The position numbers were made by a program, and so were the translations under genes. Positions 1 through 45,423 of a stretch of DNA of 45,423 nucleotides are shown in pieces. Source of the DNA: Acholeplasma sp. (GTDB lineage: Bacteria > Bacillota_I > Bacilli_A > Acholeplasmatales > Acholeplasmataceae); the NCBI GenBank assembly GCA_012838065.1, contig DUPY01000011.1, positions 1 to 45,423 on the forward strand, given 5' to 3'. Numbering within the stretch: the stretch's first letter is position 1; every line of letters starts with the position of its first letter. A model generated the notes under the pieces. It had not been told where the DNA came from. It ran no database searches and was given only the letters and a program-made list of their open reading frames with translations.

Positions 1-424
1 AATCACCAATTTCACCGTGTGCCTCTCTTTTTGCTAGGTATTCGTTCACTGTAACAATATGAACACCTTCGCCTTTTAATGCCTGTAAATATGCTGGCAT
101 TACCGATGTTAATGTCTTACCTTCACCGGTTTTCATTTCAGCTATATTACCATTAAAAATTACATATGCACCTAATACTTGAACATAGTAAGGTGTTAGT
201 TTGGTCACTCGTGTTGAAGCTTCTCTTACAACAGCATAAGCTTCAGCTTGAAGTGATTCTAAAGTTTCACCATTTTTAATTCTTTCCTTAAATTCGATTG
301 TTTTTTGTTGTAGTTCAGCGTCTGAAAGTTTTTTCATTTCAGACTCAAGTGCGAACACTTTGTCTGCAACTTTTTTGGCTTCTTTAAGTACTTTTTTACT
401 TGAATCAAACCACTTTTTAAACAT
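1..424 (-). CDS. secA: Protein translocase subunit SecA (N-terminal part)
   Basis: This is the ATPase motor that drives preproteins through SecYEG. Only the first ~141 residues lie in the window; the gene continues past base 1. The translation begins [18 protein letters not shown]. It carries the SecA helicase Walker A segment EMKTGEGKT, followed by [12 protein letters not shown], both hallmarks of the SecA DEAD motor. The start is the ATG complementary to 422-424, preceded by an AAGGGG ribosome binding site. It is transcribed alone after the lemA terminator, from its own promoter at 451-479. What is seen is a partial but intact N-terminus; the family assignment is firm. Confidence 0.95.
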
Positions 425-443
425 AAAGTATCAACCCCTTCAT

Positions 444-479
444 CTTTACTATTTTACAATAGTAAAGCGCTATTATCAA
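444..479 (-). promoter_or_regulatory. secA promoter overlapped by a 9-bp-arm palindrome
   Basis: On the minus strand TTGATA (474-479) and TAAAAT (451-456) are separated by 17 bp, a good sigma-A promoter for secA. A perfect inverted repeat, CTTTACTAT-N6-ATAGTAAAG (444-467), covers the -10 box. It has no U-run and lies upstream of the coding start, so it looks more like an operator or 5'-end hairpin than a terminator. The binding factor is unknown. Confidence 0.55.
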
Positions 480-520
480 GAAAAACAAAGATGCTCACTT
501 GAATTCACACATTTTTAAAT

Positions 521-543
521 AAAAAAACGCCCGAAGGCGTTTT
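521..543 (-). terminator. Intrinsic terminator after lemA
   Basis: A GC-rich stem ACGCC/GGCGT with a UUCG-type loop is flanked by A and T runs. On the minus strand it is followed by at least seven T residues, giving a canonical rho-independent terminator between lemA and secA. Confidence 0.85.
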
Positions 544-554
544 ATATCATCTTA

Positions 555-1130
555 TTAAAAATCAAATGTTACATCTTGACGCTTAACAGCTTCAGCTTCA
601 AAGAATGCACGTTTTTGGTATTTACCTGTGAAAATTGAGTTTGGGAATACAACGATGAATTGGTTAAATCTTGAAACATTTGCATTGTATACTCTACGAG
701 CTGCTTGAAGGTTTTCTTCAATTTCAATTGTAGCATTTTGAAGCGTTTCAACATTTTTGCTAGCTTTTAAATCTGGATATTGTTCAACAACAACGTTGAT
801 TGCGTTTAAACCACGCGTAATTTGGTCTGCAAATTCTTGTTTAGATTCGATTGAATCTGTATGTTTTGGTTGGCGCATTTGGACAACTTTTTGAAGTGTT
901 TCAGCTTCATGTTTCATATAACCTTTAGCTGCTTGGAAAAGTTTATTCAACATATCAAATCTTTGAGTTAATGCAACATCAATTCCTGATTCTGCTTCAT
1001 CAATTTTGATCATCATGCGTTTAGCTGTATTAACTACACTAATTGCCCAACCAACGAAAATAACGATTAGCGCAACAACAACGACAATTAGAATTGTATA
1101 CCCACTACTTAATAATAAGTTTAATTTCAT
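555..1130 (-). CDS. lemA: LemA family protein
   Basis: This 191-residue membrane-anchored protein belongs to the LemA family. A single N-terminal transmembrane segment (about residues 10-32) is followed by a helical domain. Family-typical motifs include VVNTAKRM, the IDVALTQRFDMLNKL region, LNAINVVVEQYP, and ARRVYNANVSRFNQ near the C-terminus. LemA proteins are cytoplasmic-membrane proteins of unclear biochemical role, often implicated in envelope functions. It follows the DUF3137 gene by 14 bases on the same strand, a pairing common in Firmicutes and Mollicutes. The start ATG has an AAAAGGAGC ribosome binding site. A terminator lies directly downstream. Confidence 0.93.
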   Translation of the reverse strand: MKLNLLLSSGYTILIVVVVALIVIFVGWAISVVNTAKRMMIKIDEAESGIDVALTQRFDMLNKLFQAAKGYMKHEAETLQKVVQMRQPKHTDSIESKQEFADQITRGLNAINVVVEQYPDLKASKNVETLQNATIEIEENLQAARRVYNANVSRFNQFIVVFPNSIFTGKYQKRAFFEAEAVKRQDVTFDF

Positions 1131-1144
1131 TTTACTTGCTCCTT

Positions 1145-2035
1145 TTAGTTTTTAAATTTTTGTCCATCTAATCTGAACTCATTTATAATTGCAGCGATAA
1201 GTTCTATATCGCCATCAAACTTTTTAACAGATGCTTCATTAATTTCACGACCAATTGGAAACTCTAAAGAATTTGAATTATCATTAATCGCGATATAAAG
1301 CTTGTTACCAATAAATGCATAATAGATTGTACCCTTATGCATTTTTTCTAACTCCATGAGTTTTTCAATCATGTATGGCGTTATCAAGTAAAACCCATGT
1401 TTTTCATCAGATGTAAAGATTTTAAACTTTTTATTAAAGTCAATACTTTCTGTTTCAAATTTTTTAAGTCCGTGTGACAAGCTCCATCTAGATTCAACAA
1501 TTTTCAGCGTATCTTTAAACTGTTTTTCATATGTGTAAACATAATATCGACCTTGGAAATATGTTTCATAGGTGACATACGTATTTCCTTTGGAGTCTGT
1601 CCTTACAACGCGTTCTTTAAGCGTACAATCGGCAACTTCAAACTTTACGCCCTTGTATGAACCTGTAATTAAGTCTTCGCCAGAATAGCGATCTGGTTTT
1701 TTAAAGAACGCTGGTGCATTAACTTTATTTATATCTAGTTGGCCACTTGGATTGTAAGTAAAATCAGTAAAGCGTTCGGCTAAGAGTTTATTGACGAGTG
1801 TACTTTTAAATTTGTTTCTAAACGTTTGCCTTTCTTTCCCTGCCTTTGCAAAAAATATAGAGGCAACAACTACGAAAACAATACCCGCTATTAAGAAAAT
1901 TGCCAACTCTAATGCATACAACAAAATAAACATTAATACTGCAATAGCTATGAAAATATAACCTTTAGTATTTTCCTTCTTATACTTCTCATAGAGCGTT
2001 TTTCGCTCGTTTTCTAATGATACAATATCAATCAC
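1145..2035 (-). CDS. DUF3137-like membrane protein next to LemA
   Basis: This 296-residue protein has two closely spaced transmembrane segments (about residues 26-45 and 47-65). A soluble domain follows, with GSYKGVKFEVADCTLKE and a GRYYVYTYEK-type beta-rich stretch. The layout and the location beside lemA match the DUF3137 family, whose function is not established. Translation starts at a GTG (2033-2035) with AAAGG about 10 bases upstream; no ATG in frame fits better. It lies 24 bases after metK on the same strand and may be co-transcribed with metK and lemA. The assignment rests on topology and neighbourhood, so it is moderate. Confidence 0.7.
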   Translation of the reverse strand: MIDIVSLENERKTLYEKYKKENTKGYIFIAIAVLMFILLYALELAIFLIAGIVFVVVASIFFAKAGKERQTFRNKFKSTLVNKLLAERFTDFTYNPSGQLDINKVNAPAFFKKPDRYSGEDLITGSYKGVKFEVADCTLKERVVRTDSKGNTYVTYETYFQGRYYVYTYEKQFKDTLKIVESRWSLSHGLKKFETESIDFNKKFKIFTSDEKHGFYLITPYMIEKLMELEKMHKGTIYYAFIGNKLYIAINDNSNSLEFPIGREINEASVKKFDGDIELIAAIINEFRLDGQKFKN

Positions 2036-2059
2036 AGCATCACAACCTTTTGTCCTATT

Positions 2060-3211
2060 TTACATCAAAGACTTAAATAAATCAATTTTATTTGTATTTT
2101 CCCATGTGAAACCTTCATTCTCTTTGCCAAAGTGTCCATAGGCTGAGGTTTTGCTATAAACAGGTTTCAATAAGTCTAAATATGTTATGATACCATTTGG
2201 TGATAAATCAAAGTTGTTTTTGATTGTTTCTAGAATTAACGTTTTGTCTACTTTTTCCGTATTGAATGTGTCTAAATATATACTTACTGGTCTAGCTACA
2301 CCAATGGCATAAGCCAATTGAATTTCACATTTATCAGCAATACCACTTGCAACAATATTTTTCGCTAAATAGCGCGCCATATAGGCTGCGCTTCTATCAA
2401 CTTTTGAAGCGTCCTTTCCAGAAAATGCCCCACCACCATGGCGTGCATAACCACCGTATGTATCTACGATAATCTTTCTTCCTGTTAATCCGCTATCCCC
2501 TTCTGGACCACCAATAACAAATCTTCCTGTTGGGTTGATGTAATACTTTGTCGTTTCACTTAATAGATTTGGATCAATAACAACGTTAAAAATGTGTTCT
2601 TTCACTTCTTTTTTTAATGTCTCTAAATCCTTTGTATCCGCATGTTGTGTTGATAATACGACAGAATCGATACCAACAACTTTATGGTTTTCATCATAAA
2701 TAACCGTAACTTGAGTTTTCCCGTCTGGTCCTAAATCTTTAATAATACTATTTTTTCTCACATACGCTAATCTTTGCGCGAGTTTATGTGCTAAATCAAT
2801 TGCAAGTGGCATTTTAGAATCCGTTTCATTTGATGCATAACCAAACATGATGCCTTGATCACCGGCACCTTGTTCTTTATTTTCAGTACTATCAACACCA
2901 AGTGCAATGTCACTTGATTGTTGATTGATCTGGATTTCTACTCTAAATGTGTCGTATGAAAAATTTGAGTTTGGATTCGTGTATCCAATATTCTTTACAA
3001 CATCACGTGCAACTTGCTCATAATCAACTTTAGCTGTCGTTGTTACTTCACCAAATAGTAAAACAAAGTTGCTTTTTACTGCTGTTTCTAAGGCAACGCG
3101 TGCTTTAGGATCTTGTGCCAAAATTGCGTCTAATATTCCATCAGAAATTGCATCACTAACTTTATCTGGATGCCCTTCAGTTACTGATTCACTTGTAAAT
3201 AAATATTTCAT
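2060..3211 (-). CDS. metK: S-adenosylmethionine synthetase
   Basis: The enzyme makes S-adenosylmethionine from methionine and ATP. At 383 residues it has the normal family length. Signature segments are all present: the ATP-binding [12 protein letters not shown] at the N-terminus, [24 protein letters not shown] and the GGGAFSGKD loop. The start ATG follows an AGAGGG ribosome binding site. The gene is preceded by a SAM-I riboswitch and terminator, so it should be shut off when SAM is plentiful. It may be co-transcribed with the DUF3137 and lemA genes downstream, since no terminator is seen between them. Confidence 0.98.
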
Positions 3212-3229
3212 TATATATACCCTCTTTCT

Positions 3230-3259
3230 AAAAAAAACGTCTTCTCAAGGAAGACGTTT
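3230..3259 (-). terminator. Riboswitch-controlled terminator upstream of metK
   Basis: On the minus strand AACGTCTTC, a short loop and GAAGACGTT are followed by a run of eight T residues. This is the expression platform of the metK SAM-I riboswitch. It lies between the aptamer and the metK ribosome binding site. Confidence 0.88.
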
Positions 3260-3268
3260 ATCACATAA

Positions 3269-3358
3269 CTTATTGATAGGTTGCCCCCTAGTGAAAGCAC
3301 CTAATTTAATAGGTTGCTGCTACTTCAACGGTCACGTTCCTCCATAGCTCTGAATAAG
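3269..3358 (-). promoter_or_regulatory. SAM-I (S-box) riboswitch
   Basis: The minus strand shows the S-box aptamer architecture. Closing helix P1 is CTTATT/AATAAG. Next come CAGAG and TGGAGGAA, the GACC...TTGAAGTAGCAGCAACC core (the S-box GAAGC..CAGCAACC element) and AGGTGCTTTCAC. It precedes metK, the classical target. Binding of SAM should favour the adjacent terminator. Some bases of the core deviate from the commonest consensus, so a covariance-model search would be the formal test. Confidence 0.88.
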
Positions 3359-3381
3359 ATTCTATTTACATTTGCTAATAT

Positions 3382-3410
3382 ATATTAACTTAAATGACTT
3401 TAAATGTCAA
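3382..3410 (-). promoter_or_regulatory. metK promoter
   Basis: TTGACA (3405-3410) and TAATAT (3382-3387) on the minus strand are separated by exactly 17 bp. Transcription would start just before the SAM-I aptamer. The -35 box nearly touches the stop codon of the upstream gene. Confidence 0.8.
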
Positions 3411-3416
3411 TGCTAA

Positions 3417-4742
3417 TTATTTCATTTCAAAGTTATTATAAATTTCTTCAAACTCATCTTCAAACTTAATGAAACGTTCTTTAAGTTCATAATGGAAAAA
3501 ACGCGATAAATTTGCTTCTAATTGTTTAATAGCGTTTGAGTGTGAAAGCGGACGTTTATATGAAAATGCACTTCTAAGTGTTACATACACATCCGATAGT
3601 AAAATAATTTGCTCTTGAATATTGTTTTGAGTTTTCTTAAATTCGTTAATAAACTCTTCATCAATATTATTCTCGATGTGTGCACGAACAATCGACTCAC
3701 ATTTTTGAGATAACTCAATACGTTTAACAATGTATGCGCCTAATGCTGTCCGTTGTTTTAAATTATCGTATGCTTTATCATCAAAGTTTTGGGCATCTAT
3801 GGTCATTGATCGAACTTCTTCATATTTTAAATGAACCATCGAAAACTCATTTAAGTTTGCCTTCTTTTCTTCACTCAATCCATAGTAATCTGCAAGTTTC
3901 ATTGCGATTTTTTGAACTAAAAGTGCATGTTTTTTATTTACTAAAACAACTGAGTTTGTAAATACTGCGTTAAATAAATCACCGACAATATGTACAAAAT
4001 CCGCTTGTACAGCGCGACGTTTTACAAGTTCTTTCTTTCGTTCTTCTTGCATGTATTGCCCGATTGAAACAATACTGTAAACAACAAAGTAAAACAATAT
4101 AAAGAATAAGGTTCGTAAGATAAGATCACTAAACTCCGGCATTTTAATAAATTCATTTAAAAACTCAACCATCGTCTTGCCTTCAGCTAGTGCTGCTAAA
4201 TTATAAGTCACAATGAAGTGAATAATGGTAATTAAAACTAAAATAAACTGAAATGCTGTTGATAAGAGCCGTTTATCTTGATAAAGTGATATCACAACAA
4301 CCGCATAGTAAATTAATATATACGATACAGTTTCAAACATTTGTGAGCCTTTAGTATATAATCTAAAATAAATTAAAAACGAAGAGAAAAATATATAAAA
4401 CGCTGCTACATATGCAGCAAGCATTTGTTTCGTTCGATCGTTATGGTCAATGTTAATAAGCGTCTTTAATACCTTATTGATCATATAAGTTATTGGAACG
4501 CTTAGAAACGTAATAATCCAATCGGACGTTGTCGGACTTCCAATTAATGAAAGTATAAGTAAAAGGGCTGAATAGGCTAAGTTTGATACAAAAATGATGT
4601 TTTTAATAACAACATTTCGTCTTCTTAATACTTCAATATCATTTGTAATATCAATGCCTTGTTCAAAGCCAAAAAATTTGGCAAACAATTGTTCACCAAA
4701 ATTCTTAAGAGATTTAATTGGATTTTTTTTAAAAATCCCCAT
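3417..4742 (-). CDS. Polytopic membrane protein with degenerate HD-GYP-like domain
   Basis: This 441-residue protein has about six transmembrane segments in residues 45-235. A cytosolic helical domain follows that aligns by eye with HD-GYP phosphodiesterases. It has KKHALLVQKIAMKLADYYGL (start of the HD helix), then MVHLKY where the HD dyad is expected. Near the end come LLSDVYVTLRSAFSYKRPLSH and a FHYELKERFI tail, as in HD-GYP C-termini. The second HD residue is Leu, the HHE becomes AHIE and no GYP loop is visible, so catalysis on c-di-GMP is doubtful. It may act as a membrane sensor or scaffold. The ATG follows an AGAGGA ribosome binding site. The pgpA-like gene lies 18 bases upstream on the same strand. 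Confidence 0.6.
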   Translation of the reverse strand: MGIFKKNPIKSLKNFGEQLFAKFFGFEQGIDITNDIEVLRRRNVVIKNIIFVSNLAYSALLLILSLIGSPTTSDWIITFLSVPITYMINKVLKTLINIDHNDRTKQMLAAYVAAFYIFFSSFLIYFRLYTKGSQMFETVSYILIYYAVVVISLYQDKRLLSTAFQFILVLITIIHFIVTYNLAALAEGKTMVEFLNEFIKMPEFSDLILRTLFFILFYFVVYSIVSIGQYMQEERKKELVKRRAVQADFVHIVGDLFNAVFTNSVVLVNKKHALLVQKIAMKLADYYGLSEEKKANLNEFSMVHLKYEEVRSMTIDAQNFDDKAYDNLKQRTALGAYIVKRIELSQKCESIVRAHIENNIDEEFINEFKKTQNNIQEQIILLSDVYVTLRSAFSYKRPLSHSNAIKQLEANLSRFFHYELKERFIKFEDEFEEIYNNFEMK

Positions 4743-4760
4743 AAAAATCCTCTTTACGTT

Positions 4761-5339
4761 TTAATCTAAATTATCTAAATCAAAAATGGATATTTTTTTA
4801 ATCGCGTCATTTTCATGCGCATATTCTTCGTTCATTACTTGTGCAACACGTGTCGATGCTGCAGCAGCAATTGCACCAACGATGTCATCTAAAAATGTAT
4901 GGCAAATTCCAGGTTCTTTTCCGGCATCGTTTAATCTTTGTACGATACCGTGTTTGTTAACATCGATATCACCAAAGTTTGTTAAACCGATTGTACCATA
5001 AATACCCGCAACATCTAGTCCCATCGTTTCATCAATACCAAATAATCCTAAGTCTTCAAAAATGATATCTTGAATTGGTCCTTGGAACATACCTTCTTCA
5101 GCAAGGCGGTCAATTTCAGCAGCAAGTTGAATATGATGGAATACATCTCTAAGTGATAAAATCTTTTCTACAGACTCATAACATACTTGACGTGAAATAT
5201 TTTGAGTATAGCGACTTTGTTGTTTATACGTAATTTCAGCGATTGCATCAACAGCAACACCACGTTTTAACAACGTTTTTTTATTCATATCTAGCATTTC
5301 TTCTCTCGTAAATACTAATCTTTTTTTACCTTTTTCCAT
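4761..5339 (-). CDS. Phosphatidylglycerophosphatase A-like protein (YpjQ type)
   Basis: This 192-residue protein matches the PgpA/YpjQ family. It has KRGVAVDAIAEITYKQQ near residue 25, the conserved GIDETMGLDVAGIYGTIG and NFGDIDVNKHG segments, and the acidic HTFLDDIVGAIAAAA signature. PgpA removes phosphate from phosphatidylglycerophosphate to make phosphatidylglycerol. The YpjQ branch is soluble-looking and its exact substrate is less certain. There are no transmembrane segments. The start ATG has an AAGGAG ribosome binding site, and the gene lies 9 bases after fmt. Phospholipid head-group metabolism is plausible, but the reaction is inferred from the family. Confidence 0.8.
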   Translation of the reverse strand: MEKGKKRLVFTREEMLDMNKKTLLKRGVAVDAIAEITYKQQSRYTQNISRQVCYESVEKILSLRDVFHHIQLAAEIDRLAEEGMFQGPIQDIIFEDLGLFGIDETMGLDVAGIYGTIGLTNFGDIDVNKHGIVQRLNDAGKEPGICHTFLDDIVGAIAAAASTRVAQVMNEEYAHENDAIKKISIFDLDNLD

Positions 5340-5348
5340 TTTATCTCC

Positions 5349-6263
5349 TTATTTTACAACGTCACCATTGGCAAAAACTGTTTGTCCATTTAAAAATGAA
5401 CGTACATCCATTTTCTTTTTACCTGGGAGTTGAAGTTCAAGTATTTTTATTGAACCATCCAATGTCTCAATATGCATTTCTGTTTTAGATAAGTGAACTT
5501 TTCCTGGTTGGTTTGTCTTTATTATATCACTTTTTTTCGCATCGTATACTTTAATCGTTAAATCCTTAAAATTAATACTCGCACCAACGTTTGGGGATAA
5601 TCCACGAATTTTTCCTAACACATACTTCGTATCTACATTGAAATTCAAAAATTCTTCCTCACGCTTGATGTTATATGCAAATGTTACTTCATTTTCATTT
5701 TGTGGTGTTCCTTTTGGTTTTCCTTGCTTGAATTCATCTAAAACTTCGAGTAATAAATCTTTCCCACACAAACTTAGTTTTTTTGTAAGTGTTTCATAAT
5801 TATCAGCTTCTGTTATCTCAACTTTTCCTTGCTTAATAATATCTCCACTATCCATTTTATAAGCCATATACATGATGGTAATACCCGTTTCTTTTTGTGC
5901 ATCAAATAATGCATACTGAATTGGTGCTCCACCACGATATTTTGGAAGTAGTGAACCATGAACGTTTAAAGCAGTTATTCTATCAAGCAATGGTTTTGGT
6001 AACATCTGACCATAAGCAGCTGTAACAATTAAATCTGCAGATAAATCAAGTAAAGTCTGATACTCTTCCTTTAGTTTCGTTGGTTGAAAAATGGGAATAT
6101 TTAAAGTTTTCGCAAGTATCTTAACAGGTGATTCTTCAAGTATTTGTTTTCTTCCAACCCGTTTATCTGGTTGTGTTACAACCATAAGAACTTCATGTTT
6201 TTTAGCTAGTGCTTCTAAAATAGGAACTGCAAAGTTCGGTGTACCCATAAATATAATTTTCAT
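5349..6263 (-). CDS. fmt: Methionyl-tRNA formyltransferase
   Basis: The enzyme formylates initiator Met-tRNA using 10-formyltetrahydrofolate. The 304-residue chain is near the usual ~310. It contains the N-terminal IIFMGTPNFAVPILEAL, the VVTQPDKRVGRK region and the catalytic LNVHGSLLPKYRGGAPIQ loop. The hallmark Asn-His-Ser/Asp formyltransferase residues are recognisable, including ITIMYMAYKMDSGDI. The C-terminal tRNA-binding OB-like domain follows. An AGGAGG ribosome binding site precedes the ATG. It follows priA closely (8 bases), the usual priA-fmt order in Firmicutes. Confidence 0.97.
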   Translation of the reverse strand: MKIIFMGTPNFAVPILEALAKKHEVLMVVTQPDKRVGRKQILEESPVKILAKTLNIPIFQPTKLKEEYQTLLDLSADLIVTAAYGQMLPKPLLDRITALNVHGSLLPKYRGGAPIQYALFDAQKETGITIMYMAYKMDSGDIIKQGKVEITEADNYETLTKKLSLCGKDLLLEVLDEFKQGKPKGTPQNENEVTFAYNIKREEEFLNFNVDTKYVLGKIRGLSPNVGASINFKDLTIKVYDAKKSDIIKTNQPGKVHLSKTEMHIETLDGSIKILELQLPGKKKMDVRSFLNGQTVFANGDVVK

Positions 6264-6271
6264 AAGTCCTC

Positions 6272-8581
6272 CTAATTGACTTCAAGTAGTGGATGAAAAT
6301 CAATGTTTACTTCCGCATCTTTTAAGTCATCTATTGAATTAAATATTTGTTGATAGTTCATTTTGTTATCTTTTAGTGTTAATACAAATCGATATTGGTT
6401 TTTAAACATTTTTAAATAGGGTTCGTTTGGTCCTAACACTTGATTTATATATGTTTTAAGTCGCTTCTTAAGTGCAAAAGCAATTTGATATGTTTTTAAA
6501 TACTTTTCACCAGATACGACAATGTAATGGAATTTCCCAAACGGTTCATATTCTGCTAATCTACGATCACTTAATGCCCGATGATAAAACGCTTGGTATC
6601 CCTTTTCTAAGTGCGTAATACTATAATGCGACGTATCGTAAGCTTGAATAATCGCTTCCCCTTTTTTAGACCGGCCAGAGCGACCTAATAATTGTGTAAA
6701 TAATGTATATGCTTCTTCACTTGCTTTAAATGTTGGAACTTTAAAAGACATATCAGCCATAAGAATTGCAGCAAGTGTTACTTTTGGAAAGTCAAAACCT
6801 TTGGCAATCATTTGTGTCCCAAGTAATATATCGGCTTCATAGTTGTAAAAACTTTGCCATAATTTTTCTTCACTGCCTTTTTTTGTTAACGTATCACGAT
6901 CCATTCGTAATACCCTCGCTTGAGGAAAATGTTTTTTTAATTGATCTTCAACATATTCAATACCAATACCTACGGGTTTAATTGCGTGTGAACCACAAGT
7001 TTCGCATAGTTGAACGTATGCACTTTTATAGTTACAATAACGACATTTTAACATGTTGTCTTTCTTAGAATATACGAGTGGAACTTGACAAGTTTCACAT
7101 ATTGGAACGCTTGAACATTGGCGACACATGACAAATGGAGCATATCCTTTTCTGTTAAATAGCAACAATATTTGTTCTTTTTTATGTAGTCGATCAAGCA
7201 TTTTTTCTTTTAATTCATTTGAAAAAATCGTGGTGTTTCCATTAACGAGTTCTTTACGCATGTCAACAACACTTAGTTGTGGTAGTGGCATGCTTGTTGC
7301 ACGCTCATTCATTTCTATGAGTGTGTATTTTTCATTTAGTGCTTGATACATTTGCTCTATACTTGGTGTTGCAGTGCCTAGTATTAGTGGTACATTGTAT
7401 AATTCGCTTTTGAATTTTAAAATGTCTATTGCTTGGTATTCAACACCTTCTGTTTGAATATACGATGTATCGTGTGCCTCATCGGCAATGATTAATCCCA
7501 AATCTGTAATGTTTAAAAAAACTGATTTACGTGTCCCAATAACAATTCGTGCTTTTTGATCTTCAACGAGCTTGTATTGTTCAAATCGTTCTTGATTACT
7601 TAAAGCACTGTGATAAATTGCTGTTGTTTCATTAAATCGACTTTGAACTGCTTGTAGCATGGGTCCGACTAAAGTGATTTCTGGTACTAATAATAACACC
7701 CGTTTATTCATCTTTAATATTTCATCAATGATTTGTAAATAAACTTCGGTTTTGCCAGAACCTGTAACACCTTTTAACAAGAATGTTTGATTGGTGTTTA
7801 GTGATTTAGATATGACTTCAACTGCATGTTTTTGCTCAGGCGTTAAAACATGCGTTTTATCGTAAAAGTCAAAATAATGACTTACGCCTTTCATATAGTT
7901 TTTTTCAATTCGTAATAACACACCATTTTTTTCTAATGTATTAATTCGTGATGGACCAAACATTTTCGTTAATTCATCGCGAAATATTGCAGAATCATCT
8001 TTAAATAAATCGATGATTTCCTCATACTTATGTATGTTCTTATATTTTGAATCTTTGTTTAAAATATAAGCTGCTTTTTGAAGTGTTGATGCACGTTTTC
8101 TATATGTTTTCTTAAGTTCTATATCTTTATTTTTTAAAGCTTCTTTTACTTCTTTTTGATAATTTAACAATTTTTTATTAACAATAATTTCGTTGTTTTC
8201 AACAAGGTTTTTTAATTCATCGGATAAATTATCTATGTTTAATACTTTTAAAACTTTCGTATATGAGACAAATAATTCTTTTGGAATAACCGTATGCATA
8301 ATCTGGGCATATGGTTTTTTATTTGTTTCTAAGAGCAAATCAATGATTGTAAAAGTTTCTTCTTTAATTGTTGGTTCTATATCGAGGCAATCAATAATTT
8401 CTTTTGTTGCAAAAACTGATGTCTCTAATACTTCAACAACATAAGCAAGACGCGTTTGCGCGCCAAAAGGAACGATTACACGCATCCCTTTTTCTATATG
8501 ATTTAAATGTTCGGGCACAAAATAATCGTATGTTTGATCTACGGCCTCATGTTGTATGTCGGTTATTACTCTAACAATCAT
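6272..8581 (-). CDS. priA: Primosomal protein N' (replication restart helicase)
   Basis: PriA recognises stalled forks and reloads the replicative helicase. The protein has an N-terminal DNA-binding domain, helicase Walker A GVTGSGKTEVY, Walker B DEAH and the ILLGTQMIAKGFDFP motif. A zinc-binding insert has paired cysteines (CRQC, CETC, CRYC, CETC). ATG 8581 (MIVRVITD) is preferred over the ATG at 8590. The AAAGGA ribosome binding site abuts the 8590 ATG but is properly spaced for 8581. That start gives 769 residues, typical of the family. The promoter lies at 8609-8637, and fmt and the pgpA-like gene follow. Confidence 0.96.
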   Translation of the reverse strand: MIVRVITDIQHEAVDQTYDYFVPEHLNHIEKGMRVIVPFGAQTRLAYVVEVLETSVFATKEIIDCLDIEPTIKEETFTIIDLLLETNKKPYAQIMHTVIPKELFVSYTKVLKVLNIDNLSDELKNLVENNEIIVNKKLLNYQKEVKEALKNKDIELKKTYRKRASTLQKAAYILNKDSKYKNIHKYEEIIDLFKDDSAIFRDELTKMFGPSRINTLEKNGVLLRIEKNYMKGVSHYFDFYDKTHVLTPEQKHAVEVISKSLNTNQTFLLKGVTGSGKTEVYLQIIDEILKMNKRVLLLVPEITLVGPMLQAVQSRFNETTAIYHSALSNQERFEQYKLVEDQKARIVIGTRKSVFLNITDLGLIIADEAHDTSYIQTEGVEYQAIDILKFKSELYNVPLILGTATPSIEQMYQALNEKYTLIEMNERATSMPLPQLSVVDMRKELVNGNTTIFSNELKEKMLDRLHKKEQILLLFNRKGYAPFVMCRQCSSVPICETCQVPLVYSKKDNMLKCRYCNYKSAYVQLCETCGSHAIKPVGIGIEYVEDQLKKHFPQARVLRMDRDTLTKKGSEEKLWQSFYNYEADILLGTQMIAKGFDFPKVTLAAILMADMSFKVPTFKASEEAYTLFTQLLGRSGRSKKGEAIIQAYDTSHYSITHLEKGYQAFYHRALSDRRLAEYEPFGKFHYIVVSGEKYLKTYQIAFALKKRLKTYINQVLGPNEPYLKMFKNQYRFVLTLKDNKMNYQQIFNSIDDLKDAEVNIDFHPLLEVN

Positions 8582-8608
8582 TATATTCATCCTTTATCAT
8601 TCAAAAAC

Positions 8609-8637
8609 ATTTTATCATTAATTCTAATGATAAACAA
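8609..8637 (-). promoter_or_regulatory. priA promoter with embedded palindrome
   Basis: TTGTTT (8632-8637) and TAAAAT (8609-8614) are spaced by 17 bp on the minus strand. A perfect inverted repeat TTTATCATTA-N4-TAATGATAAA (8611-8634) fills the spacer and overlaps both boxes. It could be an operator or a chance AT-rich palindrome. Confidence 0.5.
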
Positions 8638-8650
8638 TTTACTTAATTGT

Positions 8651-8684
8651 AAAAAACTCTCACAACGAAGTCATGAGAGTTTTC
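8651..8684 (-). terminator. Terminator of the rimP-nusA-infB-rbfA operon
   Basis: On the minus strand AAACTCTCA, a nine-base loop and TGAGAGTTT (with one extra base) run into a T6 tract. The hairpin lies 7 bases after the rbfA stop and closes the operon before priA. Confidence 0.85.
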
Positions 8685-8690
8685 ATAAAA

Positions 8691-9032
8691 TTATTTGAGT
8701 GATTTTAATAATTTATCAATATGATTTCCGTAAGCTAACGCCTCATCGTATTTAAAAATAAGTTCAGGTATTTTTCTTACGTTTCGAATTTTTTTAGCTA
8801 GTTCCATACGAATTTGAACTTTGAATTTATCAAGTTCGCTTTGAGCTAATTCAATAATTTCTTTCTCATCACTAAGAATTGTGTAGTACGTTGTTGCATA
8901 AGAAATATCTTTTGTAACTTTTACTTCGGTAAGGTTAATATAACCAACCTTTTTGTTTTTTACGATTTCATTTACAATATTTGCTAATTCTCTTTGAATT
9001 AAACTAGCGAGTCTATCAACTGTAATTGACAT
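8691..9032 (-). CDS. rbfA: Ribosome-binding factor A
   Basis: RbfA is a KH-fold factor that matures the 16S rRNA 5' region in the 30S subunit and supports growth in the cold. The 113-residue chain starts SITVDRLASLIQRELANIV and has the family's VGYINLTEVKVTKD strand-turn and RMELAKKIRNVRKIPELIF segment. Its ATG follows the infB stop codon with no gap, so translation is likely coupled. It is the last gene of the rimP-nusA operon and is followed by a strong terminator. Confidence 0.95.
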   Translation of the reverse strand: MSITVDRLASLIQRELANIVNEIVKNKKVGYINLTEVKVTKDISYATTYYTILSDEKEIIELAQSELDKFKVQIRMELAKKIRNVRKIPELIFKYDEALAYGNHIDKLLKSLK

Positions 9033-10871
9033 CTATTTTACCTCGACTTCCTTCATTTGTGAAGCTTCAATAATATCTCCAATCTTAATATCATTGAAGT
9101 TTTCGATTGATAAGCCACATTCGAAACCAGTTCTAACTTCTTTAGCGTCATCTTTAAATCGTTTTAATGATGCAAGTTTACCTTCGTAAACAACGATACC
9201 TTCACGAATTAATCGTACTAAAGACTCGCGTCTTATAACACCATCGGTTACCATACATCCAGCGATTGTACCAATTTTTGACACTTTGAATGTTTCTCTT
9301 ACTTCAGCTTGTCCAATAACAACTTCTTCAAATACAGGCTCTAACATGCCTTTTAAGGCAGCTTCAATATCTTCTTGTACGCGGTAAATAATGTTGTATA
9401 AACGGATTTCAACACCAAGAGAGTCTGCCATTTGTTTAACATTCATTGCTGGTCGAACGTTAAATCCAATAATAATCGCTTTTGATGCTTGTGCAAGAAT
9501 GATGTCATTTTCTGTAATTGCACCAACACCACCTCTTACTACGTTAACGTGTAACCCTTGAATATCAATTTTTTCTAATAATCCACGTAAAGCCTCAATA
9601 GAACCTTGAACATCCCCTTTAATAATGATGTTAAGTTCTTTTTCTTGTGCATCTAAATCACCCAACATGGAGTCAAGTGTTGTTTTTTTAGCTGCTTTGA
9701 GTTCGCCCTCTCTTTGACGTGATTGACGTTCTTCAGCAATGCTTCGAACTGTTTTTTCATCATCAAATACCATGAAAATATCACCAGCTTGTGGAACTTC
9801 GTTTAATCCTGTAATTTCAATTGGTTGTGAAGGTTCAGCTTCTGTGTAACGACGTTTTAAGTCGTCTTGCATTGTTCTAATTTTACCGTATGTATTACCT
9901 ACGACAATATTATCGCCAATTTTTAATGTTCCTGTTTCAACAATTAAGGTTGCTACAGGTCCACGACCTCTATCTAAAAATGCTTCGATTACAGTTCCTC
10001 TTGCAGGACGCTTTGGATTTGCTTTGTATTCATCAATTTCTGCAATTAACTCAATAACGTCTAGTAATTCTGTTATACCTTCATTTTTGAGTGCAGAAAT
10101 CATGACATATGGTGTGCTTCCACCCCATTTTTCAGGTACTAATCCATAATTTGATAGTTCAGTCATTACATGGTCTGGATTTGCATCTCGCTTATCCATC
10201 TTATTTACAGCAACAATTATTGGTAAATTCGCTGCTTTTGCATGGTCTAATGCTTCTATTGTTTGAGGCATAACACCATCATCTGCAGCAACAACTAAAA
10301 CAACCATATCTGTTACTTTCGCTCCACGAACGCGCATTTCAGTAAATGCCGCGTGACCTGGAGTATCAATAAATGTAATTTTCTTTCCATTTCTTACGAC
10401 TTGATATGCACCAATATGTTGTGTAATACCGCCCGCTTCACCAGCAACAACTCGAGACTTTCTAATTGTGTCAAGTAAGGTTGTTTTACCGTGGTCAACG
10501 TGACCCATTACCGTAACAATTGGTGGACGAGATACCATGTCTTCTTCGTTGTCAACAATTTCCATTTCATCATATCTAGCTAAATCGGTAATAACTTCAT
10601 CTTGAATTTTGAAGCCTTCCTCTAACGCTAGCAATTCGATCGTATCGCGATCTAAAACTTCATTTACAGAAGTCATGATACCAAGCATCATTAACTTTTT
10701 AATAATCATTGCATTCGTTATTTGTAAACCTTGAGCTACATCAGCTGCAGTCATTCCTGGCTTGAAAATAAGAATTTTTTCACCGGCCGTCTTATTTTCG
10801 CCCTTTGGTTTCGATTGACTTTGCGGTTTACCTTTAAAACTTTGCTTTGGTTTCATTGGTTTTTTGGCCAT
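9033..10871 (-). CDS. infB: Translation initiation factor IF-2
   Basis: IF-2 is the GTPase that places fMet-tRNA on the 30S subunit. At 612 residues it is a short form with only a brief basic N-terminal region ([15 protein letters not shown]), as in other reduced Firmicutes. The G domain is complete: [12 protein letters not shown] (G1), DTPGHAAF (G3), NKMDK (G4) and SALK (G5). Domains II-IV follow, including the C-terminal initiator-tRNA-binding domain ([17 protein letters not shown]). It lies between ylxQ and rbfA in the conserved operon order. Confidence 0.98.
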
Positions 10872-10892
10872 AATTTCACTTTCCTTTCCAAA

Positions 10893-11168
10893 TCAATCAA
10901 TGATTTTAGAAAACCCCTCATCGGTAATACCGATTACCTTAATGTTCGATTTACCTATACTTATTGATATTGTTTGAGAATCATAGGTCTCAATAACCTT
11001 TGTCTCATAAGTTTTCGCTTTATCATTGATTTTTTTCTTAGTGTTATCTGATGCATCACTTGCTAGTAAAATTAAGTACAATTGTTTTTTACGTAATTTT
11101 TCAATGACGGTATCAGTGCCACTCACTACCTTGCCTGCTCTAAAAGCAAGCCCTAAATTTTTAATCAT
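10893..11168 (-). CDS. ylxQ: L7Ae-family RNA-binding protein YlxQ
   Basis: A small ribosomal-protein-L7Ae-like protein, expected to bind kink-turn RNA. The ATG at 11168 (MIKNLGLAFRAGKVVSGTD) is preferred to an upstream ATG at 11192. It matches the family N-terminus and overlaps the ylxR stop by 8 bases (ATGATTAA), which points to translational coupling. The chain is about 91 residues and contains LYLILLASDASDNTKKKI, the family core. It is the fourth gene of the rimP-nusA-ylxR-ylxQ-infB-rbfA cluster. Confidence 0.9.
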   Translation of the reverse strand: MIKNLGLAFRAGKVVSGTDTVIEKLRKKQLYLILLASDASDNTKKKINDKAKTYETKVIETYDSQTISISIGKSNIKVIGITDEGFSKIID

Positions 11169-11427
11169 GTAACAAGTCCAGCAACTCATCATAGATGTGA
11201 TCAGGTACAGTCACTTCTAACTTTCTGTCGAGCGCCTTATTTTCCTTTGCTTTTAAAATAACTGCTTCAGACAATGTAATATAAGCACCACGTCCTGGCG
11301 CTTTGCCGTTTAAGTCAACACTAACAACACCATCTTTAGTTGCAGCAACTCTAATCAATGCACGCTTTGGTAGAACTTCTTTTGTTACTACACATGTGCG
11401 CATTGGTACCTTTTTAACTTTTTTCAT
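11161..11427 (-). CDS. ylxR: RNA-binding protein YlxR (RnpM, DUF448)
   Basis: This 88-residue protein of the YlxR/DUF448 family has PMRTCVVTKEVLPKRALIRV, the DLNGKAPGRGAYI core and a C-terminal helix. The PMR(T)C and GRGAY motifs are diagnostic. In Bacillus the homologue binds RNase P RNA and modulates it; that role is known for the family, not shown here. It lies between nusA and ylxQ, 18 bases after nusA, in the classical operon position. Confidence 0.93.
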   Translation of the reverse strand: MKKVKKVPMRTCVVTKEVLPKRALIRVAATKDGVVSVDLNGKAPGRGAYITLSEAVILKAKENKALDRKLEVTVPDHIYDELLDLLHD

Positions 11428-11445
11428 AAGACCACCTTCATTATA

Positions 11446-12516
11446 TTAATAAAGAATGCCTGCATTTTCCGCCATTGTTTCTGATTTAATGTCAATACTC
11501 CAACCAGTCGCTTGTACTGCAAGTTTAACGTTTTGCCCTAATTTACCAATCGCAAGTGATAGTTGATCATCTTTTACAATAGCTAATGCGGTTTTTTCAC
11601 GCGGATTAACGTTCGTAACAGCAATAACTTCAGCTGGTTGCAATGCATTAGCAATCAACTCGCGTTCGTTATCACTCCATTTAAATAAATCGATTTTTTC
11701 ATCAGATAATGAACGAACGATTTCTCTAATTCTTGATCCACCTTCACCGACACACGCACCAATTGCATCAACTTTTGGATCGTTTGATTTCACACCAATT
11801 TTTGAACGATCACCTGGGTCACGGCTAATGCCCATAATTTCAATTGTGCCATCTTTAATTTCAGGAATTAAATCTTCTAACAACTTAACTACTAAATCAG
11901 GATGTGTACGTGTCACATATACTTTCGGTCCCTTTGGTTTCATTTCGACAGTAGAAATATAAACTTTTATAGATTCACCTGTATAAAATTTATCTTTTGG
12001 TAACGTTTCTTTTTTAGGTAGTAACGTTGTATCTTTTTGTAAATCAATTCGATAAGCATCTGGCATGATGTCTGTTACTCTTGCAACAACCATTTTATGC
12101 TCTAATTCTTTGAAATAGTTATAAAGACTTTCTTTTTGATATTTTGTTAGAACTTCATTTAAACGGTTTTTAAAATCTCTAACAGCATATAAACCGAAGT
12201 CTTTCGGATTGATTTCTTGTCTTAAGACGTCTCCAACTTTAACACGTTTGTTAATTTCGCGGGCATCTTCTAATAAAATTTGTGTGTAGTTTTTATCTGC
12301 ATCAAGTGAATAACTTTCTACTACAAGTTTTTCAGTTTTTACTATGATTGAGTTTTTTTCCTCATTTAACTCTACTACACATGATCGTACGTCGTGCGCT
12401 TTTTTACAGCCGGCAATCATACCTTGTGTGAAAGCATCGAGCACTTGTTCTTTTGTTAAACCCTTTTCTTCAGCAACATCATTTACTGTTTTAAAAAAAT
12501 CTTTACTTACTGCCAT
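11446..12516 (-). CDS. nusA: Transcription termination/antitermination protein NusA
   Basis: NusA binds RNA polymerase and nascent RNA, promoting pausing and hairpin-dependent termination. The 356-residue length suits Firmicutes, which lack the C-terminal acidic repeats of E. coli NusA. Visible domains are the N-terminal RNAP-binding domain (DFFKTVNDVAEEKGL), an S1 domain (near MVVARVTDIMPDAYRI) and two KH domains. The first KH holds GACVGEGGSRIREIV and the second LAIGKLGQNVKLA. It follows rimP by 11 bases with a GGAGG ribosome binding site. Confidence 0.97.
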   Translation of the reverse strand: MAVSKDFFKTVNDVAEEKGLTKEQVLDAFTQGMIAGCKKAHDVRSCVVELNEEKNSIIVKTEKLVVESYSLDADKNYTQILLEDAREINKRVKVGDVLRQEINPKDFGLYAVRDFKNRLNEVLTKYQKESLYNYFKELEHKMVVARVTDIMPDAYRIDLQKDTTLLPKKETLPKDKFYTGESIKVYISTVEMKPKGPKVYVTRTHPDLVVKLLEDLIPEIKDGTIEIMGISRDPGDRSKIGVKSNDPKVDAIGACVGEGGSRIREIVRSLSDEKIDLFKWSDNERELIANALQPAEVIAVTNVNPREKTALAIVKDDQLSLAIGKLGQNVKLAVQATGWSIDIKSETMAENAGILY

Positions 12517-12527
12517 TTTATTCCTCC

Positions 12528-12968
12528 TTAAAACTTGACTGAGGTACGCATTTTTCTTGCGTCTTCATATTTAATTTTTATATCTCTAAATCGACCTTTA
12601 TCGTTAATATTTACGATTAAAGTACCATCTTCAATGCCAACTAAAGTTCCAGTACCACGGTACTGATTACTTTCTAAATATATGTACTTCCCAACATTTT
12701 TTTCTGCCTCTTCTATAGAATTTATTGGACGCTCTGCACCTACAGTTGATAATTCTAAGAAATAATCATCAGGTAGTTCTGTCTCATCTAATAACTCTAC
12801 TAATTTCATATGAATACTTTCTAAGGTATCATGGTTAATCATTTCACCATCAACTAAAATTTCGATAATTTTTTCACCAAATTCTCTTTTAGTTTTAATA
12901 CTGTAGATTGTGTAACCATATGGAATTAAAAGTGGCAAGAGTTTTTCTTCTATTTTTTTCAAATTCAT
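12528..12968 (-). CDS. rimP: Ribosome maturation factor RimP
   Basis: RimP assists 30S subunit assembly. The chain (about 146 residues) has the two expected domains. The N-terminal one has PLLIPYGYTIYSIKTKRE; a GTVGAERPI-type motif (here LSTVGAERPI) is followed by an Sm-like C-terminal domain. The start is set at the ATG of MNLKKIEEK (12968) because GAGGTG is correctly spaced from it. An in-frame TTG 12 bases upstream would place that ribosome binding site inside the gene. It is the first gene of the nusA operon, with a promoter and leader hairpin upstream. Confidence 0.94.
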   Translation of the reverse strand: MNLKKIEEKLLPLLIPYGYTIYSIKTKREFGEKIIEILVDGEMINHDTLESIHMKLVELLDETELPDDYFLELSTVGAERPINSIEEAEKNVGKYIYLESNQYRGTGTLVGIEDGTLIVNINDKGRFRDIKIKYEDARKMRTSVKF

Positions 12969-12985
12969 AGTACACCTCAATAAAA

Positions 12986-13010
12986 TGAGTGGAAATCATC
13001 ATCCCACTCA
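12986..13010 (-). promoter_or_regulatory. Leader hairpin of the rimP-nusA operon
   Basis: On the minus strand TGAGTGG-N11-CCACTCA forms a 7-bp stem followed by TTTTATT, between the promoter and the rimP ribosome binding site. It looks like a weak intrinsic terminator in the 5' leader and could serve NusA-dependent attenuation. The function is inferred. Confidence 0.5.
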
Positions 13011-13023
13011 CATTTACAAAAAT

Positions 13024-13052
13024 ATTATAACATTATTTGTTATATATAACAA
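13024..13052 (-). promoter_or_regulatory. Promoter of the rimP-nusA operon
   Basis: TTGTTA (13047-13052) and TATAAT (13024-13029) on the minus strand are separated by 17 bp. The predicted start is about 45 bases upstream of the rimP ATG. Confidence 0.7.
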
Positions 13053-13102
13053 TCACAATTACTTACTTTTTTTGTAAGGGCCGATGATTTGTTATTGAAC
13101 AA

Positions 13103-13516
13103 TTATTTCAATGTTTTGTTGTCTTTACCGTTTTTTAACGTTTGATATTGTACGAGAACACCAAGTGCTGCAATAACAATCAAAATTGGTCCAAATACAA
13201 TACCCATTTTAAACCCTTTAATATCGAACTGACTTACAATCATATGAATAACGTAAACAATGAAATAACCGTATAAAACATATTTGCTATGGTCAAGCGA
13301 TTTTTTTGATATTTCGATTGTATCTTTACTCTTACTAAAGTAAACAAGTAAACCCGCTCCAGCTAATATAATGAGTAATCCTAAAGTGATGTACGTTGTA
13401 AATCGTTGTGCTTCTAGTGTTTGCGCTAATGCTGAAATTAGGACATTAACACCCATAATAATAAACAATCCAAACATAATTAATTGTACATAAACGTGTT
13501 TTTTATAAATATACAT
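13103..13516 (-). CDS. Four-helix membrane protein, unrecognised
   Basis: I do not recognise this 137-residue protein. It has four predicted transmembrane segments (about residues 9-29, 40-60, 78-96 and 104-122) and short lysine-rich loops and tail, consistent with a small cytoplasmic-membrane protein. No catalytic or ligand-binding motif is visible. The ATG has a GAAAGG ribosome binding site. It lies alone between the nusA operon, on the same strand, and coaD, which is divergent from it. Base composition is like its neighbours. Confidence 0.75.
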   Translation of the reverse strand: MYIYKKHVYVQLIMFGLFIIMGVNVLISALAQTLEAQRFTTYITLGLLIILAGAGLLVYFSKSKDTIEISKKSLDHSKYVLYGYFIVYVIHMIVSQFDIKGFKMGIVFGPILIVIAALGVLVQYQTLKNGKDNKTLK

Positions 13517-13611
13517 ATGTAATCCACCTTTCTAAGTTTCCAATTGGGTTAATTTTATATTACATTGTGATATACTAATAATACCAAAATATTTTAATTA
13601 AGGGGTAAATT

Positions 13612-14103
13612 ATGAAAAAAGCTGTATATCCGGGAACTTTTGATCCACTAACCGTTGGTCATTTGGATATCATTGAACGTGCAAGTCGACTTGTAGATGA
13701 ACTTTACGTCGTTATTGCTGAAAATATCCACAAAAAGCCAACATTTACAACGGATGAACGTATCGATATGGTCAAACGTGTAACAAAACATTTAACAAAC
13801 ATCAAGATTGTATCAACCAATGATTTAGTTGTTCGTTTTGCAGAATCACACGATATTTTTATTATCATTCGTGGCTTAAGAAATTTCACGGACTATGAAA
13901 ATGAATATACACTCCATCAATTCAATCAACATTTAAATAAGAACATTGAAACAATTACACTGTTCCCATCGTCAAGTAATCAATTCGTTTCATCTTCTTC
14001 AATTAAAGAACTCGTTCATCACAATGCTGACATTTCAGCATATGTTCCAAAAGAACTTGTAAATGATGTTGTGCAAAGATTATCGAGAAATAATACTAAG
14101 TGA
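13612..14103 (+). CDS. coaD: Phosphopantetheine adenylyltransferase
   Basis: This enzyme catalyses the penultimate step of coenzyme A synthesis, forming dephospho-CoA from phosphopantetheine and ATP. The 163-residue chain has the nucleotidyltransferase motif YPGTFDPLTVGHLDII (the HxGH equivalent is VGHL). It also has IIIRGLRNFTDYENE and the C-terminal SSSNQFVSSSSIKEL signature. Its ATG has an AAGGGG ribosome binding site. The gene ends with TGA, evidence that TGA is a stop here. Its last 24 bases overlap the convergent HAD-phosphatase gene. Confidence 0.97.
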   Translation: MKKAVYPGTFDPLTVGHLDIIERASRLVDELYVVIAENIHKKPTFTTDERIDMVKRVTKHLTNIKIVSTNDLVVRFAESHDIFIIIRGLRNFTDYENEYTLHQFNQHLNKNIETITLFPSSSNQFVSSSSIKELVHHNADISAYVPKELVNDVVQRLSRNNTK

Positions 14104-14862
14104 TTTAAAAAACTCATAAAGCTGATCATCATCAATATTTGGTGTTATATAATCGGCTTTTTCTTTTAGTTCATCAAAGCCACTATTGCCCATCGCGATA
14201 CCAATATCAGCCATTTCAATCATTTGAATATCATTGTAACCATCACCAACAGTAATTAATTCATCATAAACTTCATCATCTAGTAATTTTTCAATAGCAA
14301 TCGCTTTATTACTTCCTTTTAACACCATATCAACACCACCGTGGTGCCAATAGTAAAATACTAAATCTTTAGATACATCTTCAAATGATTTTAAAAGTGC
14401 ACGATCATCTGAAAAAACCCAAATTTGATATACGTTTTTTTCTAAATATATATGTTCATTTATGACAGGTGCGTGTTGATCATAACCTCTCATCAATTGT
14501 TTTACTTCCATATCATAAAAGGTAATGTATTCACCATCTTTAGTTACAAGCCCCACTGCTACTCGTTGATTTTTAGCTTTTTCTATGACGCGCTCAACAG
14601 TTTCAATAGGCATCGGATTTTCATAGATGATCTTATCTTGTTTGATAGCTAAACCACCATTTAAAAACACAAAAAAATCGAAATATTGTTTAAAATCATC
14701 AATAATATCTAAATGTTTTGGCCCTCTACCTGTCGCAAGTCCAAGTTTAAAATTTCCATCCTTTGACAATGCCTTAATTAACTTTTTAGTTTCAGGCAAA
14801 ATCATTTCCTTTTTTGTGTGATATAGTGTATTATCTAAATCAAAGAACACAATTCTCTTCAT
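14080..14862 (-). CDS. Cof-type HAD-superfamily phosphatase
   Basis: This is a HAD hydrolase of the Cof/YkrA type, usually acting on small phosphorylated metabolites; the substrate is unknown. All four HAD motifs are seen: FFDLDNTLYHT (I), ATGRGP (II), GSNKAIAIEKLL (III, catalytic Lys) and GDGYNDIQMI (IV). A C2 cap lies between II and III. The start ATG at 14862 (MKRIVFF) is preferred over an upstream one at 14919, because it opens directly on motif I and has a GGGGAAAT ribosome binding site. The 3' end overlaps coaD convergently by 24 bases. Confidence 0.9.
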   Translation of the reverse strand: MKRIVFFDLDNTLYHTKKEMILPETKKLIKALSKDGNFKLGLATGRGPKHLDIIDDFKQYFDFFVFLNGGLAIKQDKIIYENPMPIETVERVIEKAKNQRVAVGLVTKDGEYITFYDMEVKQLMRGYDQHAPVINEHIYLEKNVYQIWVFSDDRALLKSFEDVSKDLVFYYWHHGGVDMVLKGSNKAIAIEKLLDDEVYDELITVGDGYNDIQMIEMADIGIAMGNSGFDELKEKADYITPNIDDDQLYEFFKSLSIISR

Positions 14863-14976
14863 AGTATTTCCCCATTCAACTTCTAAGTTATTATAACATA
14901 ATATGCGTACGGCTACCATTTTGTGTTAAATTGTTGTAAAATATATTTAGTTAATTACGTTAAGGAGTAAAAAATC

Positions 14977-16662
14977 ATGAAAAATGCATTACTTAAAACC
15001 GACGAAATCGGCATTTTTGCGTTAGGCGGCTTAGGCGAAGTAGGCAAAAACACCTATGTATTTGAAATTAACAACCAAATATTTTTAGTTGACGCAGGTA
15101 TACTTTTCCCAGATAACCATTTATTAGGAATTGATTATGTAATACCTGACTACCAATACCTTATTGATAACCAAGAGCGTATCGTTGGTCTTTTTATCAC
15201 ACATGCTCACGAAGATCATATTGGTGGTATTCCTTACTTGTTAAAGAAAGTTCAAATTCCAAAAATCTATGCTTCTGGTATTGCCGTAGACATGATTGAA
15301 TACAAAATTAACGAACATGACTTAACATCACCACCAATCGAAGTTTTCAAGAGCCACTATAAATATAAGTTTAATGGTGTTGAATTATCATTTATTCGTC
15401 TAAACCACTCAATTCCAGATATGTTTGGATTTGTCTTTAGAACATCTCAAGGTATTATTTTCCATACAGGAGACTTTAAAATCGACTTTACACCAGTAGG
15501 TCCTCCAGCTGAATATGATAAATTAGCAGCTATTGGATCTGAAGGCGTCTTATGTTTACTTAGCGATTCAACAAATGCTGAAAAATCAGACTTAATTCAA
15601 TCTGAAAGCAAGATTGGACGATCAATTAACGAGTTATTCTCTCGCATTAAAGGACGCATCATAATCGCTACTTTTGCAAGTAACATGTATCGCATTCAAC
15701 AAATTATAGAAGCTTCGATTTTAAATAACCGTAAAGTTGCAGTATTTGGTCGAAGCATGGAACGTGCGATTGAAGTTGGCCAACAATCTGGTTATATTAA
15801 AGCACCTAAGAATACAATCATTTCCGGTGATCAAATCAATAATGTGAGTTCAAGTGATTTAACATTATTAGTTACCGGTTCTCAAGGTGAACCACTAGCT
15901 GCTTTATCACGAATTGCTAATGGATCTCATCGCCAAATTAAAGCGATGCCTGGTGATACCGTCATCTTCTCCTCTTCACCGATTCCTGGTAACCAAGAAG
16001 GTGTGAATAAAACAATTGACAAACTTTTTAGATTAAATGTTGAAGTCATTACACATGGACCACTTGCAGATACACATACATCCGGTCACGGTAGTCAAAA
16101 CGATTTAAAACTTATGTTAAGTTTAACGCGTCCAAAATTCTTTATCCCAATTCACGGTGAACACCGTATGCTTAAACTCCATAAATCCTTAGCTGTTGAA
16201 TGTGGTGTAAACCCTCGCAATGTTCTTATTATGGACAACGGTGATGTAGCTGCACTATCCAAAGACTCAATTAGACTTGCAGGAAAAGTGACTGCCGGCG
16301 ATGTCTATATAGATGGTACAGGTATAGGTGATATTGGAAGTACAGTTATTAAAGAACGTAAGATTTTAAGTGAAGAGGGGCTCTTTTCAATTATTCTTAC
16401 AATTGATACAAAAAACAAAAAGTTGGTTACAGAACCAACCATTGTCTCTCGTGGATTTATTTATATGAAAGGTAATGAGGAAATTACTAGTGAACTTGCA
16501 AATGACGCGAAAGTTGTTTGTCAAAAAGAGTTAAGTAAAAAATCCTTCAACGAGCTTAATTTCAAACAAGCAATCATAGACCATCTTCAAAATAAAATTT
16601 ATGAGATGACGCTTAGAAAACCAATCATCATTCCAATAATCACAGACTTATCAGAAATTTAA
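14977..16662 (+). CDS. rnj: Ribonuclease J
   Basis: RNase J is a metallo-beta-lactamase-fold endo- and 5'-3' exoribonuclease central to mRNA decay and rRNA maturation in Firmicutes. The 561-residue protein has the zinc motif THAHEDHIGGIP, the HTGDFKID segment and a beta-CASP domain (SDSTNAE, ATFASNMYRI). LADTHTSGHGS and FIPIHGEHRML follow as the later metal-binding motifs, and then the C-terminal domain. The start ATG follows AAGGAG. It ends in a shared terminator at 16662-16688. Whether it is the J1 or J2 paralogue cannot be told from this window. Confidence 0.96.
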   Translation: MKNALLKTDEIGIFALGGLGEVGKNTYVFEINNQIFLVDAGILFPDNHLLGIDYVIPDYQYLIDNQERIVGLFITHAHEDHIGGIPYLLKKVQIPKIYASGIAVDMIEYKINEHDLTSPPIEVFKSHYKYKFNGVELSFIRLNHSIPDMFGFVFRTSQGIIFHTGDFKIDFTPVGPPAEYDKLAAIGSEGVLCLLSDSTNAEKSDLIQSESKIGRSINELFSRIKGRIIIATFASNMYRIQQIIEASILNNRKVAVFGRSMERAIEVGQQSGYIKAPKNTIISGDQINNVSSSDLTLLVTGSQGEPLAALSRIANGSHRQIKAMPGDTVIFSSSPIPGNQEGVNKTIDKLFRLNVEVITHGPLADTHTSGHGSQNDLKLMLSLTRPKFFIPIHGEHRMLKLHKSLAVECGVNPRNVLIMDNGDVAALSKDSIRLAGKVTAGDVYIDGTGIGDIGSTVIKERKILSEEGLFSIILTIDTKNKKLVTEPTIVSRGFIYMKGNEEITSELANDAKVVCQKELSKKSFNELNFKQAIIDHLQNKIYEMTLRKPIIIPIITDLSEI

Positions 16663-16688
16663 AACCGCTTATTAAAGCGGTTTCTTTT
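16662..16688. terminator. Bidirectional terminator after RNase J
   Basis: AAACCGCTT-ATTA-AAGCGGTTT is followed by CTTTT on the plus strand and by TTTAA on the minus strand. It lies between the convergent RNase J gene and the small membrane-protein gene at 16692-17150. Confidence 0.82.
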
Positions 16689-16691
16689 ATA

Positions 16692-17150
16692 CTATTTAAT
16701 TCCTTTTACAACAACAAACAAACTAACCAATGTATTCAATGCGTTTGCGATAATCGCAATAATCAAACCAAATCCCATTTTAGCATCAATATTTTTTACT
16801 ACTGTGTTTCCCAAGAATACTGTCTCAAGTTTTGTAGTTCCTGGAACTAAAATAAGCATTACCAACGATACTAAAAATACGATAAATACAATCAAATCAA
16901 TTTTAGTCATCTTTAATGCATAGAGTGCTCCAATAATCGGAAGTGCATAACCAATCATAGCTAAAATATTCATTTTAACTTTTCCGCTACCCCATGGTCC
17001 TGCATCGATAAGTGTTTTTCCAAACGCTACTTCTAATCCGCTTAAAACACTATCGCCATCTTTTAAAGCTGGTAAAAAAACAGTAACAATACTAACAATC
17101 CCTAAAGCTGCGATGATAAATAACATCGTCTTTTGATGTGCTTTTTTCAT
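16692..17150 (-). CDS. Small four-helix membrane protein, unrecognised
   Basis: I do not recognise this 152-residue protein. It has four predicted transmembrane segments (about residues 9-28, 60-79, 84-103 and 126-147) and a glycine-rich loop (DAGPWGSGKVK) between the first and second. No enzymatic motif is visible. Its ATG follows a GGAGG ribosome binding site. It is divergent from the prephenate dehydratase gene, with a plausible promoter at 17182-17209, and convergent with RNase J. Confidence 0.75.
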   Translation of the reverse strand: MKKAHQKTMLFIIAALGIVSIVTVFLPALKDGDSVLSGLEVAFGKTLIDAGPWGSGKVKMNILAMIGYALPIIGALYALKMTKIDLIVFIVFLVSLVMLILVPGTTKLETVFLGNTVVKNIDAKMGFGLIIAIIANALNTLVSLFVVVKGIK

Positions 17151-17181
17151 GCAATCCTCCTTTATTTTATAAGTTCATTCT

Positions 17182-17209
17182 ATAGTATAATTATCTTTTT
17201 GCAATTCAA
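17182..17209 (-). promoter_or_regulatory. Promoter for the membrane protein at 16692-17150
   Basis: TTGAAT (17204-17209) and TACTAT (17182-17187) on the minus strand are spaced by 16 bp, upstream of the GGAGG and ATG of the gene. Confidence 0.45.
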
Positions 17210-17212
17210 ACT

Positions 17213-17240
17213 TTGTATTATTCATTTTTTGCGTTATAAT
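17213..17240 (+). promoter_or_regulatory. Promoter for prephenate dehydratase
   Basis: TTGTAT (17213-17218) and a perfect TATAAT (17235-17240) are spaced by 16 bp. They lie upstream of an AAGGAG ribosome binding site and the pheA ATG. Confidence 0.7.
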
Positions 17241-17268
17241 AGATAAAACATTTTAAGGAGTTCTCGAT

Positions 17269-18045
17269 ATGAAATCTATTGGTATTCTAGGACCTAAAGG
17301 TACATTTACGGAAATTGCAGCACGAAAATTTCAAGATGATTTAAATTTTACTACAGAACTATTTTATTATGACACGATTGATCATGTTTTTAGTCATTTT
17401 AAAGATCATGATTACTTAGTTTTACCTTTTGAAAATACAATAGATGGATATGTTCAGCGGACACTTGATCTTCTTTTAACTTACAAAGGCTTTATAATTA
17501 AGACATATGATGTTGAAATAAACTTTAGCTATATTTATAACAGTTCGCATCCAAAACACCTATTTAGCCAATTTAAAGCTTATAATCAGTGTTTAAATTT
17601 CTTAAGTAATAAAATATATACTTCGATTCATAAAACAGCAAATAATGTTGAAAGTCTAAATCTGTTTATACAGACATCAGAATCTGCAGCTATTATACCG
17701 ACACACTTACTTGATCCATCAATTCCTCATATTAAAAACATTGGTGACCAAAATGATAACCATACGCGTTTTATTGTTATTCAAAAAGAAAAAGCAAGCT
17801 TAGAATATTCTAAGCATGCTTATGTAGTTATTTTAAATCAAAATGATAAGCCTGGTATTTTACAAAACATTTTAAATGTTTTTTACCATAAAAATATAAA
17901 CTTAACATCGATTATGTCAAGACCTACTCGAAGATTTATCGGCAGTTACCACTTTTTTATTGAACTTGAAATTAATGGTGAACTTGATAAACTTCATGAA
18001 GTTATCTCGAGTTTAGACAATGTAACACTTTTAGGTATTTACTAA
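17269..18045 (+). CDS. pheA: Prephenate dehydratase with ACT domain
   Basis: Prephenate dehydratase converts prephenate to phenylpyruvate in phenylalanine synthesis. The 258-residue chain has the periplasmic-binding-like catalytic domain, with GPKGTFTEIAARKF at the start. It also has LPFENTIDG (family PxENSxxG, here with Thr) and HTRFIVI (the TRF motif). The C-terminal ACT domain has NDKPGILQNIL and MSRPTRRFIGSYHFFIE, matching the phenylalanine-binding ESRP site except that Met replaces Glu. No other aromatic-pathway gene is near. It overlaps the convergent fabH gene by 4 bases. Confidence 0.9.
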   Translation: MKSIGILGPKGTFTEIAARKFQDDLNFTTELFYYDTIDHVFSHFKDHDYLVLPFENTIDGYVQRTLDLLLTYKGFIIKTYDVEINFSYIYNSSHPKHLFSQFKAYNQCLNFLSNKIYTSIHKTANNVESLNLFIQTSESAAIIPTHLLDPSIPHIKNIGDQNDNHTRFIVIQKEKASLEYSKHAYVVILNQNDKPGILQNILNVFYHKNINLTSIMSRPTRRFIGSYHFFIELEINGELDKLHEVISSLDNVTLLGIY

Positions 18046-18950
18046 ACATTTACGATTGCAGCTCCATAAGTGAATCCACCACCAAATCCAACTAAGAGCA
18101 CCCGTTTTTTATCGGGGTGTTTTTCTTTATATTCAGCTAAAGTAATTGGAATGCTTGCTGCTGAAGTATTTCCATATTCGGCAATATTCATTTCAAAACG
18201 CTCATAGGGAATATTCATATTTTTAGACACAGCTTGTACTATACGCTCGTTTGCTTGATGTGGAATGATCGCATCAATATCATCGATTGTTAAATTGGCT
18301 TTTTCTAATACTTTTTCAATGCTTGTAGCCATTGCATCTACAGCAAATATGTATACACGTTTACCATCCATATGAATATATTTTTTGACGGTTAAGTAAT
18401 CGTTATAATCTGGTTTTGCTTGACTAAAGAAATGTGAAGCATCTTTGCTTCTTTCAACGATTGCGGCACCAGCACCATCACCAAATAAAATACATGTGTT
18501 GCGGTCAGTATAATCTACAATTTTTGTCAAGGTCTCAGAACCAATAACTAAGGCACGATTATATGCAAAAGTACTTAATAATGCACTTGCAACTTCTAAC
18601 GCATAAATAAAACCTGTACATGCCGCATTGATGTCAAAACTCATTGCAGTTTCAAGGCCTAAGCGCATTTGCACAGCATTAGCAATCGATGGTGTTTTTT
18701 GTTCACCTGTTATGGTCGCGACAATAATTAAATCAATATCCTCTTTTTTTATACTACCTTTATTGATGGCATCCATCGCTGCATAGTATGCCATGTCAAC
18801 CGTTGTTTCTTCAACAACTTTATGACGTTTTTTAATACCTGTTCTTGTAACAATCCATTCATCGGATGTTTCTACTATTTGTTCAAAATCTTTGTTTGTT
18901 AATACTCCATTTGGAATGTATTTACCTGTTGCTTTAATATGTACACTCAT
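18042..18950 (-). CDS. fabH: 3-oxoacyl-[acyl-carrier-protein] synthase III (FabH)
   Basis: FabH condenses acetyl-CoA (or a branched primer) with malonyl-ACP to start fatty acid synthesis. The 302-residue chain carries the catalytic triad context: Cys111 in NAACTGFIYAL, His in IIPHQANERI and Asn in AEYGNTSAASIP. The WIVTRTGIKKRH motif and a C-terminal GFGGGFTYGA are also present. The start ATG (MSVHIKATGKYIPNG) fits the family, although no ribosome binding site lies directly before it; see the leader hairpin at 18962-18981. Strong promoter and operator elements lie upstream. Other fab genes are not in the window. Confidence 0.95.
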   Translation of the reverse strand: MSVHIKATGKYIPNGVLTNKDFEQIVETSDEWIVTRTGIKKRHKVVEETTVDMAYYAAMDAINKGSIKKEDIDLIIVATITGEQKTPSIANAVQMRLGLETAMSFDINAACTGFIYALEVASALLSTFAYNRALVIGSETLTKIVDYTDRNTCILFGDGAGAAIVERSKDASHFFSQAKPDYNDYLTVKKYIHMDGKRVYIFAVDAMATSIEKVLEKANLTIDDIDAIIPHQANERIVQAVSKNMNIPYERFEMNIAEYGNTSAASIPITLAEYKEKHPDKKRVLLVGFGGGFTYGAAIVNV

Positions 18951-18961
18951 GATTTTAAAGA

Positions 18962-18981
18962 TTAGTCTGTTGTTTGACTAA
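18962..18981 (-). promoter_or_regulatory. Hairpin between the fabH Shine-Dalgarno and start codon
   Basis: The inverted repeat TTAGTC-N8-GACTAA lies between a good ribosome binding site (AAAGGAAT on the minus strand) and the fabH ATG. The two are otherwise some 35 bases apart, with no other start codon between them. Folding of the 20 bases would shorten the effective spacing to about 15. It may be a translational control element. Confidence 0.4.
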
Positions 18982-19012
18982 ATAATTCCTTTCTATGTGT
19001 TATTAAAAATAT

Positions 19013-19025
19013 TTTGATATTCAAA
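19013..19025 (-). promoter_or_regulatory. FabT-box-like palindrome in the fabH promoter region
   Basis: TTTGA-TAT-TCAAA is a perfect palindrome. It matches the TTTGAnnnTCAAA core known for the FabT (MarR-family) fatty-acid regulator of streptococci and relatives. It lies about 17 bp downstream of the fabH -10 box, where a bound repressor would block initiation or clearance. No fabT gene is in the window. Confidence 0.5.
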
Positions 19026-19042
19026 TAAATTACTTGTAAATT

Positions 19043-19070
19043 ATTTTAACACATAAGAACATTTTGTCAA
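19043..19070 (-). promoter_or_regulatory. fabH promoter
   Basis: TTGACA (19065-19070) and TAAAAT (19043-19048) on the minus strand are spaced by 16 bp. The leader to the fabH ATG is about 85 bases. Confidence 0.75.
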
Positions 19071-19101
19071 GGAAAGATGACTAAAATCGCGTACATTAAT
19101 T

Positions 19102-19941
19102 TTATCTTGATTGATTAATTTCCATTAAAAAAGCATCAAAAACAAGTTTTGTTACCTTTGCATCATCTAAAGCATCATGTGTTTGCATAGCCTCTTTTTG
19201 GTAATACGTTTCATAAGCTTTAAATAGTCCAATATCATTTAATACATTGAAATAATTTTTATGTACTTTTAATAAATCAATAAAGTCTGTTCGTTTAGTT
19301 ATTGGCTTCAAATGATGTAATTGATACATTTCATCGAGCGCTTTTATATCATTTGTTCCCCAAACAATTATTTTTGGTTTATAAGTTGTCATAATATTTT
19401 TTAAACGTTCATAAAACTCAACAAACGGTATTTTATGAGCATCATAGGACTCTTGATCAATTTTTAAGAACTTAACTGTGCGTTTGCTTAAGATTTTTTG
19501 ATGTTTCGCCTCAATATATACCGATTCTGTTACAATAGGATCTTCATATGGCTTTGAAACTAAATAGCCTGCCTGAATAATTTCTGCAACAAAAAAGTCT
19601 GAATAATAAGGAGGCATCGTCATTTCAAAATCCATAAATAAATAGTTTTTATTCTTCTTAAATATTTTTTTAATGTCGCCTCTTAATAAGTTAATGTCGT
19701 AAAAGACTTTATGTGGGTTCAATTGAACAATTTTATTAAAAAATAAAATTTGTTGAGCTTTTACTTGTCCAAACTTTTTGTGTCTAGCACTTACTTCAAA
19801 GTCAACTAGGATACCTTTTTTTAAATAAACCATAAACGTTTTTGCAACTTTGTTTGTCATATAAAAGGCTGTTTTTCTACCATTAAGATATAAGTAAATG
19901 ATTTTTTTATTGTAGTCTATATCACCAATTATGAATTTCAT
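19102..19941 (-). CDS. DEDDh-family 3'-5' exonuclease
   Basis: This 279-residue protein has an RNase-T/DnaQ-like exonuclease domain from about residue 98. Exo I is FMDFEMTMPP (Asp and Glu), exo II lies around IVWGTNDIKAL (Asp), and exo III is MQTHDALDDAKVT (His and Asp). All five catalytic residues seem present. The first ~95 residues form an extra basic, beta-rich domain I do not recognise, possibly nucleic-acid binding. The ATG overlaps the uvrC stop by 4 bases, so translation is coupled and a DNA-repair role is plausible. A KapD-like or trimming RNase role is an alternative. Confidence 0.82.
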   Translation of the reverse strand: MKFIIGDIDYNKKIIYLYLNGRKTAFYMTNKVAKTFMVYLKKGILVDFEVSARHKKFGQVKAQQILFFNKIVQLNPHKVFYDINLLRGDIKKIFKKNKNYLFMDFEMTMPPYYSDFFVAEIIQAGYLVSKPYEDPIVTESVYIEAKHQKILSKRTVKFLKIDQESYDAHKIPFVEFYERLKNIMTTYKPKIIVWGTNDIKALDEMYQLHHLKPITKRTDFIDLLKVHKNYFNVLNDIGLFKAYETYYQKEAMQTHDALDDAKVTKLVFDAFLMEINQSR

Positions 19942-21653
19942 TTTATAACCTCTTTTATTTTTTGTGCAACACTTAGAGGGATGCCTAATGCGGTGATATC
20001 CTCTATGCTTGCGGCTTTTATTGCGTCAATACTTTTAAATGCTTTAAGTAACCTTTGTTTTCGAACCGTTCCAATGCCTTCAATGTCGTCAAACAACGAT
20101 TTTTCCATTGTCTTTTTTCGACTTGAGCGATGAAACGTTATCGCGAACCTGTGGATTTCATCACTAATACCTGCTAAAAATTTATAAAGTGGTTCATGCT
20201 TATTAAATATTTTAGTTTCACTATCAAAAACCAAAGCTTCAAATTGATGACGATTGTCTTTCTTTAATCCAGCTACCTTGATATTTAAACCAAGGCTGTG
20301 AATAGATTCAAGAGCCGCTGCAACTTGGCCTTTACCGCCATCAACTAATATAAGGTCAGGCATTGTTTGTTTTTCCATGAGAAGTTTATAATATCTTCGA
20401 TAGATAACCTCACGCATACCACTATAATCGTCTTGTTCACTTTCTTTTAAGTGATATTTACGATATTTATTTTTATTGAATTGTCCCTCTTCAACAACAA
20501 TCATTGCTGATATTGGATTTGTTCCGAAAAGTTGTGAGTTATCAAAAACTTCAATAATTCTTAATCGTTCGATATTTAATACCGTCTTTAAATCATCCAA
20601 AACTTCTTGGATACGCTCATCTTTATTTTTATGAAGTAAATAATAATTTTCTAAATCCATTCGGGCATTTTTTGTTGCCATATCCATAATTTTCTTTTTA
20701 TCACCAATTTTCGGTTGGATGACATTAACATTAAATAGATCACTTAAGTTCTCTTTATAATAACTTAGAGAAAACAACAGTTCATCTGGTGCATAATGTT
20801 CATAGTATTGTCTTAAATACTGAATAGCCTCCTCATAAGGGTCATCAATATATGAAAAAATAACTTTATGTTGATCAACGATTCGTCCTTGACGCATCAT
20901 TAATATTTGAATAGATATAGATTCTTTGTTATGTGCAATACCAATGAAGTCGCGATCTTTAAAATCGTTAAGACTGATGATTTGTTTTTCTGTTGTTGTT
21001 TGTATATGTTTTAAATCTTCGCGAAACGCTAGTGCTTTTTCGAACATTAACGCCTCACTTGCTTCATGCATCGCTTCGGTTATTGCATTTACTACTTCCT
21101 TAATATCACCTTTCAAAAAGCGTGTAATAAATTGAATTGTTTTTTCATAAGGGTATTGGTCTTCACCTAAAATTTTTTTACCAATTGCTTCATAAAAGTT
21201 AGGGATTGGATCTACATAATCCATTGGAAACATTTTGTTTAGTAGACTTGCCGTAGTGCGTGCACTGTAAACGTTTGGGTATGGGCCAAATAGTTTTCCT
21301 GTCACATTCTTTTTACGAACAACATTTAAATGTGGTTTCATCTCCATATTAAGTTCAATAAATGGATATGTTTTATCATCCATTAAGGCAATGTTGTATT
21401 TTGGTTTATGCTGTTTAATTAAGTTAAGTTCTAAAATTAAGGACTCTTGTTCGCTGTTAGTGACAACATAAAAAAAATCAGCAATCTCTGATACTAGTTT
21501 TGTTGTTTTAATGTTGTGTGCACCTGTAAAATAGGAACGAACACGGTTTTTTAAATTTTTTGCTTTCCCATCATAAATAACTTCGTCATACTTATTTTTC
21601 ATTAAGTAACAACCAGGTTCATTGGGCAAAAGATTTAACTTATCTTTAATCAT
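19938..21653 (-). CDS. uvrC: Excinuclease ABC subunit C
   Basis: UvrC makes the dual incisions of nucleotide excision repair. The 571 residues show the N-terminal GIY-YIG nuclease (PNEPGCYLMKNKYDEVIYDGKAKNLKNRVRSY). A UVR motif follows around EASEALMFEKALAFREDLK. The C-terminal RNase-H-like nuclease has IEVFDNSQLFGTNPISAMIV, LILVDGGKGQVAAA and GISDEIHRFAI, and the protein ends in a helix-hairpin-helix pair (IEGIGTVRKQRLLKAF). The V of the usual IYVGKA is Asp here. The ribosome binding site is AGGTG. It is followed by the exonuclease gene. Confidence 0.97.
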   Translation of the reverse strand: MIKDKLNLLPNEPGCYLMKNKYDEVIYDGKAKNLKNRVRSYFTGAHNIKTTKLVSEIADFFYVVTNSEQESLILELNLIKQHKPKYNIALMDDKTYPFIELNMEMKPHLNVVRKKNVTGKLFGPYPNVYSARTTASLLNKMFPMDYVDPIPNFYEAIGKKILGEDQYPYEKTIQFITRFLKGDIKEVVNAITEAMHEASEALMFEKALAFREDLKHIQTTTEKQIISLNDFKDRDFIGIAHNKESISIQILMMRQGRIVDQHKVIFSYIDDPYEEAIQYLRQYYEHYAPDELLFSLSYYKENLSDLFNVNVIQPKIGDKKKIMDMATKNARMDLENYYLLHKNKDERIQEVLDDLKTVLNIERLRIIEVFDNSQLFGTNPISAMIVVEEGQFNKNKYRKYHLKESEQDDYSGMREVIYRRYYKLLMEKQTMPDLILVDGGKGQVAAALESIHSLGLNIKVAGLKKDNRHQFEALVFDSETKIFNKHEPLYKFLAGISDEIHRFAITFHRSSRKKTMEKSLFDDIEGIGTVRKQRLLKAFKSIDAIKAASIEDITALGIPLSVAQKIKEVIK

Positions 21654-21686
21654 AACTCACCTTATTATTTTCCTTTATTATATCAT

Positions 21687-21714
21687 AAAAAAGATGATAC
21701 TAAAGTATCACCTT
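21687..21714 (-). terminator. Terminator after the ABC exporter pair
   Basis: On the minus strand AAGGTGATAC-TTTA-GTATCATCTT is followed by TTTT. It touches the stop codon of the 669-residue ABC protein and ends the two-gene exporter operon. Confidence 0.82.
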
Positions 21715-23723
21715 TATTCATTGTCGCCCACATCTTTAATTTGTGAACGATAAATATTCGCATAAACACGATTATTATTTAAAAGAACATCATGACTTCC
21801 TTCTTCAACCTTTAATCCGTTTTCAAAGACAACGATTTTATTTGCCTGTTTAATTGTTGATAGTCTGTGTGCAATAACAATCGTTGTTCGACCTTTTTTA
21901 ACATGATTTAATGCAGTTTGAATGAGTGTTTCTGTTTCTGTGTCAATGTTTGCTGTTGCCTCATCCATAATTAGAATTGCTGGATCAAAAATAACGGCTC
22001 TTGCAAATGCAATTAATTGTTTTTCACCAACACTTAAGTTGGAACCACCACGTGTAAGTTCAGTATGTATACCTTTTGGCAATTTATCGATGAGTTTATC
22101 TCCACCAATTTCTCTTAAAACACTTTCAATTCTTTCATCGCTTGCATTTGGATGATTGAAGCGAATATTATCTGCAAGTGTTCCTTTGAAAATTGTTGGA
22201 TCTTGTAAAACAACACCAATATGTTGTCGATATGTTTGTTTTGGATGTGTTGTAATATCAACACCATCAACATAGATTTTTCCCATATCATTTTCTTTTA
22301 AGTCATAAAATCTTAATAATAAACTAATTAATGTCGTTTTTCCACTTCCTGTATGACCGACAATACCAACCATTTGTCCAGCATCAATTTCTAAATCAAT
22401 ACCTTTAAGTACAGGTTTGCCTTCAACATAGGAAAACCATAAATTATCAAATAAAACGTGTCCTTTGTAGCGTGGAATTGGATAGTTTCGATCATCTTCT
22501 TGTTGCCCATCAATAACCGTAAAAATTCGTTCAGTTTTAACAATTGCGTGCTGAAGATTACCAATTTCTCTAAAGAGTGTACCAACTGGTTCAATTAATC
22601 TTGTTAAATAGTCATTGTATGCATAAATTAAACCTGCGGTTGCTACAAATCCAAAAATTGTAAGTGTTTGTCGACCGAAATATAAGACGATAAATGCTGT
22701 AACAAGCGCACCAAGTAAACGTATCATATTCCATCCAATCGATAAATGAAGTTTAACTTCTTTCATTTTTTCGTTATTAAAATCCATGGATAGCGCATTA
22801 AACTTATCTTCTGTTTCTTTTTTGTAATTAAAGATTTGTAAAATACTAATACCGTTAATAATCTCATTTAAGTTTGCTGTTATCATAGAGTTTTGTTCGT
22901 TAACTTTCACAGCAATTTTGTTAAGTTTACCTACAAAATATTTGAGCCACACATAGATAATTGGGAACACAATAAATGTTAAAAGTGCGAGTTTGGCATC
23001 CAAGTAGAACATACCAATATAAGCAAATACTACAGCCAACGAAGCGTTTAACACTAAATTCATAAGTGTTGAGAATAAGTTCATCATACCACCAACATCG
23101 TGTATAATACGGTTTGCAATTTTTCCTGCTGGTTCACTTTCAAAATATGTCATAGGCATATTTTGTAAAGCTTTTATCGCATCTTTTCTTGCATCACGCA
23201 CAATGTTAACGTTTAACATGGACGTACTAATGCGTTGTATGTATGTAAATAAAATTTGTAGGAAAAAACGAACAGCAAGTAATACAATTAAAATGATAAG
23301 TGGTTGAACAAATGGTTCATAAAATGATTTAACAACTTGATTTTCAAGGCGAACAATTTCACCCACAGTTATGTCTTCAATCGATAGATAATACGTTGTG
23401 CCATCACTTGTTACTTGTCGATGCCCCTCATTAATTAGGCCATTAAATAAATAATATTTGCCTTGATAAATAAATACTGAGTAAATATCATTATCATTTG
23501 GTTCTTGTGTTAAATGTATACCATTATATGTAACTTCGCTTTGGTCTAGAGTTGTTACATACCATGGTTCTTCAATTCCAATTAAATAATCATCTAAAAT
23601 GCTTTTTACAATAAGTGGAGCTAATAGACCAAGAACTTGAACTACAAGCATTGCAAGAACACTTATTGTAAGTAACTTTTTATAACGGCGAATATAACGC
23701 CAAACTTTTTTAAATGTCTTCAT
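21714..23723 (-). CDS. Heterodimeric ABC multidrug exporter subunit, BmrD/YheH-like
   Basis: This 669-residue half-transporter has one transmembrane domain and a C-terminal ATPase. An extra ~75-residue segment between the first two membrane helices (about residues 50-125) is predicted to be outside the cell. That insertion and the length match BmrD/YheH rather than BmrC. The ATPase has Walker A GHTGSGKTT, a canonical Walker B with catalytic Glu (ILIMDEATANID) and switch His in IVIAHRLS. Its signature motif is altered (NLSVGEKQ instead of LSGGQ). It starts 4 bases after the partner gene stops. Substrate unknown; drug or lipid export is inferred. Confidence 0.9.
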   Translation of the reverse strand: MKTFKKVWRYIRRYKKLLTISVLAMLVVQVLGLLAPLIVKSILDDYLIGIEEPWYVTTLDQSEVTYNGIHLTQEPNDNDIYSVFIYQGKYYLFNGLINEGHRQVTSDGTTYYLSIEDITVGEIVRLENQVVKSFYEPFVQPLIILIVLLAVRFFLQILFTYIQRISTSMLNVNIVRDARKDAIKALQNMPMTYFESEPAGKIANRIIHDVGGMMNLFSTLMNLVLNASLAVVFAYIGMFYLDAKLALLTFIVFPIIYVWLKYFVGKLNKIAVKVNEQNSMITANLNEIINGISILQIFNYKKETEDKFNALSMDFNNEKMKEVKLHLSIGWNMIRLLGALVTAFIVLYFGRQTLTIFGFVATAGLIYAYNDYLTRLIEPVGTLFREIGNLQHAIVKTERIFTVIDGQQEDDRNYPIPRYKGHVLFDNLWFSYVEGKPVLKGIDLEIDAGQMVGIVGHTGSGKTTLISLLLRFYDLKENDMGKIYVDGVDITTHPKQTYRQHIGVVLQDPTIFKGTLADNIRFNHPNASDERIESVLREIGGDKLIDKLPKGIHTELTRGGSNLSVGEKQLIAFARAVIFDPAILIMDEATANIDTETETLIQTALNHVKKGRTTIVIAHRLSTIKQANKIVVFENGLKVEEGSHDVLLNNNRVYANIYRSQIKDVGDNE

Positions 23724-23727
23724 AATA

Positions 23728-25461
23728 TCACTTCATCGTCATTTGCTGAATGTATTGATGTTTGTACCATCCTTCTTGTCTGATCAATTCAGCATGCGTG
23801 CCTTTCTGAGTAATCTCGCCATTTTCTAACACATAAATCGTATGCGCGTCTCGGACAGCGGAAAAACGATGAGCTACAATAATATTCGTTTTATTTGAAC
23901 GGAATTCTTTTAATCGGTCAATGATGTTTTCTTCTGTTTTCGCATCGACCGCAGAAAGCGAATCGTCTAAAATTAATATTTCTGGGTCTTTAATTAATGC
24001 TCTTGCTATCGATAGCCTTTGCTTTTGGCCACCAGATAATGTTGTACCAGACTCACCAACCATTGTATTTAAACCATCATGTAAATAAAGTAGATCCTTC
24101 TCAAAATCAGCAATTTTAACCGCTTTATCTAACATGTTTTGATTTGCATTTGGATTCCCCATTAAAATATTTTCATCAACGGCTCTTTTAAACAACACAT
24201 GTGCTTGTGGAACATAACCTACAAGATCACGAACTGCTTCAACCTTATATGATTGAATATCATTTCCATCAATTAATATCAATCCACTCGTTACGTTAAA
24301 TTCCCGTAACAATTGACGAATCAATGTTGATTTACCACTACCCGTAGGTCCTACAATACCAATGGTTTGACCATTTTTTATCGAAAAACTAATATTTTTT
24401 ATAACTGGATTTTTATCGAATGGATACTTAAAGACAACATCTTTAAACTCAATTTCTTTAAATGATAAAATGTGTTTTGCATCTTGTTCATCTTTAACTT
24501 TAGCTTGTGTTTTTAAAATTTCATCGTATCGATCCACTGAGATTGTAGCGTTATTAAGTTGTGTAAAAATTGTCGACATTGAAATGATTGGTCCATAAAG
24601 CATGCCAATATACGAAACAAAAGTTACCAATTCGCCTACTGAAATTTTTTGATTGATAATAAAAAATATACCAAATCCGAATGCTAAAATATAACTTATC
24701 CCATAGACAACTTCAAATAAAGGATTAAACCAATTCTCATAATTAACAATATACCGCCATGATTCAATATCTCTATCAATCGCTTTATATTGTTTATCCA
24801 AATTGCTTTTTTGTTGTCCGTAAGCCCTTAATGTCTTTTGTCCTTCAACACTTTCTAAAACAATTTCTGTCATTTCTGAATATATTTCGCGATGTTTTTG
24901 AATATAACGCCGCTTCTTAAAGCGAATGATATTTAATAATGTAAGTGCAACTGGCATTATTGTTACAGATATTAAGGTAAGTTCCCAACTTATTGTAAAA
25001 CTCATAATACCAATAGCAAACAAAATGATACCAACGTTAAAGACAATACCTTCAAGCAATTGGGTTGCTGCAACCGTAATTGCTTCTAAATCATTTGTAA
25101 TACGTGCAATTAAATCACCTTTATGGTAGGTTTCAAAAAAATCTAAATCCATTTCAAATAAATGACTTAAATAATTGTGACGCAATTGATACGTAAGTTT
25201 ATTAGCTGTTTTATTTACTAAAAAGTGAAACAGAAAACTCGAAAAATAACGAGTGACAGGTAGTAAGACTAATAGTGCTACAAGCAAAACAAGCGAATCT
25301 TTTGTTAATGCACCGGAAATAAGTACGTCAATCGCTTTACCTAAGACATAAGCTGGAGCTAACGCTAGAACAGATATAAAGATTAGTAAAAAAAACATGA
25401 GAAGATACAGTTTCCACTCTTGTTTAATAAACCATCCTATTTTGTTAAATATACTTCTCAT
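23728..25461 (-). CDS. Heterodimeric ABC multidrug exporter subunit, BmrC/YheI-like
   Basis: This 577-residue half-transporter has six transmembrane helices and one ATPase domain. The ATPase has Walker A GPTGSGKST and a canonical signature TLSGGQKQR. Its Walker B reads ILILDDSLSAVD: the catalytic Glu is Asp, so its own nucleotide site is degenerate. With the altered signature in the partner, this is the asymmetric arrangement known from BmrCD-type heterodimers. It is the first gene of the two-gene operon. Its ATG is preceded by AAAAGGGG. Length and motifs match BmrC/YheI. Confidence 0.92.
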   Translation of the reverse strand: MRSIFNKIGWFIKQEWKLYLLMFFLLIFISVLALAPAYVLGKAIDVLISGALTKDSLVLLVALLVLLPVTRYFSSFLFHFLVNKTANKLTYQLRHNYLSHLFEMDLDFFETYHKGDLIARITNDLEAITVAATQLLEGIVFNVGIILFAIGIMSFTISWELTLISVTIMPVALTLLNIIRFKKRRYIQKHREIYSEMTEIVLESVEGQKTLRAYGQQKSNLDKQYKAIDRDIESWRYIVNYENWFNPLFEVVYGISYILAFGFGIFFIINQKISVGELVTFVSYIGMLYGPIISMSTIFTQLNNATISVDRYDEILKTQAKVKDEQDAKHILSFKEIEFKDVVFKYPFDKNPVIKNISFSIKNGQTIGIVGPTGSGKSTLIRQLLREFNVTSGLILIDGNDIQSYKVEAVRDLVGYVPQAHVLFKRAVDENILMGNPNANQNMLDKAVKIADFEKDLLYLHDGLNTMVGESGTTLSGGQKQRLSIARALIKDPEILILDDSLSAVDAKTEENIIDRLKEFRSNKTNIIVAHRFSAVRDAHTIYVLENGEITQKGTHAELIRQEGWYKHQYIQQMTMK

Positions 25462-25512
25462 AAAATTTACCCCTTTTTAACTTATATATATACGCACGTT
25501 ATTATTTCAACC

Positions 25513-25548
25513 AAAAAAAAATAAAAGGAACCGATAACTATCGATTCC
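25513..25548 (-). terminator. Terminator after gmk-rpoZ
   Basis: On the minus strand GGAATCGATAGTTATCGG and TTCC form a stem with one mismatch, followed by a T-rich tract (TTTTATTTTTTTTT). It lies 20 bases beyond the rpoZ stop. Confidence 0.82.
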
Positions 25549-25568
25549 AAAATAAGGGCATTCAAATA

Positions 25569-25787
25569 TTAAGTTTCAAAAGTAATATCGACTTTATCAT
25601 TTAAAATTTCTTCAAGAGCGATGCCAACGCTTTTTACGCATTTAGCTCCTTCGACTTTCAAATTTTCTTGTTCGATGATTCTTGCTACTTTGCTTGCAGC
25701 ATATACCAACTTATATTTTGAATCGATTTTATTCAACAATTTATCAATTGATGGGTAGCGCATTCCGCCTTCATTTTTACTAACCAT
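25569..25787 (-). CDS. rpoZ: DNA-directed RNA polymerase omega subunit
   Basis: The omega subunit stabilises RNA polymerase assembly. The 72-residue chain has the family core MRYPSIDKLLNKIDSKYKLVYAASKVARII. A K(S)VGIALEEILNDKV helix follows, matching the KPV..ALEEI segment of other omegas. The start at 25787 is supported by GGAGG seven bases upstream. An internal ATG at 25763 would start on the conserved core but lacks that spacing. The gene overlaps the gmk stop by 8 bases, the usual gmk-rpoZ coupling. Confidence 0.92.
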   Translation of the reverse strand: MVSKNEGGMRYPSIDKLLNKIDSKYKLVYAASKVARIIEQENLKVEGAKCVKSVGIALEEILNDKVDITFET

Positions 25788-26406
25788 TTTTTTCCTCCAA
25801 CATCTTTAAATAATTATGAATCGTTCTTTCAGTCTTTGCATGTTCTGCTCGAATGATAGCCATAATTCTATCTGCAGCATTATTTACTTCGTCATTAACA
25901 ACGATGTAATCATATTTGTGTGCTAATAAGAACTCATTATCTGCTTTTTTCACACGTGCTTCAATAATCTCTTTCGCCTCTGTACCACGTTTTAGTAAAC
26001 GATCATAGAGCGCTTGTCTTCCTGGTGGCACGATGAAAATAAAAACTGCATCTTTAACTTTTTTTCTAAGTTTGAGGGCACCTTCGACCTCGATTTCTAA
26101 AACAACTTCCTTACCTAATTCTAGTTGCTCTTCAACCTTATCCTTTGGTGTTCCATAGTAGTTGCCGACAAATTCAGCCCATTCAAGGAATTTATCTTCC
26201 TCAATACGCTTTAAGAATTCTTCTTTACTTACGAAGTAATAATCTACGCCATCAACCTCACCATCTCTTGGTGGTCGAGTCGTCATTGAAACTGAGTAAA
26301 CAAGGTCGTGGTTAGGGATATCAAATAATGCTTTTCTGACTGTACCTTTACCGACACCAGAGGGTCCGGATATTACTACTAACAGTCCTCTTTGATTAAG
26401 TTTCAT
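25780..26406 (-). CDS. gmk: Guanylate kinase
   Basis: Guanylate kinase phosphorylates GMP to GDP. The P-loop ISGPSGVGKGTVRKAL opens the protein. The GMP-binding segment SVSMTTRPPRDGEVDGVDYYF and the lid (LLKRGTEAKEII) follow, giving about 208 residues, the family norm. ATG 26406 (MKLNQRG) is chosen over ATG 26421 because GGAGGG is spaced 7 bases before it and overlaps the upstream ATG. The gene overlaps rpoZ by 8 bases and is divergent from rqcH. Confidence 0.97.
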   Translation of the reverse strand: MKLNQRGLLVVISGPSGVGKGTVRKALFDIPNHDLVYSVSMTTRPPRDGEVDGVDYYFVSKEEFLKRIEEDKFLEWAEFVGNYYGTPKDKVEEQLELGKEVVLEIEVEGALKLRKKVKDAVFIFIVPPGRQALYDRLLKRGTEAKEIIEARVKKADNEFLLAHKYDYIVVNDEVNNAADRIMAIIRAEHAKTERTIHNYLKMLEEKNG

Positions 26407-26517
26407 GTATTCCCTCCTCATTTAGTTTATTTTATATTAAAATAAGTTATTTGTAAATGATTTTGGAAATATTTCACTTAAATAAGCGCTTACATATTTT
26501 TTTAAGGCGTTTCGGTG

Positions 26518-26526
26518 TGATATAAT
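26518..26526 (+). promoter_or_regulatory. Extended -10 promoter for rqcH
   Basis: TGATATAAT is an extended -10 element (TG-N-TATAAT) 20 bases upstream of the rqcH ATG. No recognisable -35 box lies 17 bp upstream (TTTTTT only). Confidence 0.55.
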
Positions 26527-26546
26527 CAAGTAGTGAGGTATATAAA

Positions 26547-28100
26547 ATGGCTTTAGATGGTTTTTTTATTAAACATTTAATCTCCGAGATTAAACCTAAA
26601 ATCACTGGTTCAAGACTCGATAAAATCGGACAAATTGATGATGCTAAATGGTTGCTAAGTTTTTATAGACAAGGTACTGAAAATCTTGTTATTGACTTGA
26701 CTCATCAAAACCGACTTTTTTTAGTTTCCCTAACAAAACCTCATACAAAACCAACAATAGATCAGTTTACTCAAAACTTTAAACGATTTTTAGAAGGTGC
26801 AATATTAGAAGACATATCGCAATATTTAACTGACCGTGTCATTATTTTCACATTTAAATACAACGACTATATTTTTGGTCAAAAATATCGAAAACTTATT
26901 ATTGAACTTATGGGTAAACACGCAAACTTCTTTATCGTTGAAGATGATATTATTTTAGATTGTTTTAAAAAAATGTTTTTTGAAACAGGTAGACAATCCA
27001 TTCCAAAAGCAACCTTTGAGTTCTTTCCAACAACAAAGGGTGAACTTACAAAAAATCATAAAGTTTTTGATGTTGATGATTTGTTAAATTTTAATGGTGT
27101 TTCAAAAAAATTAGCACAGTTTCTTACACATCATCAAAAAAATGTATTTGATATAGAAATTAACCCTACAAAGAATTTAGATAATCAAGATTTTTATTGG
27201 TTTAATATTTTCAATACATCAAACATCAAAACATATACTACTTTATCTGAAATTCAAGAAATTGATTTATCAAATAAAATTTCAAAGCCAGAAAAACCGA
27301 TAATATTTATTGAAAACACTATACATAAGCTAATGAAAAAGCTTGCGATTATCGAAAAGCAAGCGATTGATAATCTTTCATTACTGGACCATAAAATTGA
27401 TGGTGATTATATTTATCAAAGTGGTTTGAACTTAAAATCCTATCATTCAAGCATAACTGTATTTGATCGAACTATTGTTTTAGATGTCACAAAAACACTA
27501 AATGAAAATGCACAAAACTTCTATCAAACTTACCAAAAAGCTAAGCGTCGAGAAGAACACCTAAAAAATCAAAAAATAGATACTTTAGAACAATTAGATG
27601 CATTTAAATCATTCAAAGTTTTTTATGAGCTTGCATCAAAAGAAGATATGCATGATTTAGAGAGCGATCTGGCTCAGTATGGCTATTTAAAAGATTCTAA
27701 GGCAATAATTAGAAAAAAACAAAACAAACCCAACATCATTACGCTAAAATTCAATGAAACGACAATCTACATTGGTAAAAATGATCTACAAAATAATTTT
27801 GTCACACACGAATTAGGACATAAAAATGATTATTTCTTCCATGTAAAGGATGCTCCTGGTGGACATATTCTTGTAAAAACAGAGTTTTTAGATGAAGCAT
27901 TACTTAGAACTTCTGCGATGCTTGCTGCCTATTTTTCTAGTTTAAGATATAGTTCTTCAATTCCAGTTGATTATACACAAATACGCAATATTAAAAAGAT
28001 TAGTGGACAACACGGTTCTAAAGTTATTATGAAAAATTATAAAACAATCTATATTGATATTGATGAAGACAAAATACGTCAGTTATTGCATAAAAATTGA
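26547..28100 (+). CDS. rqcH: Rqc2/RqcH ribosome quality-control protein (NFACT family)
   Basis: RqcH binds 50S subunits that carry stalled peptidyl-tRNA and adds alanine tails that mark the chain for degradation. The 517-residue chain starts ALDGFFIKHLISEIKP, typical of NFACT-N. It keeps the Asp96-Arg97 pair (TDRVII) linked to alanine tailing, then the helical coiled-coil middle (KAKRREEHLKNQ). The C-terminal NFACT-R domain has YFFHVKDAPGGHILV. It is somewhat shorter than the ~570-residue Bacillus protein. Older annotations call this a fibronectin-binding protein. It ends in TGA. Confidence 0.92.
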   Translation: MALDGFFIKHLISEIKPKITGSRLDKIGQIDDAKWLLSFYRQGTENLVIDLTHQNRLFLVSLTKPHTKPTIDQFTQNFKRFLEGAILEDISQYLTDRVIIFTFKYNDYIFGQKYRKLIIELMGKHANFFIVEDDIILDCFKKMFFETGRQSIPKATFEFFPTTKGELTKNHKVFDVDDLLNFNGVSKKLAQFLTHHQKNVFDIEINPTKNLDNQDFYWFNIFNTSNIKTYTTLSEIQEIDLSNKISKPEKPIIFIENTIHKLMKKLAIIEKQAIDNLSLLDHKIDGDYIYQSGLNLKSYHSSITVFDRTIVLDVTKTLNENAQNFYQTYQKAKRREEHLKNQKIDTLEQLDAFKSFKVFYELASKEDMHDLESDLAQYGYLKDSKAIIRKKQNKPNIITLKFNETTIYIGKNDLQNNFVTHELGHKNDYFFHVKDAPGGHILVKTEFLDEALLRTSAMLAAYFSSLRYSSSIPVDYTQIRNIKKISGQHGSKVIMKNYKTIYIDIDEDKIRQLLHKN

Positions 28101-28125
28101 AAAAAAAACCGTTTTGATGTAAGAT
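28097..28125 (+). promoter_or_regulatory. Superoxide dismutase promoter
   Basis: TTGAAA (28097-28102) and TAAGAT (28120-28125) are spaced by exactly 17 bp. The -35 box overlaps the rqcH stop codon. No terminator separates rqcH from this promoter. Confidence 0.7.
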
Positions 28126-28151
28126 AGACCTATAAAATAGGAGGTATTATT

Positions 28152-28757
28152 ATGACTTACGAATTACCAAAATTAACTTATGCTTATGACGCACTAGAAC
28201 CATTTATTGATGCACGTACAATGGAAATTCACCATACGAAACATCATCAAGCTTATGTAACAAACTTAAATGCCGCATTAGCAAAACACCCTGAATTCAC
28301 ATTATCATTAGAAGCGATGTTAGAGGACTTAACTAAAGTTCCTCAAGATATTAGAACTGCTGTACAAAACAATGGTGGTGGACATTATAACCATTCATTA
28401 TTCTGGACCTTACTAAAGAAAAATGATGGCCAAGGACCAAAAGGCGAATTATTAGATGCATTAAACACTACTTTCGGTTCTGTAGATGCTTTCAAAGAAG
28501 CGTTTGGTAACGCTGCTAAAACTCGTTTCGGTAGTGGTTGGGCATGGTTAATTATTAACAAAAACAAACAATTAGAAGTGGTTTCTACTGCTAACCAAGA
28601 TACACCATTAAATTTAGGTAAGCCAATCTTAGCGCTTGATGTTTGGGAACATGCTTATTACTTAAATTATCAAAACCGCAGACCAGATTATGTATCAGCA
28701 TTTATGAATGTTGTTAACTGGGATGAAGTAGAACGCTTATATAAAGCTGCTAAATAG
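28152..28757 (+). CDS. sodA: Superoxide dismutase, Fe/Mn type
   Basis: The enzyme dismutates superoxide to oxygen and hydrogen peroxide. The 201-residue chain has the four metal ligands in their usual contexts. These are His27 in MEIHHTKHH, His in [12 protein letters not shown], and the Asp and His in [31 protein letters not shown] favours a manganese or cambialistic enzyme, but the metal cannot be told securely from sequence. The ATG follows AGGAGG. It has its own promoter and terminator, so it is monocistronic. Confidence 0.96.
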
Positions 28758-28770
28758 TTTATATCAATTA

Positions 28771-28797
28771 AAAAGGTCTCATAGGAGACCTTTTTTT
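28771..28797. terminator. Bidirectional terminator between sodA and the GGDEF gene
   Basis: AAAAGGTCTC-ATAG-GAGACCTTTT is flanked by a T7 run on the plus strand and a TTTTAATTG tail on the minus strand. It serves the convergent sodA and diguanylate cyclase genes. Confidence 0.88.
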
Positions 28798-28798
28798 A

Positions 28799-29652
28799 TT
28801 ATTCGTAAACATAAATTTGATTTTTACCATTCCTTTTAGCTTGATACATCGCGGAATCCACACGATCTATAGCTTCATTAACTTCAAAACCATTTAACAT
28901 GGTAAGTCCAACAGATATAGTTGGACGATATTTGAATTCAAAACGAATGACACTTCTTTCAACTAACATCCTTAGTTTTTCAGCATGCTTCTTCGCCTCA
29001 TCAAGGTCGTTAACTTGTTTAAAGACTATAAACTCCTCACCACCGAAACGTACAACATAACCATCATCACTATTACGTTTAATTGTTTCAGCAACAACCT
29101 TTAACACTATATCACCATTTAAATGCCCATACATATCATTTACTTTTTTAAAGTTATCGATGTCAATAAACATAATTGCAAATTTATCTTTATTTTCGAT
29201 AAATTTGTCTAGCTTATCGTTAATAAAGTAACGATTAAATACTTCTGTAAGTGGATCAATGTAATTTAAATGTTTTTCTACATCATAGATAGCATCTTGA
29301 AATTGTTTTGATGACCGATTAGAAAAAATCTCAACGGCACCAAGTATAAAACCATTTTCTTTATATGGTATTGAACGAACATGTATTGGAATACGATGAC
29401 CTTTTTTATGGTGTAAATATACATCTGCATCAATTGTTTCGTCATTTTTTATCGCATAAAGTAATGGACATCCACTAAGACAAAGTTGTTTACCCGTATC
29501 ATCAACGTGATTCAAAGTATTCTCATGACAATGTTTTCCAATGATTTCTTCCTTAGAAAGTATACGATTTTTCGGTTTTTATCTACAATATAGATTGCTT
29601 CATAAAATGAGTCAAAAAGTGTCTTTAAGGTGTTTAAATTCTTATCTATCAA
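28799..29652 (-). pseudogene. PAS-GGDEF diguanylate cyclase, disrupted in the PAS domain
   Basis: The 3' part (28799-29515) encodes the second half of a PAS domain (the VYLHHKKGHRIPIHVR and GAVEIFS segments) and a full GGDEF domain. That domain has DPLTEVFNRYF, FIDIDNFKKVND, and the active-site GGEEF after VVRF, so c-di-GMP synthesis would be expected. Upstream, another frame opens at a TTG (29650-29652) just after the hpf stop. It encodes a PAS start (TLFDSFYEAIYIVDKNRKIVYF), then joins SKEEIIGKHCHENTLNHVDD near 29557 in a different frame. About ten PAS residues are missing with a one-base frame change. The GGDEF half could still be made from an internal TTG at 29515. Confidence 0.75.
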
Positions 29653-30201
29653 TTAATTTTCTGTTTCAATTACTGCGTAATTGCCATCATATCTCCTATA
29701 TATTACATTTGTTTTCATTGTTTCTTTTTCTAAGAAAACATAGAAATCGTGGCCCAATAATTCCATTTCTGTAATTGCTTCTTCTGTCGTCATTGGATCA
29801 AGCTTAATTTTTTTATTTTTAACTAGTTGACTTGAAAGTGTTGTACGTTCAAAAATTTCTTCGTCAAATGCTTTACTATATGCTTGCTTAATCCCTTCTT
29901 TTTCTAGATTGTTTTTCAACTTATCTTTATGCTTTCTAATTTGAGCAACAAGCTTATCTGTCACTTTATCAACCGCCGTTAACATATCTTTATCTTGAAC
30001 CTCAGCACGTAAGATTGTTCGTTTAGCTGGAATAGTTACTTCAATTTTGTAGTGATCTTTATATTGTTTACAAACAACTCGAATTTCACTAATAACATTT
30101 GGACCGAAGATATCAACCACCTTAGCTAACCTTTTTTCTACATAGGCCTTCTCACGCTTGTTTGGAACAAAACCCTCTCTACCAATAATCTCTATTCTCA
30201 T
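29653..30201 (-). CDS. hpf: Ribosome hibernation promoting factor (long form)
   Basis: Long HPF dimerises 70S ribosomes into inactive 100S particles in stationary phase. The ~182-residue chain has the N-terminal RNA-binding domain (MRIEIIGREGFVPNKREKAYVEKRL). A linker follows, then the C-terminal dimerisation domain (the KPMTTEEAITEMELLGHDFYVFL-type segment, starting LDPMTTEEAI here). ATG 30201 is chosen because AAGGAGG is well spaced; an upstream ATG at 30222 would put that site inside the gene. Its 5' end overlaps the ComFC-like gene by 23 bases. Confidence 0.95.
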   Translation of the reverse strand: MRIEIIGREGFVPNKREKAYVEKRLAKVVDIFGPNVISEIRVVCKQYKDHYKIEVTIPAKRTILRAEVQDKDMLTAVDKVTDKLVAQIRKHKDKLKNNLEKEGIKQAYSKAFDEEIFERTTLSSQLVKNKKIKLDPMTTEEAITEMELLGHDFYVFLEKETMKTNVIYRRYDGNYAVIETEN

Positions 30202-30568
30202 ATATTTCCTCCTTAGTTTCATATAATGTTACTAAAAATATATTTCCTAATTTAAGTCTATCCAAAACTTTCATTGTCTCAAGTGTCAAGGTGTCTAAGT
30301 ATATAAAAATATCATTTGATCGATTCTTTAGAAAGTAAATATAATACGGTTTTAGAAATGTCATGTATGCTTCTGGATGTCTTTCATATATTTTATCAAA
30401 AATTATATTGTATTCAAGTAAAAAACTATCGATTGGTATAACTTTTTTTAAAGATATGACAATACTTTGGGTCATACAAGCTTCACAAATGTGTTGCGTT
30501 GACACTTTGAAGATATTGTTAATATCAATAATTTTTTCTAAACTTTTTTGACAATGTAAACAAAACAC
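30179..30568 (-). CDS. Short ComFC-like zinc-finger protein
   Basis: This 129-residue protein begins with a CxxC pair (FCLHCQKSL) and a second CxxC (HICEACM). This is the zinc-finger layout at the start of ComFC/ComF proteins, and the gene lies directly before hpf as comFC does in many Firmicutes. The phosphoribosyltransferase half, including the PRPP-binding acidic motif, is not recognisable, and the chain is about 100 residues shorter than ComFC. It may be a decayed or specialised ComF relative. It starts at GTG (30566-30568) with AGGAGG seven bases upstream; that site is buried in a hairpin. The link to DNA uptake is inference. Confidence 0.5.
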   Translation of the reverse strand: MFCLHCQKSLEKIIDINNIFKVSTQHICEACMTQSIVISLKKVIPIDSFLLEYNIIFDKIYERHPEAYMTFLKPYYIYFLKNRSNDIFIYLDTLTLETMKVLDRLKLGNIFLVTLYETKEEIYENRDYW

Positions 30569-30569
30569 A

Positions 30570-30604
30570 ACAAGTCCTCCTAATTGATATTAGTGAGGAC
30601 TTGT
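30570..30604 (-). promoter_or_regulatory. Hairpin sequestering the ribosome binding site of the ComFC-like gene
   Basis: On the minus strand ACAAGTCCTC pairs perfectly with GAGGACTTGT. After one bulged A the stem continues as CTAAT/ATTAG around the loop ATCA, making 15 base pairs. The 3' arm contains the AGGAGG ribosome binding site of the GTG-started gene. No T-run follows, so a translational switch fits better than a terminator. Confidence 0.6.
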
Positions 30605-30610
30605 ATATAA

Positions 30611-32665
30611 TTACTTCTTATACGCCTCTACAATTTTATCAATTAAAAAATGAGGCACTTCTTCGTATCTTAAAAATTGACGTGTAAATTGACCACTACC
30701 TTGTGTCATAGCTTTCAAGTCAATAGCATATTTTGTAATTTCAGCTTGAGGTACTTCAGCGTGAATGATTTGGTAACCATCTTCTTGGTCAAGACCAAGT
30801 ACACGTCCACGACGTTTGTTGATATCGCCCATAACATCGCCAACGTATTGTTCTTTAATCCGAACCTCAACTTGTTCAATTGGTTCTAAAATTGTCGCAC
30901 CTAAGTTTGGTACAGCATTTTTAAATGCTAATGAAGCTGCAAGTTTAAATGAAATTTCATTAGAATCAACATCGTGATAAGAACCATCAAATAGGACAGC
31001 TTTAACATTAATCACTGGGAAACCTGCTAATGGCCCATGTTCAAATGTTTCAATTAAACCTTTTTCAACTGCTGGGAAGTATCCTTTAGGAACTGCACCA
31101 CCGACAACTTCTGATTCAAACGCAAAGTTTTCAGTATATGGTTCAAAACGAATAAATACGTGACCGTATTGTCCAGCGCCACCGGATTGTTTCTTATGTT
31201 TACCTTCACCAACTGCAACTTTCTTAATTGTTTCACGGTAAACAACCTTTTGATCTTCAATATCAACTTCAACTTTAAACATATTTTTCATACGTTCTAA
31301 GATATAACCGATATGTGTCATACCTTGCCCACCAATAAGTAATTGTTCCGTTTCTTTATTACGTACAATAACAAATGTAGGATCTTCAATATTAAGTCTT
31401 TGAAGCGCATTAGATATTTTGTCTTCGTCATTACGATTTTTTGGAGAAATCGCAACATAAATAACTGGTGTAACGTTTGCAACGCCATCATAAAGAACTT
31501 GTTGTTTCATATCACTAAGTGTATCACCAGTTTGCAAATCAAGTTTAGCAACAGCAACAATGTCTCCCGCACTTGCTGTATCACATTCTATTTGTGTCTT
31601 ACCACGTAAGATGAATAAGTTTGAAATTTTTTTCTTATCACCTTTATTTGTAATAGCTACTTCCATACCGTTTGTAAGAACACCTGAATTAATTTTAACA
31701 ATATTAATAACACCCATAAATGGGTCAACCATTGTTTTAAATACATAACCACTAAACGGTTCACTATCTTGTGTGTGTCTTAAAACTGTCTTTCCAGTTT
31801 TAACATCGCGTGCTTCAAGAGGCTCTAAATCATCGGGTGCTGGTAAATAATCAACTAACATATTAAGTAATGTACGAACACCAACCGTCTTCGTTGCACT
31901 ACCAACGATAACCGGTGTTAACTCGCCGTTCATTACACCTTCGCGAAGACCAATTTTAATTTGCTCTTCAGGTATTTCTTCACCAGCAAGATAAAGATCC
32001 AATAATTCTTCTGATGTTTCAGCAACACTTTCTAACATCATACTTCTTAGTTCATCGATTTTTGGTTTCTTTTCGTCCCAAATTGGTGCGTCGTGGCTCT
32101 CTTTGCCATCAAATATACGAGCCTTCATTTCAACGACGTTTACAAAACCTTCAAAGTTTTCACTTCGACCAATTGGCCAACAGAATGGGACAGCTTTTTT
32201 ACCTAATTTTGTACGAATATCTTCAAGCAATGTTTCAAATTGAATGTTTTCTTTATCCATTTTATTAATGAATAAAACTGCAGGTATATGGCGCTTTCTA
32301 ATTTCTTTCCAAACACGTTCTGTACCTACTTCAACACCTTTTGTCGCGTCAATAACTAATACAGCACCTTTAACGACTTCTAATGCTTGATTAAGATCAC
32401 CAACAAATTCGTCACCACCAGGTAAATCAAGGAAGTTTAATTTATAGTCATTCCAAATAACTGGAATCATACTTAATGATAAACTACTTAACTTATTTTG
32501 CTCCTCTGGTAAAAAGTCGGAAACTGTTGATTTCTTTTCAACCTCTCCTTTTTTGTCAATCATTTTCGCTACAAACAATAATGCTTCAGAAAGAGTTGTT
32601 TTACCAGTTCCCTGATGCCCTATTATTGCGATATTGCGAATGTTCTTAGTTGCAAAACTTTTCAT
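30611..32665 (-). CDS. EF-G2-like translational GTPase
   Basis: This 684-residue protein has the five-domain EF-G architecture, including NKMDK (G4) and domain IV around SGGAGQYGHVFIRFEP. It departs from canonical EF-G in the G domain. G1 is GHQGTGKTT rather than GHxDAGKTT. G3 is LDLPGGDEF rather than DTPGHVDF, so the catalytic His is Gly. GTERVW matches the EF-G2 family (Thermus TTHA1498 type), whose role is not settled. It is probably not the housekeeping EF-G, which usually sits beside rpsG. The ATG follows GGAGG. The ComFC-like gene lies 42 bases downstream. Confidence 0.88.
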   Translation of the reverse strand: MKSFATKNIRNIAIIGHQGTGKTTLSEALLFVAKMIDKKGEVEKKSTVSDFLPEEQNKLSSLSLSMIPVIWNDYKLNFLDLPGGDEFVGDLNQALEVVKGAVLVIDATKGVEVGTERVWKEIRKRHIPAVLFINKMDKENIQFETLLEDIRTKLGKKAVPFCWPIGRSENFEGFVNVVEMKARIFDGKESHDAPIWDEKKPKIDELRSMMLESVAETSEELLDLYLAGEEIPEEQIKIGLREGVMNGELTPVIVGSATKTVGVRTLLNMLVDYLPAPDDLEPLEARDVKTGKTVLRHTQDSEPFSGYVFKTMVDPFMGVINIVKINSGVLTNGMEVAITNKGDKKKISNLFILRGKTQIECDTASAGDIVAVAKLDLQTGDTLSDMKQQVLYDGVANVTPVIYVAISPKNRNDEDKISNALQRLNIEDPTFVIVRNKETEQLLIGGQGMTHIGYILERMKNMFKVEVDIEDQKVVYRETIKKVAVGEGKHKKQSGGAGQYGHVFIRFEPYTENFAFESEVVGGAVPKGYFPAVEKGLIETFEHGPLAGFPVINVKAVLFDGSYHDVDSNEISFKLAASLAFKNAVPNLGATILEPIEQVEVRIKEQYVGDVMGDINKRRGRVLGLDQEDGYQIIHAEVPQAEITKYAIDLKAMTQGSGQFTRQFLRYEEVPHFLIDKIVEAYKK

Positions 32666-32792
32666 CTTTACCTCCTGTAATCGTTTTCACTATTATAATT
32701 ATATTATAACACATGATTACACATATGTTTATTTTTTTTGATAATTATTGTAAGATATAAGGGAATACATAAACAAAAAGAAATGGGATATT

Positions 32793-33041
32793 ATGAAAAA
32801 GGTTGCTATAAAGTTAATCGAATGGTATCAAAGAGATATTTCTCCAAATTCAAACCATAAATGTCGGCATACACCAACATGCTCAAGTTATGCAAAAACT
32901 GCTTATGAACGGTTTAACTTTGTTAAAGCGTCTTTTTTGACAGCTAGAAGAATATTAACTTGCAATCCATTATTTAAGCCTAAATATGATCCAGTACCAG
33001 AAAAGAAACAAAAGAAAAGAAAGGATAGTATCGATGAGTAA
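32793..33041 (+). CDS. yidD: Membrane protein insertion efficiency factor YidD
   Basis: YidD is a small membrane-associated protein that assists YidC-dependent insertion. The 82-residue chain has the family signature RDISPNSNHKCRHTPTCSSYAKTAYERF (cysteines in CRHTPTCS). It also has an amphipathic N-terminus, TARRILTCNPL and a basic tail. The ATG follows AATGGGAT, a weak ribosome binding site. Its stop overlaps the next gene's start by 8 bases, suggesting coupling with the membrane protein that follows. Confidence 0.93.
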   Translation: MKKVAIKLIEWYQRDISPNSNHKCRHTPTCSSYAKTAYERFNFVKASFLTARRILTCNPLFKPKYDPVPEKKQKKRKDSIDE

Positions 33042-33732
33042 ATTTACAAAAATATATTACACTGCGATACGTATCATTACATCCGTATTAATATTGCTTA
33101 GCATTTATGGTGTAATAAAAAACTTCTATGATGGTGAAAAAATCAGTGAGTATAGTTTTATTTTCATTAATGCTCTTGTCTTACTTGTAGCCTCTTTACT
33201 ACCTGGTTATTTAAAAAAGTACGATTTAGTTATACCAAATCTTGTATTAATAATTTATTTAACGTTTATAACTTGTGCATTATTACTTGGTGAAATAGGA
33301 GGTTTTTTTAAAACTGTTAGACATTGGGACTCCTTCCTACATTTAACAAGCGGTGGGTTAATTGCCTTTTTAGGATTATCGGTTGCCTATTTGTTAAATG
33401 AACGAAGTAAAGGTTTTAAACTAAGTCCGTTTTTTGTAGTCATCTTTGCATTTTGTTTTGCAACAACCATTGGTGTTGTTTGGGAAATTGTTGAGTTTTT
33501 AATTGACTGGATTTTCTCAAGCAACATGCAGCGATACAAAGATAACTTTACAGGTGTTCCCTTTGTTGGACAAAAAGCACTTCTTGATACAATGAAAGAT
33601 TATATGTTAAATACACTTGGAGCTTTAGTAGCTTCAGTTATTGGATATGTTGATATTAAACGTGAATCCTATATTCTTAATAGAGTTTTAATTAAACGAG
33701 ATGTAGATAAAGAAAAAGCTTTAGCAAATTAA
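33034..33732 (+). CDS. YjdF-like (DUF2238-type) integral membrane protein
   Basis: This ~232-residue protein has about seven predicted membrane segments. Its central and C-terminal motifs, HWDSFLHLTSGGLIAF, TTIGVVWEIVEFLIDW and DTMKDYMLNTLGALV, resemble the YjdF/DUF2238 family of uncharacterised membrane proteins (conserved His, Glu and Asp in the bilayer). The ATG at 33034 (MSKFTKIYY) is preferred to an in-frame upstream ATG at 32986 because AAAGGAT precedes it and it forms an 8-base overlap with yidD. Function is unknown. A strong hairpin terminator overlaps its last codons. Confidence 0.7.
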   Translation: MSKFTKIYYTAIRIITSVLILLSIYGVIKNFYDGEKISEYSFIFINALVLLVASLLPGYLKKYDLVIPNLVLIIYLTFITCALLLGEIGGFFKTVRHWDSFLHLTSGGLIAFLGLSVAYLLNERSKGFKLSPFFVVIFAFCFATTIGVVWEIVEFLIDWIFSSNMQRYKDNFTGVPFVGQKALLDTMKDYMLNTLGALVASVIGYVDIKRESYILNRVLIKRDVDKEKALAN

Positions 33733-33751
33733 TTGCTAAAGCTGTTTTTTT
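33717..33751 (+). terminator. Terminator after yidD and its partner
   Basis: AGCTTTAGCAA-ATTAA-TTGCTAAAGCT is followed by GTTTTTTT. The 11-bp stem overlaps the stop codon of the YjdF-like gene and ends just before the convergent antiporter gene. Confidence 0.88.
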
Positions 33752-35050
33752 ATACTTTTTCACATTCAATTTCAACATGCTCTTGCGCTTCACCGGCACC
33801 TTTGAGTGATTTTACTAACAACATCGGTGCGAAGAATTCAAAGATCAACACACTCGTTAATACAATGTTTTTAATTAAAGTTGCTTGTGCATCTGCGCTA
33901 CCTGTAACAAACCATAGTGTTCCCACACTTGCTGCTAAGAAAATTTCAAATCCACCTTGTGTCAAACATGCTGTAGGTAAAAATTTCTTAACTGTGTCTG
34001 GATTGTTTTTATCTAATCGAGAGCCGAAATATGCACCTATGAATTTACCACCAGCGTGTGCTACAACATAGAGTAATGCATATAAACCAAAGTCACCTAG
34101 TTTTGTTACGTCCAATTCAGCACCTGCGATAACAAAGAATGCCGTGATTAGTGGAGGCGTAAAGTTATTAATGATACTTGTCTCATAAGCGTATGTTTCT
34201 TTATTAATAAAGTTTGTGTAGATTGCACCAAGCATTAACGCTGAAATGAATGGTGAAATCATAATATTGGAGCTAATAGTGTTTGTAATAATTGGTGCAG
34301 CTAATGTTGCGACTAATACGATAGCTACCGTCATAATTAAATAGGAGTCATATTTTTCTCATCACAGTAACGACATAAAACAAACTTATCTAACAACACT
34401 AAAATGGCACCTGCAATACCACCAAGTAAGATTGATCCAAAAATACTTGCTAGTGGAACTAAAAATGAACCCAATGTTAATGCTGTTTTCATTTTTAATG
34501 ATGCAGCAATTGTAACAATAATTAAGAATGCACTAATACCGATAACATTGTCTAAACCCAAATTAGAAATTAATGTATCTGTAAGTGGTCCTTTTGATTG
34601 GTGTTTTTTAGTAATTTCAAGTACTGGTGCACTTGCTGTTGCAACGCTAATACCACCAATTAGTAAACTAACCCATAATTCTAAACCTGCAATATAAAAT
34701 AAGATTGTAGATAACCCTATAATTGCTAATGTTTGAATCGTTAGAGTCCAAAGAATTGTTTTAATATGTTTTCTTAATTTTGGTAACCAAAGTTTTGTCC
34801 CAAGTGTAAATGATAAGAAACCTAATGCGATAACGGATACAACTTCTAAGTTGTGAACAATATCGTGGAACTCATGTTTCATTGGTAAGACCAATGTGAA
34901 TAATAGATTCAATAAAATACCTGAAATAATATAGCCTGTAACTTCTGGCAATTTAATTCTTTCTGCAAGTTTTCCAAAGCCATGGCCAACAATAATCATA
35001 ATTGCAAGGGCTAAAATTGTATGATAACCCGTAACTTGAAATAATAACAT
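33750..35050 (-). pseudogene. Cation:proton antiporter (CPA family), frameshifted
   Basis: Two adjacent frames together encode one CPA-type antiporter of about 430 residues. The first (34337-35050, 237 aa) has KLPEVTGYIISGIL, SVATASAPVLEIT and KGPLTDTLISNLGLDNVIGI. The second (33750-34334, 194 aa) has FFVIAGAELDVTKLG and AHAGGKFIGAYFG. The break lies at CCTATTTAATTATG: one extra T in the T-run would read PILIMTV straight through. The second part has no ribosome binding site. The core DD motif seen in many relatives reads D-N here, also suggesting loss of activity. The gene starts 12 bases after proS. A sequencing error or recoding is the alternative. Confidence 0.75.
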
Positions 35051-35062
35051 TTTGTACTCCTC

Positions 35063-36493
35063 TTAATATGCTCTTGCAAACAATACAGTCATTGCTGCCT
35101 TTTTATTTGTAACAGGACAAGTTTCGGTAATTAATTTTTGATCAAAAGGAATTGCTCGTGCAGTAGCTGTTGTATCAGCTTTGATTATAATTTCAGCTTC
35201 TTCGCCTGAAATACTCATCTTCACATAGCCACCTTTTTTAATTAATTCTTTAAACTCATCATAAGTTTTCGCTTCATTTGTATGTGTATTCACATAATCT
35301 AAAGCTTTTTGATACATCGTTTCATGAATTTCTTTAAACATTGGCTCAATTTTTTCTTGAACATCTTCAATATTTACTAAGAATTTTTCACGTGTCAAGC
35401 GTTCAACAATTTGAACATGACCTTGTTCTAGATCACGTGGACCCACTTCGATACGTAGTGGTACACCTTTCATTTCGTATTCACTAAATTTCCATCCTGG
35501 TGATTTATTTGAGTCATCAAGTTTTACTCTAAACCCTTTAGCTCTAAGTTCATTGTACAACTTTTCACTTGCTTCTAAAACACCTGGTTTTTGTTGTTGG
35601 ATAGGAATAATAACCACTTGTATTGGAGCAATATATGGAGGTAATACTAAACCGTCATTGTCACCATGAACCATAATGACTGCACCAATTAAACGTGTCG
35701 ATACACCCCATGATGTTTGATGAACGTGTTTAACTGAATTATCAACATCTTGGAATTTAATATCAAATGCTTCAGCAAAACCTGTTCCAAAATAATGTGT
35801 TGTGCCTGATTGTAATGCTTGTCCATCTGGCATAAGTGCCTCAATCGTATATGTTTCAACTGCGCCAGCAAATTTTTCTTTTTCTGTTTTTCTACCTGTA
35901 ACAAATGGAATTGCTAACAATTCTTTTCCTAAATTACGGTATGTTTCTAGCATATCAAGTGCTTCTTTACGCGCTTCTGCTTCATTACTATGTGCTGTAT
36001 GACCTTCTTGCCACAAGAACTCTTTGCCACGTAAAAATGGTCTAGTTGTTTTTTCCCAACGTACAACACTGCACCATTGATTATATAATTTTGGTAAGTC
36101 ACGATGTGACTGTATAATTTTTGAATAATGGGTTGCAAATAAAACCTCAGATGTTGGGCGAACAATTAATCGCTCCGCTAATTCTTCAACACCTGTTGTT
36201 GAGATCATCGCTGTTTCAGGTGCGAAGCCATCAACGTGATCTTTTTCTTTTTGGAATAAGCTTTCTGGAATCACAAGTGGCATATAAACGTTCTCATGAT
36301 TTGATTCTTTAAATTTTTGGTCTAAATATTTTTGAATGTTTTCCCAAATTGCATATCCATATGGACGATAGATAATGAAGCCTTTAGCGTCACTATAGTC
36401 CATTAATTCTGCTTTTAAGCATATATCTGTATACCATTGAGCGAAATTTTCTTCTCTCGATGTAACACTTTCAACTAATTTTTTCTGACTCAT
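35063..36493 (-). CDS. proS: Prolyl-tRNA synthetase, archaeal/eukaryal type
   Basis: This class II synthetase charges tRNA-Pro. The 476 residues match the shorter archaeal/eukaryal-like ProRS without the editing insertion. Motifs include the N-terminal REENFAQWYTDICLKAEL, IVRPTSEVL (motif 2 region), FLRGKEFLWQEGHTAH and the HQTSWGVSTRLIGAVIM motif 3 area. The C-terminal zinc-domain-like tail ends in an aromatic residue (FARAY). It follows cvfB by 12 bases and precedes the antiporter by 12, likely one operon. The ribosome binding site is GATAGGTGA. Confidence 0.97.
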   Translation of the reverse strand: MSQKKLVESVTSREENFAQWYTDICLKAELMDYSDAKGFIIYRPYGYAIWENIQKYLDQKFKESNHENVYMPLVIPESLFQKEKDHVDGFAPETAMISTTGVEELAERLIVRPTSEVLFATHYSKIIQSHRDLPKLYNQWCSVVRWEKTTRPFLRGKEFLWQEGHTAHSNEAEARKEALDMLETYRNLGKELLAIPFVTGRKTEKEKFAGAVETYTIEALMPDGQALQSGTTHYFGTGFAEAFDIKFQDVDNSVKHVHQTSWGVSTRLIGAVIMVHGDNDGLVLPPYIAPIQVVIIPIQQQKPGVLEASEKLYNELRAKGFRVKLDDSNKSPGWKFSEYEMKGVPLRIEVGPRDLEQGHVQIVERLTREKFLVNIEDVQEKIEPMFKEIHETMYQKALDYVNTHTNEAKTYDEFKELIKKGGYVKMSISGEEAEIIIKADTTATARAIPFDQKLITETCPVTNKKAAMTVLFARAY

Positions 36494-36505
36494 AATCTCA
36501 CCTAT

Positions 36506-37342
36506 CTATTTAATTAAAAAAGTTTTGCCTTCTTTAAACTCTATGTTTCTATTTTTGTATAAATTTCCAATAGCACGTTTAAACGCCTTCTTACTCATTT
36601 TAAAATAATCATAAATTTTTTCTGGCGTTGAATCAGCATCTAATGGCATTTCTTTATGTTTTTTAAGATATTCTAAGATAACTTCAGCATCTAATTGGAT
36701 TGCTTGTTCTTTTTGCTTAATTAAAGAACCTGAATATCCTTTATCTGAATCATACGTAATCTTTACAACAACTTCTTGACCAATACGATAGTTATCTTTG
36801 TACATTGTATGATGAACAAAAATAAAGTGCCCATCCGGTGTATAAAGGTTTAGCCCTTCTCTACCTATTTTTTGAACGTATGCTGTTACTTGGTCTTTAA
36901 CTTGTAGTTCTCTTTCAGGAACCAACTTGATTTCAGTTTTTGGTACGATGCTCGCAACTAAGCGATTTTTAACTTTAATTGTTACTAAAACTTTATCACC
37001 AGGTTGTGGCCATTTTGTTGTATCAAGCGGTAAATCATCTTTAGATAACAAAAGATCTTTATTAATACCCATATCTAAAAAAGCGCCAAGTGACGGATTA
37101 ATATCCTTAACAACTAAAAAGCTTTGTGTATCCGTTGTTACATACGGCTGTTTTAGTGTTGCAGCTAATCGACCTTTATGGTCAAAATATAAAAATGCTT
37201 CGACGACATCGAAGGGTTTTAAATCCATATGTAAGGATTCATTATTGTGTAAAAAAACTTCCCCTTCAGGTGCATCTAGCACATAACCAATATCTGTTTT
37301 ACGATTAACTTTTAACTTATTTATATTTCCTATTTTTAACAT
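36506..37342 (-). CDS. cvfB: S1 RNA-binding protein CvfB (YitL)
   Basis: This 278-residue cytosolic protein is of the CvfB/YitL family. It has tandem S1-like OB domains: GYVLDAPEGEVFLHN, NPSLGAFLDMGINKDLLL with GDKVLVTIKV, and a third near GREGLNLYTPDGHF. A C-terminal winged helix (EKIYDYFKMSKKAFKRAIGNLYK) follows. CvfB affects virulence-gene expression in staphylococci and binds RNA; its role here is unknown. It is the first gene before proS on the same strand. Confidence 0.92.
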   Translation of the reverse strand: MLKIGNINKLKVNRKTDIGYVLDAPEGEVFLHNNESLHMDLKPFDVVEAFLYFDHKGRLAATLKQPYVTTDTQSFLVVKDINPSLGAFLDMGINKDLLLSKDDLPLDTTKWPQPGDKVLVTIKVKNRLVASIVPKTEIKLVPERELQVKDQVTAYVQKIGREGLNLYTPDGHFIFVHHTMYKDNYRIGQEVVVKITYDSDKGYSGSLIKQKEQAIQLDAEVILEYLKKHKEMPLDADSTPEKIYDYFKMSKKAFKRAIGNLYKNRNIEFKEGKTFLIK

Positions 37343-37428
37343 TTTTATTCACCTATACTTCACTTATACTATTGTATCAAATTTTCATTAAAATATCACT
37401 TTTATTGTGTTATATTAACAAAAATAAA

Positions 37429-37450
37429 GAAAAAAGAGTGCTAAGCACTC
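37429..37450 (-). terminator. Terminator at the original end of the fic gene
   Basis: On the minus strand GAGTGC-TTA-GCACTC is followed by TTTTTTCTTT. It adjoins the TGA (37449-37451) that would end the uninterrupted fic reading frame, which supports the longer frame as the ancestral gene. Confidence 0.85.
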
Positions 37451-38177
37451 AAATTTCTAGATTATTAATAATATTTTCATAACGTTTAACAAGTAAACCT
37501 GTTATAAACTCTACAAGTGGTGTTAAATTCTTTTCAATCTTAAAGATTTCTAAGTTTTTGAAGTACTCTTCTCTTAATCCAACTGGTACTTAGACAGGTA
37601 GATAACCAGCTTTAATCAAATAGTAATTCATGAGTAGTCTTGCAACACGTCCATTTGCATCTAAAAAAGGATGTATTTTGGAAATTGCTGCATTTATATA
37701 TACAGCACGCTCAATTGGTGTGCCTTCAAAATCCGCTAAGTTTCTAAATACTTTTGCCATCCGATCATAGACTTTCACATAATCAGGTGGTTGATGGGTT
37801 GCACCAATAATTTGAATATTTACATTTCTGTAAACGCCACCTTGGAATATACCGTCAACTAAAAGTTCATGTAAATCCTTTAGCATGTCTTCTGTGACGT
37901 CTCGGTTTTCCGCAGCATATTTTTTTACCCATTCAAAAGCTTTAACATGATTTAAAACTTCTTTTTGTTCGCGTTCGCTATATTCTGGTAATGTTTTATG
38001 CTTTATTAAGCGCTTAACGTCTTCAAAAGGAATTTTATTTTTTCCTTCCATGCTAATTGCATCATACGTATAGACATAAGTAAATTGCTCTTCTTCAAGT
38101 GAAAATTTGTTTTCATCGCACTCTTTTAGCAAGTTACTTAAGTTTTTACGCTGTACTTCTAATAAATCTTTGTCCAT
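37449..38177 (-). pseudogene. Fic-domain protein with premature in-frame stop
   Basis: Fic proteins transfer AMP (or related groups) onto hydroxyl side chains. The core motif is KIHPFLDANGRVARLLMN (family HxFx[D/E]GNGRxxR, with Ala for the first Gly). A SMEGKN segment near residue 45 resembles an inhibitory helix. The frame from ATG 38177 (AGGAG eight bases upstream) meets TAA at 37590-37592 after GYLPV. The same frame then continues for 46 sense codons (VPVGLREEYFKNLEIFK...) to TGA at 37449, beside a terminator. The truncated ~195-residue product keeps the catalytic loop but loses the last helices, so it may be unstable. Fic is often part of toxin-antitoxin systems, but no partner is seen. 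Confidence 0.75.
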
Positions 38178-38272
38178 ATGCATCGCTCCTGTCCTTTTTT
38201 TTTATTATAGCATAAAAGCGCTATCATAAACAATACAATATGTATTTGAATGCAAAAAAAACAAATAAAAAC

Positions 38273-39013
38273 TTAATTTTGAGTAAATCTTTTTAAGAAT
38301 AGTCTTGTTCTTTCATTTTTTGGGCGATTAAAAATTTCTTCAGGTCGTCCAGATTCTAAGATAATACCATTTTCCATAAAAAGTATTTTGTCGGAAACTT
38401 CTTTAGCAAATGCCATCTCATGTGTGACGATAACCATCGTCATACCTTCCTTCGCAAGCGCTTGGATGACTTCTAAAACTTCACCGACCATCTCAGGATC
38501 AAGTGCACTTGTCGGCTCGTCAAACAACATAATTTCTGGTTCCATACATAGTGCACGTGCAATTGCAACCCTTTGTTTTTGTCCACCGGATAGTCGTGCA
38601 ACATTAGCTTGAGCAAAGCTTGCCATGCCAACTTTAGCTAAGTAATGCATAGCTTTTTCCTCTGCAGCTTCTTTATTCATACCTTTAAGTTTTATAAGCG
38701 CAAGTGTACAGTTATCAATGACGTTTTTATTATTGAATAAATTGAAGTTTTGGAAAACCATACCAATTGACATTCTAAGTTTATCTAAATCAGTTTTAGG
38801 ATTCATTAAGTCGTTTTCAAAAAAGTAAATGTGTCCACTGTCAGGTTCATTTAGTAAATTTAGACACCGAAGCAATGTTGTTTTTCCGCTTCCAGATGAA
38901 CCAATAAGTGTTACAACTTCACTTTTATGAACTTCTAAATTAATATCTTTTAAGACATGGTGGTCTCCAAAACTTTTTCGTACGTTAACGATATTTAATA
39001 TAACATTAGACAT
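38273..39013 (-). CDS. Polar amino acid ABC transporter ATP-binding protein (probably lysine)
   Basis: The ATPase of a GlnQ-type polar amino acid importer. The 246 residues contain Walker [11 protein letters not shown]-loop VFQNFNLF, signature LSGGQKQR and Walker [12 protein letters not shown] with switch His (VTHEM). It overlaps the permease gene by 8 bases. Lysine specificity is inferred from the lysine riboswitch that precedes the three-gene operon. No hairpin terminator is seen between this gene and fic. Confidence 0.93.
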
Positions 39014-39740
39014 TTTTCATTTCACCACCATGACGTTTGGATTCTAATTTTTTAACTAAAAGCGCTGTAATACTTGTAAGTGTTAAGTATAAGATTGCAG
39101 TAATTATATACGGTGTTACACTATCTGCAGTTGTACTAACAACTGAGCCTGTTGCTTTAAATAGATCAAAGATGCCAATAACGCTTAATACCGATGAATC
39201 TTTTAAATTTACAATAAACTCATTACCAATTGATGGTAATGCATTTTTGATTGCTTGAGGATATATAATTAGATACAATGCTTTTTTTCGAGAAAATCCT
39301 AAAGAGCGCGCAGCTTCCATTTGTCCTGGATCAATAGCATTAACCGCACCTCTTAAAATTTCAATAATGTAGGCCGATGTGTTTATAATAATAACGATTA
39401 TACCGGCAATGATTGGTTTCCACCAATAGTTATTCCCTGTCACATTATGAATAACTAAACTCATACCATAATAGAAAATCATTGCTTGGACCATCATCGG
39501 TGTGCCACGGAAAAATGTTGTATAAACATTGGTAAATCCAATACCAATTTTTTTAATGAAAATTGATACTTTTGAATCTCTAATTGGATCAATCTTTGTC
39601 GTCTTAATACCTAAAAAAGGAAGCGCAAGTAAAAAGCCACCTGCGGTTCCTAGTACAGCGAGTAAAATCGTATAAAGTAATCCTCGTGTGAAAAAACTAT
39701 GATATTTACTTATAATATCGGAAATACTCGTTAAAATCAT
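39006..39740 (-). CDS. Polar amino acid ABC transporter permease (probably lysine)
   Basis: A HisM/GlnP-type permease of 244 residues with about five membrane helices. It has [17 protein letters not shown] and the EAA loop [24 protein letters not shown] that contacts the ATPase. Its start lies at the stop of the binding-protein gene (1-base overlap), and it overlaps the ATPase gene by 8 bases. It forms the channel of the importer; substrate choice comes from the riboswitch context. Confidence 0.93.
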
Positions 39741-40543
39741 TATGCATCTTGTCTTTCTAAGGCACTAGCCATCCATGCATTACGTGTTTCAATCGAAATC
39801 GTAGCAAGTACAGCATTTACTTCATCTAATAAAGTTGTATCACTTTTTCTTAATGCAATAGCAACCGTAACATCTTCTTCAAGTGTGTCAAAGCCCCCAT
39901 CAGTTAAACGTACCATTCGTAATTGATTATTCAAGGCAACAAGTGATTGTGCTACAGGTAACTCAGCAACCAATACATCTGCAGATCTCGATGTAACAGC
40001 TGTGGCAAGTGCGCTATATGTCGCTAGTGATTCTTGATGGATAACACTTGGAATTTGGTCAATTAAATCGTCATAAATTGTACCTGTTTGTGCAACAGCA
40101 CGAACACCACTGAAGTCACTTAATTTGGTTGCATCTAAATAGTCGCTTTGTGCATGGACAACCATAACAACTTCAGATCGATAATATTCTTCACTAAATG
40201 CCACATTTTCTTTGCGTTCTTCTGTTGGACTCATACCAGCAATAATTAAGTCGATTTGATTTGAGTTTAATGCAGGTATTAAACCTTCCCAATCGATCGC
40301 TTTAATAACTAGACGTCTATCTAATTGTTTTGCAATTTCCTTTGCCATTTGCACATCAAAGCCATCAACATAAACGCCTGGTTGACCATCCAGTTCGTGT
40401 GTAAACTCTGTTTTTGTTGGCGTGCTCCAATTAAATGGTGCGTATGCCGCCTCTAACCCTACGACCAATACACGGTCGCTACTACATGCTGCAAGTACTA
40501 TGATACTTGCTAAAACTGCGAATAAAGATAATATCTTTCTCAT
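39740..40543 (-). CDS. Amino acid ABC transporter substrate-binding lipoprotein (probably lysine)
   Basis: This is the extracellular solute-binding protein of family 3. The start ATG at 40543 (MRKILSLFAV) is chosen because it opens a lipoprotein signal with the lipobox VLAAC (Cys20) and has GAGGAAG upstream; an ATG at 40600 would precede the signal. The ~267-residue protein has VGLEAAYAPFNW, VDGFDVQMAKEIAKQL and LIIAGMSPTEERKENVAFSEEYY, all typical of this family. It is the first gene of the importer operon, following a lysine riboswitch and terminator. Confidence 0.94.
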   Translation of the reverse strand: MRKILSLFAVLASIIVLAACSSDRVLVVGLEAAYAPFNWSTPTKTEFTHELDGQPGVYVDGFDVQMAKEIAKQLDRRLVIKAIDWEGLIPALNSNQIDLIIAGMSPTEERKENVAFSEEYYRSEVVMVVHAQSDYLDATKLSDFSGVRAVAQTGTIYDDLIDQIPSVIHQESLATYSALATAVTSRSADVLVAELPVAQSLVALNNQLRMVRLTDGGFDTLEEDVTVAIALRKSDTTLLDEVNAVLATISIETRNAWMASALERQDA

Positions 40544-40574
40544 TCTCTCTTCCTCTTTCTTTGATTTTTTAAAC

Positions 40575-40598
40575 AAAAAAAGCATCCAAGAGGACACC
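40575..40598 (-). terminator. Riboswitch-controlled terminator of the lysine importer operon
   Basis: On the minus strand GGTGTCC-TCTT-GGATGCT is followed by TTTTTT. It lies between the lysine aptamer and the ribosome binding site of the binding-protein gene and should form when lysine is bound. Confidence 0.78.
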
Positions 40599-40623
40599 AA
40601 TTCATTAATATAAATATATATAA

Positions 40624-40780
40624 ATCGCTAGCGCCTCTACGTTAGTAGGAGTATTAAAAGTGTTTCCTTTAATACCATGCTAGTTAATGCCTTAACTAAC
40701 ATTCGGCGGTGGTTGCCTTTCAAAACCTTCTTCGTCTGCCGACTCCAGAATTTACTCATCTGCACCGCTACCTCTATGCT
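40624..40780 (-). promoter_or_regulatory. Lysine riboswitch (L box)
   Basis: The minus strand shows the L-box landmarks in order: GAGGTAGCGGTGCAGATGA with GTAA, GGAGTCGGCAGACGAAG, GAAAGGCAACCACCGCCGAA, the GTTAAGGCATTAAC arm, the ATTAAAGGAAACACTTTTAAT hairpin and the closing TAGAGGCGCTA. TAGCG/CGCTA closes P1. It controls the downstream ABC importer. The assignment is from consensus pattern matching, without a covariance search. Confidence 0.85.
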
Positions 40781-40799
40781 TATTCATTTGTATGCAACC

Positions 40800-40827
40800 A
40801 TTGTAGCATATAAAATAATTATGTCAA
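40800..40827 (-). promoter_or_regulatory. Promoter of the lysine importer operon
   Basis: TTGACA (40822-40827) and TACAAT (40800-40805) on the minus strand are spaced by 16 bp, just upstream of the L-box aptamer. Confidence 0.75.
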
Positions 40828-40896
40828 TAATTTTGATTATTTTATGCGTTGTTTCATGAAAATAAATCATTTTTTTTGATTATGTATGCGAATAAA

Positions 40897-40926
40897 AGAA
40901 AAAGGGACACCTTAATGGGTATCCCT
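40897..40926 (-). terminator. Terminator after the cold-shock gene
   Basis: On the minus strand AGGGATACC-N6-GGTGTCCCT is followed by TTTTTC. It lies 20 bases beyond the csp stop. Confidence 0.85.
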
Positions 40927-40946
40927 ATTTTGATTGGCTTTTAAAA

Positions 40947-41147
40947 TTATAGTTTAACTACGTTAGCTGCTTGTGGTCCACGTTCGCCGCCGTCTTTAAC
41001 ATCAAATTCTACTTGGTCGCCTTCAGCCAAAGTTTTGTATCCATCAGCTTTGATTGCACTGAAGTGTACAAAGATATCTTTGCCTTCTGCTGATGAGATA
41101 AATCCATATCCTTTATCAGCGTTAAACCATTTAACGATTCCTGTCAT
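40947..41147 (-). CDS. csp: Cold shock protein (CspA family)
   Basis: This 66-residue single-OB-fold protein binds single-stranded RNA and DNA and melts RNA structure. RNP1 (KGYGFI) and RNP2 (IFVHF) are intact, followed by EGDQVEFDV and GPQAANVV. The ATG at 41147 (MTGIVKWFN) is chosen because AAGGAG lies just before it and it gives the standard length. The promoter TTGTAT/TATAAT at 41191-41219 leaves a leader of some 40 bases, short for a cold-induced csp. It is monocistronic. Confidence 0.96.
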
Positions 41148-41190
41148 TCTGTTACTCCTTTTATAAAACTTGGCTTTTACACCTACATGC

Positions 41191-41219
41191 ATTATACATT
41201 AAAAAAATATAAAATACAA
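41191..41219 (-). promoter_or_regulatory. Promoter of the cold-shock gene
   Basis: TTGTAT (41214-41219) and a perfect TATAAT (41191-41196) on the minus strand are spaced by 17 bp. Confidence 0.75.
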
Positions 41220-41303
41220 TGAAATATCTTAATTATGCAAAATTAAAGTGATTTTGCACTTTTTTTTCACTAAATAAGTCGATTTTCTTTAAATAATATT
41301 ATT

Positions 41304-41552
41304 TTACACATTAATGACTAAATTTATTGCTTCATCAATATCTTCAATTTTCACTTGATGCTTCTTTTCTATTTGTTGAATTAGATTGTTTGTTGTAACA
41401 AGCGATAGTACCTTTTCAACTCCTGATTTAACTGCTTTAAGCTGAATCGTTAAATCTTTACAGCTTTTTTCCTCTTCCATCATATTCAATATACCTTGAA
41501 GCTGTCCTTGAATTCTTTTAATTCGATTCATAATTGTTTTATCACATTTCAT
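41304..41552 (-). CDS. CsoR/CstR-family transcriptional repressor
   Basis: This 82-residue DUF156 all-helical repressor starts MKCDKTIMNRIKRIQGQLQGI, as CsoR, FrmR and CstR proteins do. The first sensing cysteine is present (Cys31 in EKSCKDL). The position of the second, Cys60 in the persulfide sensor CstR, is Gln60 here (NNLIQQI). The His and Cys of copper-type CsoR are absent, so copper sensing is unlikely. An extra Cys3 may substitute. It overlaps the rhodanese gene by 4 bases (ATGA). With rhodanese as partner, persulfide or sulfide sensing is the best guess. Confidence 0.85.
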   Translation of the reverse strand: MKCDKTIMNRIKRIQGQLQGILNMMEEEKSCKDLTIQLKAVKSGVEKVLSLVTTNNLIQQIEKKHQVKIEDIDEAINLVINV

Positions 41553-41845
41553 ACTAATTCTCCTTTATATGTTGCTATACCACCTAAAACATTGATAACT
41601 TGATAGCCTTGTTTTTTTAATATCCTTGCAGCATCCAATGATCGACTACCAGTTCTACAAACAATGTAATATTCTTTCCCTTTATCTAAATCATCTATTT
41701 TATGCATCTGTATGTATGATAGAGGTATATTGATTGATCCTTTAATATGACCAGATTCATATTCTTCTTTTTCTCTTACATCAATAATTGAAACTGCCTT
41801 TTTTCTCATTTCATATTCTAATTCCAAGGTCATGACTGTTTTCAT
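41549..41845 (-). CDS. Single-domain rhodanese (sulfurtransferase)
   Basis: This 98-residue rhodanese-fold protein transfers sulfane sulfur via a persulfide on the active-site Cys63 in YYIVCRTGSRS. It also has IIDVREKEEYESGHIKGSINIP and the C-terminal NVLGGIATYKG. It carries no signal peptide or second domain. It is the first gene of a two-gene operon with the CsoR/CstR-type repressor, a pairing known from the cst system of Staphylococcus aureus. Its promoter is overlapped by a repressor-like inverted repeat. Confidence 0.93.
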   Translation of the reverse strand: MKTVMTLELEYEMRKKAVSIIDVREKEEYESGHIKGSINIPLSYIQMHKIDDLDKGKEYYIVCRTGSRSLDAARILKKQGYQVINVLGGIATYKGELV

Positions 41846-41878
41846 AAATATACCTCATTAAAAGATTTTCTATTATAT

Positions 41879-41906
41879 TTTATACCCCTACATGTATTTT
41901 ATGCAA
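41879..41906 (-). promoter_or_regulatory. Promoter of rhodanese-repressor operon with CsoR-type operator
   Basis: TTGCAT (41901-41906) and TATAAA (41879-41884) on the minus strand are spaced by 16 bp. The spacer and -10 hold ATACCCCTACATGTAT (41882-41897). This has ATAC/GTAT arms around a C-rich core, as in CsoR-family operators. Self-repression by the neighbouring repressor is inferred. Confidence 0.55.
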
Positions 41907-41990
41907 TAAAAACGCATATTTATACATATATCGCCTTCATTTTCATGAATATTTGGAGGATTCATTTGTCAAGGCGTGTCAAATGACCTT

Positions 41991-42010
41991 TTATACCGGT
42001 CATGGTATAA
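41991..42010 (+). promoter_or_regulatory. Palindromic CsoR-type operator upstream of the CxxC membrane protein
   Basis: TTATACC-N6-GGTATAA is a perfect inverted repeat. It overlaps TATAAT (42006-42011 region), which has a TGACC-type -35 17 bp upstream. It shares the TATACC half-site with the divergent rhodanese promoter, so one repressor may control both sides. Confidence 0.6.
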
Positions 42011-42030
42011 TGATTAAAAAGGGGGAAATC

Positions 42031-42537
42031 ATGATTAAAGAAGCCTTTAATATGCAAAAAGAAAAGAAATACATCATACAAGGCACTATATTCCTTTTCT
42101 TATTTTTACTCATTTATTTTATTGTTGATTATTTAAATATGACTTATATGGAAATGCGCATAAACTTTGGTACTTATTTAGTTGTAATCAATATTACGCT
42201 AAATATCATTATGGCTCTACTATCGACACTTATGATGAACTTAAGTACTGCACTTGTTGTTATTAAGGGTAAGGATAATCCCGCAAGTAATTTAGGGTTT
42301 CTATCAATTTTATTCGGTATTTTAACGTATGGGTGCACAAGCTGTGTCATTACATTTTTCGCAACCATCGGTATTAGTTTATCTGTGATTGCGTTACCAC
42401 TTGCCGGCTTACCATATAAGTTTATATCACTCGTTTTAATTATTTTTGGACTGTTTTTCATCTTACAGTCTCTAAAAAAACCATATTGTAAGTTAACAAA
42501 AGCAAAATCAAACGAATATACAATTCGATTAAAATAA
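42031..42537 (+). CDS. Small membrane protein with intramembrane CxxC, divergent from rhodanese/CstR
   Basis: I do not recognise a named family. The 168-residue protein has four predicted membrane segments (about residues 15-35, 48-78, 88-120 and 128-147). A Cys102-x-x-Cys105 motif (YGCTSCVITFF) lies within the third segment, and Cys153 follows the last. ATG 42031 is used because GGGGGAAATC precedes it; an earlier TTG frame from 41953 would run through the operator. Its promoter carries a CsoR-type palindrome. Export or redox handling of sulfane sulfur, sulfite or a thiophilic metal is a guess from context. Confidence 0.7.
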   Translation: MIKEAFNMQKEKKYIIQGTIFLFLFLLIYFIVDYLNMTYMEMRINFGTYLVVINITLNIIMALLSTLMMNLSTALVVIKGKDNPASNLGFLSILFGILTYGCTSCVITFFATIGISLSVIALPLAGLPYKFISLVLIIFGLFFILQSLKKPYCKLTKAKSNEYTIRLK

Positions 42538-42538
42538 C

Positions 42539-43711
42539 TTATTCACTAGGATAATCACAATATATTTCTGTTTGCATATATTGATAAGGTAATTTTTTCA
42601 AATCCAGTTCTTTTTTATCATCAACATATGAAAACACCCAAGCAAGATTATCAACGTTTTTTAATGAACGAAGCACTTCCTCGTGATTACTATAATTCAT
42701 TTTATGCTCGGCATACTTTCTTAAGTAGTCGAGCATTTTTTCTTCACCCTTAATTGTTACTTCTACAGCTTGTCGATATTTTTGATAAGCTTTGTAGGCA
42801 TCACCGGTTAAGTAATCAAACATACTCATCATATAAAGCAAATCGACACCGAAGACGCTTCGCTTTAGTTGACTCATACGAATTAATGAGAGCTTTTCAT
42901 TAATTTGGGGATTTATATTTGGATTTTCATTTTTAATCAAGCCATATAAATACTCTTTTAGTAGCGTGTAATAAAACATATTGTTCCTTAATGGATGTTT
43001 TATTAATAACTCTTGGCACTTATTAAAAAGGAAGTTTTCTGACTTTTCATGGTTTTTTAGTGAAAAACCAATGTATTGAGAAATTTGAACATATTGAAAC
43101 AATTCATCCTCTTGCATTTTCTTATATGCAACAAAATCACCATAAATATTATCCGTGTGTAATTTTGATGAAAGAATATAGACATAACTTAATAGGGCCG
43201 AAAAGATTGTAACTATAAATAGTGACCCGATCCAAAACACTTTTTCACTATATATAAGAACAAGTAAGAATATAACAATAATCATTAACATCGAAATAAT
43301 TGTCGATAGAGGACCAATAATTAGTGATTTTGCAAACGTTTGAATTTCTTTTTGATAGGTTTCTTCACTATCGATAATATTTAAATCGGGGACAACAAAA
43401 CCACCAAGAAGTTTAAATAAACGATAGTTAAAACCCAAACGCCAATGATTGTTTTTCTTATACAAAACAAATGCTGTTATATGAATTGCCCGATTTTTTG
43501 TTCCATGAAACATAAAACCAAAAAAATGTCCAAATTCATGTAAACTAAGCGTCAAGTAAAAAGAAAAGATGAACAAGAGTGGATACGACCAAAAAGGTAT
43601 TTGTTTTAAACCTAAACTTATTTTTTCACTAAAACCTAGGTATCTAAAGTTTGCTGCAAGAAACCCAAATACAAGGCCAAAGATAATATAAGTTAGCCAC
43701 TTTTTCTTCAT
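42539..43711 (-). CDS. M50-like membrane zinc peptidase
   Basis: This 390-residue membrane protein has the zinc motif HEFGH (His58, Glu59, His62) in its second membrane segment, as in site-2-protease/M50 peptidases. GPLSTIISML in a later segment matches the GPLANL-like motif. A conserved-type Asp in KLHTDNIYGDF could be the third metal ligand (family SDGY). About five membrane segments are followed by a soluble helical C-terminus from residue ~205. Substrates are unknown. It is convergent with the CxxC membrane protein, one base apart. The ATG has AAGGAG. Confidence 0.75.
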   Translation of the reverse strand: MKKKWLTYIIFGLVFGFLAANFRYLGFSEKISLGLKQIPFWSYPLLFIFSFYLTLSLHEFGHFFGFMFHGTKNRAIHITAFVLYKKNNHWRLGFNYRLFKLLGGFVVPDLNIIDSEETYQKEIQTFAKSLIIGPLSTIISMLMIIVIFLLVLIYSEKVFWIGSLFIVTIFSALLSYVYILSSKLHTDNIYGDFVAYKKMQEDELFQYVQISQYIGFSLKNHEKSENFLFNKCQELLIKHPLRNNMFYYTLLKEYLYGLIKNENPNINPQINEKLSLIRMSQLKRSVFGVDLLYMMSMFDYLTGDAYKAYQKYRQAVEVTIKGEEKMLDYLRKYAEHKMNYSNHEEVLRSLKNVDNLAWVFSYVDDKKELDLKKLPYQYMQTEIYCDYPSE

Positions 43712-43755
43712 TTTCTATCTTCTCCTTTTTTTGTAACTTTTTTTATTTTTATGTA

Positions 43756-43784
43756 TTGACAACTCATAAAATATTTGTTATCAT
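43756..43784 (+). promoter_or_regulatory. tRNA-Gly promoter
   Basis: TTGACA (43756-43761) and TATCAT (43779-43784) are spaced by 17 bp, about 25 bases upstream of the tRNA. Confidence 0.65.
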
Positions 43785-43808
43785 AATAGGGCATGAGCAA
43801 AACAACTC

Positions 43809-43883
43809 GTGGGCGTCGTATAATGGTTATTACAAGGCCTTGCCAAGGCTTAAATGGCGGTTCGATCCCGCTCGCCCGCTCCA
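43809..43883 (+). tRNA. tRNA-Gly (anticodon GCC)
   Basis: This 75-nt cloverleaf has the encoded CCA end. The acceptor stem GTGGGCG/CGCCCGC pairs fully, with a U-G wobble at position 2-71. The anticodon stem AGGCC/GGCTT encloses the loop TTGCCAA (anticodon GCC). The T arm GGCGG-TTCGATC-CCGCT is regular. The D arm (GTA/TAC with GG) is short but normal. The discriminator base is U, as is usual for bacterial tRNA-Gly. It is a single gene with its own promoter and terminator. Confidence 0.93.
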
Positions 43884-43892
43884 AATGAAATC

Positions 43893-43917
43893 AAAAAGTC
43901 TTTCGAGACTTTTTTTA
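43893..43917 (+). terminator. Terminator after tRNA-Gly
   Basis: AAAAGTCT-TTCG-AGACTTTT is followed by a T run. It abuts the stop codon of the convergent FUSC-like gene. Confidence 0.88.
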
Positions 43918-44886
43918 TTTGTTTACCTCATATGGATAGTTGCGATGGAATTCAATCTTTGCATCTAACATATATTCTAAATCATATAATATTTTGTAAA
44001 GCAAGGCTCTTGTCTCAAACTCATTGCGTGTTTTAGGCAAGGGTTTATTTTTATAAAACTCAAATAAATCATGAAGTTTTTCCTTTAGCGATGTTGCTTG
44101 ATCATTTGTACCTATATTTTTGCTTAGTTCTAAAATAAAATTTTGAATGTATTCACCAAAAGGATGCATCTGTTCAATTTCAACTAGTGCTTCAAAAATA
44201 TGATGCAAATAACTTAATTGTTTTTTACGCATGTATAAATAGTTAATATATCGATGATCATTTTTAAATAAGATATCTTTATCTAATAATTCAATTGTTG
44301 ATATTTTTCTGTTGAGTTCCATCATAATTTCATGATAATGCAGTCTAAATTCGCTTGCATCTTTTGGGTCATGCATGAACTGATATAGCATATAAATATA
44401 TTGTGAAACCATTTCATCAACAGAATCTAAATATTTTTTTAAGTTTTTAAGTTCGACACTTGGATAAAACGCATTGAAAATAAACGATAATCCAAAACCA
44501 ATAAACATCAAATAAAGTGCATTCAATAAAATTTCTAGATCAAATGTGCCTTTTAACAATAAATGTGTTACTAAAACAGTACTTGGTGCTATACCAACAC
44601 TAATTTTAAGTTTAAAAGATAGATAACTAAAAACAAGTAAAAACACACCATATACAGCAAGATTATAGCCGAACACATAGAACAAAAGACTTGCAAGAGC
44701 AAGTCCTAGTAAGCCATCTAAAAATCGGTCAACACCTGATTTAATGGAATCTTTTTTACTAAATTGTACGGTTAAAATACCAAGTACACCTGCAGTAAGA
44801 TAATATTGTAAACCTAAAAAATAAGCAAGTAGGGATGCAATAATAGCAACCAAACTTAATTTAATTGCTAAATGTACATATCTCAT
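43915..44886 (-). CDS. Aromatic acid exporter-like membrane protein (ArAE_1/DUF939)
   Basis: This 323-residue protein has an N-terminal membrane half (about six segments within residues 1-140). It contains YYLTAGVLGILTVQFSKKDS and the RFLDGLLGLALA motif. A C-terminal cytosolic helical half (residues ~150-323) has EIMMELNRKI and a long coiled region. The layout fits the aromatic-acid-exporter/DUF939 family of Firmicutes. The transported compound is unknown. The ATG overlaps the stop of the DUF402 gene by one base (TAATG), showing coupling. Confidence 0.8.
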   Translation of the reverse strand: MRYVHLAIKLSLVAIIASLLAYFLGLQYYLTAGVLGILTVQFSKKDSIKSGVDRFLDGLLGLALASLLFYVFGYNLAVYGVFLLVFSYLSFKLKISVGIAPSTVLVTHLLLKGTFDLEILLNALYLMFIGFGLSFIFNAFYPSVELKNLKKYLDSVDEMVSQYIYMLYQFMHDPKDASEFRLHYHEIMMELNRKISTIELLDKDILFKNDHRYINYLYMRKKQLSYLHHIFEALVEIEQMHPFGEYIQNFILELSKNIGTNDQATSLKEKLHDLFEFYKNKPLPKTRNEFETRALLYKILYDLEYMLDAKIEFHRNYPYEVNK

Positions 44887-45423
44887 TATTTTGAACCCTT
44901 TCTACTCTTTTTTAATATCTCATAATGGGCTTTTACATATGTATGATCAAAAGGGAATAGTTTTGTTTCTATTTTATAGATTAATTCTTTTAACTGCTCT
45001 TCTACGATAGATTTTATATCTTTTGAGTAATGCATCTTCTCTGAATGATATTGATATTCGTTTTGATCTAAAATTTGGTAGGATCCATCTGGATATACTT
45101 TTACATCTAAGTCGTAATCGATATATTTTATACCTTCTTCATCAACAACAAATGGACTTGAAAGATTACAATAATAAAAAATGCCATCTTTTTTCATCAT
45201 AGCGATGACGTTAAACCATTGTTCCTTGAAAAAATAACATACGGCTGGCTCTTTTGTCATCCAAATGCGACCATCACCTTCTAGTACTTGTGTTTGTAAA
45301 TGTCCAGTTATTAAAATATCTTGACTTTCTTCCAATATAACAGTTTTCCTCCAAGCACGATGCAACATGCCGTTGTGTTTATAACTTTGTATACTTAATT
45401 CTTTTGCTATTTTCGTAAAACAC
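44886..45423 (-). CDS. DUF402 nucleoside tri-/diphosphatase (YgaC/Ntdp-like), 5' end outside window
   Basis: The reading frame stays open to the window edge: before the internal ATG at 45368, codons for KELSIQSYKHNG continue upstream. So the gene begins at or beyond base 45423. The protein matches YgaC/Ntdp-type DUF402 proteins. It has SYKHNGMLHRAW, ESDGR-like EGDGRIWMTKEPAVCYFF, then YYCNLSSPFVVDEEG and IDYDLDVKVYPDGSY, whose acidic residues bind metal. The family hydrolyses nucleoside tri- and diphosphates. It is translationally coupled to the exporter-like gene downstream. Confidence 0.9.
   Translation of the reverse strand, partial: CFTKIAKELSIQSYKHNGMLHRAWRKTVILEESQDILITGHLQTQVLEGDGRIWMTKEPAVCYFFKEQWFNVIAMMKKDGIFYYCNLSSPFVVDEEGIKYIDYDLDVKVYPDGSYQILDQNEYQYHSEKMHYSKDIKSIVEEQLKELIYKIETKLFPFDHTYVKAHYEILKKSRKGSK

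Follow-up and report, generated by a model that had tools for sequence, protein, structure and literature searches.

A CsoR-family repressor with a relocated sensing cysteine and a putative thiol/persulfide regulon including a new membrane protein in Acholeplasma sp.

Genes and putative operators of the locus

The analysed stretch (the window, 45,423 nucleotides) belongs to a small, wall-less Acholeplasma sp. with a genome of 1.18 Mb in 67 contigs (98% complete). It encoded a rhodanese and a CsoR-family repressor, overlapping by 4 bases, and a divergent membrane protein, hereafter MEM (Table 1). This layout, including the CxxC of the membrane protein, had been predicted from the sequence alone; its coordinates were correct, and Pfam matches were obtained for the rhodanese and the repressor. 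Elsewhere in the window, a cation:proton antiporter-like gene was split into two adjacent minus-strand ORFs (34337-35050 and 33750-34334), possibly by a frameshift or a stop within 33750-35050, and a Fic-like ORF (37590-38183, minus strand) had an apparently truncated C terminus.

Table 1. Features of the divergent locus (window positions)
Feature	Position	Strand	Remarks
CsoR-family repressor	41304..41552	-	82 aa; PF02583, E 7e-18
Rhodanese, single-domain	41549..41845	-	98 aa; active-site loop CRTGSRS; PF00581, E 6e-19
Degenerate operator	41882..41897	-	ATACCCCTACATGTAT, equal to ATACATGTAGGGGTAT on the minus strand; one mismatch; upstream of rhodanese-repressor
MEM promoter-like site	41983..42011	+	ATGACC-17-TATAAT, TG before -10; best promoter-like site of the region
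Perfect operator, putative	41991..42010	+	TTATACC-GGTCAT-GGTATAA; overlies the MEM promoter at its spacer and -10
MEM	42031..42537	+	168 aa; 4 predicted TM helices, termini predicted inside; no Pfam family
CxxC codons (C102-T-S-C105)	42334..42345	+	invariant; opens second half of helix 3
C153 codon, third invariant Cys	42487..42489	+	closely follows helix 4; cytosolic by prediction

The original prediction also placed matching inverted repeats at both promoters, one of them perfect. The MEM repeat was indeed perfect, and the rhodanese one degenerate. When a weight matrix trained solely on sites of other genomes was applied to the 45-kb window, the MEM operator ranked first (8.5 bits, with 0.2 sites expected per window at 8 bits or more) and the rhodanese-side site fourth (4.3 bits). 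As about one site of the latter score is expected per window, the rhodanese-side operator is weak by sequence and convincing by its position only.

Perfect copies of ATACC-N6-GGTAT occurred three times in the 1.18-Mb genome: before MEM, 42 bp upstream of an unlinked operon for thioredoxin reductase (TrxR) and protein disulfide oxidoreductase (PDO) (L055/L118), and once (C44) within a coding sequence, the last being regarded as a chance occurrence. With one mismatch allowed, 40 matches were obtained genome-wide versus 48 for the reversed control, so the loose pattern is uninformative by itself. Across 714 kb of related loci, 48 distinct perfect sites were found and none for the reversed pattern. 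Forty of these were located directly upstream of regulon genes (26 before the repressor, 9 before MEM, 3 before TrxR, 1 before CoA-disulfide reductase (CoADR), plus that of the window, which lies between the rhodanese and MEM), a tally to be read as consistency evidence rather than as an unbiased genome-wide count, because the loci were gathered around these genes, which favours finding sites there. Of the remaining eight, several preceded either a repressor whose gene start was mis-called or a thioredoxin-rhodanese-repressor operon.

Cysteines of the repressor

With 65.2 bits against PF02583 (cut-off 22.8), the window repressor falls within the CsoR/RcnR (DUF156) family. Its N terminus reads MKC, its only cysteines are at positions 3 and 31, and residues 56 and 60 are Asn and Gln. 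Searches of the relatives and of the class displayed a sharply bounded subfamily, with members scoring at least 110 bits and all other sequences at most 73. C3 and C31 were present in all 40 distinct members examined, the X cysteine (C31) being invariant as is absolute in the CsoR/RcnR family, while C60 was missing in 38 of them. Two sequences of genus g150 combined C3, C31 and C60, and outgroup repressors harbored C60 and lacked C3. In a tree built on 85 columns only, whose inner forks are soft, a supported branch (96/100) separated the C3-only set from the rest, with C3+C60 repressors next to it and C60-only ones beyond. Three-cysteine repressors (C3, C31, C60) encoded in a thioredoxin-rhodanese-repressor operon of family f16 (L113, L109, L112) likely represent an evolutionary intermediate. 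Such a natural series, from C60 only through C3+C60 to C3 only, could help to explain how a CsoR-family sensor moves its reactive partner and yet keeps its regulon.

CstR proteins, the persulfide-sensing CsoR-family repressors of Staphylococcus and Enterococcus (YrkD in Bacillus licheniformis), use cysteines at positions X and Z (C31/C60 in S. aureus and C31/C62 in E. faecalis; PMC5480029, PMC9405070). The window repressor shares with them the CsoR fold, the X cysteine C31, and an Asn in place of the metal-ligand His at position Y. It differs by the absence of the Z cysteine (C60/C62), a Gln standing there, and by the invariant C3, so the X-Z pair implied by the original assignment as CstR-type was lacking. 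The Cys-His-Cys set of copper CsoR at X-Y-Z was also broken (Asn at Y and Gln at Z), while the copper-type paralogues compared kept His and Cys, and copper sensing appears unlikely because position Y carries Asn instead of the metal-ligand His.

The closest parallel for an N-terminal partner is FrmR, a formaldehyde sensor in which the N-terminal W position (Pro2) and the X cysteine (Cys35) form an inter-subunit cross-link (PMC5016687, PMC5146963). A comparable use of the N-terminal region and the X cysteine is proposed for the window repressor, where a C3-C31' bridge would follow from FrmR geometry. The N terminus departs from that of FrmR in lacking Pro2, its partner residue being a cysteine about 4 residues nearer the core (C3-C31 spacing of 28 versus 33 for Pro2-Cys35), and the regulon is without a frmA-type target. 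The subfamily appears to combine a W-like location with cysteine chemistry.

Regulon composition across relatives

Two arrangements dominated among relatives. One was repressor-TrxR-PDO, shortly preceded by the operator; the other was CoADR-rhodanese-repressor, a linkage found in six relatives. The rhodanese orthologue adjoined the repressor in L031, L067, L069, L072, L074, L078 and L135. PDO exceeded the NCBIfam TIGR02187 cut-off, and TrxR was closest to TIGR01292. The PDO of the window's genome (L118 3264-3905, G000:C8) had lost the CxxC of its N-terminal domain and retained a C-terminal CPHC; PDO of relatives kept the N-terminal-domain CxxC (e.g., CEMC in L002).

Control of a rhodanese and of persulfide-handling genes, typical of CstR, was seen by linkage only, the rhodanese sharing the operon of the repressor. 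The CoADR of L031, with its C-terminal rhodanese domain, had the same architecture as CoAPR of Enterococcus, which is encoded in a cst-like operon and targeted by CstR (PMC9405070). As with CstR, the regulon includes a rhodanese, to which relatives add this CoA-disulfide/persulfide reductase; unlike with CstR, the main targets are TrxR-PDO or thioredoxin together with a new membrane protein. SQR, persulfide dioxygenase and TauE were not seen among the neighbours. A true CoADR was apparently absent from the window's genome, where the best match was a dihydrolipoyl-dehydrogenase-like ORF with 26% identity.

In relatives, MEM was repeatedly associated with the same genes. MEM, TrxR and PDO formed a single gene run with an operator in L002-L004, and L133 displayed the order TrxR-PDO-MEM-repressor with the operator site before TrxR. 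In L109, L112 and L113, MEM and a thioredoxin-rhodanese-repressor operon faced each other, both sides carrying an operator, so that the arrangement of the window recurs in another family. MEM was also found beside CoADR (L031, L018), MsrB (L044, L053) and glutathione peroxidase Gpx (L124); the operator of L031 and L018 sits between MEM and CoADR, which places MEM outside the repressed unit there. Among 101 relatives, MEM was present in 18 of the 23 genomes with PDO versus 27 of the other 78 (Fisher p 3e-4), and it co-occurred with the repressor (p 0.003), kinship being ignored in both cases.

Given the unlinked TrxR-PDO site and the association of MEM with these genes in relatives, either within an operon or facing thioredoxin-rhodanese-repressor, the gene set appears to be a thiol/persulfide regulon that is dispersed over the genome, exceeds a module of two promoters and is apparently centred on TrxR and PDO. 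Of the compact cst-like sulfur module originally proposed, the CstR-like sulfur/thiol link and the matching operators were retained, the regulon itself reaching beyond the window. The novelty lies in a CstR-type regulon variant with a relocated sensing cysteine, and no report of this regulon was found in the literature searched.

The membrane protein and its candidate role

The MEM family was found in the class Bacilli (42 of 392 genomes of the phylum), and C102, C105 and C153 were invariant in 41 diverse members. Charge bias suggests that both termini of the four-helix protein lie inside, that the CxxC falls at the break of helix 3 and that C153 faces the cytosol; the structure model was of moderate quality (pLDDT 80) and weakest between the loop preceding helix 3 and the CxxC. 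The original prediction could not name the family, and neither could the searches: no family match was obtained in Pfam or NCBIfam, the best PDB hit by hmmsearch was a cytochrome trimer (E 0.025), and Foldseek with two models gave no E below 1. Of the outcomes that would have refuted the original prediction, neither a neighbourhood conserved in no relative nor membership of MEM in an unrelated known family was observed.

MEM recalls CcdA/DsbD by its membrane-buried Cys pair and its genomic tie to cytosolic thioredoxin-type reductants, and is set apart from them by its lack of sequence match and by its four helices with one CxxC and a tail cysteine. None of the family members (sets of 48 and 41) matched PF02683 (CcdA/DsbD), nor did anything in the window's genome, which is among the 96 of 101 relatives from which CcdA/DsbD was missing. 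Because the repressor appears to control thioredoxin-type enzymes together with a protein bearing a buried Cys pair, MEM probably partners the thiol-repair machinery at the membrane. Its best reading is a candidate thioredoxin-coupled membrane dithiol relay, in lineages mostly devoid of CcdA/DsbD. Of the two roles first suggested for MEM, thiol redox partner is indicated by its neighbours, and no evidence was obtained for exporter.

The operators, the gene linkage, the invariant cysteines and the recurrence in several families are read directly from sequence, whereas repressor binding, the inducer, the C3-C31' bridge, and the topology, chemistry and direction of MEM are inferred as follows, with a probability of roughly 55% that a C3-C31' sensor derepresses thiol reductants together with a MEM dithiol relay. 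Thiol-oxidising or persulfidating stress would act on the C3-C31' pair, the repressor would leave its ATACC-N6-GGTAT operator, and the rhodanese, the unlinked TrxR and PDO, and MEM would rise together. C153, at the cytosolic face, would exchange with PDO or thioredoxin and then with the intramembrane C102/C105, which would either pass reducing equivalents to the outside or draw sulfane sulfur and oxidants from the membrane. In E. coli, thioredoxins and glutaredoxins remove sulfane sulfur (PMC6831875). The window's genome yielded no extracytoplasmic thioredoxin that could serve MEM as acceptor, both of its thioredoxins looking cytosolic; this disfavours a simple equivalent of the CcdA pathway and would be compatible with a membrane acceptor of sulfane sulfur or oxidants. 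More tentatively, MEM could be a new, minimal kind of transmembrane relay for thiols or sulfane sulfur that is powered by thioredoxin/PDO and takes the place of CcdA/DsbD in wall-less Bacilli and their relatives, and the repressor could be a new sensor subtype in which C3-C31' replaced C31-C60' via a three-cysteine intermediate.

It is rather unlikely that MEM serves instead as a conduit for sulfur species, with C153 and C102/C105 handing on sulfane sulfur or sulfide so that it crosses or leaves the membrane, as TauE would do beside the Staphylococcus cst operon. MEM is co-regulated with a rhodanese in the window and in L109/L112/L113 and adjoins CoADR-rhodanese-repressor in L031, and the CstR-regulated genes of S. 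aureus include TauE, a putative sulfonate/thiosulfate exporter (PMC5480029). However, the commonest co-regulated partners, TrxR-PDO, reduce sulfur and do not move it, the MsrB and Gpx neighbours have no sulfane link, and MEM has only four helices and matched no transporter family.

Transport of soft metals seems improbable. MEM would act like MerT/MerC, with an intramembrane Cys pair followed by a cytosolic Cys after a later helix. Compared with plasmid-derived MerC and MerT sequences by hhalign, MEM 100-144 fell on the MerT Cys-pair stretch, PY(R/K) loop and next helix, and GCTSC on GCAAC of MerC, but no alignment or profile match was significant (probability 1-3%, P 0.015-0.05), and kinship with these proteins was rejected. 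A search for the MerC family in the phylum returned sub-threshold matches only. Moreover, the neighbourhoods differ, no metal gene occurred among the closely read neighbours, and metal sensors carry a His-Cys combination at Y and Z that the repressor does not have.

In most genomes MEM was without operator, and in many it lay beside unrelated genes (PotA, TetR-ABC), from which it is probably an older protein recruited by the regulon in some lineages; that it is a housekeeping protein with a fortuitous site in the window, the repressor governing its own operon and the enzymes only, is improbable, as an operator about 20-35 bp before MEM recurs in three families (the window, L002-L004, three g150 genomes and L128).

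The link to a defined regulon gives an uncharacterised, strongly conserved family a testable function, and hints at how thiols that become oxidised or persulfidated at the membrane might be handled in bacteria without CcdA/DsbD. In L128 (3348-3363, G278), the MEM of another family (f21) had a perfect operator 29 bp upstream. In many Acholeplasmataceae (L006-L029 and similar), MEM was flanked by a PotA-like ABC gene on one side and by a TetR regulator plus ABC exporter on the other, without operator, while in L030 (G084:C44) it lay directly 3' of apparent Rnf-type electron-transport genes.
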